NCBI GenBank assembly: GCA_905233695.1
Contig: CAJODN010000003.1
Coordinates: forward strand, 1,542 to 65,541
DNA: 64,000 nucleotides
Source: an uncultured Lachnospiraceae bacterium
Lineage (GTDB): Bacteria; Bacillota; Clostridia; Lachnospirales; Lachnospiraceae
Reading direction: 5' to 3'
A model generated the notes under the pieces. It did no database searches. It saw only the letters and a program-made list of their open reading frames with translations, and was not told where the DNA came from. This document shows, in pieces, positions 1 through 64,000 of this stretch. The number at the start of each line of letters is the position of its first letter. The stretch's first letter is position 1. The translations under genes and the position numbers were made by a program.

Positions 1-24
1 TTTATATTAGTATTTCTACACCAT

Positions 25-219
25 AATAACTCTACGCCGCTAAAATGCGGCTTAAGAGTTTTATGGCTGCAGAAATACTTTGCTTACTATCATTTATTAA
101 CTACAATAACTATACACCACTATAATGCGGCTTAATAATTTTATGGCTATAGAAATACTTTGCTTACTATTACTTATTAACCACAATAACTATGAGACAC
201 TAATAATGCGGCTTAATAA
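25..219. repeat. 80-bp tandem repeat overlapping the recF 3' end
   Basis: Two full 80-bp units begin at about 25 and 105, and a third partial unit begins at about 185. Each starts AATAACT and contains ATGCGGCTTAA and AGAAATACTTTGCTTACTAT. The full units differ at about a dozen positions by eye. The third unit includes the last codons and stop of recF, so the array looks like repeated duplication of the recF 3' end plus downstream spacer. It fills the 199 bases between the window edge and the recF stop; no other gene is seen there. Confidence 0.85.
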
Positions 220-1291
220 TTACAGTTCCGTCAACTATATTAAATACTTTATTTACATCAAATCTATTATTAACAAAATCATCTAATCCAGTACAGGTAA
301 TAATTGTCTGGATATCACTAATGCTCTCTAATAAAAACTTCTGTCTGTTACTATCAAGTTCTGAGAGAACATCATCGAGAAGTAATACCGGCTTTTCACC
401 AATAATATTACTAACTATATCTATTTCCGACAGCTTCAGAGACAGCGCCGAACATCTTTGCTGGCCTTGTGATCCGAATTTTCTCATATCAATTCCGTTA
501 ACGGAGAATTTGATATCGTCTCTGTGAGGTCCGACTGATGTCTGAGCATATCTTAGATCTTTTTCTCTGTTCTTAATAAGCTCATCTTCAAAGAATATAT
601 CATCAATATTGGGTTCATAGCTTATTATCAGCTCTTCTTTCCCATCGGAAATCTTAAGATGTTTCTCTTTTACGTAATATTTTAACTCGTTAATGAACTC
701 TCTTCTTCTCTTAATTATACTTTTTCCATAATTAATAAGCTGCATATCCCAGACTTCCAGTGTTTCTTTTAAGTTATTATCATGATTAATATCTCTTAGA
801 AGCTTATTTCTGTTATTAAGTATCTTATTATAGTTAATTATGTCCGATAGATATATATTATCGATCTGTGAAAGCTCACTATCAATAAACCTTCTTCTTT
901 CAGATGGCCCGTTTTTTATAATATTTAAATCTTCCGGAGAAAATAATATAACATTTAAGAGACCTAATAGTTCAGACGTTTTCTTAATTGGAACCTTATC
1001 TATCTTAATAATTTTCTTTTTATTCTTAACAATGTGTATATCAATATTATGTAAGCTGTTGTTTTTATTTATAACTGTATTAATATAGGCTGAATCTTCA
1101 TCGAACCTTATTACATCTTTATCTTTACTGCCTTTATATGACTTACTGATGGCACTGTAATAGCAAGCTTCAAGAAGATTGGTCTTACCTTGAGCATTAT
1201 CCCCATATAAAATGTTAATATTATCATCAAATGCTACATTAATATTTTCATAATTTCTGTAATTGATAAGTTCTATCTGATTAATTATCAT
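200..1291 (-). CDS. recF: DNA replication and repair protein RecF
   Basis: RecF is a cytosolic SMC-like ATPase that binds DNA gaps and helps load RecA at stalled forks. The 363-residue length is normal for the family. A Walker A motif (GDNAQGKT) lies at residues 30-37, an ABC-like signature (SQGQQR) at about 270, and a Walker B/D-loop (LLLDDVLSELD) near 300. The gene lies just after yaaA and dnaN in the usual leftward dnaA-dnaN-yaaA-recF order and overlaps yaaA by 4 nt, so it is probably co-transcribed. Its last codons (IKPHY) lie inside an 80-bp tandem repeat, so the extreme C-terminus may be lineage-specific. Confidence 0.96.
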   Translation of the reverse strand: MIINQIELINYRNYENINVAFDDNINILYGDNAQGKTNLLEACYYSAISKSYKGSKDKDVIRFDEDSAYINTVINKNNSLHNIDIHIVKNKKKIIKIDKVPIKKTSELLGLLNVILFSPEDLNIIKNGPSERRRFIDSELSQIDNIYLSDIINYNKILNNRNKLLRDINHDNNLKETLEVWDMQLINYGKSIIKRRREFINELKYYVKEKHLKISDGKEELIISYEPNIDDIFFEDELIKNREKDLRYAQTSVGPHRDDIKFSVNGIDMRKFGSQGQQRCSALSLKLSEIDIVSNIIGEKPVLLLDDVLSELDSNRQKFLLESISDIQTIITCTGLDDFVNNRFDVNKVFNIVDGTVIIKPHY

Positions 1292-1497
1292 TTTATAACC
1301 TTAATACTGTTACCTTCGAAGGAAACTTCGTCTCCGGGATAAATCTTCTTACCTCTTCTTGTCTCAATAACGCCGTTAACTTCGACAAGTCCGTCACCTA
1401 TAACAATTTTGGCTACGGATCCGCTGTCAACGAGTCCGGCCAGCTTAAGTAGTTGGCCAAGTTTAATATATTCGTCTTTAATAGTAACATTTTCCAT
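1288..1497 (-). CDS. yaaA: S4-domain RNA-binding protein YaaA
   Basis: A 69-residue protein made almost entirely of one S4 RNA-binding fold: LGQLLKLAGLVDSGSVAKIVI, then VNGVIETRRGKKIYPGDEV. Small S4 proteins of this type (B. subtilis YaaA, formerly RlbA) sit between dnaN and recF in many Firmicutes and are linked to ribosome assembly or RNA binding; the exact role is not settled. It overlaps recF by 4 nt and follows dnaN by 4 nt, so it belongs to the dnaA-dnaN-yaaA-recF operon. Confidence 0.9.
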   Translation of the reverse strand: MENVTIKDEYIKLGQLLKLAGLVDSGSVAKIVIGDGLVEVNGVIETRRGKKIYPGDEVSFEGNSIKVIK

Positions 1498-1501
1498 AAT
1501 A

Positions 1502-2617
1502 TTAATTCAGGTTGGTAAGATTAATGGGAAGTATAATGTATATATAGGATTCCTCTGCATCCTTTATATAACATGGTGCCTTATTATCTAACATATAGAT
1601 ATCAATCTCTTCATCATCAATAACCTTAAGTGCATCCATGAAGAACTTGGGATTAAATCCAATCCTCATATCAACACCTTCCTTGGTTATATCAATATCT
1701 TCATTCATCGATCCTATAAATGATGTAATACTGAGATTAATATTATTATCTGTTATATCCATAACAATCGGCTTCTTATCGCCTTCCTTAGCCATAAGGG
1801 AAGCTCTGTCTATTGAATCGTAGAGAAGCTTCTTATTAATCTTTACCTTCGTCTTATAATCTGTTGAGAACATGTGATCAAGCTTGAAGAATTCTCCGTC
1901 AATAAGTCTTGATACAACAACAGTCTCATCAAATTCAAATATAATATTATTATCTGTTATGTAAATACTTACATTTTCATCGGCAAATCCCGGAACAATC
2001 TTACTTACTTCATTAAGTGTCTTACCGGGAACAATTACCTTCTTATATTCATAATTATTATTAAGCTTAATATTTCTTATAGAAAGTCTATGACCGTCAA
2101 GTGCAATAACTTTAAGGTTATCTTCACTGATTTCGAAGAGTTCACCTGTCATCATCTTATTGGAATCATTATCTGCAATTGAGAAAATCGTCTGCTTAAC
2201 CAGTTCTTTTAATGCAAATTGTGATATTTCAATAGGCTCATTTCTTGATATAAATGGAATGTTAGAGAAGTCTTCTCCCGATTTACCTACTATATCAAAA
2301 TGAAGATTGCCTTCCTCACATACAATACTTGTCTTTAAATTATCATAAGTAGTAATAATAATGTCACTGTCAGGTAATTTTCTTACAACTTCTGATAAGA
2401 ACTTGGCATCAATTGCAACTATACCCGGTTCACTAATCTCACCTTCAATAGTAGTCTCAATACCAATTTCCATATCATTGGCAGTTAACTTGATATTGTC
2501 ACCTGAAGCATCAATAAGAATACATTCAAGTATTGCCATTGTAGTTCTTACAGGAACTGCTTTTCCTACAATGTTAACTCCTTTTAATAAATCACTTTTT
2601 GAGCAGATAATCTTCAT
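1502..2617 (-). CDS. dnaN: DNA polymerase III sliding clamp, beta subunit
   Basis: This is the beta clamp, a ring-shaped dimer that tethers DNA polymerase III and repair enzymes to DNA. At 371 residues it has the family's usual length, with three repeated clamp folds readable across the protein (for example GKTLNEVSKIV in the middle domain and a hydrophobic C-terminal strand ending YIYIILPINL). It follows dnaA after a 175-bp AT-rich gap that carries a DnaA-box-like site at its dnaA edge. The yaaA start lies 4 nt beyond the dnaN stop. Confidence 0.97.
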   Translation of the reverse strand: MKIICSKSDLLKGVNIVGKAVPVRTTMAILECILIDASGDNIKLTANDMEIGIETTIEGEISEPGIVAIDAKFLSEVVRKLPDSDIIITTYDNLKTSIVCEEGNLHFDIVGKSGEDFSNIPFISRNEPIEISQFALKELVKQTIFSIADNDSNKMMTGELFEISEDNLKVIALDGHRLSIRNIKLNNNYEYKKVIVPGKTLNEVSKIVPGFADENVSIYITDNNIIFEFDETVVVSRLIDGEFFKLDHMFSTDYKTKVKINKKLLYDSIDRASLMAKEGDKKPIVMDITDNNINLSITSFIGSMNEDIDITKEGVDMRIGFNPKFFMDALKVIDDEEIDIYMLDNKAPCYIKDAEESYIYIILPINLTNLN

Positions 2618-2792
2618 TGCATTTCTCCAATCTTTTGCCTATATAAATATATATAGTAAATAGTATTAGTATTATTATAGGGCGTTAATTAGTTGATAAC
2701 CCTTATTGTGTTCATATTTTATTAGATTATGTAAAATGTTAAATCTAAAATATAAGTAATTTTTATGTTTATTTATTATGGACAGTTGTGGA

Positions 2793-4202
2793 TTAATTAG
2801 AATTAATCTTCTTCTTAATTGCTTCAATCTGGTTATTAAGCTCTTCATCTGTCTTTAATTGTTCAATAATGTTATTACGTGCGTTGATAATTGTGGAGTG
2901 ATCCTTTCGTTCCAGTAATTTAGCGATTGTATCTTGTGAACAATCTGTTTCTTGTGTACACAGATACATTGCTACGTGTCTCGGTCTTATAATATTCTGA
3001 GATCTGTTCTTACTTATAAGCTGTTCAATTGTAACTCCGTAATGCTCACATACAACCTCTATTATTAATTGAGGTGTTATTTCCTTAGGTTTATCCGGAC
3101 TTATTATTGAGTCAAGAAGTTCCGCTGCTTTATCTATGGTAATCTCAGTATTTTCAAGCTTGGAATATGCAATAAGCTTATTAATAGCACCTTCAATACT
3201 TCTTATATTAGACTTAATGTTGCTTGCAATATAATCAACTACGTCATCCGGTAAATATGCATTCCTGTTCTCAATCTTATTCTTTATAATAGCAACTCTT
3301 GTCTCATAATCGGGAATCTTAATTTCAGCAGTTATTCCCTGTTCGAATCTTGTAATATAACGATCATCGAATTCTTCCATTTCTTTTGGCATCTTATCTG
3401 AGCTTATAACTATTTGCTTGCCAAGTGTATGTAATTTGTTAAATGTATTGAAGAATTCCGCCTGTGATGATTCAGCGTTTTTATCTACGAAGAACTGAAT
3501 ATCATCAATAAGAAGGACATCTGCTGTTCTGTATTTATCTCTAAAATAAGTCATATCGTTCTCATTTGACTTATTTCTTGAGTTTTTAATACATTCAATA
3601 ACCTCATTAGTGAACTCTTCTGCTGTAACATAGAGTACTTTTTTAGAGTTATCATTTTCAATTATTTGATTACCTATGGCATGCATAAGGTGAGTCTTAC
3701 CAAGTCCCGGTCCTCCGCATATGAATAATGGATTACATATTTCTCCCGGAGCCTCTGATACGGTAAATGCTGTTCCTTGTGCGAACTTATTATTACCGCC
3801 TACTACGAATGTGTTAAATGTGTAGTTCGGATTAAGGTTAGAATCCATATAATTAGCGGAATTGGTAAATTCATAATTTAATTCTTTATCTGATTCTTCA
3901 TCCTTTTGTGTTGAAGATCCGAGTTTAACTGCTTCATTGGGAAGAATAATCTTAATATTATAATCTTTGCCGGTTATATCCTTAACGACATTCTTAATAA
4001 TAAGCTTATATTTCTTCTCTATAAGAGCAATCATCCTGCTCTCAGAATCTTCGCTGTATATAATGTAAAGAGTGTCATCAATAATGTCATATATTTCCAA
4101 AGGCTTAAGCCAGGTGTTATATGCAATATCAGATGTATCAGTCTCTTTTGTGACTATTTGTTTGATTTCATCCCATTTATCGTTGATTAAGTCCAGATCC
4201 AT
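2793..4202 (-). CDS. dnaA: Chromosomal replication initiator DnaA
   Basis: DnaA binds DnaA boxes at oriC and, as an ATP-bound filament, opens the duplex. The domain order is complete: N-terminal domain I, a short acidic linker, AAA+ domain with Walker A GGPGLGKT (residues 163-170) and Walker B LLIDDIQFF, then the C-terminal helix-turn-helix with the DnaA signature around DHSTIINARNNI. It has 469 residues, close to typical. It is transcribed leftward, away from rpmH, with the origin spacer just upstream. A box-like TGTGGATTA overlaps its stop. Confidence 0.98.
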   Translation of the reverse strand: MDLDLINDKWDEIKQIVTKETDTSDIAYNTWLKPLEIYDIIDDTLYIIYSEDSESRMIALIEKKYKLIIKNVVKDITGKDYNIKIILPNEAVKLGSSTQKDEESDKELNYEFTNSANYMDSNLNPNYTFNTFVVGGNNKFAQGTAFTVSEAPGEICNPLFICGGPGLGKTHLMHAIGNQIIENDNSKKVLYVTAEEFTNEVIECIKNSRNKSNENDMTYFRDKYRTADVLLIDDIQFFVDKNAESSQAEFFNTFNKLHTLGKQIVISSDKMPKEMEEFDDRYITRFEQGITAEIKIPDYETRVAIIKNKIENRNAYLPDDVVDYIASNIKSNIRSIEGAINKLIAYSKLENTEITIDKAAELLDSIISPDKPKEITPQLIIEVVCEHYGVTIEQLISKNRSQNIIRPRHVAMYLCTQETDCSQDTIAKLLERKDHSTIINARNNIIEQLKTDEELNNQIEAIKKKINSN

Positions 4203-4504
4203 CTCGTACCTCTATTAATTAAATATATTACAATAGGAAGAAACCCATAATAATATATATAAAAATCCAAAAAACGCTATTTAATATTTTACCTCAAATC
4301 AGTATTTTTATCAACCTTACGAGTAATATATTAGGTTAATATTCACCGGATAGAATATAGCCTTAAATTGCACTTTTATGAACTCTTTTTATAATTATTA
4401 ACGGGATTAATTTAAGTATTTGTTTTATGAACATTTTGTGAAAATTTGTGAAACATCAATATTATCACGTAAAACATGGTATTAAATTGTGATTAAATAT
4501 TAAC

Positions 4505-4566
4505 TTTTCCACAAAGTTATCCACAAAACGTTGATTATTCACTTAATATTGAAAATGTTATTCACT
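4505..4566. promoter_or_regulatory. DnaA box cluster
   Basis: Four DnaA-box-like 9-mers in one orientation: TTTTCCACA (4505), TTATCCACA (4517, perfect), TTATTCACT (4535) and TTATTCACT (4558). Such clusters load DnaA at the origin. The first two are strong; the last two differ from consensus at two positions and may be low-affinity sites. Confidence 0.75.
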
Positions 4567-4580
4567 ATAGTTTATAGCTT

Positions 4581-4649
4581 ATATAACATATGATAAATGC
4601 CTGTGAGCGACTGGATGTCTTTTCCCAGGCATTTATACATATGTTATAT
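4581..4649. repeat. Long inverted repeat between oriC boxes and the rpmH promoter
   Basis: Arms of about 23 nt (ATATAACATATG ... GCCTG and CAGGC ... CATATGTTATAT) pair almost perfectly with one offset base, around a loop of about 23 nt that includes GAGCGACTGGATG. There is no T-run on either side, so a simple terminator is unlikely. It lies 4 nt before the -35 of the rpmH promoter and 14 nt after the last DnaA-like box. Confidence 0.75.
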
Positions 4650-4653
4650 TTGC

Positions 4654-4681
4654 TTGACTTAGACTAACTTTGTGATATAAT
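4654..4681 (+). promoter_or_regulatory. rpmH promoter
   Basis: A SigA-type promoter with TTGACT at 4654-4659, a 16-nt spacer and a perfect TATAAT at 4676-4681. It precedes the rpmH ribosome-binding site (GAGGAGGTG) by about 30 nt. Confidence 0.8.
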
Positions 4682-4729
4682 TGTAACGATGTTTTCGACA
4701 TTTCGAGGATGAAGAGGAGGTGAACAATT

Positions 4730-4864
4730 ATGAAGATGACTTATCAACCAAAGAAAAGACAGAGATCTAAGGTTCATGGTTTTAGAAAGAGAATGAGTTC
4801 TAAAGGCGGAAGAAAAGTATTACAGGCTAGAAGAGCTAAAGGCAGAAAGAGTTTATCAGCTTAG
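4730..4864 (+). CDS. rpmH: 50S ribosomal protein L34
   Basis: A 44-residue protein too short for the ORF track: [20 protein letters not shown] at the start, ending GRKSLSA, the highly conserved L34 sequence. It is a basic large-subunit protein. A strong Shine-Dalgarno (AGGAGGTG) lies 6 nt before the ATG. It is the first rightward gene of the origin cluster, and a hairpin with a T-run separates it from rnpA, which probably makes L34 output higher than that of downstream genes. Confidence 0.97.
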
Positions 4865-4878
4865 ACTTATTTAGTGTT

Positions 4879-4908
4879 TAGACCACATAAGGTGGTCTAT
4901 ATTTTTTG
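4879..4908 (+). terminator. Terminator/attenuator between rpmH and rnpA
   Basis: An 8-bp stem TAGACCAC/GTGGTCTA with a short loop, followed by TATTTTTT. It lies 14 nt after the rpmH stop and 13 nt before rnpA, so it probably attenuates read-through into rnpA. Confidence 0.75.
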
Positions 4909-4921
4909 AAAGTATTATTTT

Positions 4922-5260
4922 ATGAAATTTAGTGAATCGTTAAAGAAAACATCAGATTTCCAAGTTGTCTATAAGAAAAGAAGATCAAAAGCCAATAAAT
5001 ATTTGATTATGTATGTAAATTATAATAACTTGGATAAGAACAGACTTGGGATTTCCTGCAGTAAGAAAGTGGGTAATTCCGTTGTAAGACACAAAATGAC
5101 GAGACTGATAAGAGAATCATATCGGCTACATGAAGAGTATTTTAACATTGGGTTGGATATCGTAGTCGTTGTCAGACCAAATGCCAAAGACATTGGATAT
5201 AAGGAAATGAGTAGTGCGTTTATGCATCTGGCAAATCTTCACAAAATAGTTAAGAAATAA
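4922..5260 (+). CDS. rnpA: Ribonuclease P protein component
   Basis: RnpA binds RNase P RNA and helps it cleave the 5' leader from pre-tRNAs. The 112-residue basic protein carries the family hallmarks: [15 protein letters not shown] near the N-terminus and the RNR-like motif [25 protein letters not shown] at about residues 40-65. It follows rpmH, as in most bacteria, and lies 20 nt before yidD. Confidence 0.95.
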
Positions 5261-5280
5261 TAACTTATGAAAAAGGTTTT

Positions 5281-5532
5281 ATGATAAAAAATTTATTTAT
5301 TTCAATTATTAAATTTTACAGAAAACACATTTCCAAGTATAAAAGGTCAAAATGTCCTTATTATCCCACATGTTCAACCTATGGTCTTCATGCCATAGAG
5401 AAACATGGGGCATTCAAGGGAGGAATTCTGACTACTTGGAGAATTCTTAGATGTAACCCTTTTTCAAAAGGAGGATACGATCCTGTTCCGGATAAAGTAT
5501 TCTTTCAAATAGGAGGTAAAAGATTTGAGTGA
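5281..5532 (+). CDS. yidD: Membrane protein insertion efficiency factor YidD
   Basis: A small (83-residue) YidD protein, thought to assist YidC-dependent membrane insertion at the inner face of the membrane. The family signature is clear: [22 protein letters not shown], followed by [17 protein letters not shown]. An amphipathic N-terminus ([17 protein letters not shown]) probably binds the membrane. Its end overlaps the yidC start by 8 nt, suggesting translational coupling. Confidence 0.94.
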
Positions 5533-6880
5533 GATTTATTTAACTGCCTATGATGGGTGGTTACTCGGACCGATAGCTAAAGCAATCGGTTGGGTAATGG
5601 ATAAAATTTATATCTTCTTTTATTCAACATTTGGAATTGAAAATATTGCGGTTTCAATTGTTGCCATTACTTTAATTATTTATCTTGCTTTGTTCCCGCT
5701 TACCTATAAGCAGCAGAAATTCTCTGCCGTTAATAGGTTGATGCAGCCGGAGATTAGAGAGATTAATAATAAGTATAAGGGTAAAAGAGATACTGAGTCT
5801 ATGCAGGCAAAGCAGGAAGAGACTCAGGCTGTATATGATAAGTATGGTGTATCAGCAATGGGTTCTTGTATTCAATTAATTATTCAGATGCCTATTCTTT
5901 TCGCATTATACAGAGTGTTCTACAACATTCCTGCATATATCAGCGGAGTTAAGGCTGTATTCACGGAAAAGGTTGGAAACGCCGCAGTTTCAATAGTTGA
6001 TGCTATTACAAGTTCTGATGCATTCATGGAAAAGATGCAGAAACTCTATGATTTTGCTGAGCTTAAGAACGTATCTGCAGACTTTACAGGTCAATATACA
6101 TCTGAAACTTCAGAGACAATAAGAAATTATATTATTGATGTATTATACAAGTTAGGTGAAAACGGTTGGGCTAAGCTTCAAGAATTATTCCCTAACCTTG
6201 CTGACGCAATAACTGCTGTTCAACAAAAGCTTCAAGATATTAACTACATTTTCGTACTTAACATTTCCGATACTCCTTGGAACCAGATTAAAGCAGGATG
6301 GACAGCTGATTCGAAGGATTTCGTATTAATTATATGTGCACTTATGGTACCGCTTCTTGCATGGGGTACTCAGATGATTAATATTAAGCTTATGCCTACG
6401 ACTAATGACAGTAACGATCAGATGGCTAAGACAATGAGAACTACTAATATGCTTATGCCCCTTATGTCATTATTCTTCGCATTTACAGTGCCTGTAGGTC
6501 TTGGTTTCTACTGGATTACCGGTTCTGTAATAAGAATTATTCAGCAGTTCTTCTTGAATCTTCACTTTAAGAAGCTTGATGGTGATGCGATTATTGAGAA
6601 AAATAAAGATAAAGCCGCAAGAAAAGCTGAAAAGAGAGGTCAGAAGAGAGAAGCTCTTTATAATTCAGCTCATATTAATGCCAAGAGTCTAAAATCCAAT
6701 ACTTCAACTCAGATTTCTGATCAGAATCAGGCTAAGCTTGATAAGTTAAACGAAGTAAGAAAGAATCCTCCCAAGGGTTCAATGGCCAGTATCGCTAATT
6801 CCGTTAAGGAATTCAATGAAAAGAATAATGCGAGCGGAAACAAGAATAATAATAAAAACAATAACAATAAGAAGAATTAG
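5525..6880 (+). CDS. yidC: Membrane protein insertase YidC/OxaA
   Basis: YidC inserts and folds inner-membrane proteins with or without SecYEG. The first TM ([22 protein letters not shown]) and cytosolic helices fit the family, and the TM block with [20 protein letters not shown] is conserved. At 451 residues it is longer than typical Gram-positive YidC because a roughly 110-residue extracytoplasmic segment lies between TMs at about residues 140-250 and a low-complexity Lys/Asn tail ends the protein. Translation starts at a TTG inside yidD, preceded by AGGAGG. No lipobox is seen. Confidence 0.94.
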
Positions 6881-6900
6881 TAATATTAGGAGAATAGATA

Positions 6901-7716
6901 ATGGAACTAAATACACAAACATTTGAAGCAAAAACGGTAGAGGAAGCTATTACCAATGCTACTGTTTCTCTTGGAATTACAAGCGATGAAATCGGTTATG
7001 AAGTTATTGAAAAAGGAAGCTCAGGATTTCTCGGACTTAATTCTAAGAATGCTGTTATTAAAGTATGGAAAAAAGCTGATGAATTAAAGATTGAAGAAGA
7101 GAAGGCTAAGGAAGAAGCTGCTAAGGCTGTTGATACTGCTTCCGATAGTGATTCTTCTGAAAATGTGGTATCAAGCAGTGAAGCTTCTGTAGAATCAGCT
7201 GATGAAGCACCTGTAAAGCCGGATAAGAAGCCGGAAAGAAAGCTTGTTGTTGATGATAAAGCAGCTGATGAAGCCAAGATATTCCTTAATGATGTATTCT
7301 CATCAATGAACATTCAAGTTGAAATTGAAACATCTGTTAATAATGAGGATAAGGTACTTGAGATTGAACTTTCAGGTCCTGAGATGGGAGTTATAATCGG
7401 AAAAAGAGGTCAGACACTTGACTCTCTTCAATATCTTACATCTCTTGCTGTTAATCGTAAGGTTGAGAATCATACAAGAATTAAGATTGATACAGAGGAT
7501 TATCGTAACAGAAGAAAGGCAACTCTTGAAAACCTTGCCAAGAACACGGCACATAGGGCTAAGAGAAATAAGTCTTCAGTAAGTCTTGAAGCAATGAATC
7601 CTTATGAGAGAAGAATTATTCACTCAGCACTTCAAGATGATAAGTATGTAACAACTCATTCGGAAGGTGAAGAACCTTACAGACATGTGGTTGTTGTACC
7701 GAAGAAGAACTACTAA
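6901..7716 (+). CDS. jag: Jag/KhpB RNA-binding protein (Jag-N, KH, R3H)
   Basis: Jag (KhpB/EloR) is an RNA-binding regulator often encoded next to yidC and linked to cell elongation and division. The N-terminal Jag_N domain (residues 1-55, with GSSGFLGLNSKNAVIKV) is followed by an acidic Ala/Glu/Ser linker, a KH domain with the GxxG loop GKRG (MGVIIGKRGQTLDSLQYL) and a C-terminal R3H domain (NPYERRIIHSAL...HSEGEEPYRHVVV). It lies 20 nt after yidC and is followed by a terminator. Confidence 0.95.
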   Translation: MELNTQTFEAKTVEEAITNATVSLGITSDEIGYEVIEKGSSGFLGLNSKNAVIKVWKKADELKIEEEKAKEEAAKAVDTASDSDSSENVVSSSEASVESADEAPVKPDKKPERKLVVDDKAADEAKIFLNDVFSSMNIQVEIETSVNNEDKVLEIELSGPEMGVIIGKRGQTLDSLQYLTSLAVNRKVENHTRIKIDTEDYRNRRKATLENLAKNTAHRAKRNKSSVSLEAMNPYERRIIHSALQDDKYVTTHSEGEEPYRHVVVVPKKNY

Positions 7717-7742
7717 GATTTGTTAAATATTTATATGATTTT

Positions 7743-7775
7743 AAGTCCCGGCTTTGAAAGTCGGGGCTTTATTTA
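7743..7775 (+). terminator. Terminator after jag
   Basis: A GC-rich hairpin AAGTCCCGGCTT/AAGTCGGGGCTT with a GA loop, followed by TATTTATG. It closes the rpmH-jag operon 26 nt after the jag stop. Confidence 0.75.
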
Positions 7776-7877
7776 TGTAGAAGCATTTTGAATTGGCTCT
7801 GAATAGTTTTTTTATTTGTAAAAAAATACATTTCATACTATTATAGTAAAGGAATTTATTATAGGAAGGTTTTATTA

Positions 7878-9248
7878 ATGAATAATTCTGATACAATTGC
7901 TGCAATATCCACTGCTCTATCCAATTCCGGAATTAGTATTATAAGGGTAAGTGGTCCCTCTGCAATTTATAGTATTGATAAATTATATAATGGTAAATGT
8001 AAATTAACAGAGGTTGGCGCCAATACTATTAACTATGGTCATATTGTTTATGATGGTAATATTATTGATGAAGTGTTGGTATCAGTATTTAAATCTCCTA
8101 ATTCATTTACCGGAGAAGATGTTATAGAGATTAATTGCCATGGCGGTGTTCTTATTACCCGAAGAATTCTTGAAATGATTCTTCGCTTAGGTATAAGACA
8201 TGCGGAGCCCGGAGAATTTACTAAGCGTGCATTCCTTAATGGAAGGATTGACCTAAGTCAGGCAGAATCTGTAATGGATATTATAGAGTCCAACAGTGAA
8301 TATGCACTTAATGCTTCCGTTAAGCAATTAAACGGTGATGTATCAAAAGAAATTATTTCTCTTCGTGAGAAAATTATATATGAGATAGCTTACATTGAAT
8401 CGGCTCTTGATGATCCCGAACACATTTCCCTCGATGGATATAATGAGAGATTATCAGGTATTATCTTAGAAGTTAAAAATAGAATTAATAAATTAATATT
8501 AAGCAGCGACAACGGGATTCTTCTTAAGAACGGAATTAATACTGTAATTGTAGGTAAGCCCAATGCCGGTAAATCTTCTCTTCTTAATATCCTTGCCAAG
8601 AAGGAAAAGGCTATTGTTACAGATATTCCCGGAACGACAAGAGATATTATTGAAGAACAGATTAATATTAACGGAATTGTTCTTAATATCCTAGATACCG
8701 CGGGGATTCGCGATACCGATAATACTGTCGAAAAAATTGGTGTAGATAAATCACTTGATGCAATTTCAGAAGCAGATCTTATTATATTTGTAGTTGATTC
8801 GTCTATCAACTTAGATGATAATGACATTACTATTATAGATAAGATTAAGAATAAGAAATGTATCTGCCTTCTTAACAAGTCGGATCTTGATAATATTGTA
8901 ACTGAAGAAGATATCAAGAGTCATATTAATTGCAATATCATTTCTGTTTCAGCTAAGCATGCCCTCGGTATTGAAGAGCTTGAAGATGCAATTAAGGATA
9001 TGTTCTTCCACGGGGAAATCAGTGACAATAATGAAGTTGTAATTACAAGTATCAGGCATAAGGATTTACTTTGTAAATGTGATGAGTCGCTGTCACTCGT
9101 TATGAAAAGCCTTGAAGACAATATGCCGGAAGACTTCTACTCTATTGATCTTATGGATGCGTATAAGTATTTGGGATTAATTATTGGCGAAGAAGTTGAG
9201 GACGACTTAGTAGAAGAAATCTTTTCTAAATTTTGTATGGGTAAGTAG
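7878..9248 (+). CDS. mnmE: tRNA uridine-5-carboxymethylaminomethyl modification GTPase MnmE
   Basis: MnmE works with MnmG to install the cmnm5 group on wobble U34 of certain tRNAs. The N-terminal formyl-THF-binding domain (TIAAISTA...GISIIRVSGPSA) is followed by helical regions and an inserted G domain with G1 GKPNAGKS (residues 226-233), DTAG and NKSD motifs. The protein ends FCMGK, keeping the catalytic C-terminal Cys motif (usually C-I/L/V-G-K). The 456-residue length is standard. Its partner mnmG follows after about 140 nt, and an AGGAAGG ribosome-binding site precedes the ATG. Confidence 0.97.
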   Translation: MNNSDTIAAISTALSNSGISIIRVSGPSAIYSIDKLYNGKCKLTEVGANTINYGHIVYDGNIIDEVLVSVFKSPNSFTGEDVIEINCHGGVLITRRILEMILRLGIRHAEPGEFTKRAFLNGRIDLSQAESVMDIIESNSEYALNASVKQLNGDVSKEIISLREKIIYEIAYIESALDDPEHISLDGYNERLSGIILEVKNRINKLILSSDNGILLKNGINTVIVGKPNAGKSSLLNILAKKEKAIVTDIPGTTRDIIEEQININGIVLNILDTAGIRDTDNTVEKIGVDKSLDAISEADLIIFVVDSSINLDDNDITIIDKIKNKKCICLLNKSDLDNIVTEEDIKSHINCNIISVSAKHALGIEELEDAIKDMFFHGEISDNNEVVITSIRHKDLLCKCDESLSLVMKSLEDNMPEDFYSIDLMDAYKYLGLIIGEEVEDDLVEEIFSKFCMGK

Positions 9249-9255
9249 GAACTAA

Positions 9256-9291
9256 GCATTCTGTAAAAAAAATGTCATTTATACAGAATGC
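9256..9291. other. Hairpin between mnmE and mnmG
   Basis: A perfect 10-bp inverted repeat, GCATTCTGTA/TACAGAATGC, with a 16-nt A-rich loop, beginning 8 nt after mnmE. No T-run follows the right arm, so termination is uncertain; it could be an mRNA processing or stability element. Confidence 0.55.
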
Positions 9292-9390
9292 GTAGCTTAC
9301 TATATATTTAATTGTATAAAAAGTATGGTAGTATGTGTAGAAACGTGTAGTGTCTCATATAGATTATTATATTAAATGAGGATATAATTT

Positions 9391-11298
9391 ATGAGTAATA
9401 GCAAGAATTATACTTATATAGAAGAAAGTTACGATGTAGTAGTAATAGGTGCAGGTCATGCGGGTTGCGAGGCCGGGTTAGCTTCAGCACGTCTTGGTAA
9501 GAACACAATTGTATTTACCGTCAGTATGGATTCCGTTGCTATGATGCCTTGTAATCCCAATATCGGCGGAACCTCCAAGGGACATCTTGTTCGCGAGGTT
9601 GATGCCCTGGGCGGTGAAATGGGTAAAAATATCGATAAAACATTTATCCAATCCAAGATGCTTAATAAATCAAAGGGACCTGCCGTTCATTCACTTCGCG
9701 CCCAAGCAGATAAAGCTATGTATTCCCTTGAAATGAGAAAGACTCTTCAATCTCAAGAGAATCTGACTCTAAGGCAAGCCGAAGTATCGGAACTTATTGT
9801 TGAGGATAATGAAGTTAAGGGAGTTAAGACATTTTCAGGGGGAACATACCACTGTAAATGTGTGATTATTTGCACCGGAACGTATCTATCATCTCGCTGT
9901 CTCTATGGTGATGTTATTGAATACACAGGTCCCAACGGTCTTAAGTCTGCGGATCATCTTACTGATTCTCTAAAGGATAATGATATCAATATTATGAGAT
10001 TCAAGACAGGAACTCCTGCTCGTATTGACGGAAGTACCATTGATTATTCCAAGATGGAAGTTCAGAACGGTGATGATGAAATAATTCCTTTTTCATTCAC
10101 AACCGATAAAGAATCTATTCAAAAGGAACAGGTTTCTTGCTATCTCACTTATACCAATGAGAAGACGCATGAGATTATTAGAGAAAATCTTGATAAATCT
10201 CCTATTTATGCCGGAATTATCGAAGGAACGGGTCCTAGATATTGCCCCTCAATCGAAGATAAAGTGGTAAAATTCAGCGATAAGTCACGTCATCAGTTAT
10301 TTGTAGAGCCTGAAGGCCTCTATACCAATGAAATGTACATAAGCGGAATGTCAAGTTCTATGCCGGAGTCTGTTCAATATGATATGTATCGTACTGTCCC
10401 CGGACTTGAGAATGCCAAAATTGTAAGAAATGCTTATGCGATTGAATATGATTGTATCAATGCGACTCAACTTAAAGCTTCACTTGAGTTCAAAAATATT
10501 AAAGGATTATTTGCGGCAGGTCAGTTCAACGGAAGCAGCGGTTATGAAGAAGCTGCGGCTCAGGGAATAATTGCAGGAATTAACAGCTCTAGATTAATTG
10601 ATGAAATGGAACCGCTTATTCTTGATAGAAGTGAGTCTTATATCGGAGTTCTTATTGACGACCTTGTGACGAAGGAAACTAAAGAGCCATATCGCATGAT
10701 GACAAGTCGTGCCGAGTACAGATTACTCCTTCGTCAAGACAATGCTGATCTTCGTTTAACCAAGATTGGATATGAAGTTGGTCTTATTGATGTAGATAGA
10801 TATAAAAAGCTTTGTGAGAAAGAAAGACTTATTGAGGAAGAGATAGAAAGAGTTAAGTCTGTTAATATCGGCGCCAATAAAAAAGTTCAGGATTTGTTGA
10901 CGGCGAATGACAGTATTCCTCTTAAGTGCGGAGTTAAACTTTCTGATCTTATAAGAAGACCGGAACTTAATTATGATATCCTCTCTCCCATTGATGAAGG
11001 AAGACCTACTCTTCCATTTGATGTAAGGGAACAGGTAAATATTAATATTAAGTACGAAGGTTATATTGAGAGACAGATTAAGCAGGTTGAAGATTTTAAG
11101 AAGCTGGAGTCTAAGATTATTCCGGAATCCGTAGATTATAATGATGTAACTTCCCTTCGACTTGAAGCAAGACAGAAATTAAATGAACTTAGACCCAGAA
11201 GTATCGGTCAGGCATCTCGAATATCCGGGGTGTCTCCTGCCGACATTTCCGTTCTTCTGATTTATCTTGAGCAGGGGAAATATTTAGATAAAGAATAA
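9391..11298 (+). CDS. mnmG: tRNA uridine-5-carboxymethylaminomethyl modification enzyme MnmG (GidA)
   Basis: MnmG is the FAD-dependent partner of MnmE in wobble-uridine modification. The N-terminal Rossmann motif [12 protein letters not shown] and the signature [24 protein letters not shown] are present, followed by [11 protein letters not shown] and the conserved C-terminal helical domain. The 635-residue length is standard. It starts at ATG after GAGGATA. Confidence 0.98.
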
Positions 11299-11340
11299 TC
11301 GTTTATGATTATATTTTTTGTTATAATGGAGTAATTAGTT

Positions 11341-12594
11341 GTGAGTAAAAAATTAAATTACAATTTAATAAATTTACAGAAAGGACTAGACTGGTATGAT
11401 GTATCATATGACGATGCTAAGATAGATAAGCTTATCACTTTCTATGAAATGGTAGTAGAAAAGAATAAGGTTATGAATCTTACCGGTATAACTGACTTTG
11501 ATGAATTTGTCGATAAGCATTTTCTTGATTCTCTTGCAATTAATAAAGCCTATCCTGAGATTAAAGACGGGATTAATGTAATTGATGTTGGAACAGGTGC
11601 CGGCTTCCCGGGAATACCTCTTGCCATTATGTTCGAGGATTCTCATTTTACATTATTCGATTCTTTAAATAAGAGAATGAACTTTATTGATGAAGTTGTT
11701 GATGCTCTGGGTCTTACTAATGTCGATACTTTATGTGGTCGAGCTGAGGACTTCGGTAAGGATTCTTCTTACAGAGAAAAGTATGACTTATGTGTAACAA
11801 GAGCTGTGGCAGAGCTTAATGTTCTATCTGAATTAACTTTACCCTTTGTTAAGGTGGGAGGTAAGCTTATTGCATATAAGTCTTCTAAGTTAAATGATGA
11901 ATTAGTATCATCAATAAATGCCATATCTACATTTGGCGGTAATATTAATAAGATTGCTAAGGTCGATATTCCAAGCTATGATTATTCTAATGAGATTGCA
12001 ACAGTAGGTGAATCCTCTGCTGATACTTCTAAAATATTTCGCATTGCTTATGATAGGAACCTTCTTATTATTGATAAGGTTACTAATACTCCGGATAAAT
12101 TTCCTAGGAAGGCAGGAATACCTAAGAAGCGTCCGCTTAATTTTGTAAGTGGGGTTTATAGGGAAGGTCTTTATTGGCCATTAACGAAGGACGTTGATGG
12201 TGTTATAAAAATTAATGATTTTAAGACACGTAAGATGATTATGTGTTCTACGGATTACACTCATAATTATGATGAAGCTAACACGCTTTTATATATTGTA
12301 TCTGAGAGGGACTTTATAAATTATCTTGAAGTTGAAGAAGAGGTTCTTAAGAAATATGATTATACTAATGTAGGTAATGTTCCGAATATTAATGAGGAGT
12401 GTCAAAGAAGATTAGAACTATATGAGAATGAACTTGTAAAGCATGCAATCGATGCTACAGTAATTCCTATTGTAAAATATGAGATTGATAACTTCTGGCC
12501 ATACGAACACTTGGGTCTTGGATATTGTCATCATTGCGGAGCGAAGTTAGATACAAGTAGATTCTGTCCTAAGTGTGGAGTGTCTTGGGTTTAA
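11341..12594 (+). CDS. rsmG: 16S rRNA m7G527 methyltransferase RsmG with an added C-terminal zinc-ribbon region
   Basis: Residues 1 to about 266 are RsmG, which methylates G527 of 16S rRNA: KNKVMNLTGITDFDEFVDKHFLDSL, SAM-binding IDVGTGAGFPGIPL (about 81-94), and the usual C-terminal PRKAGIPKKRPL. Canonical RsmG stops near there. This protein runs 150 residues further through an unfamiliar alpha/beta-looking region and ends with two CxxC pairs (YCHHCGAKLD...FCPKCGVSW, residues 396-412), a probable zinc ribbon. The function of the extension is unknown. The GTG start follows a GGAGT site. Confidence 0.9.
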   Translation: MSKKLNYNLINLQKGLDWYDVSYDDAKIDKLITFYEMVVEKNKVMNLTGITDFDEFVDKHFLDSLAINKAYPEIKDGINVIDVGTGAGFPGIPLAIMFEDSHFTLFDSLNKRMNFIDEVVDALGLTNVDTLCGRAEDFGKDSSYREKYDLCVTRAVAELNVLSELTLPFVKVGGKLIAYKSSKLNDELVSSINAISTFGGNINKIAKVDIPSYDYSNEIATVGESSADTSKIFRIAYDRNLLIIDKVTNTPDKFPRKAGIPKKRPLNFVSGVYREGLYWPLTKDVDGVIKINDFKTRKMIMCSTDYTHNYDEANTLLYIVSERDFINYLEVEEEVLKKYDYTNVGNVPNINEECQRRLELYENELVKHAIDATVIPIVKYEIDNFWPYEHLGLGYCHHCGAKLDTSRFCPKCGVSWV

Positions 12595-12643
12595 TTATTA
12601 TAATTTGATGAGGTTTAATTTGGTAAGACGTTTAATATGAGAC

Positions 12644-12693
12644 TTTATACAGAAGTACCCTCATTGAAAACAAGAGGGTACTTACTGTATAAA
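12644..12693. terminator. Bidirectional terminator between convergent genes
   Basis: A long two-part stem (TTTATACAG then GTACCCTC, pairing with GAGGGTAC then CTGTATAAA) lies between the plus-strand rsmG and the minus-strand hydrolase, which converge. A/T-rich flanks on both sides are consistent with bidirectional termination. Confidence 0.65.
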
Positions 12694-12713
12694 TGTTTCA
12701 TTACTTATTACAC

Positions 12714-13640
12714 TTAATCTATTATTTTTTTTATTTCTATTAAGGTCTCATTCGGATTCTCATAGTGTGGTACAATACTTGAATCACTTATTGAAACAAC
12801 TTCTATATTCTTATTTATACTCATGTATTCATCTATAACATAGTTAGTCTGCTGGTCACCTTTTACCAGATAGATATTTTTTACTTTCGGTAACACATCT
12901 GTAATATCACATGACACATAGCTTGTTGTCTTACATGCATAAAGGAATCTTCCTTTACTGTGATTAAGATGAGATGCTTCGTAACAAGCTTCCGTTATCT
13001 CATCAACAACATCAGCGTTAAAAATGTGAGCCTCAAGTTTATCTTTTATTCTCTCTTCAGTCACCATACAATTATATATTGTTGCTCCGAAGATAGGTGT
13101 ATATAATAATCTCTTCTCGAACAGTTTCATTCTTGTTGTACGAAGCGGCATTTTGTCAATCATTGCCGGATTAATAAGAATTATTTTATTGAATAATTCT
13201 TCCATGTATTGAGTCATTATTATGATTGATGCAGAATCTTTACTTGCAATTACATCGCACTTTTCTTTTATTATTTCTTCACAGAAGTTACTTATTAGTT
13301 GTACAAATGTATAAGCTGTATATGTTATATCCGGTTTGTCTGAAAGCCCGCATCCGATAAGATCTATAGAATACACAGTATGATTTGCAGCCAATTCATC
13401 TTCAATCATCTTCCACTCATGACTTGATGATAATACGCTTAAGTCATGAACAAGAAGAACCGCCGGACCTTTTCCTTTAACATTGTAATGAACGGCTCCC
13501 TCTTTCCATGTGTAATAATATCCTTCATTTATATTAAGCTTGAACTTTTTTGCCTTTTCATTGACGATTCTATTGAAGACTTCCAATGTGGCTATTGATA
13601 GAAATCCTATGGCTACACCTTTATAAAAATTTTTCATCAT
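12714..13640 (-). CDS. Alpha/beta hydrolase-fold protein with unusual nucleophile elbow
   Basis: A 308-residue alpha/beta hydrolase-like protein with an N-terminal hydrophobic segment (FYKGVAIGFLSIATLEVFNRI) that probably anchors it in the membrane. The fold is readable: PAVLLVHDLS at the oxyanion strand, YSIDLIGCGLSDKP, and a C-terminal acid/His part (LVKGDQQ, VPHYENPNETL). The expected GxSxG elbow reads VIASKDSASIII, so the usual Ser is not obvious; an Asp may occupy the site or the protein may be inactive. Substrate unknown. It points against its neighbours. Confidence 0.75.
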   Translation of the reverse strand: MMKNFYKGVAIGFLSIATLEVFNRIVNEKAKKFKLNINEGYYYTWKEGAVHYNVKGKGPAVLLVHDLSVLSSSHEWKMIEDELAANHTVYSIDLIGCGLSDKPDITYTAYTFVQLISNFCEEIIKEKCDVIASKDSASIIIMTQYMEELFNKIILINPAMIDKMPLRTTRMKLFEKRLLYTPIFGATIYNCMVTEERIKDKLEAHIFNADVVDEITEACYEASHLNHSKGRFLYACKTTSYVSCDITDVLPKVKNIYLVKGDQQTNYVIDEYMSINKNIEVVSISDSSIVPHYENPNETLIEIKKIID

Positions 13641-13779
13641 ATTACGCTTCTCCTTTTTATGTTTATTAATATAATTATATTAGATATGCCATTCTTTTAC
13701 AATGAAATGTATCAGTAAAAAGGATTTTCTATATATCTTTTTACGGATATAGGATATAATAATTATAGTTATAAAAGAA

Positions 13780-14292
13780 ATGGCGGTAATTATTATGGAT
13801 GAAATCAGAAGATTTTTTGTGAAAATGCTAGATGAACTTAACAGAAGACTCGACTCTCTTACTATTGAAGGCAACGAACTTGATATAAGTATCAAGGAAA
13901 ATTCAAGATTTCTTGAAGTTCTAAGTAAAGAGAGTGAGGTTCCTTTCTCTGAATTTACTCCCAGGGATCTGTCTTATAAGAATGAAAAGCGAATAAATGA
14001 ACTTAAAGAAATAGTAGATTCCCAGAATAAAGATAAAGAAAATCTCGATACTGAGATAGATGATATTAAGAAAAGAATAGATGAGATTAATAATTTGATT
14101 AAGATATTGGATGAAAAGCAGGATAGTGGAGAGGATAATACTTCCAATCAAGCTATTCATTCTGAAGATGATATATCAGATATTAGTACAGACAATAATA
14201 TTAAATCCTCCTTAGAAAATATTAATTCATATCTTCCGGCAGATCCTATGAGAGCCAAAATCGAATTGAAAAATATAATAAATAATCTGTAA
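13780..14292 (+). CDS. Hypothetical coiled-coil protein upstream of parS
   Basis: I do not recognise a family. The 170-residue protein has no signal peptide or TM segment and is highly charged. Residues from about 10 to 115 have heptad-like spacing typical of a coiled coil (LDELNRRLDSLTIEGNELDIS; NEKRINELKEIVDSQNKDKE). An acidic Ser/Asp/Asn linker follows, then a short C-terminal helix (DPMRAKIELKNIINNL). An internal Met at residue 6 is an alternative start. A TATAAT lies 20 nt upstream. It sits 40 nt before the first parS, so a chromosome or cell-cycle role is possible but unproven. Confidence 0.6.
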   Translation: MAVIIMDEIRRFFVKMLDELNRRLDSLTIEGNELDISIKENSRFLEVLSKESEVPFSEFTPRDLSYKNEKRINELKEIVDSQNKDKENLDTEIDDIKKRIDEINNLIKILDEKQDSGEDNTSNQAIHSEDDISDISTDNNIKSSLENINSYLPADPMRAKIELKNIINNL

Positions 14293-14331
14293 AAATTTTT
14301 ATATACAAGATGTTGAGGTTCACTTTTGAGA

Positions 14332-14347
14332 TGTTTCACGTGAAACA
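14332..14347. promoter_or_regulatory. parS centromere site 1
   Basis: TGTTTCACGTGAAACA, a perfect 16-bp palindromic parS as bound by Spo0J/ParB in Firmicutes. It lies about 1.5 kb upstream of parB and 40 nt after the coiled-coil gene. Confidence 0.97.
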
Positions 14348-14441
14348 TCTCTCTTTTTATGTTTCTCAGAAGGTATAAATATACAATATTTTGTATTTTT
14401 GAATTATATTATATACGATAATTTGTATTTATATATATGAG

Positions 14442-14457
14442 TGTTCCACGTGAAACA
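14442..14457. promoter_or_regulatory. parS centromere site 2
   Basis: TGTTCCACGTGAAACA, which matches the TGTTNCACGTGAAACA parS consensus. It is 110 bp centre-to-centre from site 1, so the two could nucleate ParB spreading together. Confidence 0.95.
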
Positions 14458-14733
14458 TTCAACTTACAATCTGCTAAACATCCATTCGCACAACAACATA
14501 TTGATATTGACCCTCATTTTCAAGACAAAATGATTATAAATATAGGTAGAATTGATAATTCTGTAATGATATAATACCTTCTGTGTTAGGAGAAATAGAC
14601 ATTAACATCGGTTATGGTTGTATAATACTATCCTAATATCATTTTCCTCAAGCGTTAGTATATGTTAGTAATCGTAAAATGAGGGGATTTCCCAACACGG
14701 ATGTTGGGAAAAGGCAATCATTGTTAAAACCCG

Positions 14734-14986
14734 GATTATGACCTTCCGCTTTCCGATTGGTCTATATATTTATAACAGATGTTCTGCGCTAAGAAGATAT
14801 TGTGATTAAGGTCTACGTTGCTAGTTACGTATGACGGGAACCAGCGATTAATCCTCCGTCCGGTCAGTAATCGCTTTCTCGCGACATCCATGTCGCTCGA
14901 TTCCTTCACTGAATTAATCACTAATATCTTCTAAAGCTTGAACAAAATGGTTATAAATATATAGCCAATCCGGAAAGCTGGTAATC
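14734..14986. repeat. Long-hairpin element E1 (copy upstream of parA)
   Basis: An outer stem of about 29 bp joins GCTTTCCGATTGG...TTTATAAC on the left with its near-complement GGTTATAAATATATAG...GGAAAGC on the right. An inner stem pairs AGAAGATATTGTGATT with AATCACTAATATCTTCT. Conserved unpaired blocks GTTCTGCGCTAA, GTGATTAAGG, TACGTTGCTAGT and AAGCTTGAAC match element E2 downstream of the DUF4446 gene. E1 has an extra internal part with two more hairpins (AGCGATTA/TAATCGCT and GCGACATCCATGTCGC). Confidence 0.8.
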
Positions 14987-15072
14987 AGAATAAAGTAAAA
15001 TAGATACACATAGATTAACGGTATATAAGATACACATAATACACTATAATTCATCACTGAAGGAGATTATAA

Positions 15073-15840
15073 ATGGGAAAAATTATTGCAATTGCTAATC
15101 AAAAGGGTGGCGTTGGAAAGACAACAACATCTATCAATCTGTCAGCTTGTCTTGCTGAACTTGGCAAGAAGGTACTTGTTATCGATCTGGATCCTCAGGG
15201 AAATTGTACCAGCGGATTCGGTATCGAGAAAGAAGAAATCGAAGATACGGTATACGAACTCATACTTAATGAATGTACGGTCAAGACAAGTATGATGACC
15301 CCTGACGGTATTGAAAATGTCACAATTATTCCTTCCAATGTCAATCTTGCCGGTGCCGAGATCGAGCTCCTTGAATTCAACGAGAAGGAATATGTTCTTA
15401 AGAATTCCATAGATTATGTTAAGGACGATTACGATTATATTATTATCGACTGTCCTCCTTCACTCAATATGCTTACGGTAAATGCTATGACGACAGCCGA
15501 TTCAATGATAATTCCGATTCAGTGTGAGTACTATGCTCTTGAAGGAATCGGACAATTGATTCATACTATTGACCTTGTACAGAAGAGACTTAACTCGAAA
15601 CTTAAGATTGAAGGTGTGGTATTTACAATGTATGACGGAAGAACCAATCTCTCGAAGGACGTTGTAGATAATGTTAAGAATAACCTCCAGGCACACATTT
15701 ACAATACCATTATTCCGAGAAATGTATCATTGGCCGAGGCTCCTTCTCATGGACTTCCCATCACACAGTATGATAATAAGTCGCAAGGTGCGAAGAGCTA
15801 TATGAACTTGGCGAAGGAAGTTATAGAGGGGGTTAAGTAA
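15073..15840 (+). CDS. parA: Chromosome-partitioning ATPase ParA/Soj
   Basis: ParA (Soj) is a deviant-Walker ATPase that works with ParB-parS in chromosome segregation and tunes DnaA activity. The deviant Walker A KGGVGKTT lies at residues 11-18, the DPQGN motif at about 41, and DYIIIDCPPSL in the middle. The 255-residue length is standard. A GAAGGAGA ribosome-binding site precedes the ATG. The stop overlaps the parB start by 1 nt (TAATG), so the two are translationally coupled. Confidence 0.97.
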   Translation: MGKIIAIANQKGGVGKTTTSINLSACLAELGKKVLVIDLDPQGNCTSGFGIEKEEIEDTVYELILNECTVKTSMMTPDGIENVTIIPSNVNLAGAEIELLEFNEKEYVLKNSIDYVKDDYDYIIIDCPPSLNMLTVNAMTTADSMIIPIQCEYYALEGIGQLIHTIDLVQKRLNSKLKIEGVVFTMYDGRTNLSKDVVDNVKNNLQAHIYNTIIPRNVSLAEAPSHGLPITQYDNKSQGAKSYMNLAKEVIEGVK

Positions 15841-16718
15841 TGGCAAAAAAAGGCGGATTGAATAAGGGACTCGGAAAAGGAATAAACGTATTAATTCCCG
15901 AAACAAAAGAGACAGTTGAGGCAAGTGACGGAATCCTTGAAGTCGATATTAATAAGGTTGAGCCTGATAAGAATCAGCCGAGAAAACATTTTGATGAAGA
16001 CGAGTTAGCGGCTCTTGCGGATTCCATTAAGCAGCACGGTGTCATCGATCCACTTCTTGTTCAGGACAAGGGTGACTACTACGAGATAGTCGGTGGTGAG
16101 AGAAGATGGCGTGCATCTAAGATGGCAGGTCTTAAGAAGGTACCGGTATATGTTAGAGAATATACCGATCAAGAGAAGCTTGAGATCTCTCTTATTGAAA
16201 ATATTCAGCGTGTCGACCTTGATCCCATTGAGGAAGCGACTACCTATAAGAGACTAATGGAAGAATTTAGCCTTACTCAGGATGAAGTTGCCGACAGAGT
16301 ATCTAAGTCAAGACCGGCGGTAACCAATGCACTTAGACTTCTTAATCTTGCACCGGAAGTTCAGGATATGCTGTCCGAGGGAATAATTAAACCCGGTCAT
16401 GCAAGAGCACTTCTTGGTATTAAGGATACGGAGAGTCAGATTGACTTTGCGAATTCAATAATCGATAATCAGCTTAGCGTACGAGAAGTTGAAAAAGGAA
16501 TTAAGAAGATGCAGGATGGCGGACCGACACCTGCACCTAAGAAGAAGGAATTAGATCCTCAGCTCACTGCAGTATATTCCGAAATCGAAGAGAATCTTAA
16601 GGAGTCTATAGGTACCAAGGTTAAGATTGTTGCAAAGGATAGTGACAAGGGTAAGATTGAGATTGAGTACTACAATCGCGATGAGCTTGAGAGAATAGTC
16701 GACAAGCTTCAAGGCTAG
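15840..16718 (+). CDS. parB: Chromosome-partitioning protein ParB/Spo0J
   Basis: ParB is a CTPase clamp that loads at parS and spreads along DNA. The N-terminal Lys/Gly-rich ParA-interacting peptide (MAKKGGLNKGLGKG) is followed by the ParB/Srx domain with NQPRKHFDEDELAALADSI and GERRWRASKMAG, then the parS-reading helix-turn-helix (LTQDEVADRVSKSRPAVTNALRLL) and a dimerisation tail. It has 292 residues. The matching parS sites are 1.4-1.5 kb upstream. Confidence 0.97.
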   Translation: MAKKGGLNKGLGKGINVLIPETKETVEASDGILEVDINKVEPDKNQPRKHFDEDELAALADSIKQHGVIDPLLVQDKGDYYEIVGGERRWRASKMAGLKKVPVYVREYTDQEKLEISLIENIQRVDLDPIEEATTYKRLMEEFSLTQDEVADRVSKSRPAVTNALRLLNLAPEVQDMLSEGIIKPGHARALLGIKDTESQIDFANSIIDNQLSVREVEKGIKKMQDGGPTPAPKKKELDPQLTAVYSEIEENLKESIGTKVKIVAKDSDKGKIEIEYYNRDELERIVDKLQG

Positions 16719-16789
16719 AACACATAGGACTGCGAAGAGAAAATACATTTACAATAACAGAACAAATGTTCGCATAGAAAGGATTAACG

Positions 16790-17290
16790 ATGGATTTTAT
16801 AACAGGAATGATTGAACAGTATAATGCATTCATAATTATGGGTCTTATATTACTGGTAGTTATACTTCTTATAATAACGATAGTTAATGCTGCTAAGGCC
16901 TCATCTCTTAAAAAGAAGTACAATCTGTTTATGCAGGGTAAGGATGGAAAGTCTTTAGAGGACGATCTCATATTCAGACTTGAACAGATAGACGAGCTAA
17001 TTGAGAGTAACGCCGCCAATGAGAGAAATATCGATCTTATATTTAAGAAGATGAATCTTACATTTGTAAAATACGGTCTCTTCAAATATGATGCTTTGGA
17101 TGAGATGGGTGGAAAGCTTTCATTTACTCTTGCAATGTTAAATGAGCAGAATGATGGATATATTCTTAACGTTGTGCATTCTCGTGAGGGATGCTTCAGC
17201 TATGTAAAGGAAATCATTGCCGGCAATCCTGTCTTGGTCCTTTCACCGGAAGAGCAGGAGGCTTTGGAAGAGGCGTTTTCGAAGGAATAA
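16790..17290 (+). CDS. DUF4446 family membrane protein
   Basis: A 166-residue protein with one N-terminal TM (IIMGLILLVVILLIITIVNA), a charged stretch containing LKKKYNLFMQGKDGKSLED, a helical segment and a C-terminal beta-rich domain (FDALDEMGGKLSF-type motif, here KYDALDEMGGKLSFTLAMLNEQNDGYILN). This is the DUF4446 family, found just after parAB in many Clostridia. The function is unknown; its position suggests a link to segregation or the cell envelope. An AAAGGA site precedes the ATG. Confidence 0.85.
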   Translation: MDFITGMIEQYNAFIIMGLILLVVILLIITIVNAAKASSLKKKYNLFMQGKDGKSLEDDLIFRLEQIDELIESNAANERNIDLIFKKMNLTFVKYGLFKYDALDEMGGKLSFTLAMLNEQNDGYILNVVHSREGCFSYVKEIIAGNPVLVLSPEEQEALEEAFSKE

Positions 17291-17306
17291 TATAGAATAA
17301 TATAAG

Positions 17307-17448
17307 ATGCTTTCCAAATATAATGCGCTTTCATAACGGTCGTTCTTCGCTAATAATATGTAAGTGATTAAGGTGTACGTCGCTGGTCACTAACATATTC
17401 TAAGCTTGAACTTAATTGTTATGAAAGCGCATTATATTTGGAAAGCAT
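17307..17448. repeat. Long-hairpin element E2 (copy downstream of the parAB-DUF4446 cluster)
   Basis: A 142-bp element with perfect 31-bp inverted termini (ATGCTTTCC...TTTCATAAC and complement). Inside are a second stem (AATATGT..GTGA with TCAC..ACATATT) and the blocks GTTCTTCGCTAA, GTGATTAAGG, TACGTCGCTGGT and AAGCTTGAAC shared with E1. The stem sequences differ completely between E1 and E2 while pairing is kept. It begins 16 nt after the DUF4446 stop. No direct target-site duplication was seen. Confidence 0.85.
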
Positions 17449-17486
17449 TGCTGGTTGATACTAATTACAACTACCCCATTACTTTT

Positions 17487-17515
17487 TTGCAAAAACGCTT
17501 CTTATAGTATATAAT
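17487..17515 (+). promoter_or_regulatory. Promoter of the DUF3881-like gene
   Basis: TTGCAA at 17487-17492, a 17-nt spacer and TATAAT at 17510-17515, about 28 nt before the chosen start codon. Confidence 0.7.
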
Positions 17516-17543
17516 AGCATTGTCTTATATATTTAGGAGATTT

Positions 17544-18413
17544 ATGCATAGTTATTTAAGGTCAATAGGATTTAAGAACATAACAAGAGAAAGGCTGTCA
17601 GAGATTCTGTATCTCGCGTCACAAAATCCGACGGGATACGAGATGGCCTTGGACATGGATGGGAATGAGTTCTCAGAGATTCGTTACGAGATAGCACCCG
17701 GAATGGGAGTTGCTGTTCGAGGCGATTATGATGAGAATGACAACTTCAAGGCAGAATACTATTTCCCATATTATGAAGCTGTTCTTAATTCTTCAACTGC
17801 TACTGTACATATAATTAAAGAGTCAGACAGAGATTGTTTTCAGGGTGTGCTTGAAGATAACAATGTTGCGATAGATATAATATTTCATCTGCAAAATATG
17901 ATTCCTTGCCTTCAAGCATTCGACAATACGACGACCGTTGCCCCAGCTAACGTGAGTCTGTGCGGATTATCCCTGGATGCAAAAATCATAATGCCGATAT
18001 ATTCGGACGAATCAATTAAGGCAAAACGATATAAGGCAAAGGTTACAAGAGATAAGCTCGTTGCCAAAGCAAAAGAAGGTGACGCCGATGCCTATGAGAA
18101 ACTGACAATGGACGATATGGAGAAGTACTCTATGATTTCCCGTCGAATTAAGGATGAGGATGTGTTGTCTATCGTTAGCTCAACATTTATGCCAAGTGGA
18201 ATTGAGAATGATAAATATGCCGTTATCGGAGAAATACTTAATTATAAGACGCTTGTAAATTCACTTACAAAGCAGAATGTTTATATTCTGACCATTGACT
18301 GCAGTGATCTTAAGATGGATGTGTGCATTAACGAAGACGACCTCTTCGGTGAGCCTGCAGTCGGCAGACGATTCAAGGGAGTTGTCTGGATGCAAGGAAG
18401 ATTAAATATATAA
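17544..18413 (+). CDS. DUF3881-like protein
   Basis: A soluble 289-residue protein starting MHSYLRSIGFKNITRERL, which resembles the DUF3881 family of Clostridia; the function is unknown. The ORF track begins at a TTG 24 nt earlier, but TAGGAGA lies 4 nt before the ATG at 17544, inside that extension, so the ATG is the likely start. No TM segment or obvious catalytic motif is seen. It has its own promoter and is followed after 5 nt by tRNA-Arg. Confidence 0.7.
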   Translation: MHSYLRSIGFKNITRERLSEILYLASQNPTGYEMALDMDGNEFSEIRYEIAPGMGVAVRGDYDENDNFKAEYYFPYYEAVLNSSTATVHIIKESDRDCFQGVLEDNNVAIDIIFHLQNMIPCLQAFDNTTTVAPANVSLCGLSLDAKIIMPIYSDESIKAKRYKAKVTRDKLVAKAKEGDADAYEKLTMDDMEKYSMISRRIKDEDVLSIVSSTFMPSGIENDKYAVIGEILNYKTLVNSLTKQNVYILTIDCSDLKMDVCINEDDLFGEPAVGRRFKGVVWMQGRLNI

Positions 18414-18418
18414 ACTGT

Positions 18419-18490
18419 GCCCTCTTAGTTAAATGGATATAACAAGTCCCTCCTAAGGATTAGTTATCAGTTCGATTCTGGTAGAGGGTG
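18419..18490 (+). tRNA. tRNA-Arg (anticodon CCT)
   Basis: A full cloverleaf is readable: acceptor GCCCTCT/AGAGGGT, D stem GTTA/TAAC, anticodon stem AGTCC/GGATT with loop CTCCTAA (anticodon CCT, reads AGG), T stem ATCAG/CTGGT with loop TTCGATT, and discriminator G. CCA is not encoded. It starts 5 nt after the DUF3881-like stop and may be cut from the same transcript. Confidence 0.93.
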
Positions 18491-18551
18491 TAACCTAATC
18501 GGGGAGATGTGATTTCTTCGATTACAAAATATGAAAGGCTGGGGATTTCAT

Positions 18552-20195
18552 ATGAAAAAAGAAAAAAAATCTTTAAACAATCCTGAAACAGAGACAAGGG
18601 AAAGGATCGATGAATCAAACGATTCGGGCGTATTCAAGGATAAGCTTCGAATAGCGCTTTGCAGTATAATAGCTGTGCTCCTTGTCTTGATGGAAGTGTA
18701 TTCTATGATAAGCTTCAATTTTATCGTAGATATCGTAATCGGAATACTGATTGCAATTGATGTATTCTTTCTTATCAGCTTCTCGCTGGATCTTAGTCAG
18801 AAAAACAAGCAAGCAGAGAAAAAAGAATATGAAGAATTGTATCGAGCGCAGAAAGCTTCTTATCTCGTAATAAGGAAAAGCTTCAACGAGTTACAACAGA
18901 GAATCGATACACTTGAAGAAAAAACGGCAATTCCCGCGGATGAGATTATTACGGCACAGAAAGCTGTTGCGAAGGTTACAATCAGCAGAAGTAAGGAGAA
19001 TACCGACGCACTAATGAACTCCAATGACGAGCTCATTAATCAATTCTTGTCATTTGAGGAGAAGCTGGAGTCCAATAACCAATCTCTTATTGATAAGCAG
19101 GAAGAACTCCTAGGGGCCACTCGTGAGGAGATTCTTGAGAAGAATAAGATTCTTGAAGAGAAGGTGGAAGCCCTTAATTCTATAATAGACGGAATGCAAA
19201 GTTCCGTTAACGGAGTTCAGACATCTGTTTCCGATATTAAGAAGGATATAGCGGATCTCGAGGCAAAGGAGCCTGTTGTGCAGATGGTTGCCCCTACAGT
19301 AGCACCGATGCCGCAATATATACCTCAACCTGCACCTGCAGTTGCGCCTACACCTGCAGTGGCACCTGCACCTGCAGTGGCGCCTGCACCTGCAGTGGCA
19401 CCTCAACCCGTACCCGAACCTGCGCCTGCTCCCGCACCGGAAGCGGTTGCAACACCCGAGCCGACGCCTGCACCTGTTGCGGAAGCAGCTCCCGCACCTG
19501 AACCGACACCTGAACCTGTGACAGAAGCAGTTCCTGAACCTGAACCTGCGCCTCCACCTGAACCGGAACCCGTGGCAGAGGCGGCGCTTGAACCGGAACC
19601 GATGGCAGAGGCGGCGCCTGAACCTGAGCCCACTCCTGAGCCGGAGCCGGTAGTGGAGGCAGAACCTGAGATCGAACCTGAACCGGAGCCTGAGCCCGAG
19701 CCTGCGCCTGAACCTGCAGCCGAAGCAGAACCGGCGGCAGACCCATTCGCGGGAATAGATACGTCGGATCCAAATAAGCAGATGAGTCCTGATGATATAG
19801 CGGCACTTCTGGAAGCTGCCAATAGTGCAACAGAAGAAGCGGAAGCTATTGCGGATGGAATAGAGGAAGAAGCAGAAGCAACTGCTCCGGAACCGGAGCC
19901 GGAGCCCGAGCCTGCGCCTGAACCTGCAGCCGAAGCAGAACCGGCGGCAGACCCATTCGCGGGAATAGACACATCGGATCCTAATAAAGAAATGAGCCCT
20001 GATGATATCGCGGCATTATTTGCTGCGTCTAATGCTGCAGCAGAAGAGCCTGCACCCGAACCTGAGTCCGAACCTGAGCCCGAGCCTGAACCTGAAGCAG
20101 AGCCGGCGGCAGATCCGTTGGCGGGACTTGATACTTCCGACCCCGGCAAGATAATGAGCCCTGAAGAAATACAGGCACTTTTCGCAAACCTATAA
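18552..20195 (+). CDS. Membrane coiled-coil protein with Pro/Glu/Ala tail and three FliM-like peptide repeats
   Basis: I do not recognise the family. A charged N-terminus is followed by two hydrophobic stretches ([19 protein letters not shown] and [21 protein letters not shown]), then a long coiled coil (about residues 75-225). The second half is low-complexity APAVAP/PEPEPAP sequence interrupted by three repeats of a peptide like [26 protein letters not shown] (last copy [13 protein letters not shown] at the C-terminus). The [LM]SxxEIxxLL pattern resembles the N-terminal FliM/FliN switch peptide. The ATG at 18531 is an alternative start; neither has a strong ribosome-binding site. Confidence 0.65.
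19692..19969 (+). repeat. 68-bp exact direct repeat inside the Pro/Glu/Ala tail
   Basis: Bases 19692-19759 and 19902-19969 read identically (GAGCCCGAGCCTGCGCCTGA to ATTCGCGGGAATAGA). Similarity continues for about 45 further bases with synonymous changes. This is a recent internal duplication that copied one FliM-like repeat unit. Confidence 0.85.
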
Positions 20196-20253
20196 AAATT
20201 TCCTTGCATTTTATATTCTATTCCTATATAATAGTGCTTGCGTTGAAAAGCGT

Positions 20254-20326
20254 GCGCGATTAGCTCAGCTGGCAGAGCACCTGACTCTTAATCAGGGTGT
20301 CCAGGGTTCGAACCCCTGATCGCGTA
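20254..20326 (+). tRNA. tRNA-Lys (anticodon CTT)
   Basis: A cloverleaf with acceptor GCGCGAT/ATCGCGT, D stem GCTC/GAGC, anticodon stem CCTGA/TCAGG with loop CTCTTAA (anticodon CTT, reads AAG), T stem CAGGG/CCCTG with TTCGAAC, and discriminator A. CCA is not encoded. A TATAAT-like site lies about 25 nt upstream and a strong terminator follows. Confidence 0.97.
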
Positions 20327-20334
20327 GAAAAAAG

Positions 20335-20366
20335 GAGACCACACGGTATGTGTGGTCTCTTATTAT
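20335..20366 (+). terminator. Terminator after tRNA-Lys
   Basis: A perfect 10-bp stem, GAGACCACAC/GTGTGGTCTC, with a GGTAT loop followed by TTATTAT. It lies between the plus-strand tRNA and the convergent trmB and may serve both. Confidence 0.85.
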
Positions 20367-20386
20367 ATACATATATCATAATCATC

Positions 20387-21037
20387 TTAATTAATTGGCT
20401 TGGCAATAAGCTTATGTATTGGATTACCCTGGGCTGAGAACTTCTCTTCGTACTCAGTCATTATGTTGCCGGCGTTAAGGTCGGGATTATTATGTAAATC
20501 ATATGTATAATCAACGAGTTTCCAAAGCGCAGAATCATTTATTGTCTCCAATGAATAATCGAATAACCCTGTGTTATCCGTCTTGAATTCCAATACCCCA
20601 TCATCCTTAATAATATTATGGTACATTTCAAGGAAGCCGGGGGAAGTCAGACGGCGTTTAGCGTGACGATCCTTAGGCCAGGGATCCGAGAAATTAAGGT
20701 ATATCTTATCAACTTCGTTCGGAGCAAACATATCTGTCAGTTCCCTCGCATCTTCACAAAGAAACCTGAGATTATCCGGGAGATTCTCTTCATATCTCAT
20801 AAGCGCTTTATAAAGAACAGTGGGATAGCGCTCCAGTCCCAGGTAATTTATGGAGGGATTTTCACCGGCAAGCGTTGTTATGAATTTGCCTTTGCCCATG
20901 CCGATTTCTATGTGAAGAGGCGCATTTTTTCGAAAGATTCCCTCGCACCAATGACCTCTACACTCTTCAACATTGTGTATGATATACTCTGATTTCTCTA
21001 TATATTCATCCGCAGCGGGGATGTGTCTTAGTCTCAT
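20387..21037 (-). CDS. trmB: tRNA (guanine-N7-)-methyltransferase TrmB
   Basis: TrmB makes m7G46 in the tRNA variable loop using SAM. The 216-residue protein has the SAM motif IEIGMGKGKFITTLA, the conserved NFSDPWPKDRHAKRRLTSPGFL substrate loop and the C-terminal TEYEEKFSAQGNPIHKL motif. It is transcribed against its neighbours and diverges from the ArgR-like gene across a 263-bp region with several inverted repeats. AGGAGAAAC lies just before its ATG. Confidence 0.96.
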   Translation of the reverse strand: MRLRHIPAADEYIEKSEYIIHNVEECRGHWCEGIFRKNAPLHIEIGMGKGKFITTLAGENPSINYLGLERYPTVLYKALMRYEENLPDNLRFLCEDARELTDMFAPNEVDKIYLNFSDPWPKDRHAKRRLTSPGFLEMYHNIIKDDGVLEFKTDNTGLFDYSLETINDSALWKLVDYTYDLHNNPDLNAGNIMTEYEEKFSAQGNPIHKLIAKPIN

Positions 21038-21182
21038 ATGTTTCTCCTGTAATGTATAGGTTCTTTGGTAAGCGTCATGTTATAAATGTATAGTTACGAC
21101 GGTAAGCTGTAGCTTAACAAATCCTAAAATATTATAACACAAAAAAGCAATTGATATATAGGAAGACAGGATGTATAATTAA

Positions 21183-21270
21183 AGACATAAATTGTGTCGT
21201 GATACAATATAACGACAACTATTATGATGAAAAATGACGTAACATACATAGAACGACATATATTATGTCG
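21183..21270. promoter_or_regulatory. Paired 17-bp inverted repeats, putative operators
   Basis: CGACATA-TAT-TATGTCG (21254-21270) is a perfect inverted repeat, and AGACATA-AAT-TGTGTCG (21183-21199) is a variant 71 nt upstream. Further TGTCG/CGACA half-sites lie between them (TGTCGTGATACAATATAACGACA). They lie just before the ribosome-binding site of the ArgR-like gene and in the divergent trmB promoter region, as expected of an autoregulator operator. Confidence 0.6.
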
Positions 21271-21300
21271 CAAACCATCACATTTACAAGGAGACCTTAC

Positions 21301-21798
21301 ATGGATTCTATCAGAAAAAACCCTTCAAGAAAAGAGTGCGAAGACCAGATAAGAAGAATACTGATGACAGAGGTATTGCAGAACGGCAAGAATACACATT
21401 TCAAATCTGCAAAAGACTTCATGCGCTACTTCGAGTCTCTGTACCTTGCCGGCGACAGTCTTAGCAAGCAGGTGCAGCGCGCGATAAAAGCGATGGATCT
21501 TCCGAAAGACGATGACGGCTATTTCATTATTAATAAGACGAGCGAGCAGATGGAGGAAGACAGGGAGATTGGCAAATTACTTCGTGCTACTAATGCCACA
21601 AGTGTAGATCTTTCGAACTGCGAGACATTCTTTCTTAAAACGGAGAAAAAATACAAGGATTATCTGATGACTCTAATAGAAGAATCAGAGACATTTAAAG
21701 GAAAATACGTAACAATAGTAGATTCAAGCGACGGTCTCATTTTTTACACAGAGAATAAGTCTAACTTGGAGACGTTAATAGAAAGTTTAATACAGTAA
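21301..21798 (+). CDS. Putative ArgR-like transcriptional regulator
   Basis: A 165-residue soluble protein whose layout resembles diverged ArgR. The N-terminal part looks like a winged helix (QIRRILMTEVLQNG...FKSAKDFMRYFESL...LSKQVQRAIKAMDLPKDDDGYFII), and the C-terminal alpha/beta part (ATSVDLSNCETFFLKTEKKYKDYLMTLIEES...YVTIVDSSDGLIFYTEN) fits the hexamerisation/ligand domain. The track start at 21265 lies inside the inverted repeat and upstream of AAGGAG, so the ATG at 21301 is chosen. Family assignment is tentative. Confidence 0.5.
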   Translation: MDSIRKNPSRKECEDQIRRILMTEVLQNGKNTHFKSAKDFMRYFESLYLAGDSLSKQVQRAIKAMDLPKDDDGYFIINKTSEQMEEDREIGKLLRATNATSVDLSNCETFFLKTEKKYKDYLMTLIEESETFKGKYVTIVDSSDGLIFYTENKSNLETLIESLIQ

Positions 21799-21955
21799 TT
21801 CCCCCTGACATGTAGGAATCGTGCATGCTACTCGATACAAAAAAATAATAATTGCTTATATTAATAAGAATTGATGTCTGTTATAATTAATTTGCCACTT
21901 GTAAAAAAAGGAATTGGCATAATTTTATGACATTTACCCTAAAAAGGAATAAATA

Positions 21956-23368
21956 ATGAATAAAAAGAAAAAACTCAAAATAAAGATTGTTGCAATTACA
22001 CTGATGATGGTACTTACGGGAACACTTCTCAAAACGGCAGAGGTCAAAGCTCTTGAACCGTGGCCCGGCGCAGTGGATACGGTGAGTAGATCCGCAATAG
22101 TAATGGATGTTGATTCCGGAGCGATTCTGTACGAGAAGAATATTGACACTCAGTGCTATCCCGCAAGTATTACCAAGATCTTAACAGTGCTTCTTGCACT
22201 TGAGAATAGTGACCTTAATGAGGTAGTAACATTTTCAGGGGATGCAGTATTCAAGAACGAGGGCGCCTCATCACACATCGGTCGAGATCTTGACGAGCAA
22301 ATGACAATGGAGCAGTGCCTTTATGCCGTTATGCTTGAATCTGCCAATGAATGTGCCTACGCCGTAGCCGAGCACGTAGGTGGCGGAGACATCAATAAGT
22401 TCATACAGATGATGAACGACAGAGCCAAGGAGCTTGGCTGTACGAATACACATTTCTCCAATCCAAACGGACTCCCGAACCCTGACCACTACGTGTCAGC
22501 GAGAGATATGGCGCTTATCAGCAGGGAGGCTTATCAGAATAAAATGTTCGATAAGATTACCGGAACAAAGTCTTACACGATTCCGCCCACCAATAAGCAT
22601 GCTGAGCCGACACTTCTCAATAATCATCATGCGATGCTTAATTTCTATCAGACCAGCAGATACTTGTATCCGCCTTGCGTCGGTGGTAAGACCGGTTATA
22701 CCAATGATGCCGGCGCCACACTGGTGACCTATGCGAAGAAGAATAATATGACCTTGGTGGCCGTGACTTTGGGTGGCGATACTCAGACTTATTATACCGA
22801 TACTACCAATATTTTGAATTATTGCTTTGATAACTTTACTGCGTATAATCTGTCGTCCGGTAGCGAGGTCGGTGTTGACAACTTGACCGGCAAGCTGGGC
22901 GTTCTTAACAGCGACAGTAAATACATTATGAAGGGGGAGAATTCCAGCGTAATACTCCCTAACGGAGCGGACTTTAGTGACACTAAGAGCAAATTAGTCC
23001 CGGTTAACAATGGAAAAGACGACGTCGCAGGACGGATACAATACTATTACGGCGATAGGTATGTGGGCGCAGCGGACCTCATTTACCATAAGGCGAGGAA
23101 GGTGCCGTATCCCTTCCACAATATCGATCCCGAATACGGCGGAAGCGAGATTAAGTACTTAAGAATTGACTTTAAAATGATACTTATTGTGATCGCGATT
23201 CTTTTAATAGCATTTGCAACGTATAAATTCATGAAGAGAAAATCCGGCGTAATTCTCCTTAAGAGAAAGAGAAGGACGGATACGAGAGTCAGAAGAAGGC
23301 AGAAGCCGAGGTATACCGTAATCGAAAGAGGTAGACAGAAGTCTCGAAGAAGACGTAGACGAAGATAA
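21956..23368 (+). CDS. D-alanyl-D-alanine carboxypeptidase (peptidase S11, DacA-like)
   Basis: A penicillin-binding D,D-carboxypeptidase that trims pentapeptide stems of peptidoglycan outside the membrane. A signal peptide (KKKKLKIKIVAITLMMVLTGTLLKTAEVKA) is followed by the three active-site motifs: SITK, SAN (ESANECAYAV) and KTG (GGKTGYTNDAGATLV). After the catalytic domain comes a C-terminal TM (FKMILIVIAILLIAFATYKFM) and a very basic cytoplasmic tail ending QKSRRRRRRR. Most DacA proteins have an amphipathic anchor, so the TM plus Arg tail is less usual. Confidence 0.9.
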   Translation: MNKKKKLKIKIVAITLMMVLTGTLLKTAEVKALEPWPGAVDTVSRSAIVMDVDSGAILYEKNIDTQCYPASITKILTVLLALENSDLNEVVTFSGDAVFKNEGASSHIGRDLDEQMTMEQCLYAVMLESANECAYAVAEHVGGGDINKFIQMMNDRAKELGCTNTHFSNPNGLPNPDHYVSARDMALISREAYQNKMFDKITGTKSYTIPPTNKHAEPTLLNNHHAMLNFYQTSRYLYPPCVGGKTGYTNDAGATLVTYAKKNNMTLVAVTLGGDTQTYYTDTTNILNYCFDNFTAYNLSSGSEVGVDNLTGKLGVLNSDSKYIMKGENSSVILPNGADFSDTKSKLVPVNNGKDDVAGRIQYYYGDRYVGAADLIYHKARKVPYPFHNIDPEYGGSEIKYLRIDFKMILIVIAILLIAFATYKFMKRKSGVILLKRKRRTDTRVRRRQKPRYTVIERGRQKSRRRRRRR

Positions 23369-23415
23369 TCGATATGGAAAATGTGTTATAAAACCAAAAT
23401 CTAAAGGGGGACAGT

Positions 23416-24051
23416 ATGGAAGCACCATTTCCGATGGATCGAAGCGAGAAAAAAGAGTTCGAATTCGAAGTAATCGAGAAGCTGATTGATGAAAATAACG
23501 GAATAGTCAGGACGAAGCAAATAACTGATCTGGGAATTGACTATAGAAGAATTATAACTTATGTGGACGAAGGTCGACTTATCAGGGTAAAAAGCGGATA
23601 CTATGCCATCAATCTCGACACATACAATGAAGAGGACCTGATTGCGGGAATGTTTCCTGACGGAGTGCTCACTATGGAGACGGCGCTTTATTACTATGGT
23701 TATCTCAAGACACGCCCCTTTGTCTGGAAAATTGCGGTGAGTAAGAACACATCCAAGTCCCGCTTCAAGATGGATTATCCGGCTCTTGAGCCATATTATT
23801 CTGAGAAGGAAGTTCTTAGCCTCGGGGTAACGGAGACCACGATTGGCAACTCAACAATGAACATTTACACGAAGGATCGTCTCATATGCGATGTGCTTAA
23901 ATATGAAGATAAGATGAAGCGCGAGGACTTTAAAACCGTCGCGCTTGCCTATATTCAGGATGATGACAAGGATGTGTCGTCCCTTATGGAATGTGCGTCT
24001 AAGCGCAAAGTAAGACAGAAAGTTCAGAATATGATAGGTGTGTGGCTGTAG
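23416..24051 (+). CDS. AbiEi-like antitoxin/transcriptional regulator
   Basis: A 211-residue protein with an N-terminal winged-helix domain typical of type IV AbiEi antitoxins: LIDENNGIVRTKQITDLGIDYRRIITYVDEGRLIRVKSGYYAI (residues 20-65). The rest resembles the AbiEi C-terminal region (MFPDGVLTMETALYYYGYL; KDRLICDVLKYEDKM). In known systems AbiEi represses its own operon and counters the AbiEii nucleotidyltransferase toxin. The next gene begins directly after its stop (TAGATG), so the two form a coupled pair. A GGGGGAC site precedes the ATG. Confidence 0.8.
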   Translation: MEAPFPMDRSEKKEFEFEVIEKLIDENNGIVRTKQITDLGIDYRRIITYVDEGRLIRVKSGYYAINLDTYNEEDLIAGMFPDGVLTMETALYYYGYLKTRPFVWKIAVSKNTSKSRFKMDYPALEPYYSEKEVLSLGVTETTIGNSTMNIYTKDRLICDVLKYEDKMKREDFKTVALAYIQDDDKDVSSLMECASKRKVRQKVQNMIGVWL

Positions 24052-24897
24052 ATGTTGAACCCTAATCTTATTAAAATTAAATCCAAGGAACTGGACATTC
24101 CCTATGAGAATCTTCTTATGGGATGCATTCTTGAGGAGACGGTGAAGTTCGTATCCTCGAACTACAAGGAAGAGCTGTGGGTGATTAACGATAGTGCCTT
24201 AGGGCTTGCTTCATATAAGAGAAGCTTGAATGATACCCTCATTCTATCCTATTCCGGCTCGGAAGAAATGGAGGATTTCGTACGGAAGCTTTCAATGTCC
24301 ATCGTGTCATATTATATGAATCTTGATATCAAGGTGGCTACGGAGTTTCTGTCTCAGAGTACCGTTTGTTTTCGGCTGGATATATTGAAAATGCGCATTC
24401 CCTTCGTACTTGTTGTGCAGAAGACGGGAGAGCTTAACACATTTCCAAGAGAGAAGACGCTGATGCTTACCTTAGAGAATGCGAAGGCCATTCACTACAT
24501 GGAATACCCTCTTGAGGAACGGATATCAGAGCTTGTATTCGATATTCTTGATAAGCTAGAGTTACTTAATGAGATGAATTCCTACATAGACCTATACGAT
24601 ATTCTGAAGACGGAGACTGTTGAAGGGCGTAAGGTTAAGGAATGTCTCTCGGGGAAATGTGAGAAAAAAAGCGGATTCGATATGAAGAGATTCGAGGTCC
24701 TTCGAAGCTATGGTGACTATGCTTACATGAAGAAGAAGTGGAAGCGCGCCGTTAGGCAGGCGAAGCGAGACGAATTGGAATGGTCAGAGGTTCATGAACT
24801 TATAATCAAGTTCACGGAGCCAATTTATAAGGCGATGCTTTCAGACGACCTTTTCTTCGGGGATTGGATTCCGGAGATAGGAAGGTTCCTTGATTAA
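24052..24897 (+). CDS. AbiEii-like nucleotidyltransferase-fold protein, degenerate active site
   Basis: A 281-residue partner of the AbiEi-like gene. Helices before and after the core fit AbiEii toxins, which transfer nucleotides to tRNA. The usual core is a Gly-Gly-Thr/Ser-Ala-Leu motif followed by Arg and an Asp-x-Asp pair. Here it reads INDSALGLASYKRSLNDTLILSY, with no GG and no clear DxD. The toxin may therefore be inactive or highly diverged, and the pair may now act as a regulator. The family call rests mainly on context and the helical layout. Confidence 0.6.
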   Translation: MLNPNLIKIKSKELDIPYENLLMGCILEETVKFVSSNYKEELWVINDSALGLASYKRSLNDTLILSYSGSEEMEDFVRKLSMSIVSYYMNLDIKVATEFLSQSTVCFRLDILKMRIPFVLVVQKTGELNTFPREKTLMLTLENAKAIHYMEYPLEERISELVFDILDKLELLNEMNSYIDLYDILKTETVEGRKVKECLSGKCEKKSGFDMKRFEVLRSYGDYAYMKKKWKRAVRQAKRDELEWSEVHELIIKFTEPIYKAMLSDDLFFGDWIPEIGRFLD

Positions 24898-24915
24898 ACC
24901 CGCAAAGGAGACTTA

Positions 24916-26364
24916 ATGGAAACCCTTAGTGAGAAGCTTAGAAACTTAGAAACCGATGGGGCATATCCATTTCATATGCCGGGACATAAGAGGCAACTTG
25001 ACGGTGCTTATAGGTACGATATAACCGAGATAGAAGGATTCGACAACTTGAACAGTCCGCGAGGAATCATTGCTGAGATGAATAAGTCCATTGCCGACCA
25101 CTACTATTCTGAAGTGAGCTTCTTCACGGTAAATGGCTCTACTTGCGGTAACTTAAGCGCCATTTCGGCGGTTGCAGATATGGGCGATACCATACTCATC
25201 GCACGGAATTGCCATAAAAGCGTGATTAACGCAGTGATCCTTCGGAAGCTCAATGTGGAATATATTAATCCAAAGATGTATAACGATTCCTTGATTGGAT
25301 TCGTTTCGGTAAGTAGCGTTATGCAGGCGGTTACTTCACTCGAGTCACGTGGCACGAAGCCGAAAGCCGTTGTTATAACAAGCCCCACATATGAAGGAGT
25401 CGTCTCAGACGTCAAGGGAATAAGCGAGTTCCTTCACTCTAAGGACATACCGCTTATTGTGGACTCGGCTCACGGAGCGCATTTTCACTTTGATAGCGCA
25501 TTTCCGGAGGACAGTCTTCGTGATATTGACATATGCATAATGAGTGCACATAAGACACTGCCGGTGCTTAACCAAGGCGCCATTATCCATGTCAACTCGG
25601 ATTTGGTTGATCCTGAAAATGTCATGAGATACATTAGCATGTATCAGACCAGCTCTCCCAGTTATGTAATAATAGAGAGTATGAGCCGTGCGCTAGAGTT
25701 AATTGATGAGAAGAACCCGTTCCCCGAATATGTCGCTAATCTTCGCAGATTCTACGAGAAAACGGCGGATTTACGGACTTTATCGGTGGAACCCATCTCA
25801 AGTGACAGGGATATGGGTAAAATCGTAATCTATACGAATAATTACCTGACCGGAGATGAACTTGGCAGGACTCTTCGAGAAGATTACCGTTTCGAGCTTG
25901 AAATGTACGGGCGAGATTATGTCCTCGCCATGACAAGTTGTATGGATACTGCGGAAGCACTGGATGGCCTGGCGGAGGCACTTGTTACGATAGATAAGGG
26001 TATAGATATTTCTGCAAAATGTGATGCGGAGCCAGGGCAGATTATAGATACTTCGACTAAGGGGGATGCCGACTTGAGACAAAGAATAGATTATCTAAGG
26101 CACCACGAGAAGAGAATGGAACCCTTTGAAGCCGTTAAGAACACTGTATCGATGCCTGTTGAAGAAACTATAGGCAAGATTGCCGGCGAAGTAGTAACTG
26201 CCTACCCACCCGGGATACCCGTTATAATACCCGGAGAAATAATTGATGAAAGCGACGTAGACTATATGAAGGAGACCCCATGCTATACTGTATTATGGGC
26301 AAAAGCTCAACAGGAAAAGACACAATTTTCAAAAAGCTACTCAGCGACAAGGAACTGGGCTTAG
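24916..26364 (+). CDS. Orn/Lys/Arg decarboxylase family PLP enzyme
   Basis: A fold-type I PLP decarboxylase related to B. subtilis YaaO and SpeA. The N-terminus has AYPFHMPGHKR, the middle has VNGSTCGNLSAISA and the PLP Asp/His region (PLIVDSAHGAHF), and the Schiff-base Lys lies in IMSAHKTLPVLNQGA. The C-terminal domain includes PFEAVKNTVSMPVEETIGKIAGEVVTAYPPGIPVIIPGE. Substrate (arginine, lysine or ornithine) cannot be told from sequence. Its last 85 nt overlap gmk in another frame. Confidence 0.9.
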   Translation: METLSEKLRNLETDGAYPFHMPGHKRQLDGAYRYDITEIEGFDNLNSPRGIIAEMNKSIADHYYSEVSFFTVNGSTCGNLSAISAVADMGDTILIARNCHKSVINAVILRKLNVEYINPKMYNDSLIGFVSVSSVMQAVTSLESRGTKPKAVVITSPTYEGVVSDVKGISEFLHSKDIPLIVDSAHGAHFHFDSAFPEDSLRDIDICIMSAHKTLPVLNQGAIIHVNSDLVDPENVMRYISMYQTSSPSYVIIESMSRALELIDEKNPFPEYVANLRRFYEKTADLRTLSVEPISSDRDMGKIVIYTNNYLTGDELGRTLREDYRFELEMYGRDYVLAMTSCMDTAEALDGLAEALVTIDKGIDISAKCDAEPGQIIDTSTKGDADLRQRIDYLRHHEKRMEPFEAVKNTVSMPVEETIGKIAGEVVTAYPPGIPVIIPGEIIDESDVDYMKETPCYTVLWAKAQQEKTQFSKSYSATRNWA

Positions 26365-26867
26365 AAAATGTCGTAAGCTACACAACTCGCCCAATCCGTG
26401 CCAACGAAACCGATGGCGTGGAATACCACTTCGTTGACACTGCGAAGCGAGACGACCTTCAGAGCCAAGGCAAGATCATAGAGCTTAGAACATACAATAC
26501 TTGCTACGGTCCATGGGACTACTTCACCGTTGACGACGGACAAGTGAACATTGATGAGAAGAACTATATCGTAATCGGAACCCTTGAATCCTACGAAAAG
26601 ATGCGGGACTACTACGGAAATACCAAAATCCTGCCGATATATATAGAAGTAGAGGATGGTATCAGGCTTCAGCGCGCCCTCAATCGGGAGAAGAAGCAGA
26701 AGCATCCTAAGTATAACGAAATGTGCAGGCGATTCCTTACGGATGATGAAGATTTCTCTAAGGACAAGTTGGAGAAGGCCGGAGTTAATCGCATTTTCAA
26801 GAATATTGTTATTAAAGACACTGTAAACGAGATTAAAGAATATATAAGAAGTAATGCCGTGAGTTAA
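26280..26867 (+). CDS. gmk: Guanylate kinase
   Basis: Guanylate kinase phosphorylates GMP to GDP. The 195-residue protein has the P-loop GKSSTGKDT (family usually GPSGSGKGT), [22 protein letters not shown] for GMP binding and a Lys-rich lid. The start is clear: GAAGGAGA lies 5 nt before the ATG inside the decarboxylase frame, giving an 85-nt overlap. In B. subtilis this slot, between yaaO and yaaR, holds thymidylate kinase, so gmk has replaced tmk here. Confidence 0.88.
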
Positions 26868-26884
26868 CGAAGAAAGGCAATATT

Positions 26885-27325
26885 ATGGATATAAAGGTTA
26901 ATAGTGCAACACCGGTCAATCAGACAACGGATGCGCCCAAAGTAGAACAAACTGACGACAAATTCAAATTCACGCTTGTATCCAAGATAGATGATGCTAA
27001 TCTCAAGGATAAGCTTTCCGGGCTTATGGATCAGATTAACGAACAAGGTGACAGAATCGCCAAGCATATGGATATAGCTGATATGAAGAAGTACCGCGAA
27101 TTGGTAAAAGAGTTCATGAATGAGGTGGTAAATCGCTCTCATGAATTTACCAGAGAGAATTTCCTGGATAGGAAAGGTCGTCACAGAGTATACGGTATGA
27201 TTCGTCAAGTCGATGATAACCTTGACAGTCTCGCTAAAGAGCTTGTTAAGGAAGAAAAGGATCATATCGCAATCCTCGGTCATATTGACGAGATTCGCGG
27301 ACTGCTCCTCGACATTTCAACCTAG
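26885..27325 (+). CDS. yaaR: YaaR family protein (DUF327)
   Basis: A 146-residue helical protein with the YaaR pattern: [54 protein letters not shown], then [26 protein letters not shown]. No catalytic motif is seen; the role is poorly known. Its place before holB matches the B. subtilis yaaQ-yaaR-holB-yaaT order. A terminator follows. Confidence 0.88.
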
Positions 27326-27372
27326 TGTATCTTTTGTCCACCTAATGACCAACCAAATTTATCAAAACACAA

Positions 27373-27409
27373 CCCCTGTCGATTTAAACAAACCGACAGG
27401 GGCATTTTT
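27373..27409 (+). terminator. Terminator after yaaR
   Basis: A 9-bp GC-rich stem CCCCTGTCG/CGACAGGGG followed by CATTTTTG. It lies between yaaR (plus) and the convergent superoxide reductase. Confidence 0.85.
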
Positions 27410-27438
27410 GTGCATTTCAACATGTTAAAATCAACTAA

Positions 27439-27813
27439 CTATATTTCCTTCATCCATAGTCCATGAAGATTACAGTACTCATAGACTGCAACAGGTTTGT
27501 CACCGTCAGCGACTACGAATTCTGCCGCTGGTTTCTCACCCGGATTAAGTGTCTTAGTCTGGCTTCCGTTCGCCGTCTCAAGAACAATGAATTGGATGAA
27601 GTGTTCGTCCAGCATTGGGTGCTCTACTTCACCGACCTGAACCTTAACTACATTTCCGTCAACCGTAACGGAAGGAACGTGCTTTTCTAGCGCCGCATCG
27701 GTTGTTCCGGGCTTAAGCTCTTCCATAGCTGAGCCGCAGCAGGATACGGGAACCTTCGAATCAACGAGCTTCGTAATAATATTACCGCATGTGTTACATT
27801 TGTAAAACTTCAT
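27439..27813 (-). CDS. Desulfoferrodoxin-type superoxide reductase
   Basis: A two-iron superoxide reductase that reduces superoxide to peroxide without making oxygen, typical of anaerobes. The N-terminal rubredoxin-like site has C6xxC9 and C25C26 (YKCNTCG...VSCCG). The catalytic centre ligands are seen in EKHVPSV, EHPMLDEHFI and YEYCNLHGLW (four His and one Cys). It has 124 residues, a normal length. It is transcribed opposite to its neighbours, with AGGAGGT upstream of its start. Confidence 0.93.
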   Translation of the reverse strand: MKFYKCNTCGNIITKLVDSKVPVSCCGSAMEELKPGTTDAALEKHVPSVTVDGNVVKVQVGEVEHPMLDEHFIQFIVLETANGSQTKTLNPGEKPAAEFVVADGDKPVAVYEYCNLHGLWMKEI

Positions 27814-27894
27814 AAGAATTTACCTCCTTCAACGTATTGAATGTCTTTGTTCTTGATGAATTGATTATAACACATCCTGTGGTATAATCATATT

Positions 27895-28389
27895 ATGAGA
27901 CGAAAGATTTTTATAGTACTTACAATTATATGGATGATTGTAATATTCGTATTCTCCGCCAAAGAAGCCGATGACTCTGCCAGGGCGAGCAACGAAGTCG
28001 GACTCATAATCGGAACAATTTTTGTACCGGGCTTTGAAGATAAGTCTTTCGAGGAACAGATGGAATTTGCCGACATGATAGATCATCCCGTAAGAAAGAC
28101 GGCACATGCTATGGAATATGCAATCTTGGGTTTCTTGGTAATCGGAATAATATACGGCTTAAAGCTAAGGGTTGTATGGCAGGCGATTATCGCATGGGCT
28201 CTGTCCACACTTTACGCAGCCTCAGACGAATTCCACCAGACATTTGTGGTGGGGCGAAGCGGAGAATTAAAGGACGTGGGTCTGGATAGCGCCGGCGCTC
28301 TTGCCGGAGTCTTGGTCGGAATACTTATATTTAAAATGTACTATAATAGACGGGCAAAAAAGAAAGAACGGGAGCAATTGACAGAGTAG
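27895..28389 (+). CDS. VanZ-like family membrane protein
   Basis: A 164-residue membrane protein with an N-terminal TM (IFIVLTIIWMIVIFVFSA), the conserved KTAHAMEYAILGFLV segment and DEFHQTFVVGRSGELKDVGLDSAGALAG, the VanZ-family pattern. VanZ relatives are linked to low-level glycopeptide tolerance and other surface roles, but the function here is unknown. It diverges from superoxide reductase, with a TATAAT (27880s) immediately upstream. It sits between yaaR and holB, where B. subtilis has no gene. Confidence 0.85.
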   Translation: MRRKIFIVLTIIWMIVIFVFSAKEADDSARASNEVGLIIGTIFVPGFEDKSFEEQMEFADMIDHPVRKTAHAMEYAILGFLVIGIIYGLKLRVVWQAIIAWALSTLYAASDEFHQTFVVGRSGELKDVGLDSAGALAGVLVGILIFKMYYNRRAKKKEREQLTE

Positions 28390-28441
28390 TTCGAAACTGA
28401 CATAATGTATGTATAGTGGTTATAGATTATTGAGGTTATAG

Positions 28442-29497
28442 ATGAAATTTGAAGATATTCAAGGGCAGGAGGCGCTTAAGGAACATTTTAAGAGCGCTAT
28501 CCGTCTTGGTAAGGTGAGCCACGCCTACATAATTAACGGTGAAAGGGGTTTTGGCAGGAAAGCTCTTGCGGAAGCCTTTGCTCAGGCTTTACTTTGCGAA
28601 AAACTTAACTCGGATCATGACGAGAATCAGATATCTTTCCCGGGAATAGAGGCAAAAAAGCCGAAACCCGAGGTAATCGAGCCCTGCGAAGAATGCGTAA
28701 GCTGTAAGAAGGCTCGTCATCACAATCATCCGGATATAATCTACATTTCCCATGAGAAACCCAATATCATATCGGCCGATGAGATCAGGACAGAGCTAGT
28801 CGACACCGTGGATATTATCCCATACGAAAGTAAGCGGAAAATCTATATAATCGAAGACGGAGAGTTAATTAATGAGACGGGACAAAACATATTACTTAAG
28901 ACTATTGAGGATCCGCCGGACTATATAACCATAATTCTTCTTACGACAAATGTTGATAAGCTTCTTCCAACCGTATTATCAAGGTGCGTATGTCTTAACA
29001 CAGTGCCCGTAAGCAAGGCGGAGATTAGGGCGCATCTTATGGATAACGGGGTAGTGGATTATCAGGCGGATATGGCCGTAAGCTTCGCAAAGGGTAATCC
29101 CGGCAGAGCCTTGTCTATCGCAAATGACGTTTATTTTCAAGAGAGATGTAAGACGGTATGTAATATAATTCGCGATATTAATCACTATCACGTCAGGGAA
29201 ATATCCAATCTGGCTGCGAGAATCGAAGAGGATAAGGAGAACATGGGCGAATACATGGAGCTTCTGATGATGCTTCTTCGCGACGCAGTTGTCTTTAAGA
29301 CTACGGGTGATGAAGGGCGACTTTTGTTCGCACGGGAGATTCGCTTAATCAGGGAAATGTCGAAGATGAGCTTAAGCAGGCTTAACAGTCTTATTAATAT
29401 AGTAAAAGACACTGATGAGAAGATTCAAGCCGCTGTAACGCCTGACCTGGCTATAGAAATGATGCTAACTAATATGAAGGAGATATATAACACATGA
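28442..29497 (+). CDS. holB: DNA polymerase III subunit delta'
   Basis: The delta' subunit is part of the clamp-loader complex that opens beta rings. The protein has the AAA+ fold with a degenerate P-loop (NGERGFGRKALAEAFA; the usual Lys is Arg), as expected because delta' does not hydrolyse ATP. A zinc-binding module lies in CEECVSCKKARHHNHPD, and ILLKTIEDPPDYITIILLTTN and LLPTVLSRC are standard. It overlaps ricT by 4 nt. Confidence 0.93.
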   Translation: MKFEDIQGQEALKEHFKSAIRLGKVSHAYIINGERGFGRKALAEAFAQALLCEKLNSDHDENQISFPGIEAKKPKPEVIEPCEECVSCKKARHHNHPDIIYISHEKPNIISADEIRTELVDTVDIIPYESKRKIYIIEDGELINETGQNILLKTIEDPPDYITIILLTTNVDKLLPTVLSRCVCLNTVPVSKAEIRAHLMDNGVVDYQADMAVSFAKGNPGRALSIANDVYFQERCKTVCNIIRDINHYHVREISNLAARIEEDKENMGEYMELLMMLLRDAVVFKTTGDEGRLLFAREIRLIREMSKMSLSRLNSLINIVKDTDEKIQAAVTPDLAIEMMLTNMKEIYNT

Positions 29498-30543
29498 TGG
29501 TAAAAGTAATTGGAGTAAGATTTAGAAATGTAGGGAAAATATACTACTTCGATCCTACGGGATTCGAACTCGAAGTAGGGGACAAGGTCATTGTTGAGAC
29601 GGCAAGGGGCTTGGAACTCGGAACGGTTCTGTTGTCTGAACGCGAAGTCGACGAAGAAAGCATAGTAAGTCCCCTAAAGGGAATAGAGAGAGTTGCTTCC
29701 GAAGAAGATATCGCACATGCCGAGGAGAACAGGAATAGAGAGAAGGACGCATGCGTGACCTGTAAGGAGAAAATTGCAAAGCATGGTCTTGATATGAAGC
29801 TTGTGGGCGCGGAATATACATTCGACAATAAGAAGCTTCTCTTCTACTTCACATCAGACGGAAGGGTTGATTTCAGAGAACTTGTCAAGGACTTGGCAGG
29901 CGTATTCAGAACGAGAATAGAGCTTCGTCAGATTGGAGTGAGGGATGAGGCCAAGCTTCTCGGTGGTCTGGGAATATGCGGTCGAGAGCTTTGCTGTGCA
30001 TCGTATCTGTCGGATTTCGTTCCGGTATCGATTAAGATGGCGAAGGAACAGGGACTTCCCTTGAATCCCTCTAAGATATCGGGAAACTGCGGTCGTCTTA
30101 TGTGCTGTCTCAAGAATGAGAACGAGACTTATAAGTACCTTAACAGCAATCTTCCCAATAAAGGCGATACAATAATTACACCTACCGGTCGGGAAGCAGT
30201 TGTTGAAGAGCTCGGAGTGCTTCGTCAGCAAGTCGTTGTTGTTGTGGAAGGTGAGGACGATATTAAGGAACGAATAACGTATCACGTAAGCGAGATCGAG
30301 TTCAAGGGCAAGAAAGGTGTCGATGTAGAGGTCACTGATGAGGAGGAAAAAGAGCTGGAGGCTCTCGAGGATAACGAGAATGATGAAATAGAAGTAAACA
30401 GTGACGAAAAATCAGCTGACAATCGTTCCGATGACAAAAAGAAGGACGATTCATACCACTCAAGAAACAAGAAGCATAGAGGCAAGAAGAGAAGAAACAA
30501 GAGATTCAACAAGAATAAGAAAAATGAAAAGGATGAAAAGTAG
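29494..30543 (+). CDS. ricT: RicT (YaaT) PSP1-domain protein
   Basis: RicT, with RicA and RicF, forms an Fe-S complex that helps RNase Y process certain mRNAs in B. subtilis. The PSP1 domain covers most of residues 1-260 and includes the Cys signature CVTCKEK, GGLGICGRELCCASYL and CGRLMCCL. The last 70 residues are a highly charged Lys/Asp/Arg tail, longer than in B. subtilis and possibly RNA-binding. It overlaps holB by 4 nt. Confidence 0.92.
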   Translation: MMVKVIGVRFRNVGKIYYFDPTGFELEVGDKVIVETARGLELGTVLLSEREVDEESIVSPLKGIERVASEEDIAHAEENRNREKDACVTCKEKIAKHGLDMKLVGAEYTFDNKKLLFYFTSDGRVDFRELVKDLAGVFRTRIELRQIGVRDEAKLLGGLGICGRELCCASYLSDFVPVSIKMAKEQGLPLNPSKISGNCGRLMCCLKNENETYKYLNSNLPNKGDTIITPTGREAVVEELGVLRQQVVVVVEGEDDIKERITYHVSEIEFKGKKGVDVEVTDEEEKELEALEDNENDEIEVNSDEKSADNRSDDKKKDDSYHSRNKKHRGKKRRNKRFNKNKKNEKDEK

Positions 30544-30546
30544 CCC

Positions 30547-31276
30547 ATGAGTGGTAACGTAACACTTAAAGGCAATGAGCGACTTGACGAGCTTCACAGG
30601 AATGGATACAGGATTATTCAAGATCCCAATCGTTTTTGCTTCGGGATTGATGCGTGCCAAGAATAGTCCGGAGGACAAGGTGCTTGACATCGGAACCGGA
30701 ACCGGCGTCATTCCGATTCTCATGGAGGCCAGGTACAGGGGGCATGACTACATCGGCCTTGAGATACAAGAGGATGTGGCCGATATGGCAAGACGCTCAG
30801 TCGCATTCAATAATCTTACCGATAGGATTGTTATTGAAAATATTGATGTGAAAGACGCTCTTTCCTTATATAAGCCCGGCTCCTTTGACGTAATAACGAC
30901 GAATCCTCCGTATATAAAGGAAAATGACGGTCTTATTAACCCTAATGATACGAAGGCATTATCAAGGCACGAGCTCAGTGTAACACTTGAAGATGTCGTA
31001 AGAATAAGCTCGAAGCTTCTTAAGAATAAAGGTAAATTCTATATGATTCACAGACCTTCAAGGCTTATGGAGATTATGAGTGTGATGAGGGAATATAATC
31101 TGGAGGTTAAGAGACTTCGAACAGTTCATTCCTATGTTGATAAGGAGGCCAGTATGGTGCTTATTGAAGCGCTTCGCGACGGCGGTGCCTTTATGAAGGT
31201 TGAGAAGCCCTTAATCATATACGATTCGGATGGGAAATATATGGAAGAAGTGGGAGAAATATACTACGGAGAGTAG
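30547..31276 (+). pseudogene. tRNA1(Val) (adenine-N6)-methyltransferase TrmN6/YabB, frame broken near the N-terminus
   Basis: From the ATG at 30547 the frame reads MSGNVTLKGNERLDELHRNG, then YRIIQDPNRFCFGIDA, the normal TrmN6/YabB start, and stops at a TAG near 30664. The rest of the enzyme continues in another frame (RAKNSPEDKVLDIGTGTGVIPILM, with the NPPY motif in TTNPPYIKEND). The expected short VLLxxF segment between the halves is missing, as if a deletion of about 17 nt removed it. The track ORF at 30575 translates the N-terminal part in the wrong frame. Genuine mutation, assembly error and a re-initiated short protein are all possible. Confidence 0.75.
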
Positions 31277-31279
31277 AGA

Positions 31280-32140
31280 ATGGCAGGAACACTTTACCTA
31301 TGCGCAACGCCGATAGGCAATATGGAAGATATAACATACAGAGTTGTTAGGATTCTGAGAGAATCGGATCTTATTGCTGCAGAGGATACAAGAACCTCGA
31401 GAAAGCTGTTAGATCGGTACGAAATCAACACACCGATGACTTCTTATCATGAGCACAACAAGATTGAGAAGGCTAAGGTTCTTATAAGTAAGCTGCAGGC
31501 AGGAAATGATATTGCACTTATCACGGATGCCGGAACCCCGGGAATCTCCGACCCCGGAGAAGAGCTTGTTAACCTATGTTATGAGAACGATATTACCGTA
31601 ACCTCTCTTCCCGGAGCGGCCGCTTTAATCACGGCAGTCACAATGTCGGGACAGCCTTGCAGAAGATTTGCATTTGAAGCATTTCTTCCCAAGGATAAAA
31701 AGTATAGAGTTCATGTGCTTGAGGAATTGGCCCAAGAAACCAGGACAATTATTATATATGAAAGCCCCCATCACCTTAAGGCGACACTCAAGGAATTATC
31801 AGACGTATTAGGTGAAGACAGACAGCTTACCGTTGCCCGGGAGCTTACCAAGCGTCACGAAGAAAAGCTGAGATTCACATTTAAGGAAGCCCTCTCTTAT
31901 TACGAAGAAAATGATCCTAAGGGCGAATATGTTCTTGTGATTAAGGGAAAATCCAGACAGGAACAGGAAGACGAACAGCGAGAAAAGTGGGAAGATACGC
32001 CACTTTCTGAACATATGAAGATCTATCTTGACCAAGGTCTTGATAAGAAAGAAGCCATGAAAAAGGTGGCAAAGGACAGGGGAGTCAGCAAGAGAGATGT
32101 ATATCAAGAGTTACTCAATGAGAAGAACGAGGACAATTAA
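31280..32140 (+). CDS. rsmI: 16S rRNA 2'-O-ribose C1402 methyltransferase RsmI
   Basis: RsmI methylates the ribose of C1402 in 16S rRNA. The tetrapyrrole-methylase fold is clear: TLYLCATPIGNMEDITYRVVRIL, AAEDTRTSRKLL, the SAM loop ALITDAGTPGISDPGEELV, and LPGAAALITAVTMSG. It has 286 residues. It follows the trmN6 remnant by 3 nt, as yabC follows yabB/yazA in B. subtilis, and its stop overlaps the next start (TAATG). Confidence 0.96.
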   Translation: MAGTLYLCATPIGNMEDITYRVVRILRESDLIAAEDTRTSRKLLDRYEINTPMTSYHEHNKIEKAKVLISKLQAGNDIALITDAGTPGISDPGEELVNLCYENDITVTSLPGAAALITAVTMSGQPCRRFAFEAFLPKDKKYRVHVLEELAQETRTIIIYESPHHLKATLKELSDVLGEDRQLTVARELTKRHEEKLRFTFKEALSYYEENDPKGEYVLVIKGKSRQEQEDEQREKWEDTPLSEHMKIYLDQGLDKKEAMKKVAKDRGVSKRDVYQELLNEKNEDN

Positions 32141-32787
32141 TGGATATTAAAGCAATTTTGATTGATCTTGACGGAACAATTACCGATACAGAGAGAATAT
32201 ATCAACGTCAGTGGGTTGAAGCCGCAAGGTCACTGGGATATAACGATTTTACCACAAAGGATGCGTTGGAGCTTCGAAGCGCCTGGTATCCTTATGCTGT
32301 CAGGCTTATGCAGATAAAGTTCGGAGATGATTTCGACTTCGATAAGCTGAAGGAAACCTGCGCCAACCGTACCTTGAACGAGCTTAAGGAAAAGGGTACA
32401 CCGCTTAAGCCCTATGCAAGGGAATTCTTAGAAGAATTAAGGAAGAGGGATAAGAGAGTGGTTCTTGTATCCGCCACAAGACCTGAGATTATAAAGGGTA
32501 GGCTAAGTGCCGTTGGTCTAACGGAATATTTTGACGAAGTGATATCAGCACACGGCACCAAGCGCGGTAAACCCTACCCGGAGCCATATCTCTATGCTTG
32601 CGATGTAATAGGAGTAAAGCCTGAAGAAACAATAGCAATTGAAGATTCGCCTAACGGCGTGGATTCTGCCGCGGCAGCAGGCTGCAACACTATCATGGTT
32701 CCGGACCTCACCCCCGCAGAACCAGCGCTTATGGCTAAGCTATTTGCTTACGCAAATAATCTAAAAGAAGTTCTAGACTATATTTGA
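32140..32787 (+). CDS. HAD superfamily hydrolase, beta-phosphoglucomutase-like
   Basis: A HAD phosphatase/mutase of subfamily IA with motif I DLDGTITDTE (nucleophile Asp about residue 9), motif II VLVSATRPE, the Lys of motif III in KRGKPYPEPYLYA and motif IV AIEDSPNGVDSAAAAG. Substrate unknown; beta-phosphoglucomutase and general sugar-phosphate phosphatases are the closest types. It is translationally coupled to rsmI by a 1-nt overlap. Confidence 0.88.
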   Translation: MDIKAILIDLDGTITDTERIYQRQWVEAARSLGYNDFTTKDALELRSAWYPYAVRLMQIKFGDDFDFDKLKETCANRTLNELKEKGTPLKPYAREFLEELRKRDKRVVLVSATRPEIIKGRLSAVGLTEYFDEVISAHGTKRGKPYPEPYLYACDVIGVKPEETIAIEDSPNGVDSAAAAGCNTIMVPDLTPAEPALMAKLFAYANNLKEVLDYI

Positions 32788-32802
32788 TAGGACACTACAT
32801 AA

Positions 32803-32942
32803 GCCAAGAGGAAGTAAAGTGTTTCGCAAGACCTTTTCGGGTCTCGGCGCTTAGCGATTTGCGTAGCAAGAGCTTAGCGTCCGCTAGGGGTACCCGATTA
32901 GAGCGAGAGCGTGTCTGCGAAATACTTGTACTTCCTCTTGGC
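32803..32942. repeat. Long-hairpin element E3
   Basis: A 140-bp element with arms GCCAAGAGGAAGTA...TTTCGCA and TGCGAAA...TACTTCCTCTTGGC that pair nearly perfectly over about 26 bp. Inside are small hairpins (AGACCTTTTCGGGTCT; TTGCGTAGCAA; TAGCGTCCGCTA) and repeated CTTAGCG words. It lies between the HAD gene and the convergent rpsR operon. Confidence 0.75.
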
Positions 32943-32954
32943 GTATATTGAATA

Positions 32955-33006
32955 AAAAGGGAGCCGTGCCCAGATGATTATTCATCTAAAGCGACAGCCC
33001 CTTTTA
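32955..33006 (-). terminator. Terminator of the rpsF-ssb-rpsR operon
   Basis: On the minus strand AAAAGGGGC pairs with GCTCCCTTTT around an inner AGATGA/TCATCT stem, ending in a T-run. It lies 18 nt after the rpsR stop. Confidence 0.7.
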
Positions 33007-33023
33007 ATAGTTAATTACTGTTA

Positions 33024-33272
33024 TTACTCTATCACATACGGCATAAGTGCTACGTGACGTGCTCTCTTTATTGCTACTGTAAGAGCTCTCTGGTGCTTAG
33101 CACAGTTACCTGTGATACGACGAGGAAGAATCTTTCCTCTTTCAGAAATGTATTTCTTAAGTGTTGTTGTGTCTTTATAGCTGATAGTATTATCTTTACC
33201 GCAGAAGACACATACCTTTTTTCTTCTGTGAACAGGTCTTCTTCTTCCGCCTTCACTTTTATTATAAGCCAT
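33024..33272 (-). CDS. rpsR: 30S ribosomal protein S18
   Basis: S18 binds S6 in the platform of the small subunit. The 82-residue basic protein has the signature [60 protein letters not shown]. Its two Cys near residues 21-24 may bind zinc. It is the last gene of the rpsF-ssb-rpsR operon, a standard bacterial arrangement. Confidence 0.98.
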
Positions 33273-33302
33273 GATTATTTCCTCCTATAAAATGTGGTTA
33301 AC

Positions 33303-33731
33303 CTACACGAATGGGAGATTATCTTCTGTAGCATCATCAATTGGGTTGAAGCCGTCGCCTGCATCACCTGTAGGTGCACTTGAAGGAGCATCTGCAAAGT
33401 CGCCGCTTCCTTGAGCATTCTTGCTCTCGGCAAATTCAACATTGTTCGCTACAATCTGATCCTGATACACGGTTTTGCCGTCTTTCTCATAATTGTTGTT
33501 ACGAAGTTCGCCTTCCACAACAATCTTAGTTCCTTTGCGAAGATATTTCTCAACAAATGTTGCCGTATTACCGAATGATGTAAGATTGAAGAAATCGGTA
33601 GGATAATTACCGTTCTGATCCTTATATCTTCTGTCAACAGCAATTGAATATCTTGCAACCGGCTTATTATCGTTAGTGTATCTAATCTCGGGGTCACGGG
33701 TTAACCGTCCCATCAAAAATATTTTATTCAT
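33303..33731 (-). CDS. ssb: Single-stranded DNA-binding protein
   Basis: SSB coats single-stranded DNA during replication and repair. The OB fold is clear: MNKIFLMGRLTRDPEIRYTNDNKPVARYSIAVDR and GTKIVVEGELRNNNYEKDGKTVYQDQIVANNVEF. A short linker leads to the acidic C-terminal tip (DDATEDNLPFV), equivalent to the DDDIPF partner-docking motif. It has 142 residues and lies between rpsF and rpsR. Confidence 0.97.
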   Translation of the reverse strand: MNKIFLMGRLTRDPEIRYTNDNKPVARYSIAVDRRYKDQNGNYPTDFFNLTSFGNTATFVEKYLRKGTKIVVEGELRNNNYEKDGKTVYQDQIVANNVEFAESKNAQGSGDFADAPSSAPTGDAGDGFNPIDDATEDNLPFV

Positions 33732-33754
33732 AAATGTTCTCCTTTGGTTAAATC

Positions 33755-34045
33755 CTATGCCTCGTCTTTTCTAACGCATAAGAATCGAAGAACGTTGTCC
33801 ATAATGCGAACATTTTTCTCGAGCTTAGCAGGAACTTCCGGTTCAGCGTCGAATTGGATAAAGTAGTAGTAGCCTTCATTCATCTTCTGAATTTCATAAG
33901 CAAGTCTCTTTTTACCCTGATCTTCGACCTCTGTTACTGTTCCGCCGTGACGCTCGATGTAACCCTTAGCCTTGTCAACTGTGGCTAATCTTACGTCTTC
34001 TTCGATCTTCGCATTAACAACGAGTGCTAATTCATACTTGTTCAT
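33755..34045 (-). CDS. rpsF: 30S ribosomal protein S6
   Basis: S6 pairs with S18 on the small subunit. The 96-residue protein has KYELALVVNAKIEED, GKKRLAYEIQKMNEGYYYFIQFDAEP and the C-terminal RIMDNVLRFLCVRKDEA. AGGAGGT precedes the ATG. It is the first gene of the operon. Confidence 0.97.
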   Translation of the reverse strand: MNKYELALVVNAKIEEDVRLATVDKAKGYIERHGGTVTEVEDQGKKRLAYEIQKMNEGYYYFIQFDAEPEVPAKLEKNVRIMDNVLRFLCVRKDEA

Positions 34046-34186
34046 GCTTTTACCTCCTTTTGGACTAGTTGGGATAGTGCAACAGCATTATCCAAGGATA
34101 TTTTATATACCACGAGGCTATATATTATCACTATTTTAGGGAAATGACAAGAGTTTTACAAAAAAGTTAAGAAAAAATTAAGAAAT

Positions 34187-34222
34187 GCAAAAAACCCGAG
34201 AACATATCTATGTCTCGGGTTC
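34187..34222 (-). terminator. Terminator of the sirtuin gene
   Basis: AACCCGAGA and TCTCGGGTT form a GC-rich hairpin. On the minus strand it is followed by a run of T (GGGTTTTTTGC). It lies 11 nt after the sirtuin stop. Confidence 0.8.
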
Positions 34223-34233
34223 GTTTACAGTAA

Positions 34234-34980
34234 TTAGCACTTTATCTGGGACATTACCTCTCCGATAGGATCCGTTATTACAAGGTCGGCATGCGCATCT
34301 CTTGTAGTCGCCCCTTTATTAATAAGGACAAGATGCTTTCCTTTGAAGTAATTAATAAGTCCTGCTGCCGGATATACCGTAAGACTGGTGCCTCCGATAA
34401 TAAGCATGTCGGCATTGGATATGGCATTTACCGAACCGCTAACCTGATAGTCATCAAGACCTTCTTCATATAATACAACGTCCGGCTTAATAATTCCGTT
34501 ACACTTCTCGCATCTCGGAACCCCGTCAAAATCCGGCTTGTCCTTACAAGATAAAATATAATCGCCGTCGTAGAACTCACCGCAGTCCATACAGTAGTTA
34601 CGAAGTGTACTTCCGTGAAGCTCGAATACCGTCTTACTTCCGGCCTTCTGGTGAAGTCCGTCAATATTCTGTGTAACGACTGCGTCAAGCTTACCGGCTT
34701 TTTCAAGTTCTGCAAGCTTCTTATGTGCTGCGTTAGGCTCAATTCCCGTAATCATAATCTTATCATAGTAGAAGCGATAGAATTCCTTTACTTTGTGCAT
34801 GAAAAATGTGTGAGACAGAATCTGTTCCGGTGGATAGTCGTACCTCTGATTATATAGTCCGTCTACCGATCTGAAGTCCGGAATGCCGCTTTCGGTGGAG
34901 ACACCTGCACCGCCGAAGAAAACAATATGATTTGATTCATCCACGTATTCTTGTAATTTAGCTACCTTCTCTGTATCCAT
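34234..34980 (-). CDS. NAD-dependent protein deacylase (sirtuin, CobB-like)
   Basis: A Sir2 deacylase that removes acyl groups from lysines using NAD. Motifs: FFGGAGVSTESGIPDFRS for NAD binding, catalytic His in VTQNIDGLHQKAGS and FELHGS, a zinc site (CMDCGEFYDGDYI...CEKCNGIIKPDVVLYEE), and IIGGTSLTVYPAAGL. The track begins 39 codons earlier, but GGGAGGGG sits 7 nt before the ATG at 34980, so that start (248 residues) is used. It is a single-gene unit with its own terminator. Confidence 0.93.
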   Translation of the reverse strand: MDTEKVAKLQEYVDESNHIVFFGGAGVSTESGIPDFRSVDGLYNQRYDYPPEQILSHTFFMHKVKEFYRFYYDKIMITGIEPNAAHKKLAELEKAGKLDAVVTQNIDGLHQKAGSKTVFELHGSTLRNYCMDCGEFYDGDYILSCKDKPDFDGVPRCEKCNGIIKPDVVLYEEGLDDYQVSGSVNAISNADMLIIGGTSLTVYPAAGLINYFKGKHLVLINKGATTRDAHADLVITDPIGEVMSQIKC

Positions 34981-35135
34981 AATAACCCCTCCCGAAAAAA
35001 AGAAAATACTATAAGCATAATTGTACAATAAATAAGGAAGATTGTTAATAATTTTATTAAATATTGACTTATACATTATATGTAGGTTTTGGTACAATTT
35101 TACACGGTGAAATATTATAGAAAGGAGAAAGAATT

Positions 35136-35795
35136 ATGGCACATGAAGATGCACGTAACGGAATTGGCAAGGTGTTCACTGCTCAGATATTACTTATCAT
35201 AACAGCTATTTGCTATGCTATCGCAGCTATTTGTACAGCCGTAACAATTGGTGCTGCAGCATCTGACGCTATGGTAGGTGCGGGAATAAGCGCTATACTT
35301 TTAGTAGTATTCGGACTTGCAGGTGGTGTTATGTCTATTATCGGTTTTATTCTTCAGCTTGTTGGTCTCAGCAAGGCAGGAAAGGATAACGACAAGATTA
35401 AGAGTGCTTTCACAATTACAATCATTGGATTAATCATTGCAATTGTTATAGGTATTATTAAATCATTAGTTGGCGCTTCTTATGCATGGGCAGGTAACAT
35501 CGGTGACCTTGTTAACTTCATCATCAGTCTTATTGTTACATATAATGTATTAATGGGTTGCGCAGAGCTTAACCCTGCATTACAGGAAAAGGCTGAAAAG
35601 ACATGGAAGATGTACATGATCGTTGTAATCCTTGATATCGTAATTGCAATCGTAGCAATTATTATGGGTATTCTCGGAGTTACTGCTGTATCAGCAGTTG
35701 CATCATACATCTTGATTATTCTTGATGTTGTATTCGAGGTTGTATCATTTGTTATGTACCTTATGTTCTTAGCACAGGCAAGAAACGAGGTATAG
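35136..35795 (+). CDS. Multi-pass membrane protein, paralog 1 of 3
   Basis: I do not recognise the family. A 219-residue protein starting MAHEDARNGIGKVFTAQILLI, with about five hydrophobic segments. Motifs shared with the next two genes are EDARNGIGKVF, LVGLSKAGKD, IVTYNVLMGCAELNPAL and TWKMYMIVVILDIVI. No signal-peptide cleavage site or catalytic motif is seen. AAAGGAGA precedes the ATG, and a terminator after the gene suggests it can be transcribed separately. Confidence 0.75.
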   Translation: MAHEDARNGIGKVFTAQILLIITAICYAIAAICTAVTIGAAASDAMVGAGISAILLVVFGLAGGVMSIIGFILQLVGLSKAGKDNDKIKSAFTITIIGLIIAIVIGIIKSLVGASYAWAGNIGDLVNFIISLIVTYNVLMGCAELNPALQEKAEKTWKMYMIVVILDIVIAIVAIIMGILGVTAVSAVASYILIILDVVFEVVSFVMYLMFLAQARNEV

Positions 35796-35820
35796 TAGAT
35801 TAACATTTGTCGAAGGAGGC

Positions 35821-35855
35821 GTCTCCACAATATATTGTGGGGATGTCTTTTTTTT
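35821..35855 (+). terminator. Terminator after paralog 1
   Basis: TCTCCACAATATATTGTGGGGA forms a stem followed by TGTCTTTTTTTT. It separates the first membrane paralog from the second. Confidence 0.75.
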
Positions 35856-35932
35856 GCACAATATACTTGCAATTATGGTCAAAATTTAGTATTATCTACG
35901 GGTAATAATAAAATATTACGAGGAGACGGACT

Positions 35933-36529
35933 ATGGCAAACGAAAATGCCCGAAATGGAATAGGTAAAGTGTTTATCGGTCAGATTTTTGTAATCATCTC
36001 GGCCTTTTGTACATTGCTTTCTCTTATTCCCGGAATGGGACTTATGATAGCAGGAATATCGGTATTAGTTCTTAATCTTATAGGATTAATAATTTCGCTG
36101 GTGGGACTCAGCAAAGCCGGTAAAGAGAACGGACGACTTAAGACTGCTTTTACACTTACGATGGTCTCCATAATAGTGGAAGTCGTATGTGGAATCATGG
36201 GAGCCTTTTTACAGGTTACTTGGATGGAGCAAATCGAGGGAATTTTTACAACCGTATTATCACTTCTTATTACATATAACGTGTTATTTGGTTGCGCTGA
36301 GCTTAATTCCGAATTAAAGGGAAGAGCGAAGGGTACATGGAAGATGTACATGATTGTCGTTATTCTTGATATCGCAATTACCATAGTCGACCTTATATTG
36401 GCAATAATGGGAGTTACAGATGTGTCTGCAATCGCAACTGTTATCCTTGTACTTATCGATCTTGTATTCGATTTTATCGCATACATCAAGTACCTGGGCT
36501 TCCTTAATATTGCAAGAAAAGAAGCATAA
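35933..36529 (+). CDS. Multi-pass membrane protein, paralog 2 of 3
   Basis: A 198-residue paralog of the preceding gene: MANENARNGIGKVFIGQIFVI, then LVGLSKAGKENGRLKTAF, LITYNVLFGCAELNSELKG and TWKMYMIVVILDIAI. It has about five predicted TM stretches. It has GAGGAGACG upstream and is followed 21 nt later by the third copy, so copies 2 and 3 are probably one transcript. Function unknown. Confidence 0.75.
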   Translation: MANENARNGIGKVFIGQIFVIISAFCTLLSLIPGMGLMIAGISVLVLNLIGLIISLVGLSKAGKENGRLKTAFTLTMVSIIVEVVCGIMGAFLQVTWMEQIEGIFTTVLSLLITYNVLFGCAELNSELKGRAKGTWKMYMIVVILDIAITIVDLILAIMGVTDVSAIATVILVLIDLVFDFIAYIKYLGFLNIARKEA

Positions 36530-36550
36530 ATGAAAAAGGAGGAAATAATC

Positions 36551-37150
36551 ATGCAACATGAAAATGCACGTAACGGTGTAGGTAAACTTTTCACAGCAGA
36601 AATTCTTTTAATTGTTTCTGTATTTTGTTCGCTCTTAACATTAATTCCTGTAGTGGGAACTATTATTGGTGGACTTGCGATGGCTGTTCTTGGCATCATC
36701 GCATTTATCCTTCAGCTTGTTGGTCTTAGCAAAGCAGGACAGGATAGCGAACAGATTAAGTCAGCATTCATGTGGGTAATCATCGGATTAATTGTTTCAA
36801 TTGTTATGGCAATTTTTGCAGGAATTTGGTCTGATGCAACATGGATTCAAAACATTGGTAAGATAGTTAACTTTATCATTAGCTTACTCGTTACATACAA
36901 TGTTTTATTCGGATGTGCAGGTCTTAACTCTGCTTTAGCAGAGAGAGCTGAGAGTACATGGAAGTTCTACATGATAGTAATTATCATTGAGATAGTAGTA
37001 ACTATCGTTCTTGTAATACTTACATTAATAGGACTTTATGCAGCAATGGCTGTCATCGCAGTAATATTCGTACTTGTTGATGTAGTACTTCAGTTAATTG
37101 CATACTTCAAGTATCTTGGCTTCCTTAAGCAGGCTAAGGACGAAGTATAA
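36551..37150 (+). CDS. Multi-pass membrane protein, paralog 3 of 3
   Basis: A 199-residue paralog: MQHENARNGVGKLFTAEILLIV, LVGLSKAGQDSEQIKSAF, LVTYNVLFGCAGLNSALAER and TWKFYMIVIIIEIVV. The track begins at the ATG directly after the second copy, but AAGGAGG lies between that ATG and the one at 36551, so the latter is chosen. It is followed by a terminator. Function unknown. Confidence 0.75.
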   Translation: MQHENARNGVGKLFTAEILLIVSVFCSLLTLIPVVGTIIGGLAMAVLGIIAFILQLVGLSKAGQDSEQIKSAFMWVIIGLIVSIVMAIFAGIWSDATWIQNIGKIVNFIISLLVTYNVLFGCAGLNSALAERAESTWKFYMIVIIIEIVVTIVLVILTLIGLYAAMAVIAVIFVLVDVVLQLIAYFKYLGFLKQAKDEV

Positions 37151-37175
37151 GATCAGAACATTTTATGCTTACTAA

Positions 37176-37203
37176 GGCACCCTCTTTAGAGGGTGTCTTT
37201 TCT
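37176..37203 (+). terminator. Terminator after the membrane paralogs
   Basis: GGCACCCTC/GAGGGTGTC with a TTTA loop followed by TTTTCTT, 25 nt after the third paralog. Confidence 0.85.
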
Positions 37204-37240
37204 TATTGAAAAGAAATGTGAAAAATAGTAAAATATACCT

Positions 37241-37370
37241 ATTCAGAAGCAAGCAAATTTTCATGCATATACTTGTCGAATGCTTGCATTCGTAAAAGTA
37301 TATGGGTGAAAATTTATTTGGCGAGAGCCAATATGAGAAAATACGAAGTATTTTCGAATAGGTTCTGAAT
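37241..37370. repeat. Multi-branched structured element E4 upstream of galK
   Basis: An outer stem ATTCAGAA/TTCTGAAT encloses three arms: a long one (AAATTTTCA...TATACTT with AAGTATAT...TGAAAATTT, capped by CGAATGCTTGCATTCG), TTGGCGAGAGCCAA with a GAGA loop, and GAAAATACGAAGTATTTTC. This makes a possible four-way junction of 130 bp. It ends 33 nt before the galK start and lies after the terminator of the membrane genes. Confidence 0.7.
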
Positions 37371-37403
37371 AATTATATGGATTATTCTCTGGGAGGAATC
37401 GGT

Positions 37404-38576
37404 ATGGATGAGAAATTATTAAAAAAGAAATTCATTGAAAGCTACGGAGACGGCGGTGATATAAGAGAGTATTTCTCTCCCGGTCGCGTTAACTTAATCG
37501 GCGAACATACCGATTATAACGGCGGTCACGTATTTCCGTGTGCACTCACCCTCGGAACCTACGGAATAATGAGGAAAAGAGACGATTCTACCATGAATTT
37601 CTCATCTGCAAATGTAAGGCTCGGTCAGGTAATTACAGTTGATCTTAATGATGTCAGCTACAAGCAAGAATATAACTGGGCTAATTATCCTCTCGGAATA
37701 GTATGGGCCATGAAGGAAAAGGGAATAGAGTTAGATTCCGGCTTCGATATGATGATATGGGGAAATATTCCCAACGGTTCGGGACTCTCGAGTTCAGCCA
37801 GCATCGAAGTATTAATGGGTAAAATGCTTCAGGATATTTACAAGATTAAGAGCTTGAGCATGCTTGATCTTGCGCTTATCGGTCAGTATTCAGAGAATAA
37901 TTTCAACGGCTGTAACTGCGGAATTATGGATCAGTTCGCCGTTGCAATGGGTAAGAAGGATAACGCCATGTTCCTTGATACGAGTAACCTCTCATATCAA
38001 TATGCGCCAATTAACCTTCCGGATGAGAAGATAGTAATAATTAACAGTAAAGTCAAGCATTCACTTGTGGATTCTGCTTATAATGAGAGACGTGAGCAGT
38101 GTGCGTCTGCCCTCGCAGATCTTCAGACAAAGCTTGACATTAAGACCCTTGGAGACCTTGATATTGATACATTCGAGGCCAATAAGGACCTTATTAAGAG
38201 TGAAATTGTAAAAAAGCGCGCTAAGCATGCCGTATACGAGAATCAGCGTACAATAGAGGCAGTGGACGCCCTTAAGAAGAACGATGTGGAGAGATTCGGA
38301 CAGCTTATGAATGAGTCACACATCTCTCTCCGGGATGATTATGAAGTAAGCTGCGATGAGATTGATATACTTGTTGAGCTTGCATGGAATACCAAGGGAG
38401 TAATAGGCTCTCGAATCACAGGCGGCGGATTCGGCGGATGTACCGTAAGTATCGTTAAGAATGATGCCGTTTCGAAATTAAAAGAATATGTTGAAGAGGA
38501 ATACCTCGTTAAGACGGGGCTCAGACCGGAAGTCTATATAGTAGATATCGGCGACGGAGCCAAGAGGATCGGATAA
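37404..38576 (+). CDS. galK: Galactokinase
   Basis: Galactokinase phosphorylates galactose in the Leloir pathway. GHMP-kinase motifs are complete: FSPGRVNLIGEHTDYNGGHVFPCAL, NIPNGSGLSSSASIEV and GSRITGGGFGGCTVSIV. The catalytic Asp region (NCGIMDQFAVAMG) is present. The track start is 9 codons earlier; GGGAGGA lies 7 nt before the ATG at 37404, which gives 390 residues, a usual length. No other Leloir genes are nearby, and E4 sits directly upstream. Confidence 0.95.
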   Translation: MDEKLLKKKFIESYGDGGDIREYFSPGRVNLIGEHTDYNGGHVFPCALTLGTYGIMRKRDDSTMNFSSANVRLGQVITVDLNDVSYKQEYNWANYPLGIVWAMKEKGIELDSGFDMMIWGNIPNGSGLSSSASIEVLMGKMLQDIYKIKSLSMLDLALIGQYSENNFNGCNCGIMDQFAVAMGKKDNAMFLDTSNLSYQYAPINLPDEKIVIINSKVKHSLVDSAYNERREQCASALADLQTKLDIKTLGDLDIDTFEANKDLIKSEIVKKRAKHAVYENQRTIEAVDALKKNDVERFGQLMNESHISLRDDYEVSCDEIDILVELAWNTKGVIGSRITGGGFGGCTVSIVKNDAVSKLKEYVEEEYLVKTGLRPEVYIVDIGDGAKRIG

Positions 38577-38612
38577 TCTCCGTCCTATCTTAAAAGAGGA
38601 AAGGTTTAAGCA

Positions 38613-40664
38613 ATGAAGAGGCTACAATACAGCGAAGCCTTCAAGCATTATGTAAGGCTTCCGCTATATCTTATACCTATATTTATTGTGGGAGACATAT
38701 TATTATTCGCATTCGATCACGCTCGTATGGGATTTATATTTACCATAATGATCGTGGCATATGCGGTATTTATAATAGCTCTCTATGTATACAATCAGAA
38801 ATCAATCGACCAGTCGCTTATTAACTTCGCGGTAGGATATGCCACCGTGCAGAAGTCTATCTTAGAGAACTTGGACGTGCCCTACGCTCTTACGACGTTG
38901 GACGGTAAGCTTTTCTGGATGAATAAGGCTTTTTGCGATACCACGGGTAGGGATAAGACATATTCTAAGTCAATAACGTCAATTATCCCACAGATTACGA
39001 AAGAGAAGATTGCGGCATTAGAGCTTGGTGAAGCTATCACATTTCCAATACAATATGAGGAAATGTTCTACAAGGTTACGATTCATGCCTACGAAGCCGA
39101 GATTATGAAGGACGGCGATATGATAGGCTTCAAGGAAGGCGAGAACGTAGTGTACGCCGTTATGCTCTATGACGAGACGAAAGAGAAGACACTTGAGATC
39201 AGTTACAGGCAGAGGGAGATGGCGGCAATTCTCGTATACGTAGATAACTACGAAGAAATCGTAGACGCAGTGGATGCCGTGAAGCTCTCAGTTGTTCGAG
39301 CGGTAATTGAGAGAAAGGTATATAAATACTTCCAGAATAAGAAAGCCCTGGTTCGAAGAACCGACAGGGATAAATATGTTGTTGTAACCGACCGTAAGGG
39401 CTTAGAGCTTATGGAGGCTGACAATTTCGCTATCCTAGAGCAGATCAAGACCACATCTGTTGCGAAGGACGTACAGCCCACCTTAAGTATCGGTATAGGA
39501 ATTTCGGCAGAGGATTATAATCAGAATCTGGAATATGCCAAGGCGGCAATTGACGTGGCGCTGGGTCGTGGCGGTTCACAGGCCGTTATTAAGGAAGGCG
39601 ATGAAATATCATACTACGGTGCATATGGTAAGGAGAAAGAGAAGAACACCCGTGTTAAAGCGCGTGTTAAAGCCCAGGCCCTTCGTGAGCTTATGCAGAC
39701 AAGAGACGATATTATTATCATGGGTCATTCCATCTCGGACGTAGATGCCTTTGGTGCTGCAATAGGTATATACTGTGCGGCAAATTCTCTTGGAAAGAAA
39801 GCTCATATCGTACTAAATGATGTTACTAGCTCACTTCGTCCGATTGTAGAGACATTTTCAAAGGAAAAGGGTTATCCCGATGACCTATTCATAGATAGCC
39901 CCAACGCACTTATGATTCAGGATAAGAACACTCTTGTAGTTGTGGTTGATACCAATAGACCGAGCTATACTGAGTGTCCGGAGCTTATATCCCGTAGTGA
40001 GTCTATAGTGGTGTTCGATCATCACCGTAACAGGAAGGATACAATTGAGAATACGCTCCTTTCATATATTGAGCCTTACGCTTCTTCTACCTGTGAAATG
40101 GTAACTGAGATGTTCCCTTACTTCTCTGATAAGCTTGAGCTTACAACGGAAGAAGCGGATGCGTTGTTCGCGGGAATACTTATCGATACCAACAACTTTA
40201 TGACGAAGACGGGGGTAAGGACATTCGAAGCGGCGGCATATCTTAGAAGAAACGGTGCCGAGGTTAGCCGTGTAAGGAAGCTTCTCCGTGAGGATATGGC
40301 TGCTTATAAGGCGAAGGCTGAGATTGTAAGACATGCGTCCGTATATAACAATATGTTCGCAATATCCGTTTACAGCGGTGAAAATGTGGAGAGCCCCACA
40401 ATTGTCGGAGCACAGGCGGCCAATGAGCTTCTTAACATTGTGGGAATCAAGGCGTCCTTCGTGCTTACGGAATACAATAATAAGATATACGTAAGCGCCC
40501 GTTCCATCGATGAGATAAATGTGCAGCAGCTCATGGAAGAGCTGGGCGGAGGCGGTCACCTCAATGTGGCGGGAGCCCAGATTAAGGGTAAGACCACTGA
40601 TGAAGTTAAGGATATGATTATAGAGGTTATTGATAAATTTATAGATAAGGAAAATCTGAGGTAA
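38613..40664 (+). CDS. gdpP: Cyclic-di-AMP phosphodiesterase GdpP
   Basis: GdpP hydrolyses c-di-AMP and so affects cell-wall and potassium homeostasis. Two N-terminal TMs (LPLYLIPIFIVGDILLFAF and FIFTIMIVAYAVFIIALYVY) are followed by a PAS-like domain, a degenerate GGDEF domain (ALGRGGSQAVIK) and the DHH-DHHA1 phosphoesterase (GHSISDVDAFGAAIG, VVDTNRP, FDHHRNRKDTIEN, GGGGHLNVAGAQI). It has 683 residues. It lies in the classical gdpP-rplI-dnaB cluster, 3 nt before rplI. Confidence 0.95.
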   Translation: MKRLQYSEAFKHYVRLPLYLIPIFIVGDILLFAFDHARMGFIFTIMIVAYAVFIIALYVYNQKSIDQSLINFAVGYATVQKSILENLDVPYALTTLDGKLFWMNKAFCDTTGRDKTYSKSITSIIPQITKEKIAALELGEAITFPIQYEEMFYKVTIHAYEAEIMKDGDMIGFKEGENVVYAVMLYDETKEKTLEISYRQREMAAILVYVDNYEEIVDAVDAVKLSVVRAVIERKVYKYFQNKKALVRRTDRDKYVVVTDRKGLELMEADNFAILEQIKTTSVAKDVQPTLSIGIGISAEDYNQNLEYAKAAIDVALGRGGSQAVIKEGDEISYYGAYGKEKEKNTRVKARVKAQALRELMQTRDDIIIMGHSISDVDAFGAAIGIYCAANSLGKKAHIVLNDVTSSLRPIVETFSKEKGYPDDLFIDSPNALMIQDKNTLVVVVDTNRPSYTECPELISRSESIVVFDHHRNRKDTIENTLLSYIEPYASSTCEMVTEMFPYFSDKLELTTEEADALFAGILIDTNNFMTKTGVRTFEAAAYLRRNGAEVSRVRKLLREDMAAYKAKAEIVRHASVYNNMFAISVYSGENVESPTIVGAQAANELLNIVGIKASFVLTEYNNKIYVSARSIDEINVQQLMEELGGGGHLNVAGAQIKGKTTDEVKDMIIEVIDKFIDKENLR

Positions 40665-40667
40665 ATT

Positions 40668-41114
40668 ATGAAAGTTATACTTACACAGGATGTGAAGAAT
40701 CAAGGTAAAAAAGGCGACGTTATCGAGGTGAGCGACGGATATGCCCGTAATATGATAATTAAGAAGAAGCTTGGCGTTGAGGCTACACCCAAGGCGCTTA
40801 ACGATCTTAAGCTTCGGAAGAAAAATGACGAGAAGGTTATGGCAGAGAACTTGGCACAAGCCAAGGAGTTTGCGAACGAAATTGCTGGATGGACAATAGA
40901 AGTTCGGATTAAAACCGGAGAAGGCGGAAGAGCATTCGGTTCCGTTTCTTCTAAGGAAATAGCCGAGGCTGCCAAGACTCAATATGGTAAGGACATCGAT
41001 AAGAAGAAGATTGTACTCGAGGAGCCCATTAAGAATCTGGGAACATACGAGGTTAAGATTAAGCTTCATCCGGAAGTTACTGCAACAATGAAGGTTCACG
41101 TGTCGGAGAAATAG
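40668..41114 (+). CDS. rplI: 50S ribosomal protein L9
   Basis: L9 is a two-domain large-subunit protein. The N-terminal signature MKVILTQDVKNQGKKGDVIEVSDGYARNMIIKKKLGVEAT and the C-terminal domain (RIKTGEGGRAFGSVSSKEIAEA...VKIKLHPEVTATMKVHVSEK) are complete. It has 148 residues and is coupled by short gaps to gdpP and dnaB. Confidence 0.97.
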   Translation: MKVILTQDVKNQGKKGDVIEVSDGYARNMIIKKKLGVEATPKALNDLKLRKKNDEKVMAENLAQAKEFANEIAGWTIEVRIKTGEGGRAFGSVSSKEIAEAAKTQYGKDIDKKKIVLEEPIKNLGTYEVKIKLHPEVTATMKVHVSEK

Positions 41115-41117
41115 ATT

Positions 41118-42461
41118 ATGGATGATATTCAGGAAAATGCTGTAAGCAGGGCGATGCCGAGAAGCGATGAATCGGAGCTTGCGGTTATCGGCTCTATGAT
41201 TCTTAATAAGGATGCGGTTGAGCAGGCCTCTGAAATTATTACGGAGGATGACTTCTATAATAAGCAATATGCTCATATGTTCCGTGCAATGGTGGATATG
41301 TATAATGAGGGCGAGGAAATCGATGAGGTAACCCTTCAGAATAAGCTTACGAGTACCGATCTTCCGCCCAGCGTTACATCAAGAGAACATATTCTCGACA
41401 TTATGGATGCCACCCCCACATCAATTAAGGTTAAGGACTATGCGACTATCGTTAGGGATAAGTCGCTTCTTCGTCGTATAATCAAAGTTAATCAGGATAT
41501 AGAGAATGATTGCTATTCCGGCAGGGATGATGTTGAGACTATATTAGAGAAGACGGAGAAGGAAGTATTCTCTCTTATTAAGGATAGAAGCGTGGACGAC
41601 TACGTTGACATTTCCACGGTGGTATTCAACGCACTTCAGAGAATAGAAGCGGCGAGTAAGAAGAAGGGGCCGGTTACCGGTGTTGCTACAGGGTTTTCAG
41701 ACCTTGACTATCAGACGGCCGGGTTGCAGCCATCGGATCTTGTCCTTATTGCGGCAAGACCGTCAATGGGTAAGACCGCATTTGCCCTTAATATTGCACA
41801 GTATACCGCCATCCGTAATAACTTGCCGACTGTTATCTTCTCACTGGAAATGTCAAAGGAGCAGCTAGTCAATAGATTCCTCTCCCTAGAGACCGGAATC
41901 AACGCACAGAAGTTGCGTACGGGAGACCTAACAGAAGACGAATGGATGATTCTGGCCGAAGCATCGTCCAATATCGGCTCAAGCGGGCTTATTATTGACG
42001 ATACCTCAAGCATTTCCATTAATAATCTTAAGAGTAAATGCAGGAAATATAAGCTTGATAAGAATATAGGACTTATAATAATTGACTATTTGCAGCTTAT
42101 GGAGACAGGCGGAAGAGTTGAGTCTCATCAGCTTGCAATTGCCGAGATATCAAGGTCTCTTAAGGCGCTCGCAAGAGAACTTAACGTACCTGTTGTGGCC
42201 CTGTCTCAGTTATCGCGTAACGTTGAGAAACGTGATGACAAGAGACCGATGCTATCGGATCTTCGTGATTCCGGAGCAATTGAGCAGGATGCCGATGTTG
42301 TAATGTTTATCTATAGGGATGATTATTACAATAAGGATACGGAGAAGAAGAATATATCTGAGATAAATGTGGCTAAGCAGAGAAACGGCCCGGTGGGAAC
42401 AGTGGAGCTTGCCTGGATTCCTGAACTAACTAAATTTGCGAATAAAGAGAGAGAGCACTAA
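41118..42461 (+). CDS. dnaB: Replicative DNA helicase DnaB/DnaC
   Basis: The hexameric replicative helicase. The N-terminal helical domain (MPRSDESELAVIGSMILNKDAV) is followed by the RecA-like motor with Walker A ARPSMGKTAFALN, IIIDYLQLM (Walker B) and LSQLSRNVEKRDDKRPMLSDLRDSGAIEQDADVV. It has 447 residues. It starts 3 nt after rplI and is followed by a strong hairpin. It supplies the helicase for the origin 37 kb away. Confidence 0.97.
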   Translation: MDDIQENAVSRAMPRSDESELAVIGSMILNKDAVEQASEIITEDDFYNKQYAHMFRAMVDMYNEGEEIDEVTLQNKLTSTDLPPSVTSREHILDIMDATPTSIKVKDYATIVRDKSLLRRIIKVNQDIENDCYSGRDDVETILEKTEKEVFSLIKDRSVDDYVDISTVVFNALQRIEAASKKKGPVTGVATGFSDLDYQTAGLQPSDLVLIAARPSMGKTAFALNIAQYTAIRNNLPTVIFSLEMSKEQLVNRFLSLETGINAQKLRTGDLTEDEWMILAEASSNIGSSGLIIDDTSSISINNLKSKCRKYKLDKNIGLIIIDYLQLMETGGRVESHQLAIAEISRSLKALARELNVPVVALSQLSRNVEKRDDKRPMLSDLRDSGAIEQDADVVMFIYRDDYYNKDTEKKNISEINVAKQRNGPVGTVELAWIPELTKFANKEREH

Positions 42462-42489
42462 AAATTCCCGGCATTTCTGCCGGGAATTT
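42462..42489. terminator. Bidirectional terminator between dnaB and the DUF1858 gene
   Basis: A perfect 12-bp stem, AAATTCCCGGCA/TGCCGGGAATTT, with a TTTC loop. The A- and T-runs at its ends fit termination in both directions between convergent genes. Confidence 0.85.
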
Positions 42490-42496
42490 GTCGTCA

Positions 42497-42706
42497 TTAT
42501 GAAGCCTGGCTGGCCAAGTAATTGTTTATGTCATCTACCAATCCATCAGGGTCGATGCCGTGTACTGCGGCAGCCTCTTCTATAGTCTCCATCTGGCTTG
42601 CGGGACAACCCAGACAATGCATTCCGATATTCATAAGAATCGGTGCAACATTTTCATCTATCTGAAGAAGTTCTCCAATCATTGTGTTCTTATCTACCTT
42701 AGCCAT
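42497..42706 (-). CDS. DUF1858 domain-containing protein
   Basis: A 69-residue protein of the DUF1858 type: IDENVAPILMNIGMHCLGCPASQMETIEEAAAVHGIDPDGLVDDIN. The CxxC (CLGC) next to a helix is typical and may bind metal or act in redox; relatives are found alone or fused to Fe-S and cluster-assembly proteins. It diverges from the ferredoxin gene, which suggests a redox context. Confidence 0.88.
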   Translation of the reverse strand: MAKVDKNTMIGELLQIDENVAPILMNIGMHCLGCPASQMETIEEAAAVHGIDPDGLVDDINNYLASQAS

Positions 42707-42802
42707 TATAATTCCTCCTTACCTATTAAATTGTAGCATCATTTATTATAATCGTTTTTTGTACTAATTTCAATACAAAACCGCAACTCTTTCGAAACTA
42801 TA

Positions 42803-42831
42803 TTGTAAAAAGGAATATACTACGATAGAAT
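42803..42831 (+). promoter_or_regulatory. Ferredoxin promoter
   Basis: TTGTAA at 42803-42808, a 17-nt spacer and TAGAAT at 42826-42831, followed about 30 nt later by AGGAGGA and the ferredoxin ATG. Confidence 0.6.
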
Positions 42832-42875
42832 GAAATTACAAATGGGTATATATTAAACTAAGGAGGAATTTTATT

Positions 42876-43046
42876 ATGGCATACGTTATTACTGATGAAT
42901 GTGTATCATGCGGAACTTGTGCACCTGAGTGCCCTGTTGAGGCTATCTCTGAAGGCGACGCTCATTACGAAATCTCTGCAGATGCTTGCATCGAGTGTGG
43001 AACATGCGCAGGTGCTTGCCCTACAGGAGCTATCCAGGCACCATAA
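42876..43046 (+). CDS. 2[4Fe-4S] ferredoxin
   Basis: A 56-residue clostridial-type ferredoxin, too short for the ORF track: MAYVITDECVSCGTCAPECP...DACIECGTCAGACPTGAIQAP. Two CxxCxxCxxxCP motifs bind two [4Fe-4S] clusters used as a low-potential electron carrier. AGGAGGA precedes the ATG, with its own promoter and terminator. Confidence 0.97.
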   Translation: MAYVITDECVSCGTCAPECPVEAISEGDAHYEISADACIECGTCAGACPTGAIQAP

Positions 43047-43068
43047 CATGATATTTAATTAAGTAAGG

Positions 43069-43098
43069 AAAGCATTGGCCAATGGTCAATGCTTTTTT
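43069..43098 (+). terminator. Terminator after ferredoxin
   Basis: AAGCATTGGCC/GGTCAATGCTT with an AAT loop, followed by TTTTTGTG. Confidence 0.85.
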
Positions 43099-43189
43099 GT
43101 GCAAAAAAATACATTTCCCATTGAAAAATGAATCAGTCTGTGGTAAATTAATTAAAGGCTTTAATTAATTATTATGAAGAGGGATTAAA

Positions 43190-44617
43190 ATGAGTATGAA
43201 AAAAAGAATAATCAACTTGATTGTGGGATTCGCGCTTTATCTTGCCATCGCTTACGGACTTGGTCTTACAGGTGTAATCGATCCGACCGCCGCTAAAGGT
43301 ATCGGTGTAGCAGTATGGATGATATATTGGTGGGTTACAAGACCTGTTGATATAACGGTGACGGCACTTCTTCCCGCGGCAATTAATGCGGTATTCTCCA
43401 TTGTTCCAATGGAAGATATTATAAGCCAGTATTCTTCAAGCAGTATTATTCTTATATTCGGATCTTGCCTTCTTACTGCGCCCTGGGCATCAATCGGTCT
43501 TGATAAGAGGATTTCACTTAAGGCCCTTTCATTAATCGGACCTTCCATGAAGTCCCAGATAGCTGTATGGCTCTTGGCTGCAATAGTTCTTTCCAATATG
43601 ATGCCGAACGTTGTGGTTGTAGCGATATTTACACCTATTGCCGTTGCAATGCTCAAGGCAGCAGGCTATGAAGATATTAAGAAATGCGAGCCCGCCGTTC
43701 CCATTCTCTGCGCAATAGCCTGGGGAGCACAGCTTGGCGGTGCGGGAACACCTCTCGGCGGTGCCATGAATATTACAGCCATTGATTTTATTGAGAAGTA
43801 CACAGGACAAGAATTCATGTATGTCGACTGGATTATAAGGATGCTCCCTTATACCATAGTTGCAGCAATTGTTGTCCTTCTTATGATGATATTTAAGAAG
43901 AGAAAAGTTGATAGATTAGAGGGAACAAAAGAGTATTTTAAAGAGGCTTATGCAGAGCTCGGTCCCATGAAGAGAGAAGAGAAGATAAGTCTTGTGCTCT
44001 TCGTAATAGCTATGCTTGGTTCATTCCTTCGTCCGCTCTATGCAGACCTTATTCCGGGTCTTGTTCCGGCATATCTATTCTTAATAACGGGACTTATCAA
44101 CTTCATTATAATTGCGGCTGATAAAAAGACTATGCTTCTTGAATGGGATAAGGCTCAGAAAGAAGTTATGTGGGGAATGTTACTCCTCTTCGCAGGCGGA
44201 CTTGCCTTAGGTCAGATTCTTACGGGATCGGGAGCTAACGATGTAATAGCTGAAGTTATATCTAAGATGAACTTAACCGGAGGTCTCGGAACAATAGCGA
44301 TATTTGCTGTATTTGCATGTATTATCTCTGAGATGACCAATTCCACAGTGTCGGCTGCCGTTACGATACCGATTGTAATCGGCGTTACGACGAAGATAGG
44401 TCTTAATCCGATACCATATATATTCACGACGGCAATGGCGATGAACTACGAGTCGCTACTACCGGTAAGTGTAAGAGCTATTACTGTAAGTCACGGAATA
44501 GAACCTAATAAGATGCTGAAGTCAGGTTTCCCCATAACTGTAGTACGTATGCTGGTAGCAATTGCAGCAGGTTATATTATGCTTCTTGTATGGCCGGGAT
44601 TTGGGGAGTTGACCTAG
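43190..44617 (+). CDS. DASS/SLC13 family anion (dicarboxylate/sulfate) transporter
   Basis: A 475-residue membrane transporter with about 11-12 TM stretches. The two SNT-like substrate/Na+ motifs of the DASS family appear as AIVLSNMMPNVVVVAIFTPIA and EMTNSTVSAAVTIPIVIG, and WGAQLGGAGTPLGGAMN is also typical. Members import di- and tricarboxylates, sulfate or phosphate, often with Na+. The substrate is not predictable here. It converges with mecA. Confidence 0.85.
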   Translation: MSMKKRIINLIVGFALYLAIAYGLGLTGVIDPTAAKGIGVAVWMIYWWVTRPVDITVTALLPAAINAVFSIVPMEDIISQYSSSSIILIFGSCLLTAPWASIGLDKRISLKALSLIGPSMKSQIAVWLLAAIVLSNMMPNVVVVAIFTPIAVAMLKAAGYEDIKKCEPAVPILCAIAWGAQLGGAGTPLGGAMNITAIDFIEKYTGQEFMYVDWIIRMLPYTIVAAIVVLLMMIFKKRKVDRLEGTKEYFKEAYAELGPMKREEKISLVLFVIAMLGSFLRPLYADLIPGLVPAYLFLITGLINFIIIAADKKTMLLEWDKAQKEVMWGMLLLFAGGLALGQILTGSGANDVIAEVISKMNLTGGLGTIAIFAVFACIISEMTNSTVSAAVTIPIVIGVTTKIGLNPIPYIFTTAMAMNYESLLPVSVRAITVSHGIEPNKMLKSGFPITVVRMLVAIAAGYIMLLVWPGFGELT

Positions 44618-44659
44618 TCGGGGCTCATGTTACAGAGCCACGATCAGAGTCTAACGTAT

Positions 44660-45439
44660 CTACAATTTCTGAAGTGTCTCTATGGCATTTCCCAGAATAA
44701 CAGAAGAATAGTGCTCAGTAAAATACGCATCACTTCCGATAGACAGATTCTGCTGCTCACTATACTCAGATATTATATTACACACCTTGTTGAACTCTTC
44801 CGGCGTGTGACTTGACTTACTGCAGACAAGATAATACTTGCCGTTATGCTTATTCTTGTAGAGCGCATTCTCTCCGTGGTAGAAGTCACCCAGCACATTT
44901 GCCAGGTTAATAACATCATCGAGAGAATCGAATACGAATAGCTTCGTAACATCAATGGGAATCTCCAGCTCGGTGTTCTGACCGCCGGCCTTCTTAAGAG
45001 TCTCCGTTACTTCCTTAGCCTTCTTGAATAGGTCGATAATGTCACTGGCAGACGTACGACGCTTCTCTTCGATATCCTCGAATTCGTAGTCGTCCGTATC
45101 GTAATCATAGTCGTACATATCGTCGTATTCGCCGTCTTCGTACTCTCCGTTATCCTCTGTAAAATGTGAAAATCTAGTATCCAGTTCCTCGGGATACTCA
45201 ATCTTCGTAACGATAAGCACAATACTATCGTCAGAGAGAGGGACAGCCTCTATCATAAGCGGAATATTTTCAGCTTCAAAACCGTATTTATATGATGCCC
45301 ACTTTAACATTTCACGAAAGAGAGACTTTGCCTTGTCGGTACCGTATGCAAGCTCGGTAAGATTAATGTGGCGAAGCTCAAGATCTTCCTTAGTTAACGT
45401 GCATCTGATTTGATTGTCGTTAATCTTTTCTATCTTCAT
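44660..45439 (-). CDS. mecA: Adaptor protein MecA
   Basis: MecA is an adaptor that delivers substrates to ClpCP for proteolysis. The N-terminal domain MKIEKINDNQIRCTLTKEDLELRHINLTELAYGTDKAKSLFREMLKWASYKYGFEAENIPLMIEAVPL is clear, followed by a very acidic Asp/Tyr/Glu linker (about residues 95-120) and the C-terminal Clp-binding alpha/beta domain (FDSLDDVINLANVL). It has 259 residues. It diverges from the kinase gene. Confidence 0.9.
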   Translation of the reverse strand: MKIEKINDNQIRCTLTKEDLELRHINLTELAYGTDKAKSLFREMLKWASYKYGFEAENIPLMIEAVPLSDDSIVLIVTKIEYPEELDTRFSHFTEDNGEYEDGEYDDMYDYDYDTDDYEFEDIEEKRRTSASDIIDLFKKAKEVTETLKKAGGQNTELEIPIDVTKLFVFDSLDDVINLANVLGDFYHGENALYKNKHNGKYYLVCSKSSHTPEEFNKVCNIISEYSEQQNLSIGSDAYFTEHYSSVILGNAIETLQKL

Positions 45440-45585
45440 AAAAACACCCTAATTATTCTTTCCCCTACTATAATTATACGGGTAAAATTATATCATGTAA
45501 ACAATAAAATAATTAACATTTTCTTAACTTTATTAACGAATTATTAACACTTTCTTAAATTTTTATTAAATTTTCGCCCGATGTA

Positions 45586-46926
45586 TTGCATGTCGAATTA
45601 AACTTTGGTATAAGAATAATTGAGATGCTTCTTTCGAAAGAAGGAGGCGATAGAATTAACATTTCACAGAAATTGTCTGACAAGTATGATGAGATTAAGG
45701 TAATATATGAATCGGCAGCCAGTCTCGTAATACTTGTAAGGCTAAAGAGTCTTAGGCACGAACGAATTATCAAGAGAATTGCAAAAAGTTCGGATAAAGG
45801 TCGTGACAATTCTTTAAAAGAGGCTGACATCCTCTTGAATCTGAGACATCCCAACATACCTATACTCTACGATCTTGAAGAAGATGAAGATTACTTCTAT
45901 CTGGTAGAGGAATATATTGTCGGAGAGTCTATGGCAGATTATTTATATCTGCATCAAAGCATTTCCCATAGAGAGCTTATACGGATAGCGACGGAATTAT
46001 ATAACGTACTGGAGTACCTCCATAACTTCGAGACACCGATCTGCTATCAGGATATGAAGCTCGAGCATATCTATTTATCGAAGGGGCGAATAGTCCTTAT
46101 CGATTACGGTATTGCAACTTATCTTAGGGATAAAGAAAGTCCTATGTACGGAACACTTTCATATGTATCGGAGGCGCAGCTCCAGGGTAAATGTGACGTG
46201 TCAAATGACATTATAAGTACCAAGGTAGCGCTTAAGAAAATATATGAAAGCTCTAAGGAGAAGCGCAGCCTTCCGATAGAACGTCTGTTAAAGTGTGATG
46301 TTAACGGCACGGCTACGGAAGAAAAGCTAAGGTGGCTTTTCCTTTTGGCAGACGAAAATAAGGAAAAGAAGCATCTCGATGTGAATATAGCGGTTGTAGG
46401 AAATGATAAGGGGATAGGCGTAAGTCACATTGCCATAGCTATTAATTGTTATCTTAACAATAAGGGTATTGAAAGCTTTTATATTGATGAAAGTGCAGGC
46501 GATGTAATTGAGAAACTGTCGGCAAGAGACAGAAGCCTTAATGAGAAGGATAATATTATATACCACGATTGTTTTAAGGGGCTTCGCCGAAGCGGCGAAG
46601 CTTTAGAAGAAAAAATCCCTCCGACCGGGCTTATGGTCATAGACTGCGGTACGTGTATCGATAAAGCGAAGAGAAGCGACATTATAATATATGTCGTATC
46701 ATCAAGGCTCTATAAGAGTAACGAAATTGATGATGTAGCCTTCGAGAAAAGAACATGTGTCATAGTTAACCCCAGGTCTGTGTGGACAGGAGTAGAGATT
46801 GCCAAGATGCTTTCGAAGAAAGTTTACTCATTTCCCATAGATGAAGATCCGTTTGCTATAACCCAAGTCAAAAACCAGGTGTTAGATAGAATTATTAGTA
46901 AGATTATACCAAATAGTTCGGATTGA
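45586..46926 (+). CDS. Protein kinase-like domain fused to a MinD/TadZ-like P-loop domain
   Basis: Residues about 30-200 are a Ser/Thr kinase-like fold: Lys63 in RIIKRIAK, EADILLNLRHPNIP, catalytic YQDMKLEH (HRDLKPEN type, with Asn replaced by His161) and metal-binding Asp173 in LIDYG. The Gly loop is not recognisable. Residues about 265-446 resemble a SIMIBI ATPase with a variant P-loop (VVGNDKGIGVSHIAIAINCYL) and LMVIDCGT. No TM is seen. The start is uncertain: the track uses a TTG with no clear ribosome-binding site, while an AAGGAGG lies about 60 nt inside. The next gene follows within 12 nt. Function unknown. Confidence 0.7.
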   Translation: MHVELNFGIRIIEMLLSKEGGDRINISQKLSDKYDEIKVIYESAASLVILVRLKSLRHERIIKRIAKSSDKGRDNSLKEADILLNLRHPNIPILYDLEEDEDYFYLVEEYIVGESMADYLYLHQSISHRELIRIATELYNVLEYLHNFETPICYQDMKLEHIYLSKGRIVLIDYGIATYLRDKESPMYGTLSYVSEAQLQGKCDVSNDIISTKVALKKIYESSKEKRSLPIERLLKCDVNGTATEEKLRWLFLLADENKEKKHLDVNIAVVGNDKGIGVSHIAIAINCYLNNKGIESFYIDESAGDVIEKLSARDRSLNEKDNIIYHDCFKGLRRSGEALEEKIPPTGLMVIDCGTCIDKAKRSDIIIYVVSSRLYKSNEIDDVAFEKRTCVIVNPRSVWTGVEIAKMLSKKVYSFPIDEDPFAITQVKNQVLDRIISKIIPNSSD

Positions 46927-46938
46927 CGGGAGAAAAAA

Positions 46939-47553
46939 GTGAGAGAACAATTTAAGATCAGAAGAAAGACACAGATTGCAATATACGGAACGGGAAGTAC
47001 AAGACTTGCAATTGCATTTGCTAATTACTTCGCAAGCTATCTTAAGAAAAAGGTGGCGCTGGGCGAAGTGGGTGAAGGCAATCTATCCGATATGTCAAAA
47101 GAAGATGTAAAAAGTAAGCTTACCGTATCCGAAGATAAGTCCCTCGTTGGCTTCAGGCGGATGAAGGTTGATTATTATCCCTATATTAATGAGGAGTCGG
47201 TTAAGGTCTTAGAAAGTGAACCCTACGACGTTATTATCTGGGATTACAAGAATATAAGCCATGGTTATATGAGTAGCTTCAAGCAATGCGACAGGAGACT
47301 TTTTCTATGTAATATTGCAAAATACAATAGGCGTTCCTTTTGTAGGATTAAATATGTATTTGAGAATGACATAGTGAATGTGGAAGTTTACAGTTATTTA
47401 CTTAATAAAAAGGACAAAAAGTGGTACAGAAATACCATGGGAAGGTCTAAGGTTCTTTCTGATGTCAGGGAGCTTCGCTTAATAGAGGATCCCGACAAGT
47501 TAACACACAGTGACATTATATTTCTAAGTAATCTGGCTGCCGCAAATTTTTGA
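46939..47553 (+). CDS. Degenerate P-loop protein, partner of the kinase fusion
   Basis: A 204-residue soluble protein with a Rossmann-like start (RRKTQIAIYGTGSTRLAIAFANYFASYLKKKVALGEVGEG) resembling TadZ/MinD-type ATPases, but the P-loop lacks the GK[ST] signature. YDVIIWDYKN is at the position of a Walker B strand. It starts at GTG after GGGAG, 12 nt after the kinase fusion, and probably works with it. ATP hydrolysis looks unlikely; a binding or scaffold role is inferred. I cannot name the family with confidence. Confidence 0.6.
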   Translation: MREQFKIRRKTQIAIYGTGSTRLAIAFANYFASYLKKKVALGEVGEGNLSDMSKEDVKSKLTVSEDKSLVGFRRMKVDYYPYINEESVKVLESEPYDVIIWDYKNISHGYMSSFKQCDRRLFLCNIAKYNRRSFCRIKYVFENDIVNVEVYSYLLNKKDKKWYRNTMGRSKVLSDVRELRLIEDPDKLTHSDIIFLSNLAAANF

Positions 47554-47569
47554 AAGGAGGAGCGAAATC

Positions 47570-47635
47570 AACGCAGGCGTCGGGTGAACCCGACATAGAA
47601 TAATCGGAAGATTCTTTTGTCTGCATGCCTGCGTT
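47570..47635. other. Structured element E5 after the kinase/P-loop pair
   Basis: An outer perfect 9-bp stem, AACGCAGGC/GCCTGCGTT, encloses GTCGGGTGAACCCGAC and AGAAT/ATTCT hairpins. A strong AAAGGAGG motif lies immediately before it with no ATG, GTG or TTG at useful spacing. Only a weak TTTT follows. It may be an RNA processing or regulatory element. Confidence 0.6.
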
Positions 47636-47688
47636 TTAAAAAACTGATAATACTACGGAATTCAATTGAAATAAGATATTAAGAAGTG

Positions 47689-47722
47689 CCACCGGGAAGA
47701 CTTTTCCCGGTGGTCTTTTTGT
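47689..47722 (+). terminator. Terminator upstream of the GH18 gene
   Basis: CCACCGGGAA/TTCCCGGTGG with a GACTT loop, followed by TCTTTTTGTG. It ends the kinase/P-loop transcript. Confidence 0.9.
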
Positions 47723-47820
47723 GTTAATATACTAGGGATTGAAGTAATACTTTGATACTGCTTGCAGTAGCAAAGTATTACTTGAAGACCTTAAAAACAA
47801 TATATCTAACGGGGACATCT

Positions 47821-49536
47821 ATGGATAAATTCAAAAAATTAGCAAGTAAAATAGTCACAGACAAACGCTTCATAATAATTCTTATTATTCTTGTAGTGCT
47901 TGTTGTTGCGGGAATACTTATCTACAATAAGAGGTACTCTCCCAGCAACGAAACAATGACTCTTAACGAGTATTATGAGGTTAAGGGCGATGAGATGGCG
48001 GTGATTATTGACGGTGACCTTCTCTCTAATATTGACGGCGCTCCCGACGGAATCGTCAGGAATAATACTCCTTATGTAAAATGTAAGACAATAAATGACG
48101 CAATTAAAGATGTCTACGCTTATGACAACTCCGAGCATAAGGTGAGCTTCACCACTACGGAAGGAACGTACAGAGGTACAGCCGGCGCCACCGGATACAC
48201 TTTCAAAGGTCAGAACGTTGCCACTGACTATGTGCCGCTTATAGAAGCAAACGGCACGGGATACATAGCTCTCGGATTCGTTAAGGATACAACGGGAACG
48301 GAATATACGTTTAACCAGGATCCCGCAAGGGCGGCAATATACACTCCCGGAGCGGAGAGAACGAAGGCCGAAATCGATGAAGATATCGAGATGAGACGCT
48401 TCGGCGGTAACAGAAGTAAGATTCTTGCTACGGCGAAGAAGGGTGATAAGATTACGGTTGTCGAGAATTACGGAAGCTGGAGTCAGGTTCTTACAGAGGA
48501 CGGAATCCTCGGCTGCGTTCCCAACAGTGCCATAGATGACAAGGATACTGTTAAGAATAAGACGGGCGCGGCACAAGACAGCCTGAAGCACAACCTTATG
48601 AGCGAGCCCATAAGACTTGGCTGGCACCAGGCATTTTCAAGTGCGGCAAACGGCGAGGTTGAGTCAGTCTTAAGCACCGCAGGAGGCATGAATGTTATAA
48701 GTCCGACCTGGCTTCAGATTAAGGACAACAAGGGCTCACTTAATAACCTGTCTAATGACAATTATGTTAACCTCTGCCATGGCAAAGGTATCAAGGTGTG
48801 GGTGCTCGTAAGCAATATTGAACGTGACGTTGATGAAAATCAGTTATTCAACGTAACATCAACGAGAGATGCACTTGTTAACAATATAGTAAGCGCCGTT
48901 ACGGCCGTTGGTGCCGATGGTGTTAACGTTGATATAGAGTCGGTAGGCGATAACAACGTCGATGGCTATACGGAGTTTATTAAGACACTTGCTTTGAAAT
49001 GTAAAGAGAATAACCTGGTTCTTTCGGTAGACAATTATAATATCAGTTCCGCTGACTACAATGTTGATGTTCAAGCCAGGTTCACGGATTATGTTGTGCT
49101 CTTCGGATACGACGAGACATGGACCGGAGCCGGTAAAGCGGGATCTAACAACTCAATTAATTGGGTTAAGAAGGGCGTGGAAGGAATGCTCGCCGAAGGC
49201 GTAGATAAGTCTCAGCTAATCCTTGCGATTCCATTCTATACAAGGCTTTGGATTCAATCGGGTGACACTGTAACAAGTGAAACCGTTACGCTTAAGGATA
49301 CCCCGGCGCTTTTAGAGCAGAATAACGCTACGGCAAATTGGCTTAAGGAGAACAAGGAGAATTACGCCGAGTGGTCGAACGGCGACAAGAAATACAGTAT
49401 CTGGATTGTGGACAATAAATCCCTTCAGGAGCGTGTGAACTACGTAATGGAGAAGAAGCTCGCAGGTATAGCGGCTTGGAAGCTGGGTAACGAGACGGCT
49501 GATACATGGAAGATGATCTCAGACACAGTGCGATAG
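47821..49536 (+). CDS. Membrane-anchored GH18-family glycoside hydrolase with SH3-like domain
   Basis: A 571-residue surface protein. It has an N-terminal TM anchor (RFIIILIILVVLVVAGILIY), an extracytoplasmic region with a copper-amine-oxidase-like/SH3 part (KGDKITVVENYGSWSQVLTEDGILGCVPNSAI) and a C-terminal GH18 domain (GWHQAF, DGVNVDIESVGDNNVDGYTEFIKTL, SVDNYN, LFGYDETW). The catalytic DxxxDIE motif is kept, so peptidoglycan or chitin-like glycans are plausible substrates; YaaH-type spore hydrolases are relatives. The ATG at 47821 is chosen over the track's upstream start because the TM anchor follows it directly. Confidence 0.83.
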   Translation: MDKFKKLASKIVTDKRFIIILIILVVLVVAGILIYNKRYSPSNETMTLNEYYEVKGDEMAVIIDGDLLSNIDGAPDGIVRNNTPYVKCKTINDAIKDVYAYDNSEHKVSFTTTEGTYRGTAGATGYTFKGQNVATDYVPLIEANGTGYIALGFVKDTTGTEYTFNQDPARAAIYTPGAERTKAEIDEDIEMRRFGGNRSKILATAKKGDKITVVENYGSWSQVLTEDGILGCVPNSAIDDKDTVKNKTGAAQDSLKHNLMSEPIRLGWHQAFSSAANGEVESVLSTAGGMNVISPTWLQIKDNKGSLNNLSNDNYVNLCHGKGIKVWVLVSNIERDVDENQLFNVTSTRDALVNNIVSAVTAVGADGVNVDIESVGDNNVDGYTEFIKTLALKCKENNLVLSVDNYNISSADYNVDVQARFTDYVVLFGYDETWTGAGKAGSNNSINWVKKGVEGMLAEGVDKSQLILAIPFYTRLWIQSGDTVTSETVTLKDTPALLEQNNATANWLKENKENYAEWSNGDKKYSIWIVDNKSLQERVNYVMEKKLAGIAAWKLGNETADTWKMISDTVR

Positions 49537-49566
49537 ATTCAGCCCCGCTTCTGCCTAAATTCCTTC

Positions 49567-49636
49567 TTCCTCAATCGACGATGTCCCGCAGTCGAGGAAA
49601 CTAAACCACACATTTTAGTTTTCCGTTGATTGAAAT
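49567..49636. other. Hairpin-rich spacer between the GH18 and sua5 genes
   Basis: TTCCTC...CGAC pairs with GTCG.AGGAA, and AAACTAAA with TTTAGTTT around an 8-nt loop. These may terminate the GH18 transcript. The promoter of the next gene begins in the right part. Confidence 0.5.
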
Positions 49637-49653
49637 ACGAAAAATGGTATAAT
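49626..49653 (+). promoter_or_regulatory. Promoter placing the transcript start at the sua5 ATG
   Basis: TTGATT at 49626-49631, a 16-nt spacer and an extended -10 (TGGTATAAT) ending at 49653. The ATG is at 49660, so the predicted start of transcription falls on or next to the start codon and no ribosome-binding site fits. Confidence 0.65.
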
Positions 49654-49659
49654 ACCTCT

Positions 49660-51168
49660 ATGGATACATGTATACTTAAAGTTGATTGGTCTGACGTAGG
49701 TCAACAGGCCTTAGAGAAGGCGGCTAAGATAATTAAAGACGGCGGACTTGTGGCATTTCCCACGGAAACTGTATACGGACTGGGAGGCGATGCCAAGAAC
49801 TCCCGGTCAGCGAAGAGAATCTACAGAGCCAAAGGAAGACCCAGCGACAATCCCCTTATTGTACATATAGCCACCATAAGCCAGCTCGATGAGGTGGCTG
49901 AGGATATACCGGAATATGCGGAAGACCTGGCGGAAGCGTTCTGGCCGGGACCGCTGACACTGATACTTAATAAGAACAGATCCGTACCAAGACATACGAC
50001 CGGAGGACTTAGTACGGTTGCGGTTAGGATGCCGGATAATGAGATAGCAAGAGAGCTTATAATTAAGAGCGAATGTTTAATTGCCGCACCTTCGGCAAAT
50101 GCATCAGGGCGCCCAAGCCCCACCACGGCAGAGCATGTGAAGGCGGATCTTAATGGCAGAATAGATGCAATAATTGATGCGGGCCCCTGCGAAGTGGGAG
50201 TGGAATCGACGATTCTTGATCTTACGACCGATGTTCCCACAATACTTCGCCCCGGAATGATTACCAAGGAGATGATCGAGCAGGTACTCGGAAGGGTTAT
50301 TATAGACGCATCTAAGTCAGAGGAAGAGTCGGACGACAAGCCCAAGGCACCGGGCATGAAATACAAGCATTACGCACCCAAGGCGAGTCTTACCATCGTT
50401 GAAGGAAGGCCGGCAAGGGTTGCATCATATATTAATTCACAGATAAGAGAGGGTAATTTACTCGGTCTTACAACGGGAATTATAGCAAGCGAGGAGAACC
50501 GGAAGAGATACGGGGGCGACTTCGTTAAGACAATCGGTTCCTTAGAGGACGAGAAGGAGATAGCGCATAATCTCTACAGTACGCTTAGGGAATTCGATGA
50601 TCTTAAGGTAGACAGGATTTACTCGGAGAGCTTTGATAATCTTGAAAATGCGGATGCAATAATGAATAGACTGGAAAAAGCGGCAGGCCATAAGGTAATA
50701 AGTGCCGATAAGGTGTCTATTTCGAGAATTATCTTCGCGGGTAAGAACGGCTCGAACAGAAGCCCAATGGCAGCGAGCATTCTTAAGACCATGAAGATGG
50801 ATAAGAACTACGAGATTCTTTCTCGCGGGATTCTTGTTCAGTTCCCGGAGCCTTTGAACCCTAAGATTGAAGCGGTTCTTAAGAGTAACGGGATAGAAGT
50901 GGAGGATTATCACGCCGAGCAGCTTAAAAGCGAAGATATCACTCCCACAACTATAGTATTTACCATGGAAGAGTCTCACAGAGACAGAATTATAGAGACG
51001 ATAGACAGGGCGAACGAAGATAATACATTTGTATTAACGAAGTATGTTGGCAACGAACTTGAGATTCCCAATCCTTACGGCGGTTCGCTTCAGCTTTACG
51101 GACTTTGTTTTGAATCAATTAAAGAGACACTTAACAGTTTGGTTAACGTATTAGATCAGGAGGGCTAG
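49660..51168 (+). CDS. Threonylcarbamoyl-AMP synthase (Sua5) fused to a pseudo-phosphatase domain
   Basis: The N-terminal YrdC domain (VAFPTETVYGLGGDA, RAKGRPSDNPLIVHI, SANASGRPSPTTAEHV) makes threonylcarbamoyl-AMP for t6A tRNA modification, and a Sua5 domain follows (PGMKYKHYAPKA...). The last 150 residues have the low-molecular-weight phosphatase fold of YwlE. The catalytic loop usually VCTGNTCRSPMA reads AGKNGSNRSPMA, and the usual DPFGGS reads NPYGGS, so both catalytic Cys and Asp are lost. The track's TTG start lies in the promoter, so the ATG at 49660 (502 residues) is used. Confidence 0.88.
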   Translation: MDTCILKVDWSDVGQQALEKAAKIIKDGGLVAFPTETVYGLGGDAKNSRSAKRIYRAKGRPSDNPLIVHIATISQLDEVAEDIPEYAEDLAEAFWPGPLTLILNKNRSVPRHTTGGLSTVAVRMPDNEIARELIIKSECLIAAPSANASGRPSPTTAEHVKADLNGRIDAIIDAGPCEVGVESTILDLTTDVPTILRPGMITKEMIEQVLGRVIIDASKSEEESDDKPKAPGMKYKHYAPKASLTIVEGRPARVASYINSQIREGNLLGLTTGIIASEENRKRYGGDFVKTIGSLEDEKEIAHNLYSTLREFDDLKVDRIYSESFDNLENADAIMNRLEKAAGHKVISADKVSISRIIFAGKNGSNRSPMAASILKTMKMDKNYEILSRGILVQFPEPLNPKIEAVLKSNGIEVEDYHAEQLKSEDITPTTIVFTMEESHRDRIIETIDRANEDNTFVLTKYVGNELEIPNPYGGSLQLYGLCFESIKETLNSLVNVLDQEG

Positions 51169-51171
51169 GAC

Positions 51172-51657
51172 ATGAGCGACAAGAGGACAGATTATATAAG
51201 CTGGGACGAGTATTTTATGGGTGTTGCGAAAATGTCCGGAATGCGTTCAAAAGATCCCAACACACAGGTTGGTGCATGTATCGTAAGTCAGGATAATAAG
51301 ATTCTGTCTATGGGCTATAACGGATTCCCCATCGGATGTTCAGACGACGACTTCCCATGGTGCAGAGAAGGGGATCCTCTTGACAACAAGTATTTCTATA
51401 CGACTCATTCTGAGCTTAATGCCATTCTTAATTACAGGGGCGGAAGCTTAGAGGGAACGAAATTATATGTATCGCTTTTCCCGTGTAATGAGTGTGCCAA
51501 GGCCATAATCCAGGCCGGAATTAAGACCATTATATATGATTGTGATAAATACGCTTCAACACCTTCGGTCATTGCGTCGAAGAGAATGCTTACGGCTTCG
51601 GGTGTGGAGTTTCGAAAGTACGAGTCATCGGGAAGAGAGATTACCATGACTCTCTAG
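51172..51657 (+). CDS. dCMP deaminase family protein
   Basis: A ComEB-type deoxycytidylate deaminase, making dUMP for thymidylate synthesis. Zinc ligands are visible in THSELNAILN (HxE) and FPCNECAKAI (PCxxC), and DPNTQVGACIVS and GYNGFPIG are family motifs. It has 161 residues. It lies 3 nt after the sua5 fusion and 9 nt before atpZ, so it may share that transcript. Confidence 0.92.
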   Translation: MSDKRTDYISWDEYFMGVAKMSGMRSKDPNTQVGACIVSQDNKILSMGYNGFPIGCSDDDFPWCREGDPLDNKYFYTTHSELNAILNYRGGSLEGTKLYVSLFPCNECAKAIIQAGIKTIIYDCDKYASTPSVIASKRMLTASGVEFRKYESSGREITMTL

Positions 51658-51666
51658 GAGTAATAT

Positions 51667-51954
51667 TTGAAGAAGCAGAAGAAGAATAATGAAATCGGGG
51701 AAATGCTTGTGCTCTTAATGCAGGTCAGTATAAGCATGATAGTACCGATTGGTCTAATGGTTGCGCTGTCTGTATTCATTGTTAATAAGACAGGAATTAA
51801 GTGGATAAGCATTATCCTCTTCATAGTAGGTGCGGCGGCAGGCATGCGAAATGTGTATAAGCTTATCCAAAAGTACTTAAAGAAGAAAAAGGAACCATAC
51901 GAGATAGCGAAGGAAGAAAACAGTGAAGATGATGAAGAGAATCCTGACGATTAA
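51667..51954 (+). CDS. atpZ: AtpZ-like ATP synthase accessory protein
   Basis: A 95-residue protein with two TM segments (VLLMQVSISMIVPIGLMVALSVFIV and WISIILFIVGAAAGMRNVYKLI) and an acidic C-terminus. Its size, topology and position before atpI-atpB fit AtpZ/AtpI proteins that assist F-type ATP synthase assembly or Mg2+ supply. It starts at TTG after AGGAG. Confidence 0.8.
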   Translation: MKKQKKNNEIGEMLVLLMQVSISMIVPIGLMVALSVFIVNKTGIKWISIILFIVGAAAGMRNVYKLIQKYLKKKKEPYEIAKEENSEDDEENPDD

Positions 51955-52348
51955 TCAGGCACTGCCTATGCTCCTTCTCGGAATAGTAGTGTGGGGAGTA
52001 CTTGTTCAGATTACGGGCATATGGTTTGTGGAGGATAAAGTAAGGTATTCCACGGGAACGTGGATTGGAACGGCGCTTGCTGTGTTCATGGCAATCAATA
52101 TGGCGCTTGTCATAGATTCGGCAATAATTAAAGGCTCGAAGGTCGGTATACTTCGACTTAAGTCAATATTTCGTTATTTAATAGTGGTAATTGTCTTTTT
52201 TGTTATGGTATACTTTGACTTAGGGAATTTTATACCCGCCTTTATTGCAGTTATGGGTCTAAAGGTAAGTGCGTATGCACAGCCTTATATTAATAAAATA
52301 TTCCATAGGGATATTAAAGAAAAAGAAGAGGAGGAGGTGAAGATGTGA
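51923..52348 (+). CDS. atpI: ATP synthase subunit I-like protein
   Basis: A 141-residue protein with about four TM segments (LLLGIVVWGVLVQITGIWF; GTALAVFMAINMALVID; IFRYLIVVIVFFVMVYF; IPAFIAVMGLKVSAYAQPYI). This matches the ATP synthase I group that helps c-ring assembly. A GTG start overlaps atpZ by 32 nt, and its end overlaps the atpB start by 4 nt (ATGTGA). Confidence 0.78.
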   Translation: MKMMKRILTINQALPMLLLGIVVWGVLVQITGIWFVEDKVRYSTGTWIGTALAVFMAINMALVIDSAIIKGSKVGILRLKSIFRYLIVVIVFFVMVYFDLGNFIPAFIAVMGLKVSAYAQPYINKIFHRDIKEKEEEEVKM

Positions 52349-53082
52349 ACGGACTTATTCTGGCGGATTCGTCAGCAGATAATATAGATTTTATGATACA
52401 TGGTCTTATATCATATGAGTTATTCGGACACACATTCTGGATAACAACAAGCCATGTATGTATCTTAATTGTTATGCTGGTTCTTATTGGCTTTGCTATT
52501 GTGGCCAACAGGAAGATGAAGCATGCCACAGAGGTTCCCACAGGATTACAAAATGTTGTTGAGCTCATGGTTGAGAAGCTCCAAGGAATGGTCGGAACTA
52601 CCATGGGTAAACATGCCCCGAGATTTTCCAATTACATTTTTACGATTTTTGCGTTTATTATTTTCAGTAATATTTCGGGGTTGTTCGGACTTAGACCACC
52701 GACAGCGGATTACGGAACAACATTACCACTTGCGTTAATAACATTCGTGCTTATATGGTTTAACACATTTAAGCATAACAGCTTGAAGGAAATATGGATT
52801 GATAAGTGTTCACCACTACCGCCTTGGCTTCCTATTTGGCTACCCATTAACCTTATAGGTGATATAGCGGTACCCATATCATTATCCCTTCGTTTGTTCG
52901 CAAATGTGTTATCGGGAACGGTAATGATGGCGCTGCTCTACGGCTTGCTAGCTAAGATAGCTTATGTATGGCCGGCAGCATTACACGGATACTTCGATCT
53001 GTTCTCAGGATCGATACAAGCATATGTATTCTGTATGCTTACAATGACATATATTAAGAATGCCATTGGAGATGATGAATAA
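52345..53082 (+). CDS. atpB: F0F1 ATP synthase subunit a
   Basis: Subunit a forms the ion half-channels beside the c-ring. The 245-residue membrane protein has the conserved helix with the essential Arg (LSLRLFANVLSGTVMMALLYGL) and a last helix with IQAYVFCMLTMTYI. It starts at GTG after GAGGAGGTG. The N-terminus is extracytoplasmic. Confidence 0.95.
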   Translation: MNGLILADSSADNIDFMIHGLISYELFGHTFWITTSHVCILIVMLVLIGFAIVANRKMKHATEVPTGLQNVVELMVEKLQGMVGTTMGKHAPRFSNYIFTIFAFIIFSNISGLFGLRPPTADYGTTLPLALITFVLIWFNTFKHNSLKEIWIDKCSPLPPWLPIWLPINLIGDIAVPISLSLRLFANVLSGTVMMALLYGLLAKIAYVWPAALHGYFDLFSGSIQAYVFCMLTMTYIKNAIGDDE

Positions 53083-53103
53083 TATTATATTTAGGAGGAT
53101 TAG

Positions 53104-53364
<261 letters not shown>

Positions 53365-53402
53365 TCCTTTAAGTTGCGATAAAGAAAGGAGGAACATAGC
53401 GA

Positions 53403-53905
53403 ATGGAAAGGTTATTCGATCTTGACCCCCAGCTGATACACGATACTATCTTACTTGCAATATCAGTACTGGTATTATTCGCTATCTTGTCTTATCTGTT
53501 ATGGAATCCGGCTAAGAAGCTTTTACAGGATCGTAAGGATAAGATTGCAAATGATATAGCTTCGGCGACGAGCGATAAGGAAGAAGCCGCTAAGCTAAAG
53601 GCCGAATATGAGGCTAAGCTTAAGGATGTCGATAAAGAAGCAGACGCAATTCTCGCGGAAGCAAGACAGAAGGCTCTTAAGAATGAGACGAAGATAGTTA
53701 ACGAAGCGAAGGAAGAAGCGCAGAGAATTATTAAGAGAGCCGAGGAAGAAGCGGTTCTCGAGAAGAAGCGTGTAGCTGACGAGGTTAAGCAGGAGATGGT
53801 AACAATCGCTGCCCTTATGGCGAAGAAGGTTGTTACTGCTAATATTGATACGTCGGTACAGGATTCCCTGGTTGACGAGACATTAAGAGAGATGGGTGAT
53901 TCTAC

Positions 53906-53918
<13 letters not shown>
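53403..53918 (+). CDS. atpF: F0F1 ATP synthase subunit b
   Basis: The stator subunit: an N-terminal TM (DTILLAISVLVLFAILSYLLW) and a long charged helix (AKKLLQDRKDKIANDIASATSDKEEAAKLKAEYEAKL...). It has 171 residues. AAAGGAGG precedes the ATG. Its end overlaps atpH by 13 nt. Confidence 0.95.
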
Positions 53919-55977
<2,059 letters not shown>

Positions 55978-56002
55978 GTTAAGTGAAAGGTGGTAATGTA
56001 TT

Positions 56003-56875
56003 ATGGCCTCTATGAGAGACATAAAACGAAGAAGACAGAGTGTAACAAGCACTCAGAAGATCACTAAAGCCATGAAGCTTGTATCTACTGTTAAGTTGCA
56101 GAAGGCTAAGCAGAGAGCTGAGAATACCGATCCTTATTTTAACTATATGTATAATACGGTATGTTCAATGCTTGAAAAGGCAGGAAATATCAATCATCCG
56201 TATCTTAAGGCGGGTGAAACTGAGAAGAAGGCAGTAATTGTCATTTCTTCTAACAGAGGACTTGCCGGAGGATATAACAGTAACGTAGTTAAAGTAGTTA
56301 CCGGAAGTGAGCTTAAGCCGGAAGACGTTAAGCTCTATACAATCGGTAAGAAGGCACATGATTTACTGGAGCACAAGGGTTACGAAGTGGTGTCGGAACA
56401 TGATGACGTGATGGAAGCGCCTACATATGATGATGCCATGGAGATATGCAATGAAGTGCTCGATGCTTATGCAAGCGGCGAAGTGGGCGAGATTTACCTT
56501 GTGTATACACATTTTAAAAACACCGTAAGTCACGACCCTAAGATGCTTAGGTTGCTTCCCGTAGATGTAACGGAGAATGAGAGAGAAGGCGACGCAGAAG
56601 AGAGTAAGGATTCTAAGATGCTTATGAACTTCGAACCTGAGCCGGAAGAAGCACTTGATATGATCATTCCGAAATATATTACAAGTCTCGTATACGGCGG
56701 TCTTGTTGAGGCCGTTGCTTCCGAGAACGGAGCACGTATGCAGGCTATGGATTCTGCGACAAGCAATGCAGAGGATATTATCAGTGATCTGACACTTAAA
56801 TATAACAGAGCTCGTCAGGGATCGATTACTCAGGAACTTACAGAGATTATCGCAGGTGCTGAGGCTATATCGTAG
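56003..56875 (+). CDS. atpG: F0F1 ATP synthase subunit gamma
   Basis: The central rotor shaft. It starts MASMRDIKRRRQSVTSTQKITKAMKLVSTVKLQKAK and ends with the conserved SENGARMQAMDSATSNAEDIISDLTLKYNRARQGSITQELTEIIAGAEA. It has 290 residues. AAAGGTGG lies before the ATG. Confidence 0.97.
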   Translation: MASMRDIKRRRQSVTSTQKITKAMKLVSTVKLQKAKQRAENTDPYFNYMYNTVCSMLEKAGNINHPYLKAGETEKKAVIVISSNRGLAGGYNSNVVKVVTGSELKPEDVKLYTIGKKAHDLLEHKGYEVVSEHDDVMEAPTYDDAMEICNEVLDAYASGEVGEIYLVYTHFKNTVSHDPKMLRLLPVDVTENEREGDAEESKDSKMLMNFEPEPEEALDMIIPKYITSLVYGGLVEAVASENGARMQAMDSATSNAEDIISDLTLKYNRARQGSITQELTEIIAGAEAIS

Positions 56876-56887
56876 ACGAACAAATAA

Positions 56888-58300
<1,413 letters not shown>

Positions 58301-58311
58301 GGAGTGAGACT

Positions 58312-58713
58312 ATGGCAGAGAATATGGTAGCTGTTGAAATCATTACGCCCGACAGAGTTTTCTACACAGGCGAGGCGAAAATGATTGAATTTAATACTAC
58401 TGAGGGTGAGATAGGTGTATATCCCAAGCATATTGCGCTTACGACGGTAATTGCCCCCGGAATCGTTACGATAACGACGGAGGATGACAGCGTTAAGGCG
58501 GCGGTGCATGCGGGATTTGCGGAGATTCTTCCCGATAAAGTAACCCTCCTTGCAGAGATTGCCGAGTGGCCTGACGAGATCGACGTTGAGAGAGCTCATG
58601 CGGCGGAAGAGAGAGCAAGAGACAGGCTCGCTAAGAAGGACGAGAACCTTGACGTTATGAGAGCCGAAATTGCTCTTAAGAAGGCGCTGGTTCGGCAGAA
58701 CATCAAGGTGTAA
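58312..58713 (+). CDS. atpC: F0F1 ATP synthase subunit epsilon
   Basis: Epsilon couples gamma rotation to F0 and can inhibit ATP hydrolysis. The beta-sandwich (VEIITPDRVFYTGEAKMIEFNTTEGEIGVYPKHIALTTVIAPGIV) and C-terminal helical hairpin (DVERAHAAEERARDRLA) are present. It has 133 residues and is the last gene of the ATP synthase operon. Confidence 0.96.
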   Translation: MAENMVAVEIITPDRVFYTGEAKMIEFNTTEGEIGVYPKHIALTTVIAPGIVTITTEDDSVKAAVHAGFAEILPDKVTLLAEIAEWPDEIDVERAHAAEERARDRLAKKDENLDVMRAEIALKKALVRQNIKV

Positions 58714-58737
58714 GCCCTCACATAATTAAGATTATTT

Positions 58738-58769
58738 CCCGATTAGGCATATGCTTAATCGGGTTTTTT
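58738..58769 (+). terminator. Terminator of the ATP synthase operon
   Basis: CCCGATTA...TAATCGGG stem with a GGCATATGCT inner part, followed by TTTTTTC. It lies 25 nt after atpC. Confidence 0.9.
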
Positions 58770-58800
58770 CTTGTAAATGTATAATTTTTATGGTTAAATA

Positions 58801-60750
58801 GTGCCTATGAGTACGCTTAAAAGTTCATCTAACAGAATACGCGGTGTAATATCCCTTCTCCTTGGGATTTTCTGCAGTGTTGGCATACAATTATCCATTG
58901 TTATGCAGGCCTCTTCGGAGAATACGGATGAGATAGATTTCGGTAACGAGATGATAGTGGCTGTTCGTACATTTTACCTTTCTATGCGAACATCCAAGGT
59001 TGCAATGGCTCTTCTTGCCATTTGTCTTGCTGTAATCATATATAAGGGCAGTCAAATTATTTTGGAGAAGTGGCAGGAAATAGCGCTTATTGCATTCTCG
59101 GTAGTCTTTTCCTTTATGCAGCTTTTGGCGCAGTCATTTAAGGAAGATGATAACCTGGACTTTATATTCGACAAGGGGATCAACGTAGTAAGATCCCTGG
59201 TTCACGGTGTTGCCCTGGCTATTGTATGCTACATGGTGCTTAAGATAATAACGTATCTGATAAGGCGATACTGCATCCAGAAGGAGCTCGCTACTTCAGA
59301 GAAGCCCACTTGGAAGAATTGGCTGCTTAAGATTGGTCTCTTCTTCGTGGCCTGGCTTCCTTATTTCATATTGTTCTACCCCGGTACGGCAAATGTTGAT
59401 ACCGTAGTTCAGATGATGCAAAGCTTCGAGATACCAAGCTACATTAATGACTTAACCACAATCCATCCGCCGGAGACTTATTATACGAATCATCATCCAT
59501 TTGCGACAACTATGCTGTTTGAGCTGTTTTTTAAAACAGGATTATATTTGTTTGGCGACATCAGAATCGGAGTTGCCATCTATGTTGTGCTACATATGTT
59601 GTTTCTTGCCACGGTATTTGCCGGTGCGTTGCAATATTTACAATACATTGGAATTACCAAGAAGAGGATATTATTCATTCAGCTTATTATAATGTTCCTA
59701 CCCATTTTCCCCATGTATTCCATATGTATGGTGAAGGATACGCTGTTCTCGGCATTTCTCCTTATACTTATGATTATGATGTACGAGGTGGCGAGAACCG
59801 AGGGCGAATGCTTCAGGAAATGGCAGTTCGATGTACTGCTTGCAGTGGATTCTGCTCTTATAATGCTTACGAAGAACTACGGGATGTATATACTTATAGT
59901 GGTTGCAATCGTTTATATGATAGCATACAGGAAATATATAATAAGGATTCTTATATCCTTCCTTCCCGTAATCCTTCTCTATCAATTCTTGTGGATCATG
60001 GTGCTTCTTCCGCTTTGGAACGTTGCGCCGGTGGGAAAGCAGGAGGCTTTAAGCGTTCCCTTCCAGCAGACAGCCAGATATGTGTCGGAATATGGCGAAG
60101 AAGTAACGGAAGAAGAAAAGGAAGCGATTAACGGAGTTCTTCCCTATGATAAGCTTAAGAAGCTATATGAGCCAATGCTCAGTGACTGGGTTAAAGAGAA
60201 GTTTAAACAAGAATCAACTACCGAAGACTTGACGAAGTACTTCAGTGCATGGTGGCAAATGTTCTTAAAGCACCCGGGCACATATATTGAATCTATACTT
60301 AATAATACCTACGAATATTGGGATATGGACAAGATCTCGGATCTCGAATACTATTCCTTCGAGCCATACTTGCAGAAGCATGATAAGAATAAGGAGTATA
60401 CGGAGCTTTATGTAACACATAATTACAACACCGGTGGCGAACGGTATGCCGTATATCAGCTGGTACTTATGCTGGAGAAAACGCCAATTGTGAATATATT
60501 TGCATCTCTTGGACTCTTACCGTGGCTGATATTATACATGATTTTATTTACATTTTTCCAGAAGAGGGGGAAATATGTACTGACGTATCTTGTTCCCGTA
60601 CTTATATATGCCATATGTATGGTGGGACCGGACAACGGCAATTCCAGGTATATCATGCCGGTAATATTCGCGACGCCGTACCTTATAGCCTTATTATTCA
60701 GGCCGGTCAGCGAAGCCGACAGAGAAGTAGTAGATAAATTAAAAGAATAG
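58801..60750 (+). CDS. Large multi-pass membrane protein, GT-C/DUF6020-like
   Basis: A 649-residue protein with about 12-14 TM stretches. A conserved extracytoplasmic loop reads ILFYPGTANVDTVVQMMQSFEIP...IHPPETYYTNHHPFATTM, which resembles DUF6020-type membrane proteins of Lachnospiraceae and the general GT-C glycosyltransferase layout. A soluble loop of about 150 residues follows around 430-560, then three TMs. It may act on cell-surface glycans; the substrate is unknown. The track starts at GTG; an ATG lies two codons later, and a TGTATAAT box about 20 nt upstream suggests a very short leader. Confidence 0.65.
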   Translation: MPMSTLKSSSNRIRGVISLLLGIFCSVGIQLSIVMQASSENTDEIDFGNEMIVAVRTFYLSMRTSKVAMALLAICLAVIIYKGSQIILEKWQEIALIAFSVVFSFMQLLAQSFKEDDNLDFIFDKGINVVRSLVHGVALAIVCYMVLKIITYLIRRYCIQKELATSEKPTWKNWLLKIGLFFVAWLPYFILFYPGTANVDTVVQMMQSFEIPSYINDLTTIHPPETYYTNHHPFATTMLFELFFKTGLYLFGDIRIGVAIYVVLHMLFLATVFAGALQYLQYIGITKKRILFIQLIIMFLPIFPMYSICMVKDTLFSAFLLILMIMMYEVARTEGECFRKWQFDVLLAVDSALIMLTKNYGMYILIVVAIVYMIAYRKYIIRILISFLPVILLYQFLWIMVLLPLWNVAPVGKQEALSVPFQQTARYVSEYGEEVTEEEKEAINGVLPYDKLKKLYEPMLSDWVKEKFKQESTTEDLTKYFSAWWQMFLKHPGTYIESILNNTYEYWDMDKISDLEYYSFEPYLQKHDKNKEYTELYVTHNYNTGGERYAVYQLVLMLEKTPIVNIFASLGLLPWLILYMILFTFFQKRGKYVLTYLVPVLIYAICMVGPDNGNSRYIMPVIFATPYLIALLFRPVSEADREVVDKLKE

Positions 60751-60797
60751 TGCAAAAAATCGCTGTTATATCATATGAAAATCGGCATTTCGAATAG

Positions 60798-60826
60798 TTA
60801 CAAAAGAATTATTAATCTGTTATAAT
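60798..60826 (+). promoter_or_regulatory. Promoter of the small coiled-coil gene
   Basis: TTACAA at 60798-60803, a 17-nt spacer and TATAAT at 60821-60826, about 40 nt before the gene start. Confidence 0.7.
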
Positions 60827-60868
60827 ACACAAGAATAAATGAGTTAATATTGAAAACGGGGTGTAAAA

Positions 60869-61093
60869 ATGGCTTTGGATTTTGATATGGAGAAGGAAAG
60901 GGAGTTAGACGATCTTCACTTGCAGCTACGTAAGCTAGAGCAGGAGAAGGAACAACTCCAAAAGAAGATAGAGCATATTGATCAGCAGGAAGCTCGAATC
61001 AAGACAAGGATTAACGAGATGAATGACGATGATTATGTGTCTCGTAAATTGCAACTTCTCTACGATCAGAAGCACGAGAAGAAAAGTAGATAA
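60869..61093 (+). CDS. Small coiled-coil protein
   Basis: A 74-residue, highly charged helical protein (MALDFDMEKERELDDLHLQLRKLEQEKEQLQKKIEHIDQQEARIKTRINEM) that should form a coiled coil over most of its length. No family is recognised and no TM is seen. It has its own promoter. An AACGGGG stretch precedes the ATG, and the DUF6311-like gene follows 20 nt later. Function unknown. Confidence 0.65.
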   Translation: MALDFDMEKERELDDLHLQLRKLEQEKEQLQKKIEHIDQQEARIKTRINEMNDDDYVSRKLQLLYDQKHEKKSR

Positions 61094-61113
61094 GATTATC
61101 GGAGCATTTTTCT

Positions 61114-62970
61114 ATGTTTAACAAATACAGAGAAAAAGACAGATATGCCTTTTTACTTGGCGTTCTCTTAGGTCTGGTTGTTTTTATAATTATTTACGGA
61201 ATAAATGTCATTAATCCATGTAATGTGACATGGCTTCTTCACTCGGACGATATCGAGGGAAGTATCGATCTTACACAGCATTATATGGGATGGGTGTACT
61301 ATAGGGATACACCTTGGACATTTCCGATAGGTCTTACAGAAGGTCTGTATATTAAGCCGGTGTCTGTTGTGTACACCGACTCAATCCCTCTATTTGCTGT
61401 ATTCTTTAAGCTTTTCTCGGGGATTCTTCCGACATCTTTTCAATACATGGGAATATTCGGTCTATGTTGTTATGCGCTTATGGGTGGCTTCGGAGCCCTT
61501 GTTACGAGGCGCTTTTCTTCGAATGTTATTGTAAATGTTATATCGGCGCTTTTCTTCGTATTATCGCCTGTACTTCTTAACAGGATGTATCTTCATACCG
61601 CCCTCGCCGCACATTTTCTGATTGTAGCGGGAATTGTTGTATGGCTTTACAGAGACAGGATGAAGCGTGGGAAAGCTCTTTTGTCGTGGACTGTTCTTTT
61701 GGCATGCGGAACCCTTATTAATCCGTATTTTACGCCGTTTTTATACGGAATTCTTCTCTGTGCCGTTCTTCAGGATTTAATAAGCGGAGGGAAAGTCAAG
61801 CATTGTATAGTGGATATAGTCCTTCCTCTTGCAGTAACCATTTTTGCCGCATGGATTATCGGTATGTTCTACGGTGATACCAATCCCGGTGGAAGTGGAG
61901 GGCTGGCAATTCACTCATTTAATATGGACGCCTTAGTTAATCCTGTAACTTATGCATCCGATTTCGGTCATTTTACATACGGCTACAGGGAGATTACATA
62001 TTCTTCGATAATCGATGGCTTTTCTCTTGCTGACCCGCGTCAGAACGAGGGCTTTGCTTATCTGGGACTTGGAATGATATTCCTTTCGATTATTTCCATA
62101 GTAATATTAATAGCGTATGTCATAAGACGGAGAAGGATAGTTAAGAGAAATATAAGGCTCGGTAAGTACGGGTACGCAGACAGACCTCTCAGTAAGATGG
62201 GCAGAAGAAAAGTAATCTCATATGTAATTGCACTTTCGGTCTATCTTGTCGTGTTTACCTTTCTGGCATTAAGTCCAACCTGGACTATCGGCGAAACAGA
62301 GCTTTTCAGTATTCCATACCCGGATATAATATGGGATACCCTCAGCATATACAGATCATCGGGAAGATTCATATGGCCAACCTATTATATGATTATGAGT
62401 CTCTCTCTTATTATTCCGAGTTATATATTTGTTCATAAGAAGAATAATACGTATGCAGAGAGTCTGTTTCCTCACGAAAATGTGTTTATGAAGGAGCGGA
62501 TAACGGTAATCTTCATTATGGCACTGTGTCTTCTTGTTCAGATTATCGATTTATCATCTGCAATTATGCAGAAGAGGTATGATTTCCACAAGGATACGGA
62601 ATATGTATCAGACCTTCAATCATTGGCTTGGGAGGAAATTGCGGGAAGCTGCGATACAATTGTAACCTGTCCCCCCAGTAGGGATCTATACATGGACAAT
62701 CTTAGTGCAATGTCCTTCGAGATATATGCCAAGGAGCACGATATGTCCATGAATATAACGTATCTCAGCAGGAATCTCTCGAAATATGCGGATCGTAATA
62801 CCTACGAGGAATTCTGTAATAGAGGTGAAGGAATTACATATCCCAATCATATGTATCTTTTCTTAAGGGCGGATGAAGAGGATCTGCCGGACGGTGACAG
62901 ATTCAATCTTAATTATTATTATATAGACGGCTATATTGTCGGACTCGACAAGGGAGTTAATATATACTGA
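61114..62970 (+). CDS. DUF6311-like membrane protein, probable GT-C glycosyltransferase
   Basis: A 618-residue protein with about 12 TMs. The region HSDDIEGSIDLTQHYMGWVYYRDTPWTFPIGLTEGLYIKPVSVVYTDSIPLFAVFFKLF, with its acidic loop and aromatic/Pro pattern, is characteristic of DUF6311 proteins, which resemble GT-C enzymes that use lipid-linked sugars outside the membrane. A C-terminal soluble segment (about 510-618) follows. It probably decorates envelope polysaccharide; the substrate is unknown. The acyltransferase gene follows 16 nt later. Confidence 0.75.
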   Translation: MFNKYREKDRYAFLLGVLLGLVVFIIIYGINVINPCNVTWLLHSDDIEGSIDLTQHYMGWVYYRDTPWTFPIGLTEGLYIKPVSVVYTDSIPLFAVFFKLFSGILPTSFQYMGIFGLCCYALMGGFGALVTRRFSSNVIVNVISALFFVLSPVLLNRMYLHTALAAHFLIVAGIVVWLYRDRMKRGKALLSWTVLLACGTLINPYFTPFLYGILLCAVLQDLISGGKVKHCIVDIVLPLAVTIFAAWIIGMFYGDTNPGGSGGLAIHSFNMDALVNPVTYASDFGHFTYGYREITYSSIIDGFSLADPRQNEGFAYLGLGMIFLSIISIVILIAYVIRRRRIVKRNIRLGKYGYADRPLSKMGRRKVISYVIALSVYLVVFTFLALSPTWTIGETELFSIPYPDIIWDTLSIYRSSGRFIWPTYYMIMSLSLIIPSYIFVHKKNNTYAESLFPHENVFMKERITVIFIMALCLLVQIIDLSSAIMQKRYDFHKDTEYVSDLQSLAWEEIAGSCDTIVTCPPSRDLYMDNLSAMSFEIYAKEHDMSMNITYLSRNLSKYADRNTYEEFCNRGEGITYPNHMYLFLRADEEDLPDGDRFNLNYYYIDGYIVGLDKGVNIY

Positions 62971-62986
62971 TTAACAGAGGTGAAGC

Positions 62987-63994
62987 GTGAATAAAGAAGG
63001 CAAAATTGAGTTATACAGATTCTTGGCATGTCTTTTCATTATGATGGGGCACTATTTGTATTATGTGTTACCGAATCTGGAATTACCCTTTGTTGTATCG
63101 TATCAGTTTGTTGAGTTTTTCTTTATGGTAACGGGGTACTTTACGGCAAGGCATTTTGATCTAAAGTGGCAGGAAGGAAGCGGTGCCAAGGAAGTCTTAA
63201 AATATCATTTTAAGAAATTCTTAAGATTCATGCCCTATACGATTCCGGCGATTATAGGTGTCTACGCCGTAGAAAGCTACACTTTTATCTTGGCGGATAA
63301 TATTCAGGGATTATGGGATAATCTTAAGGATATTGTACTTGAGGTACTGTTCTTATCAGTATTCAGACCGTCGGGAGCCCATCTTTTCGTAATGTGGTTT
63401 TTGTCCGCAATGTTTATTACGCTTCCCGTTCTTATCGCATTCTGCTTCCTGAAGAGAAAGTGGGTTAAGATAATACCCGGCACGATTCTTCCGGTCATAT
63501 ACTATGTGTTGACTCCCGATTATACCTCACAAAATCCCGTTAATCAGCTTCTAAGAGCATTTATGGGAATGCTCTTGGGTGCAACGATTTACTATCTGTC
63601 TTGTTACATAAAGGAACTAAATGTACCGAAGGCCGTAGAATGGATATGTACGATTTTGTTTACGGTAGCGTATATCGCACCGATTATCATCTGTTATAGG
63701 AACATGTTCTTAAGCTATGAATATATAATTTGCTTTGTTGTGTGGATGATGATACTGATGTCGGACTTAACGGTGATGAAGCCCTGGCACAGCAGAATAA
63801 TGGGGTATCTCGGAGATATCAGTATGCCTGTTTTTATGTGGCATATCGCCGTGTTTAAGTTTGTAAGTGTATTTAATGTACTAAGCGACAACGAGATATT
63901 AAGAATAACGGTAAGTTTTGCCATGGTCTTTTTCATATGCATTATCAATATGGCGATAGTAAAGCTCTGTAAAAAATATATTAAAAAGACGTAA
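62987..63994 (+). CDS. Acyltransferase family 3 membrane protein
   Basis: A 335-residue protein with about 10 TMs. The N-terminal motif IELYRFLACLFIMMGHYLYYVL with R and H fits the acyltransferase-3 (OafA-like) family, and FFFMVTGYFTARHF and SAMFITLPVLIAF are also typical. Members acetylate surface glycans or other envelope molecules from the inner membrane. A GTG start follows AGAGGTGAA. It appears complete, ending 6 nt before the window edge. Confidence 0.85.
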   Translation: MNKEGKIELYRFLACLFIMMGHYLYYVLPNLELPFVVSYQFVEFFFMVTGYFTARHFDLKWQEGSGAKEVLKYHFKKFLRFMPYTIPAIIGVYAVESYTFILADNIQGLWDNLKDIVLEVLFLSVFRPSGAHLFVMWFLSAMFITLPVLIAFCFLKRKWVKIIPGTILPVIYYVLTPDYTSQNPVNQLLRAFMGMLLGATIYYLSCYIKELNVPKAVEWICTILFTVAYIAPIIICYRNMFLSYEYIICFVVWMMILMSDLTVMKPWHSRIMGYLGDISMPVFMWHIAVFKFVSVFNVLSDNEILRITVSFAMVFFICIINMAIVKLCKKYIKKT

Positions 63995-64000
63995 AAATTC

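Follow-up and report, generated by a model that had tools for sequence, protein, structure and literature searches.

A kinase-MinD/TadZ-like gene pair of Lachnospiraceae as a probable retained front end of a divergent Tad-like machine

TadZ has been described as a hub that recruits other parts of the Tad system (PMC6668835), and in a fitted model, dimers of Caulobacter CpaE ring the CpaF motor (PMC13170226). Proteins of the TadZ/CpaE type, such as Eubacterium rectale TadZ (PDB 3fkq), have a MinD/ParA-like fold, a deviant P-loop, and a fused regulatory domain. The two adjacent genes described here (gene 1 and gene 2) resemble them in all three respects, and relatives of the pair likewise occur in clusters with CpaF- and CpaB-like genes. 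However, the regulatory domain is a receiver in TadZ/CpaE and a kinase in gene 1, gene 2 is a lone domain, the pair has two paired domains without a Walker A lysine, and the pair's own locus in the window has no pilus genes left. The wider Tad system (CpaF, CpaB/RcpC, TadB/C, TadE, and Flp) has counterparts in the clusters of relatives, which encode a CpaF-like ATPase, a SAF protein, a membrane platform, and small hydrophobic pilin-like proteins. In these relatives, however, the ATPase and platform are divergent, and the genus to which the window belongs lacks both.

Two further systems are relevant. EssB of the T7SSb and other secretion-system kinases (PMC11217815) provide a precedent for a pseudokinase part in a Gram-positive secretion machine, although the architecture differs and neither EssC nor WXG100 proteins were seen here. 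For infC and Streptomyces sigR, a non-canonical start is repressed by IF3 (PMC5472188). Gene 1 appears to share with these genes a strong Shine-Dalgarno (SD) sequence and a start codon other than ATG, GTG, or TTG, conserved over species. It differs in being another gene, in having a start codon that varies between genera, and in having, within the window genus, an SD that is also sequestered by a hairpin.

The window is a 64,000-nucleotide stretch of DNA from an uncultured Lachnospiraceae bacterium. Two open frames lie on its + strand with a 12-nt gap, at 45586-46926 (446 aa if read from TTG) and at 46939-47553 (204 aa from GTG), and the first of these is open back to 45559. The features of the locus are as follows.

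45586..45614, + strand: probable promoter (TTGCAT, 17 nt, TATAAG), conserved in the genus alignment; found by inspection and weaker than the cut-off applied
45626..45649, + strand: leader hairpin with a GAAA loop that pairs the SD AAGGAGG (45641-45647); fold -13 kcal/mol, z -3.9
45655..45657, + strand: proposed ATT start codon, 7 nt after the SD; ATT or ATC in eight genus members
45655..46926, + strand: gene 1, a degenerate kinase domain fused to a MinD/TadZ-like domain; 423 aa if ATT at 45655 is the start
45673..46269, + strand: kinase domain with a shortened C-lobe, from Pfam and a motif table over about 65 relatives; end approximate
46378..46926, + strand: gene 1 C-terminal MinD/TadZ-like domain, motif GNDKGIGVSH without the Walker A lysine, from alignment and hhalign with the gene 2 family
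46939..47553, + strand: gene 2, a second MinD/TadZ-like domain with a P-loop shortened by four residues and without the lysine
47688..47724, + strand: terminator-like hairpin after gene 2

Gene 1 was found in all eight genomes of the window genus at 60-70% identity, and gene 2 and the same flanks lie beside it wherever the contig is long enough. An earlier note, made by a model from the sequence, had placed the pair between mecA and a surface hydrolase; these neighbors were confirmed as a divergent mecA (PF05389, 4e-65) on one side and a GH18/SH3 protein on the other. Nei-Gojobori dN/dS values were 0.04-0.27 in every comparison for gene 1, its two domains, and gene 2, and 0.01-0.05 for mecA. 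Therefore, both genes are under purifying selection, with looser constraint than mecA. These values, together with the open frames and synteny maintained in the genus, argue against the pair being a functionless relic that decays slowly. We consider that reading very unlikely, even though the motif erosion and missing partner genes described below would suit it.

To place the pair in a broader context, 200 Lachnospiraceae genera were surveyed, each represented by one genome, and the gene 2 profile matched 60 of them (E ≤ 1e-10). The earlier note had made its proposal depend on the two genes occurring together elsewhere, which proved to be common: gene 2 directly follows the kinase gene in 52 of the 60 kinase loci read. 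The kinase gene is divergent from mecA in 48 of these loci (in several others, the contig ends too soon to tell), and a GH18 gene is on the same strand as the kinase gene in 52. Furthermore, in six genomes without the pair (L081-L086), mecA and the GH18 gene lie close together. Given the recurring flanks and this adjacency, the pair occupies one fixed slot in a conserved mecA-GH18 backbone. The neighborhood in which the earlier note saw the pair lying alone is thus a backbone that also occurs without it. For the same reason, the GH18 hydrolase is unsupported as a functional partner. At four loci (L058, 9708-11162; L126; L128; and L135), the kinase is joined to one MinD-like domain and a separate gene 2 was not found alongside.

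This fixed housekeeping neighborhood, which holds across the family, also bears on whether gene 1 encodes an anti-phage defense kinase. PADLOC gives model hits to the kinase part, PD-T4-6 and mad6 (E 4e-21), but these span only the generic kinase fold and gene 2 has none, which makes a defense role the least probable of the readings considered here. A search of a viral structure library gave no match at E ≤ 0.001.

The second domain of gene 1 reads VVGNDKGIGVSHIAIAI. Its family profile and that of gene 2 matched in hhalign at 99.8% (E 1.4e-28); the two MinD-like domains of the pair are thus related. No Pfam or NCBIfam family matches gene 2. The AlphaFold2 model of gene 2 (pLDDT 77, pTM 0.77) matches MinD, Get3, FlhG, BcsQ, and ParA, with the E. 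rectale entry 3fkq at lower rank. A MinD/ParA-superfamily fold is supported by this model for gene 2 and by profile homology to gene 2 for the gene 1 domain. In the relatives read, the Walker A lysine (GK[ST]) is present in 0 of 63 gene 1 C-terminal domains and 0 of 52 gene 2 proteins. The Walker A stretch reads GxG[VT]TH in most relatives of both domains, and in gene 2 of the window genus it is additionally four residues shorter. Neither domain has the deviant Walker A with its GK[ST] lysine that defines MinD/ParA ATPases, and ATP turnover is presumably absent from both. The description of gene 2 as a MinD/TadZ-like protein lacking GK[ST] therefore stands, as does the fusion of such a domain to a kinase in gene 1. 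The variant P-loop that had been assigned to gene 1 is present as a motif (GNDKGIGVSH), but without the lysine.

For the kinase part, Pfam Pkinase matches residues 45-200 of the 446-aa frame (E 1.5e-23), and a Hanks-type kinase fold is further supported by PDB sequence matches and a fold search. The predicted model of gene 1 is weak (pLDDT 68, pTM 0.43), yet the fold search still finds protein kinases. Both folds that had been proposed for the pair, kinase and MinD-like, are thus supported, and the motifs YQDMKLEH and LIDYG and the absence of a Gly loop are as reported before. The window kinase retains a VAIK-like Lys, the αC Glu, the catalytic-loop Asp, and DYG. Relative to the full motif set of active Hanks-type kinases, it is missing the Gly loop (the region reads IYESAASLVI), the catalytic-loop Asn, and APE, and it has DYG in place of DFG. 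No kinase of the window genus has kept the Gly loop, the Asn, APE, or the last C-lobe helices; these kinases share DYG and have KL in place of KP. As judged from these motifs, the window kinase probably has no activity or very weak activity, although residual activity may persist because the VAIK-like Lys, the catalytic-loop Asp, and DYG are retained. A related proposal is that the kinase is still active and that the pair is a signaling module with its own targets. The retained Lys, αC Glu, catalytic-loop Asp, and DxG Asp and the low dN/dS over the kinase part favor this proposal, but the genus-wide losses weigh against it, and we regard it as improbable.

The gene neighborhoods of relatives point to the origin of the pair. 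Outside Lachnospiraceae, in other Clostridia (L147, L150, and L152), a compact cluster starts with the kinase fusion. Behind it come genes for a SAF/CpaB-like protein, one more protein, a P-loop protein, an ATPase (about 620-660 aa), and a large membrane protein, as well as for small membrane proteins that have an N-terminal hydrophobic stretch and look pilin-like by eye. Two other loci (L067 and L056) have the same layout with gene 2 as a separate gene; in both, the SAF domain is over the Pfam cut-off. For the SAF protein, pilus_cpaB stays below its cut-off. The cluster ATPase carries GSGKTT, has CpaF proteins as its nearest solved relatives (E 3e-10), and passes the T2SSE cut-off only just. 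The platform is the large membrane protein, for which the two members scanned gave no Pfam match. By these comparisons, the ATPase and SAF protein appear only distantly Tad-like. In Lachnospiraceae, the cluster is commonly split over two loci: the mecA locus holds the kinase gene, gene 2, and often SAF, and the second locus, which in several genomes is beside pyrimidine genes, holds the P-loop protein, ATPase, platform, and pilin-like genes. Gene 2 is present in 26 of the 28 genera with the cluster ATPase (hypergeometric P 6e-14). In the open-access literature searched, we found no description of either the kinase fusion or this divergent cluster.

Several other gene sets were observed in the course of this survey. 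The divergent cluster (P-loop, CpaF-like ATPase, large membrane, and small hydrophobic proteins) was also read at L072, L073, L074, L078, and L079, as it was at L147, L150, and L152. Additional copies are present at L076 (genome G193, contig C65) and L077 (genome G070, contig C17). Genes resembling VirB4/PrgI-type conjugation genes at L076 and three ATPase copies in G070 suggest that mobile versions of the cluster exist. Another recurrent set, seen at L060, L062, L068, L069, and L070, consists of a PP2C-like phosphatase, a kinase of 550-620 aa, a small membrane protein, and a very large surface protein.

The window genus retains only the pair from this cluster. A search of the window genome with SAF and ATPase profiles gave no match, and neither did a search of eight genomes of the genus with platform and P-loop profiles; the platform profile matched 7 of 7 genomes in a positive control. 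In the tree used, the rows with the machine are basal, which fits loss rather than gain of the machine. The state of the kinase varies over the same tree. Its motifs are largely intact in SAF-bearing loci and altered in many SAF-less loci, including one large SAF-less group with DLQPKN and often DFD. In a group of six genera that includes that of the window, the Gly loop is wholly or mostly lost and His mostly replaces the catalytic-loop Asn, a replacement that is also seen in some machine-bearing relatives. The raw association is strong: the DxK Lys is lost in 16 of 32 machine-less loci versus 0 of 20 SAF-bearing loci. However, there are about three decay changes on the tree versus 12 changes in machine status, and a paired test is powerless. 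Because decay represents so few events, we treat its association with machine loss as description only and do not adopt machine loss as its cause.

Based on these findings, the explanation we favor, with somewhat better than even confidence, is that the pair is the regulatory or positioning front end of a Tad-like type IV filament machine and has been kept alone after loss of that machine. The pair would probably be a TadZ-like hub in which the kinase domain of gene 1 takes the place of the CpaE/TadZ receiver, in a form that is reduced and non-catalytic here. By analogy with CpaE, the gene 1 C-terminal domain would most likely pair with gene 2, making the MinD-like dimer a heterodimer. Catalysis has probably been lost on both sides in the window genus, and the complex could serve as a scaffold, with the membrane or a pole as its probable site. 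The earlier suggestion of a free-standing, uncharacterized signaling or positioning module gives way to a reduced front end of a Tad-like cluster. Its hint of a pilus link is right in an evolutionary sense: the neighborhoods of relatives with CpaF-like clusters support the link, but such cluster genes are not in the window genome.

The window genome does have a Tad locus of the ordinary kind, L045, which lies on a different contig from the pair and includes genes for CpaF, TadB/C-like proteins, prepilin peptidase, and DUF6382-FHA. This raises the alternative that the pair works in trans for the standard Tad pilus, as an additional factor in its regulation or localization. Such a role has a parallel in L064 (8297-9925), where a kinase-P-loop fusion with an intact GAGKST adjoins an FHA protein inside a cluster with CpaF, TadB, TadC, and FHA homologues; this fusion is a possible catalytically intact relative, and its setting speaks for the favored explanation as well. 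However, the pair and the Tad locus of the window genome are on different contigs, and standard CpaF is present in 194 of the 200 Lachnospiraceae genera with or without the pair. Co-occurrence with so nearly universal a gene is uninformative and lends no support to a link between the pair and the standard Tad locus. We therefore consider action in trans unlikely, though less so than an active signaling kinase, and retain the front end of a lost machine as the preferred explanation.

The leader of gene 1 is unusual in its own right. The TTG at 45586, initially taken as the start, is very probably wrong: it forms part of a conserved -35-like box (TTGCAT, 45586-45591) that lies 17 nt before TATAAG (45609-45614), with both blocks conserved in the genus, and so should fall outside the mRNA. 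Downstream is the SD at 45641-45647, and an AUU/AUC start at 45655 fits best in the window genus. At three loci (L007, L008, and L012), there is no ATG, GTG, or TTG between the upstream stop and the N-lobe. The ATG at 45625 was rejected as a general start, since at these same loci it is either not in frame or runs into a stop; it is in frame in the window itself and is a possible start there.

This pattern extends to the gene 1 family. Among 68 relatives, 17 lack any ATG, GTG, or TTG start in the corresponding region, versus 0 of 51 for mecA and 0 of 47 for GH18 (weaker controls were gene 2, 2 of 55, and SAF, 3 of 23). Only 12 of the 68 have a canonical start with an SD match of at least 5, versus 47 of 51 mecA genes and 37 of 47 GH18 genes, yet 56 have an SD match of at least 6 before some in-frame codon. 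AUU, AUC, or AUA occurs at a spacing of 7-8 from the SD in 15 of 46 cases versus a 9% background (P 5e-6), and in 11 of 42 when the window genus is left out (P 8e-4); the rows are not independent in either calculation. Other loci have different codons at this spacing.

The leader hairpin of the window genus has 9-10 bp, a GAAA, GUAA, or GUAU loop, and a predicted stability of -11.7 to -13.1 kcal/mol (z -2.5 to -4.2). It is nearly invariant in the genus, and covariation is therefore uninformative. Sequestration of the SD by a hairpin is limited to the window genus and a few others and is not a family-wide trait, since mean SD accessibility equals that of mecA, GH18, gene 2, and SAF leaders. Expression of gene 1 in the window genus would accordingly be low and gated, by the SD-sequestering hairpin and by an AUU/AUC start that IF3 would repress.

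Taken together, these observations allow a joint reading that we put forward tentatively, at somewhat less than even confidence. A pilus-regulator family without canonical starts would have kept a strong SD and used AUU, AUC, AUA, or other codons, leaving initiation stringency (IF3) to set expression. The GNRA-type hairpin would be a second brake in the window genus, and the pseudokinase and the two lysine-less MinD-like domains would form a purely structural hub. The gene 2 family, which has no name, is now tied to a divergent Tad-like machine that occurs in gut and rumen Clostridia and that standard models hardly pick up. The findings suggest a TadZ-type hub that has outlived its pilus, with erosion of its kinase and ATPase motifs. 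Should the start-codon result be borne out, this gene family joins the few known to depend on a non-canonical start (infC and sigR), and predicted starts at such loci can land inside the promoter.

An Rfam scan of the gene 1 leader and the region after gene 2 gave nothing near the gathering score. The stretch directly after gene 2 (47554-47640) contains a long inverted repeat (AACGCAGGC ... GCCTGCGTT) with GGAGG ahead of it and has no Rfam match. Within the leader, positions 45628-45643 (CTTCTTTCGAAAGAAG) form a perfect 16-bp palindrome that is the sole copy in the genome at up to one mismatch and could be an operator.
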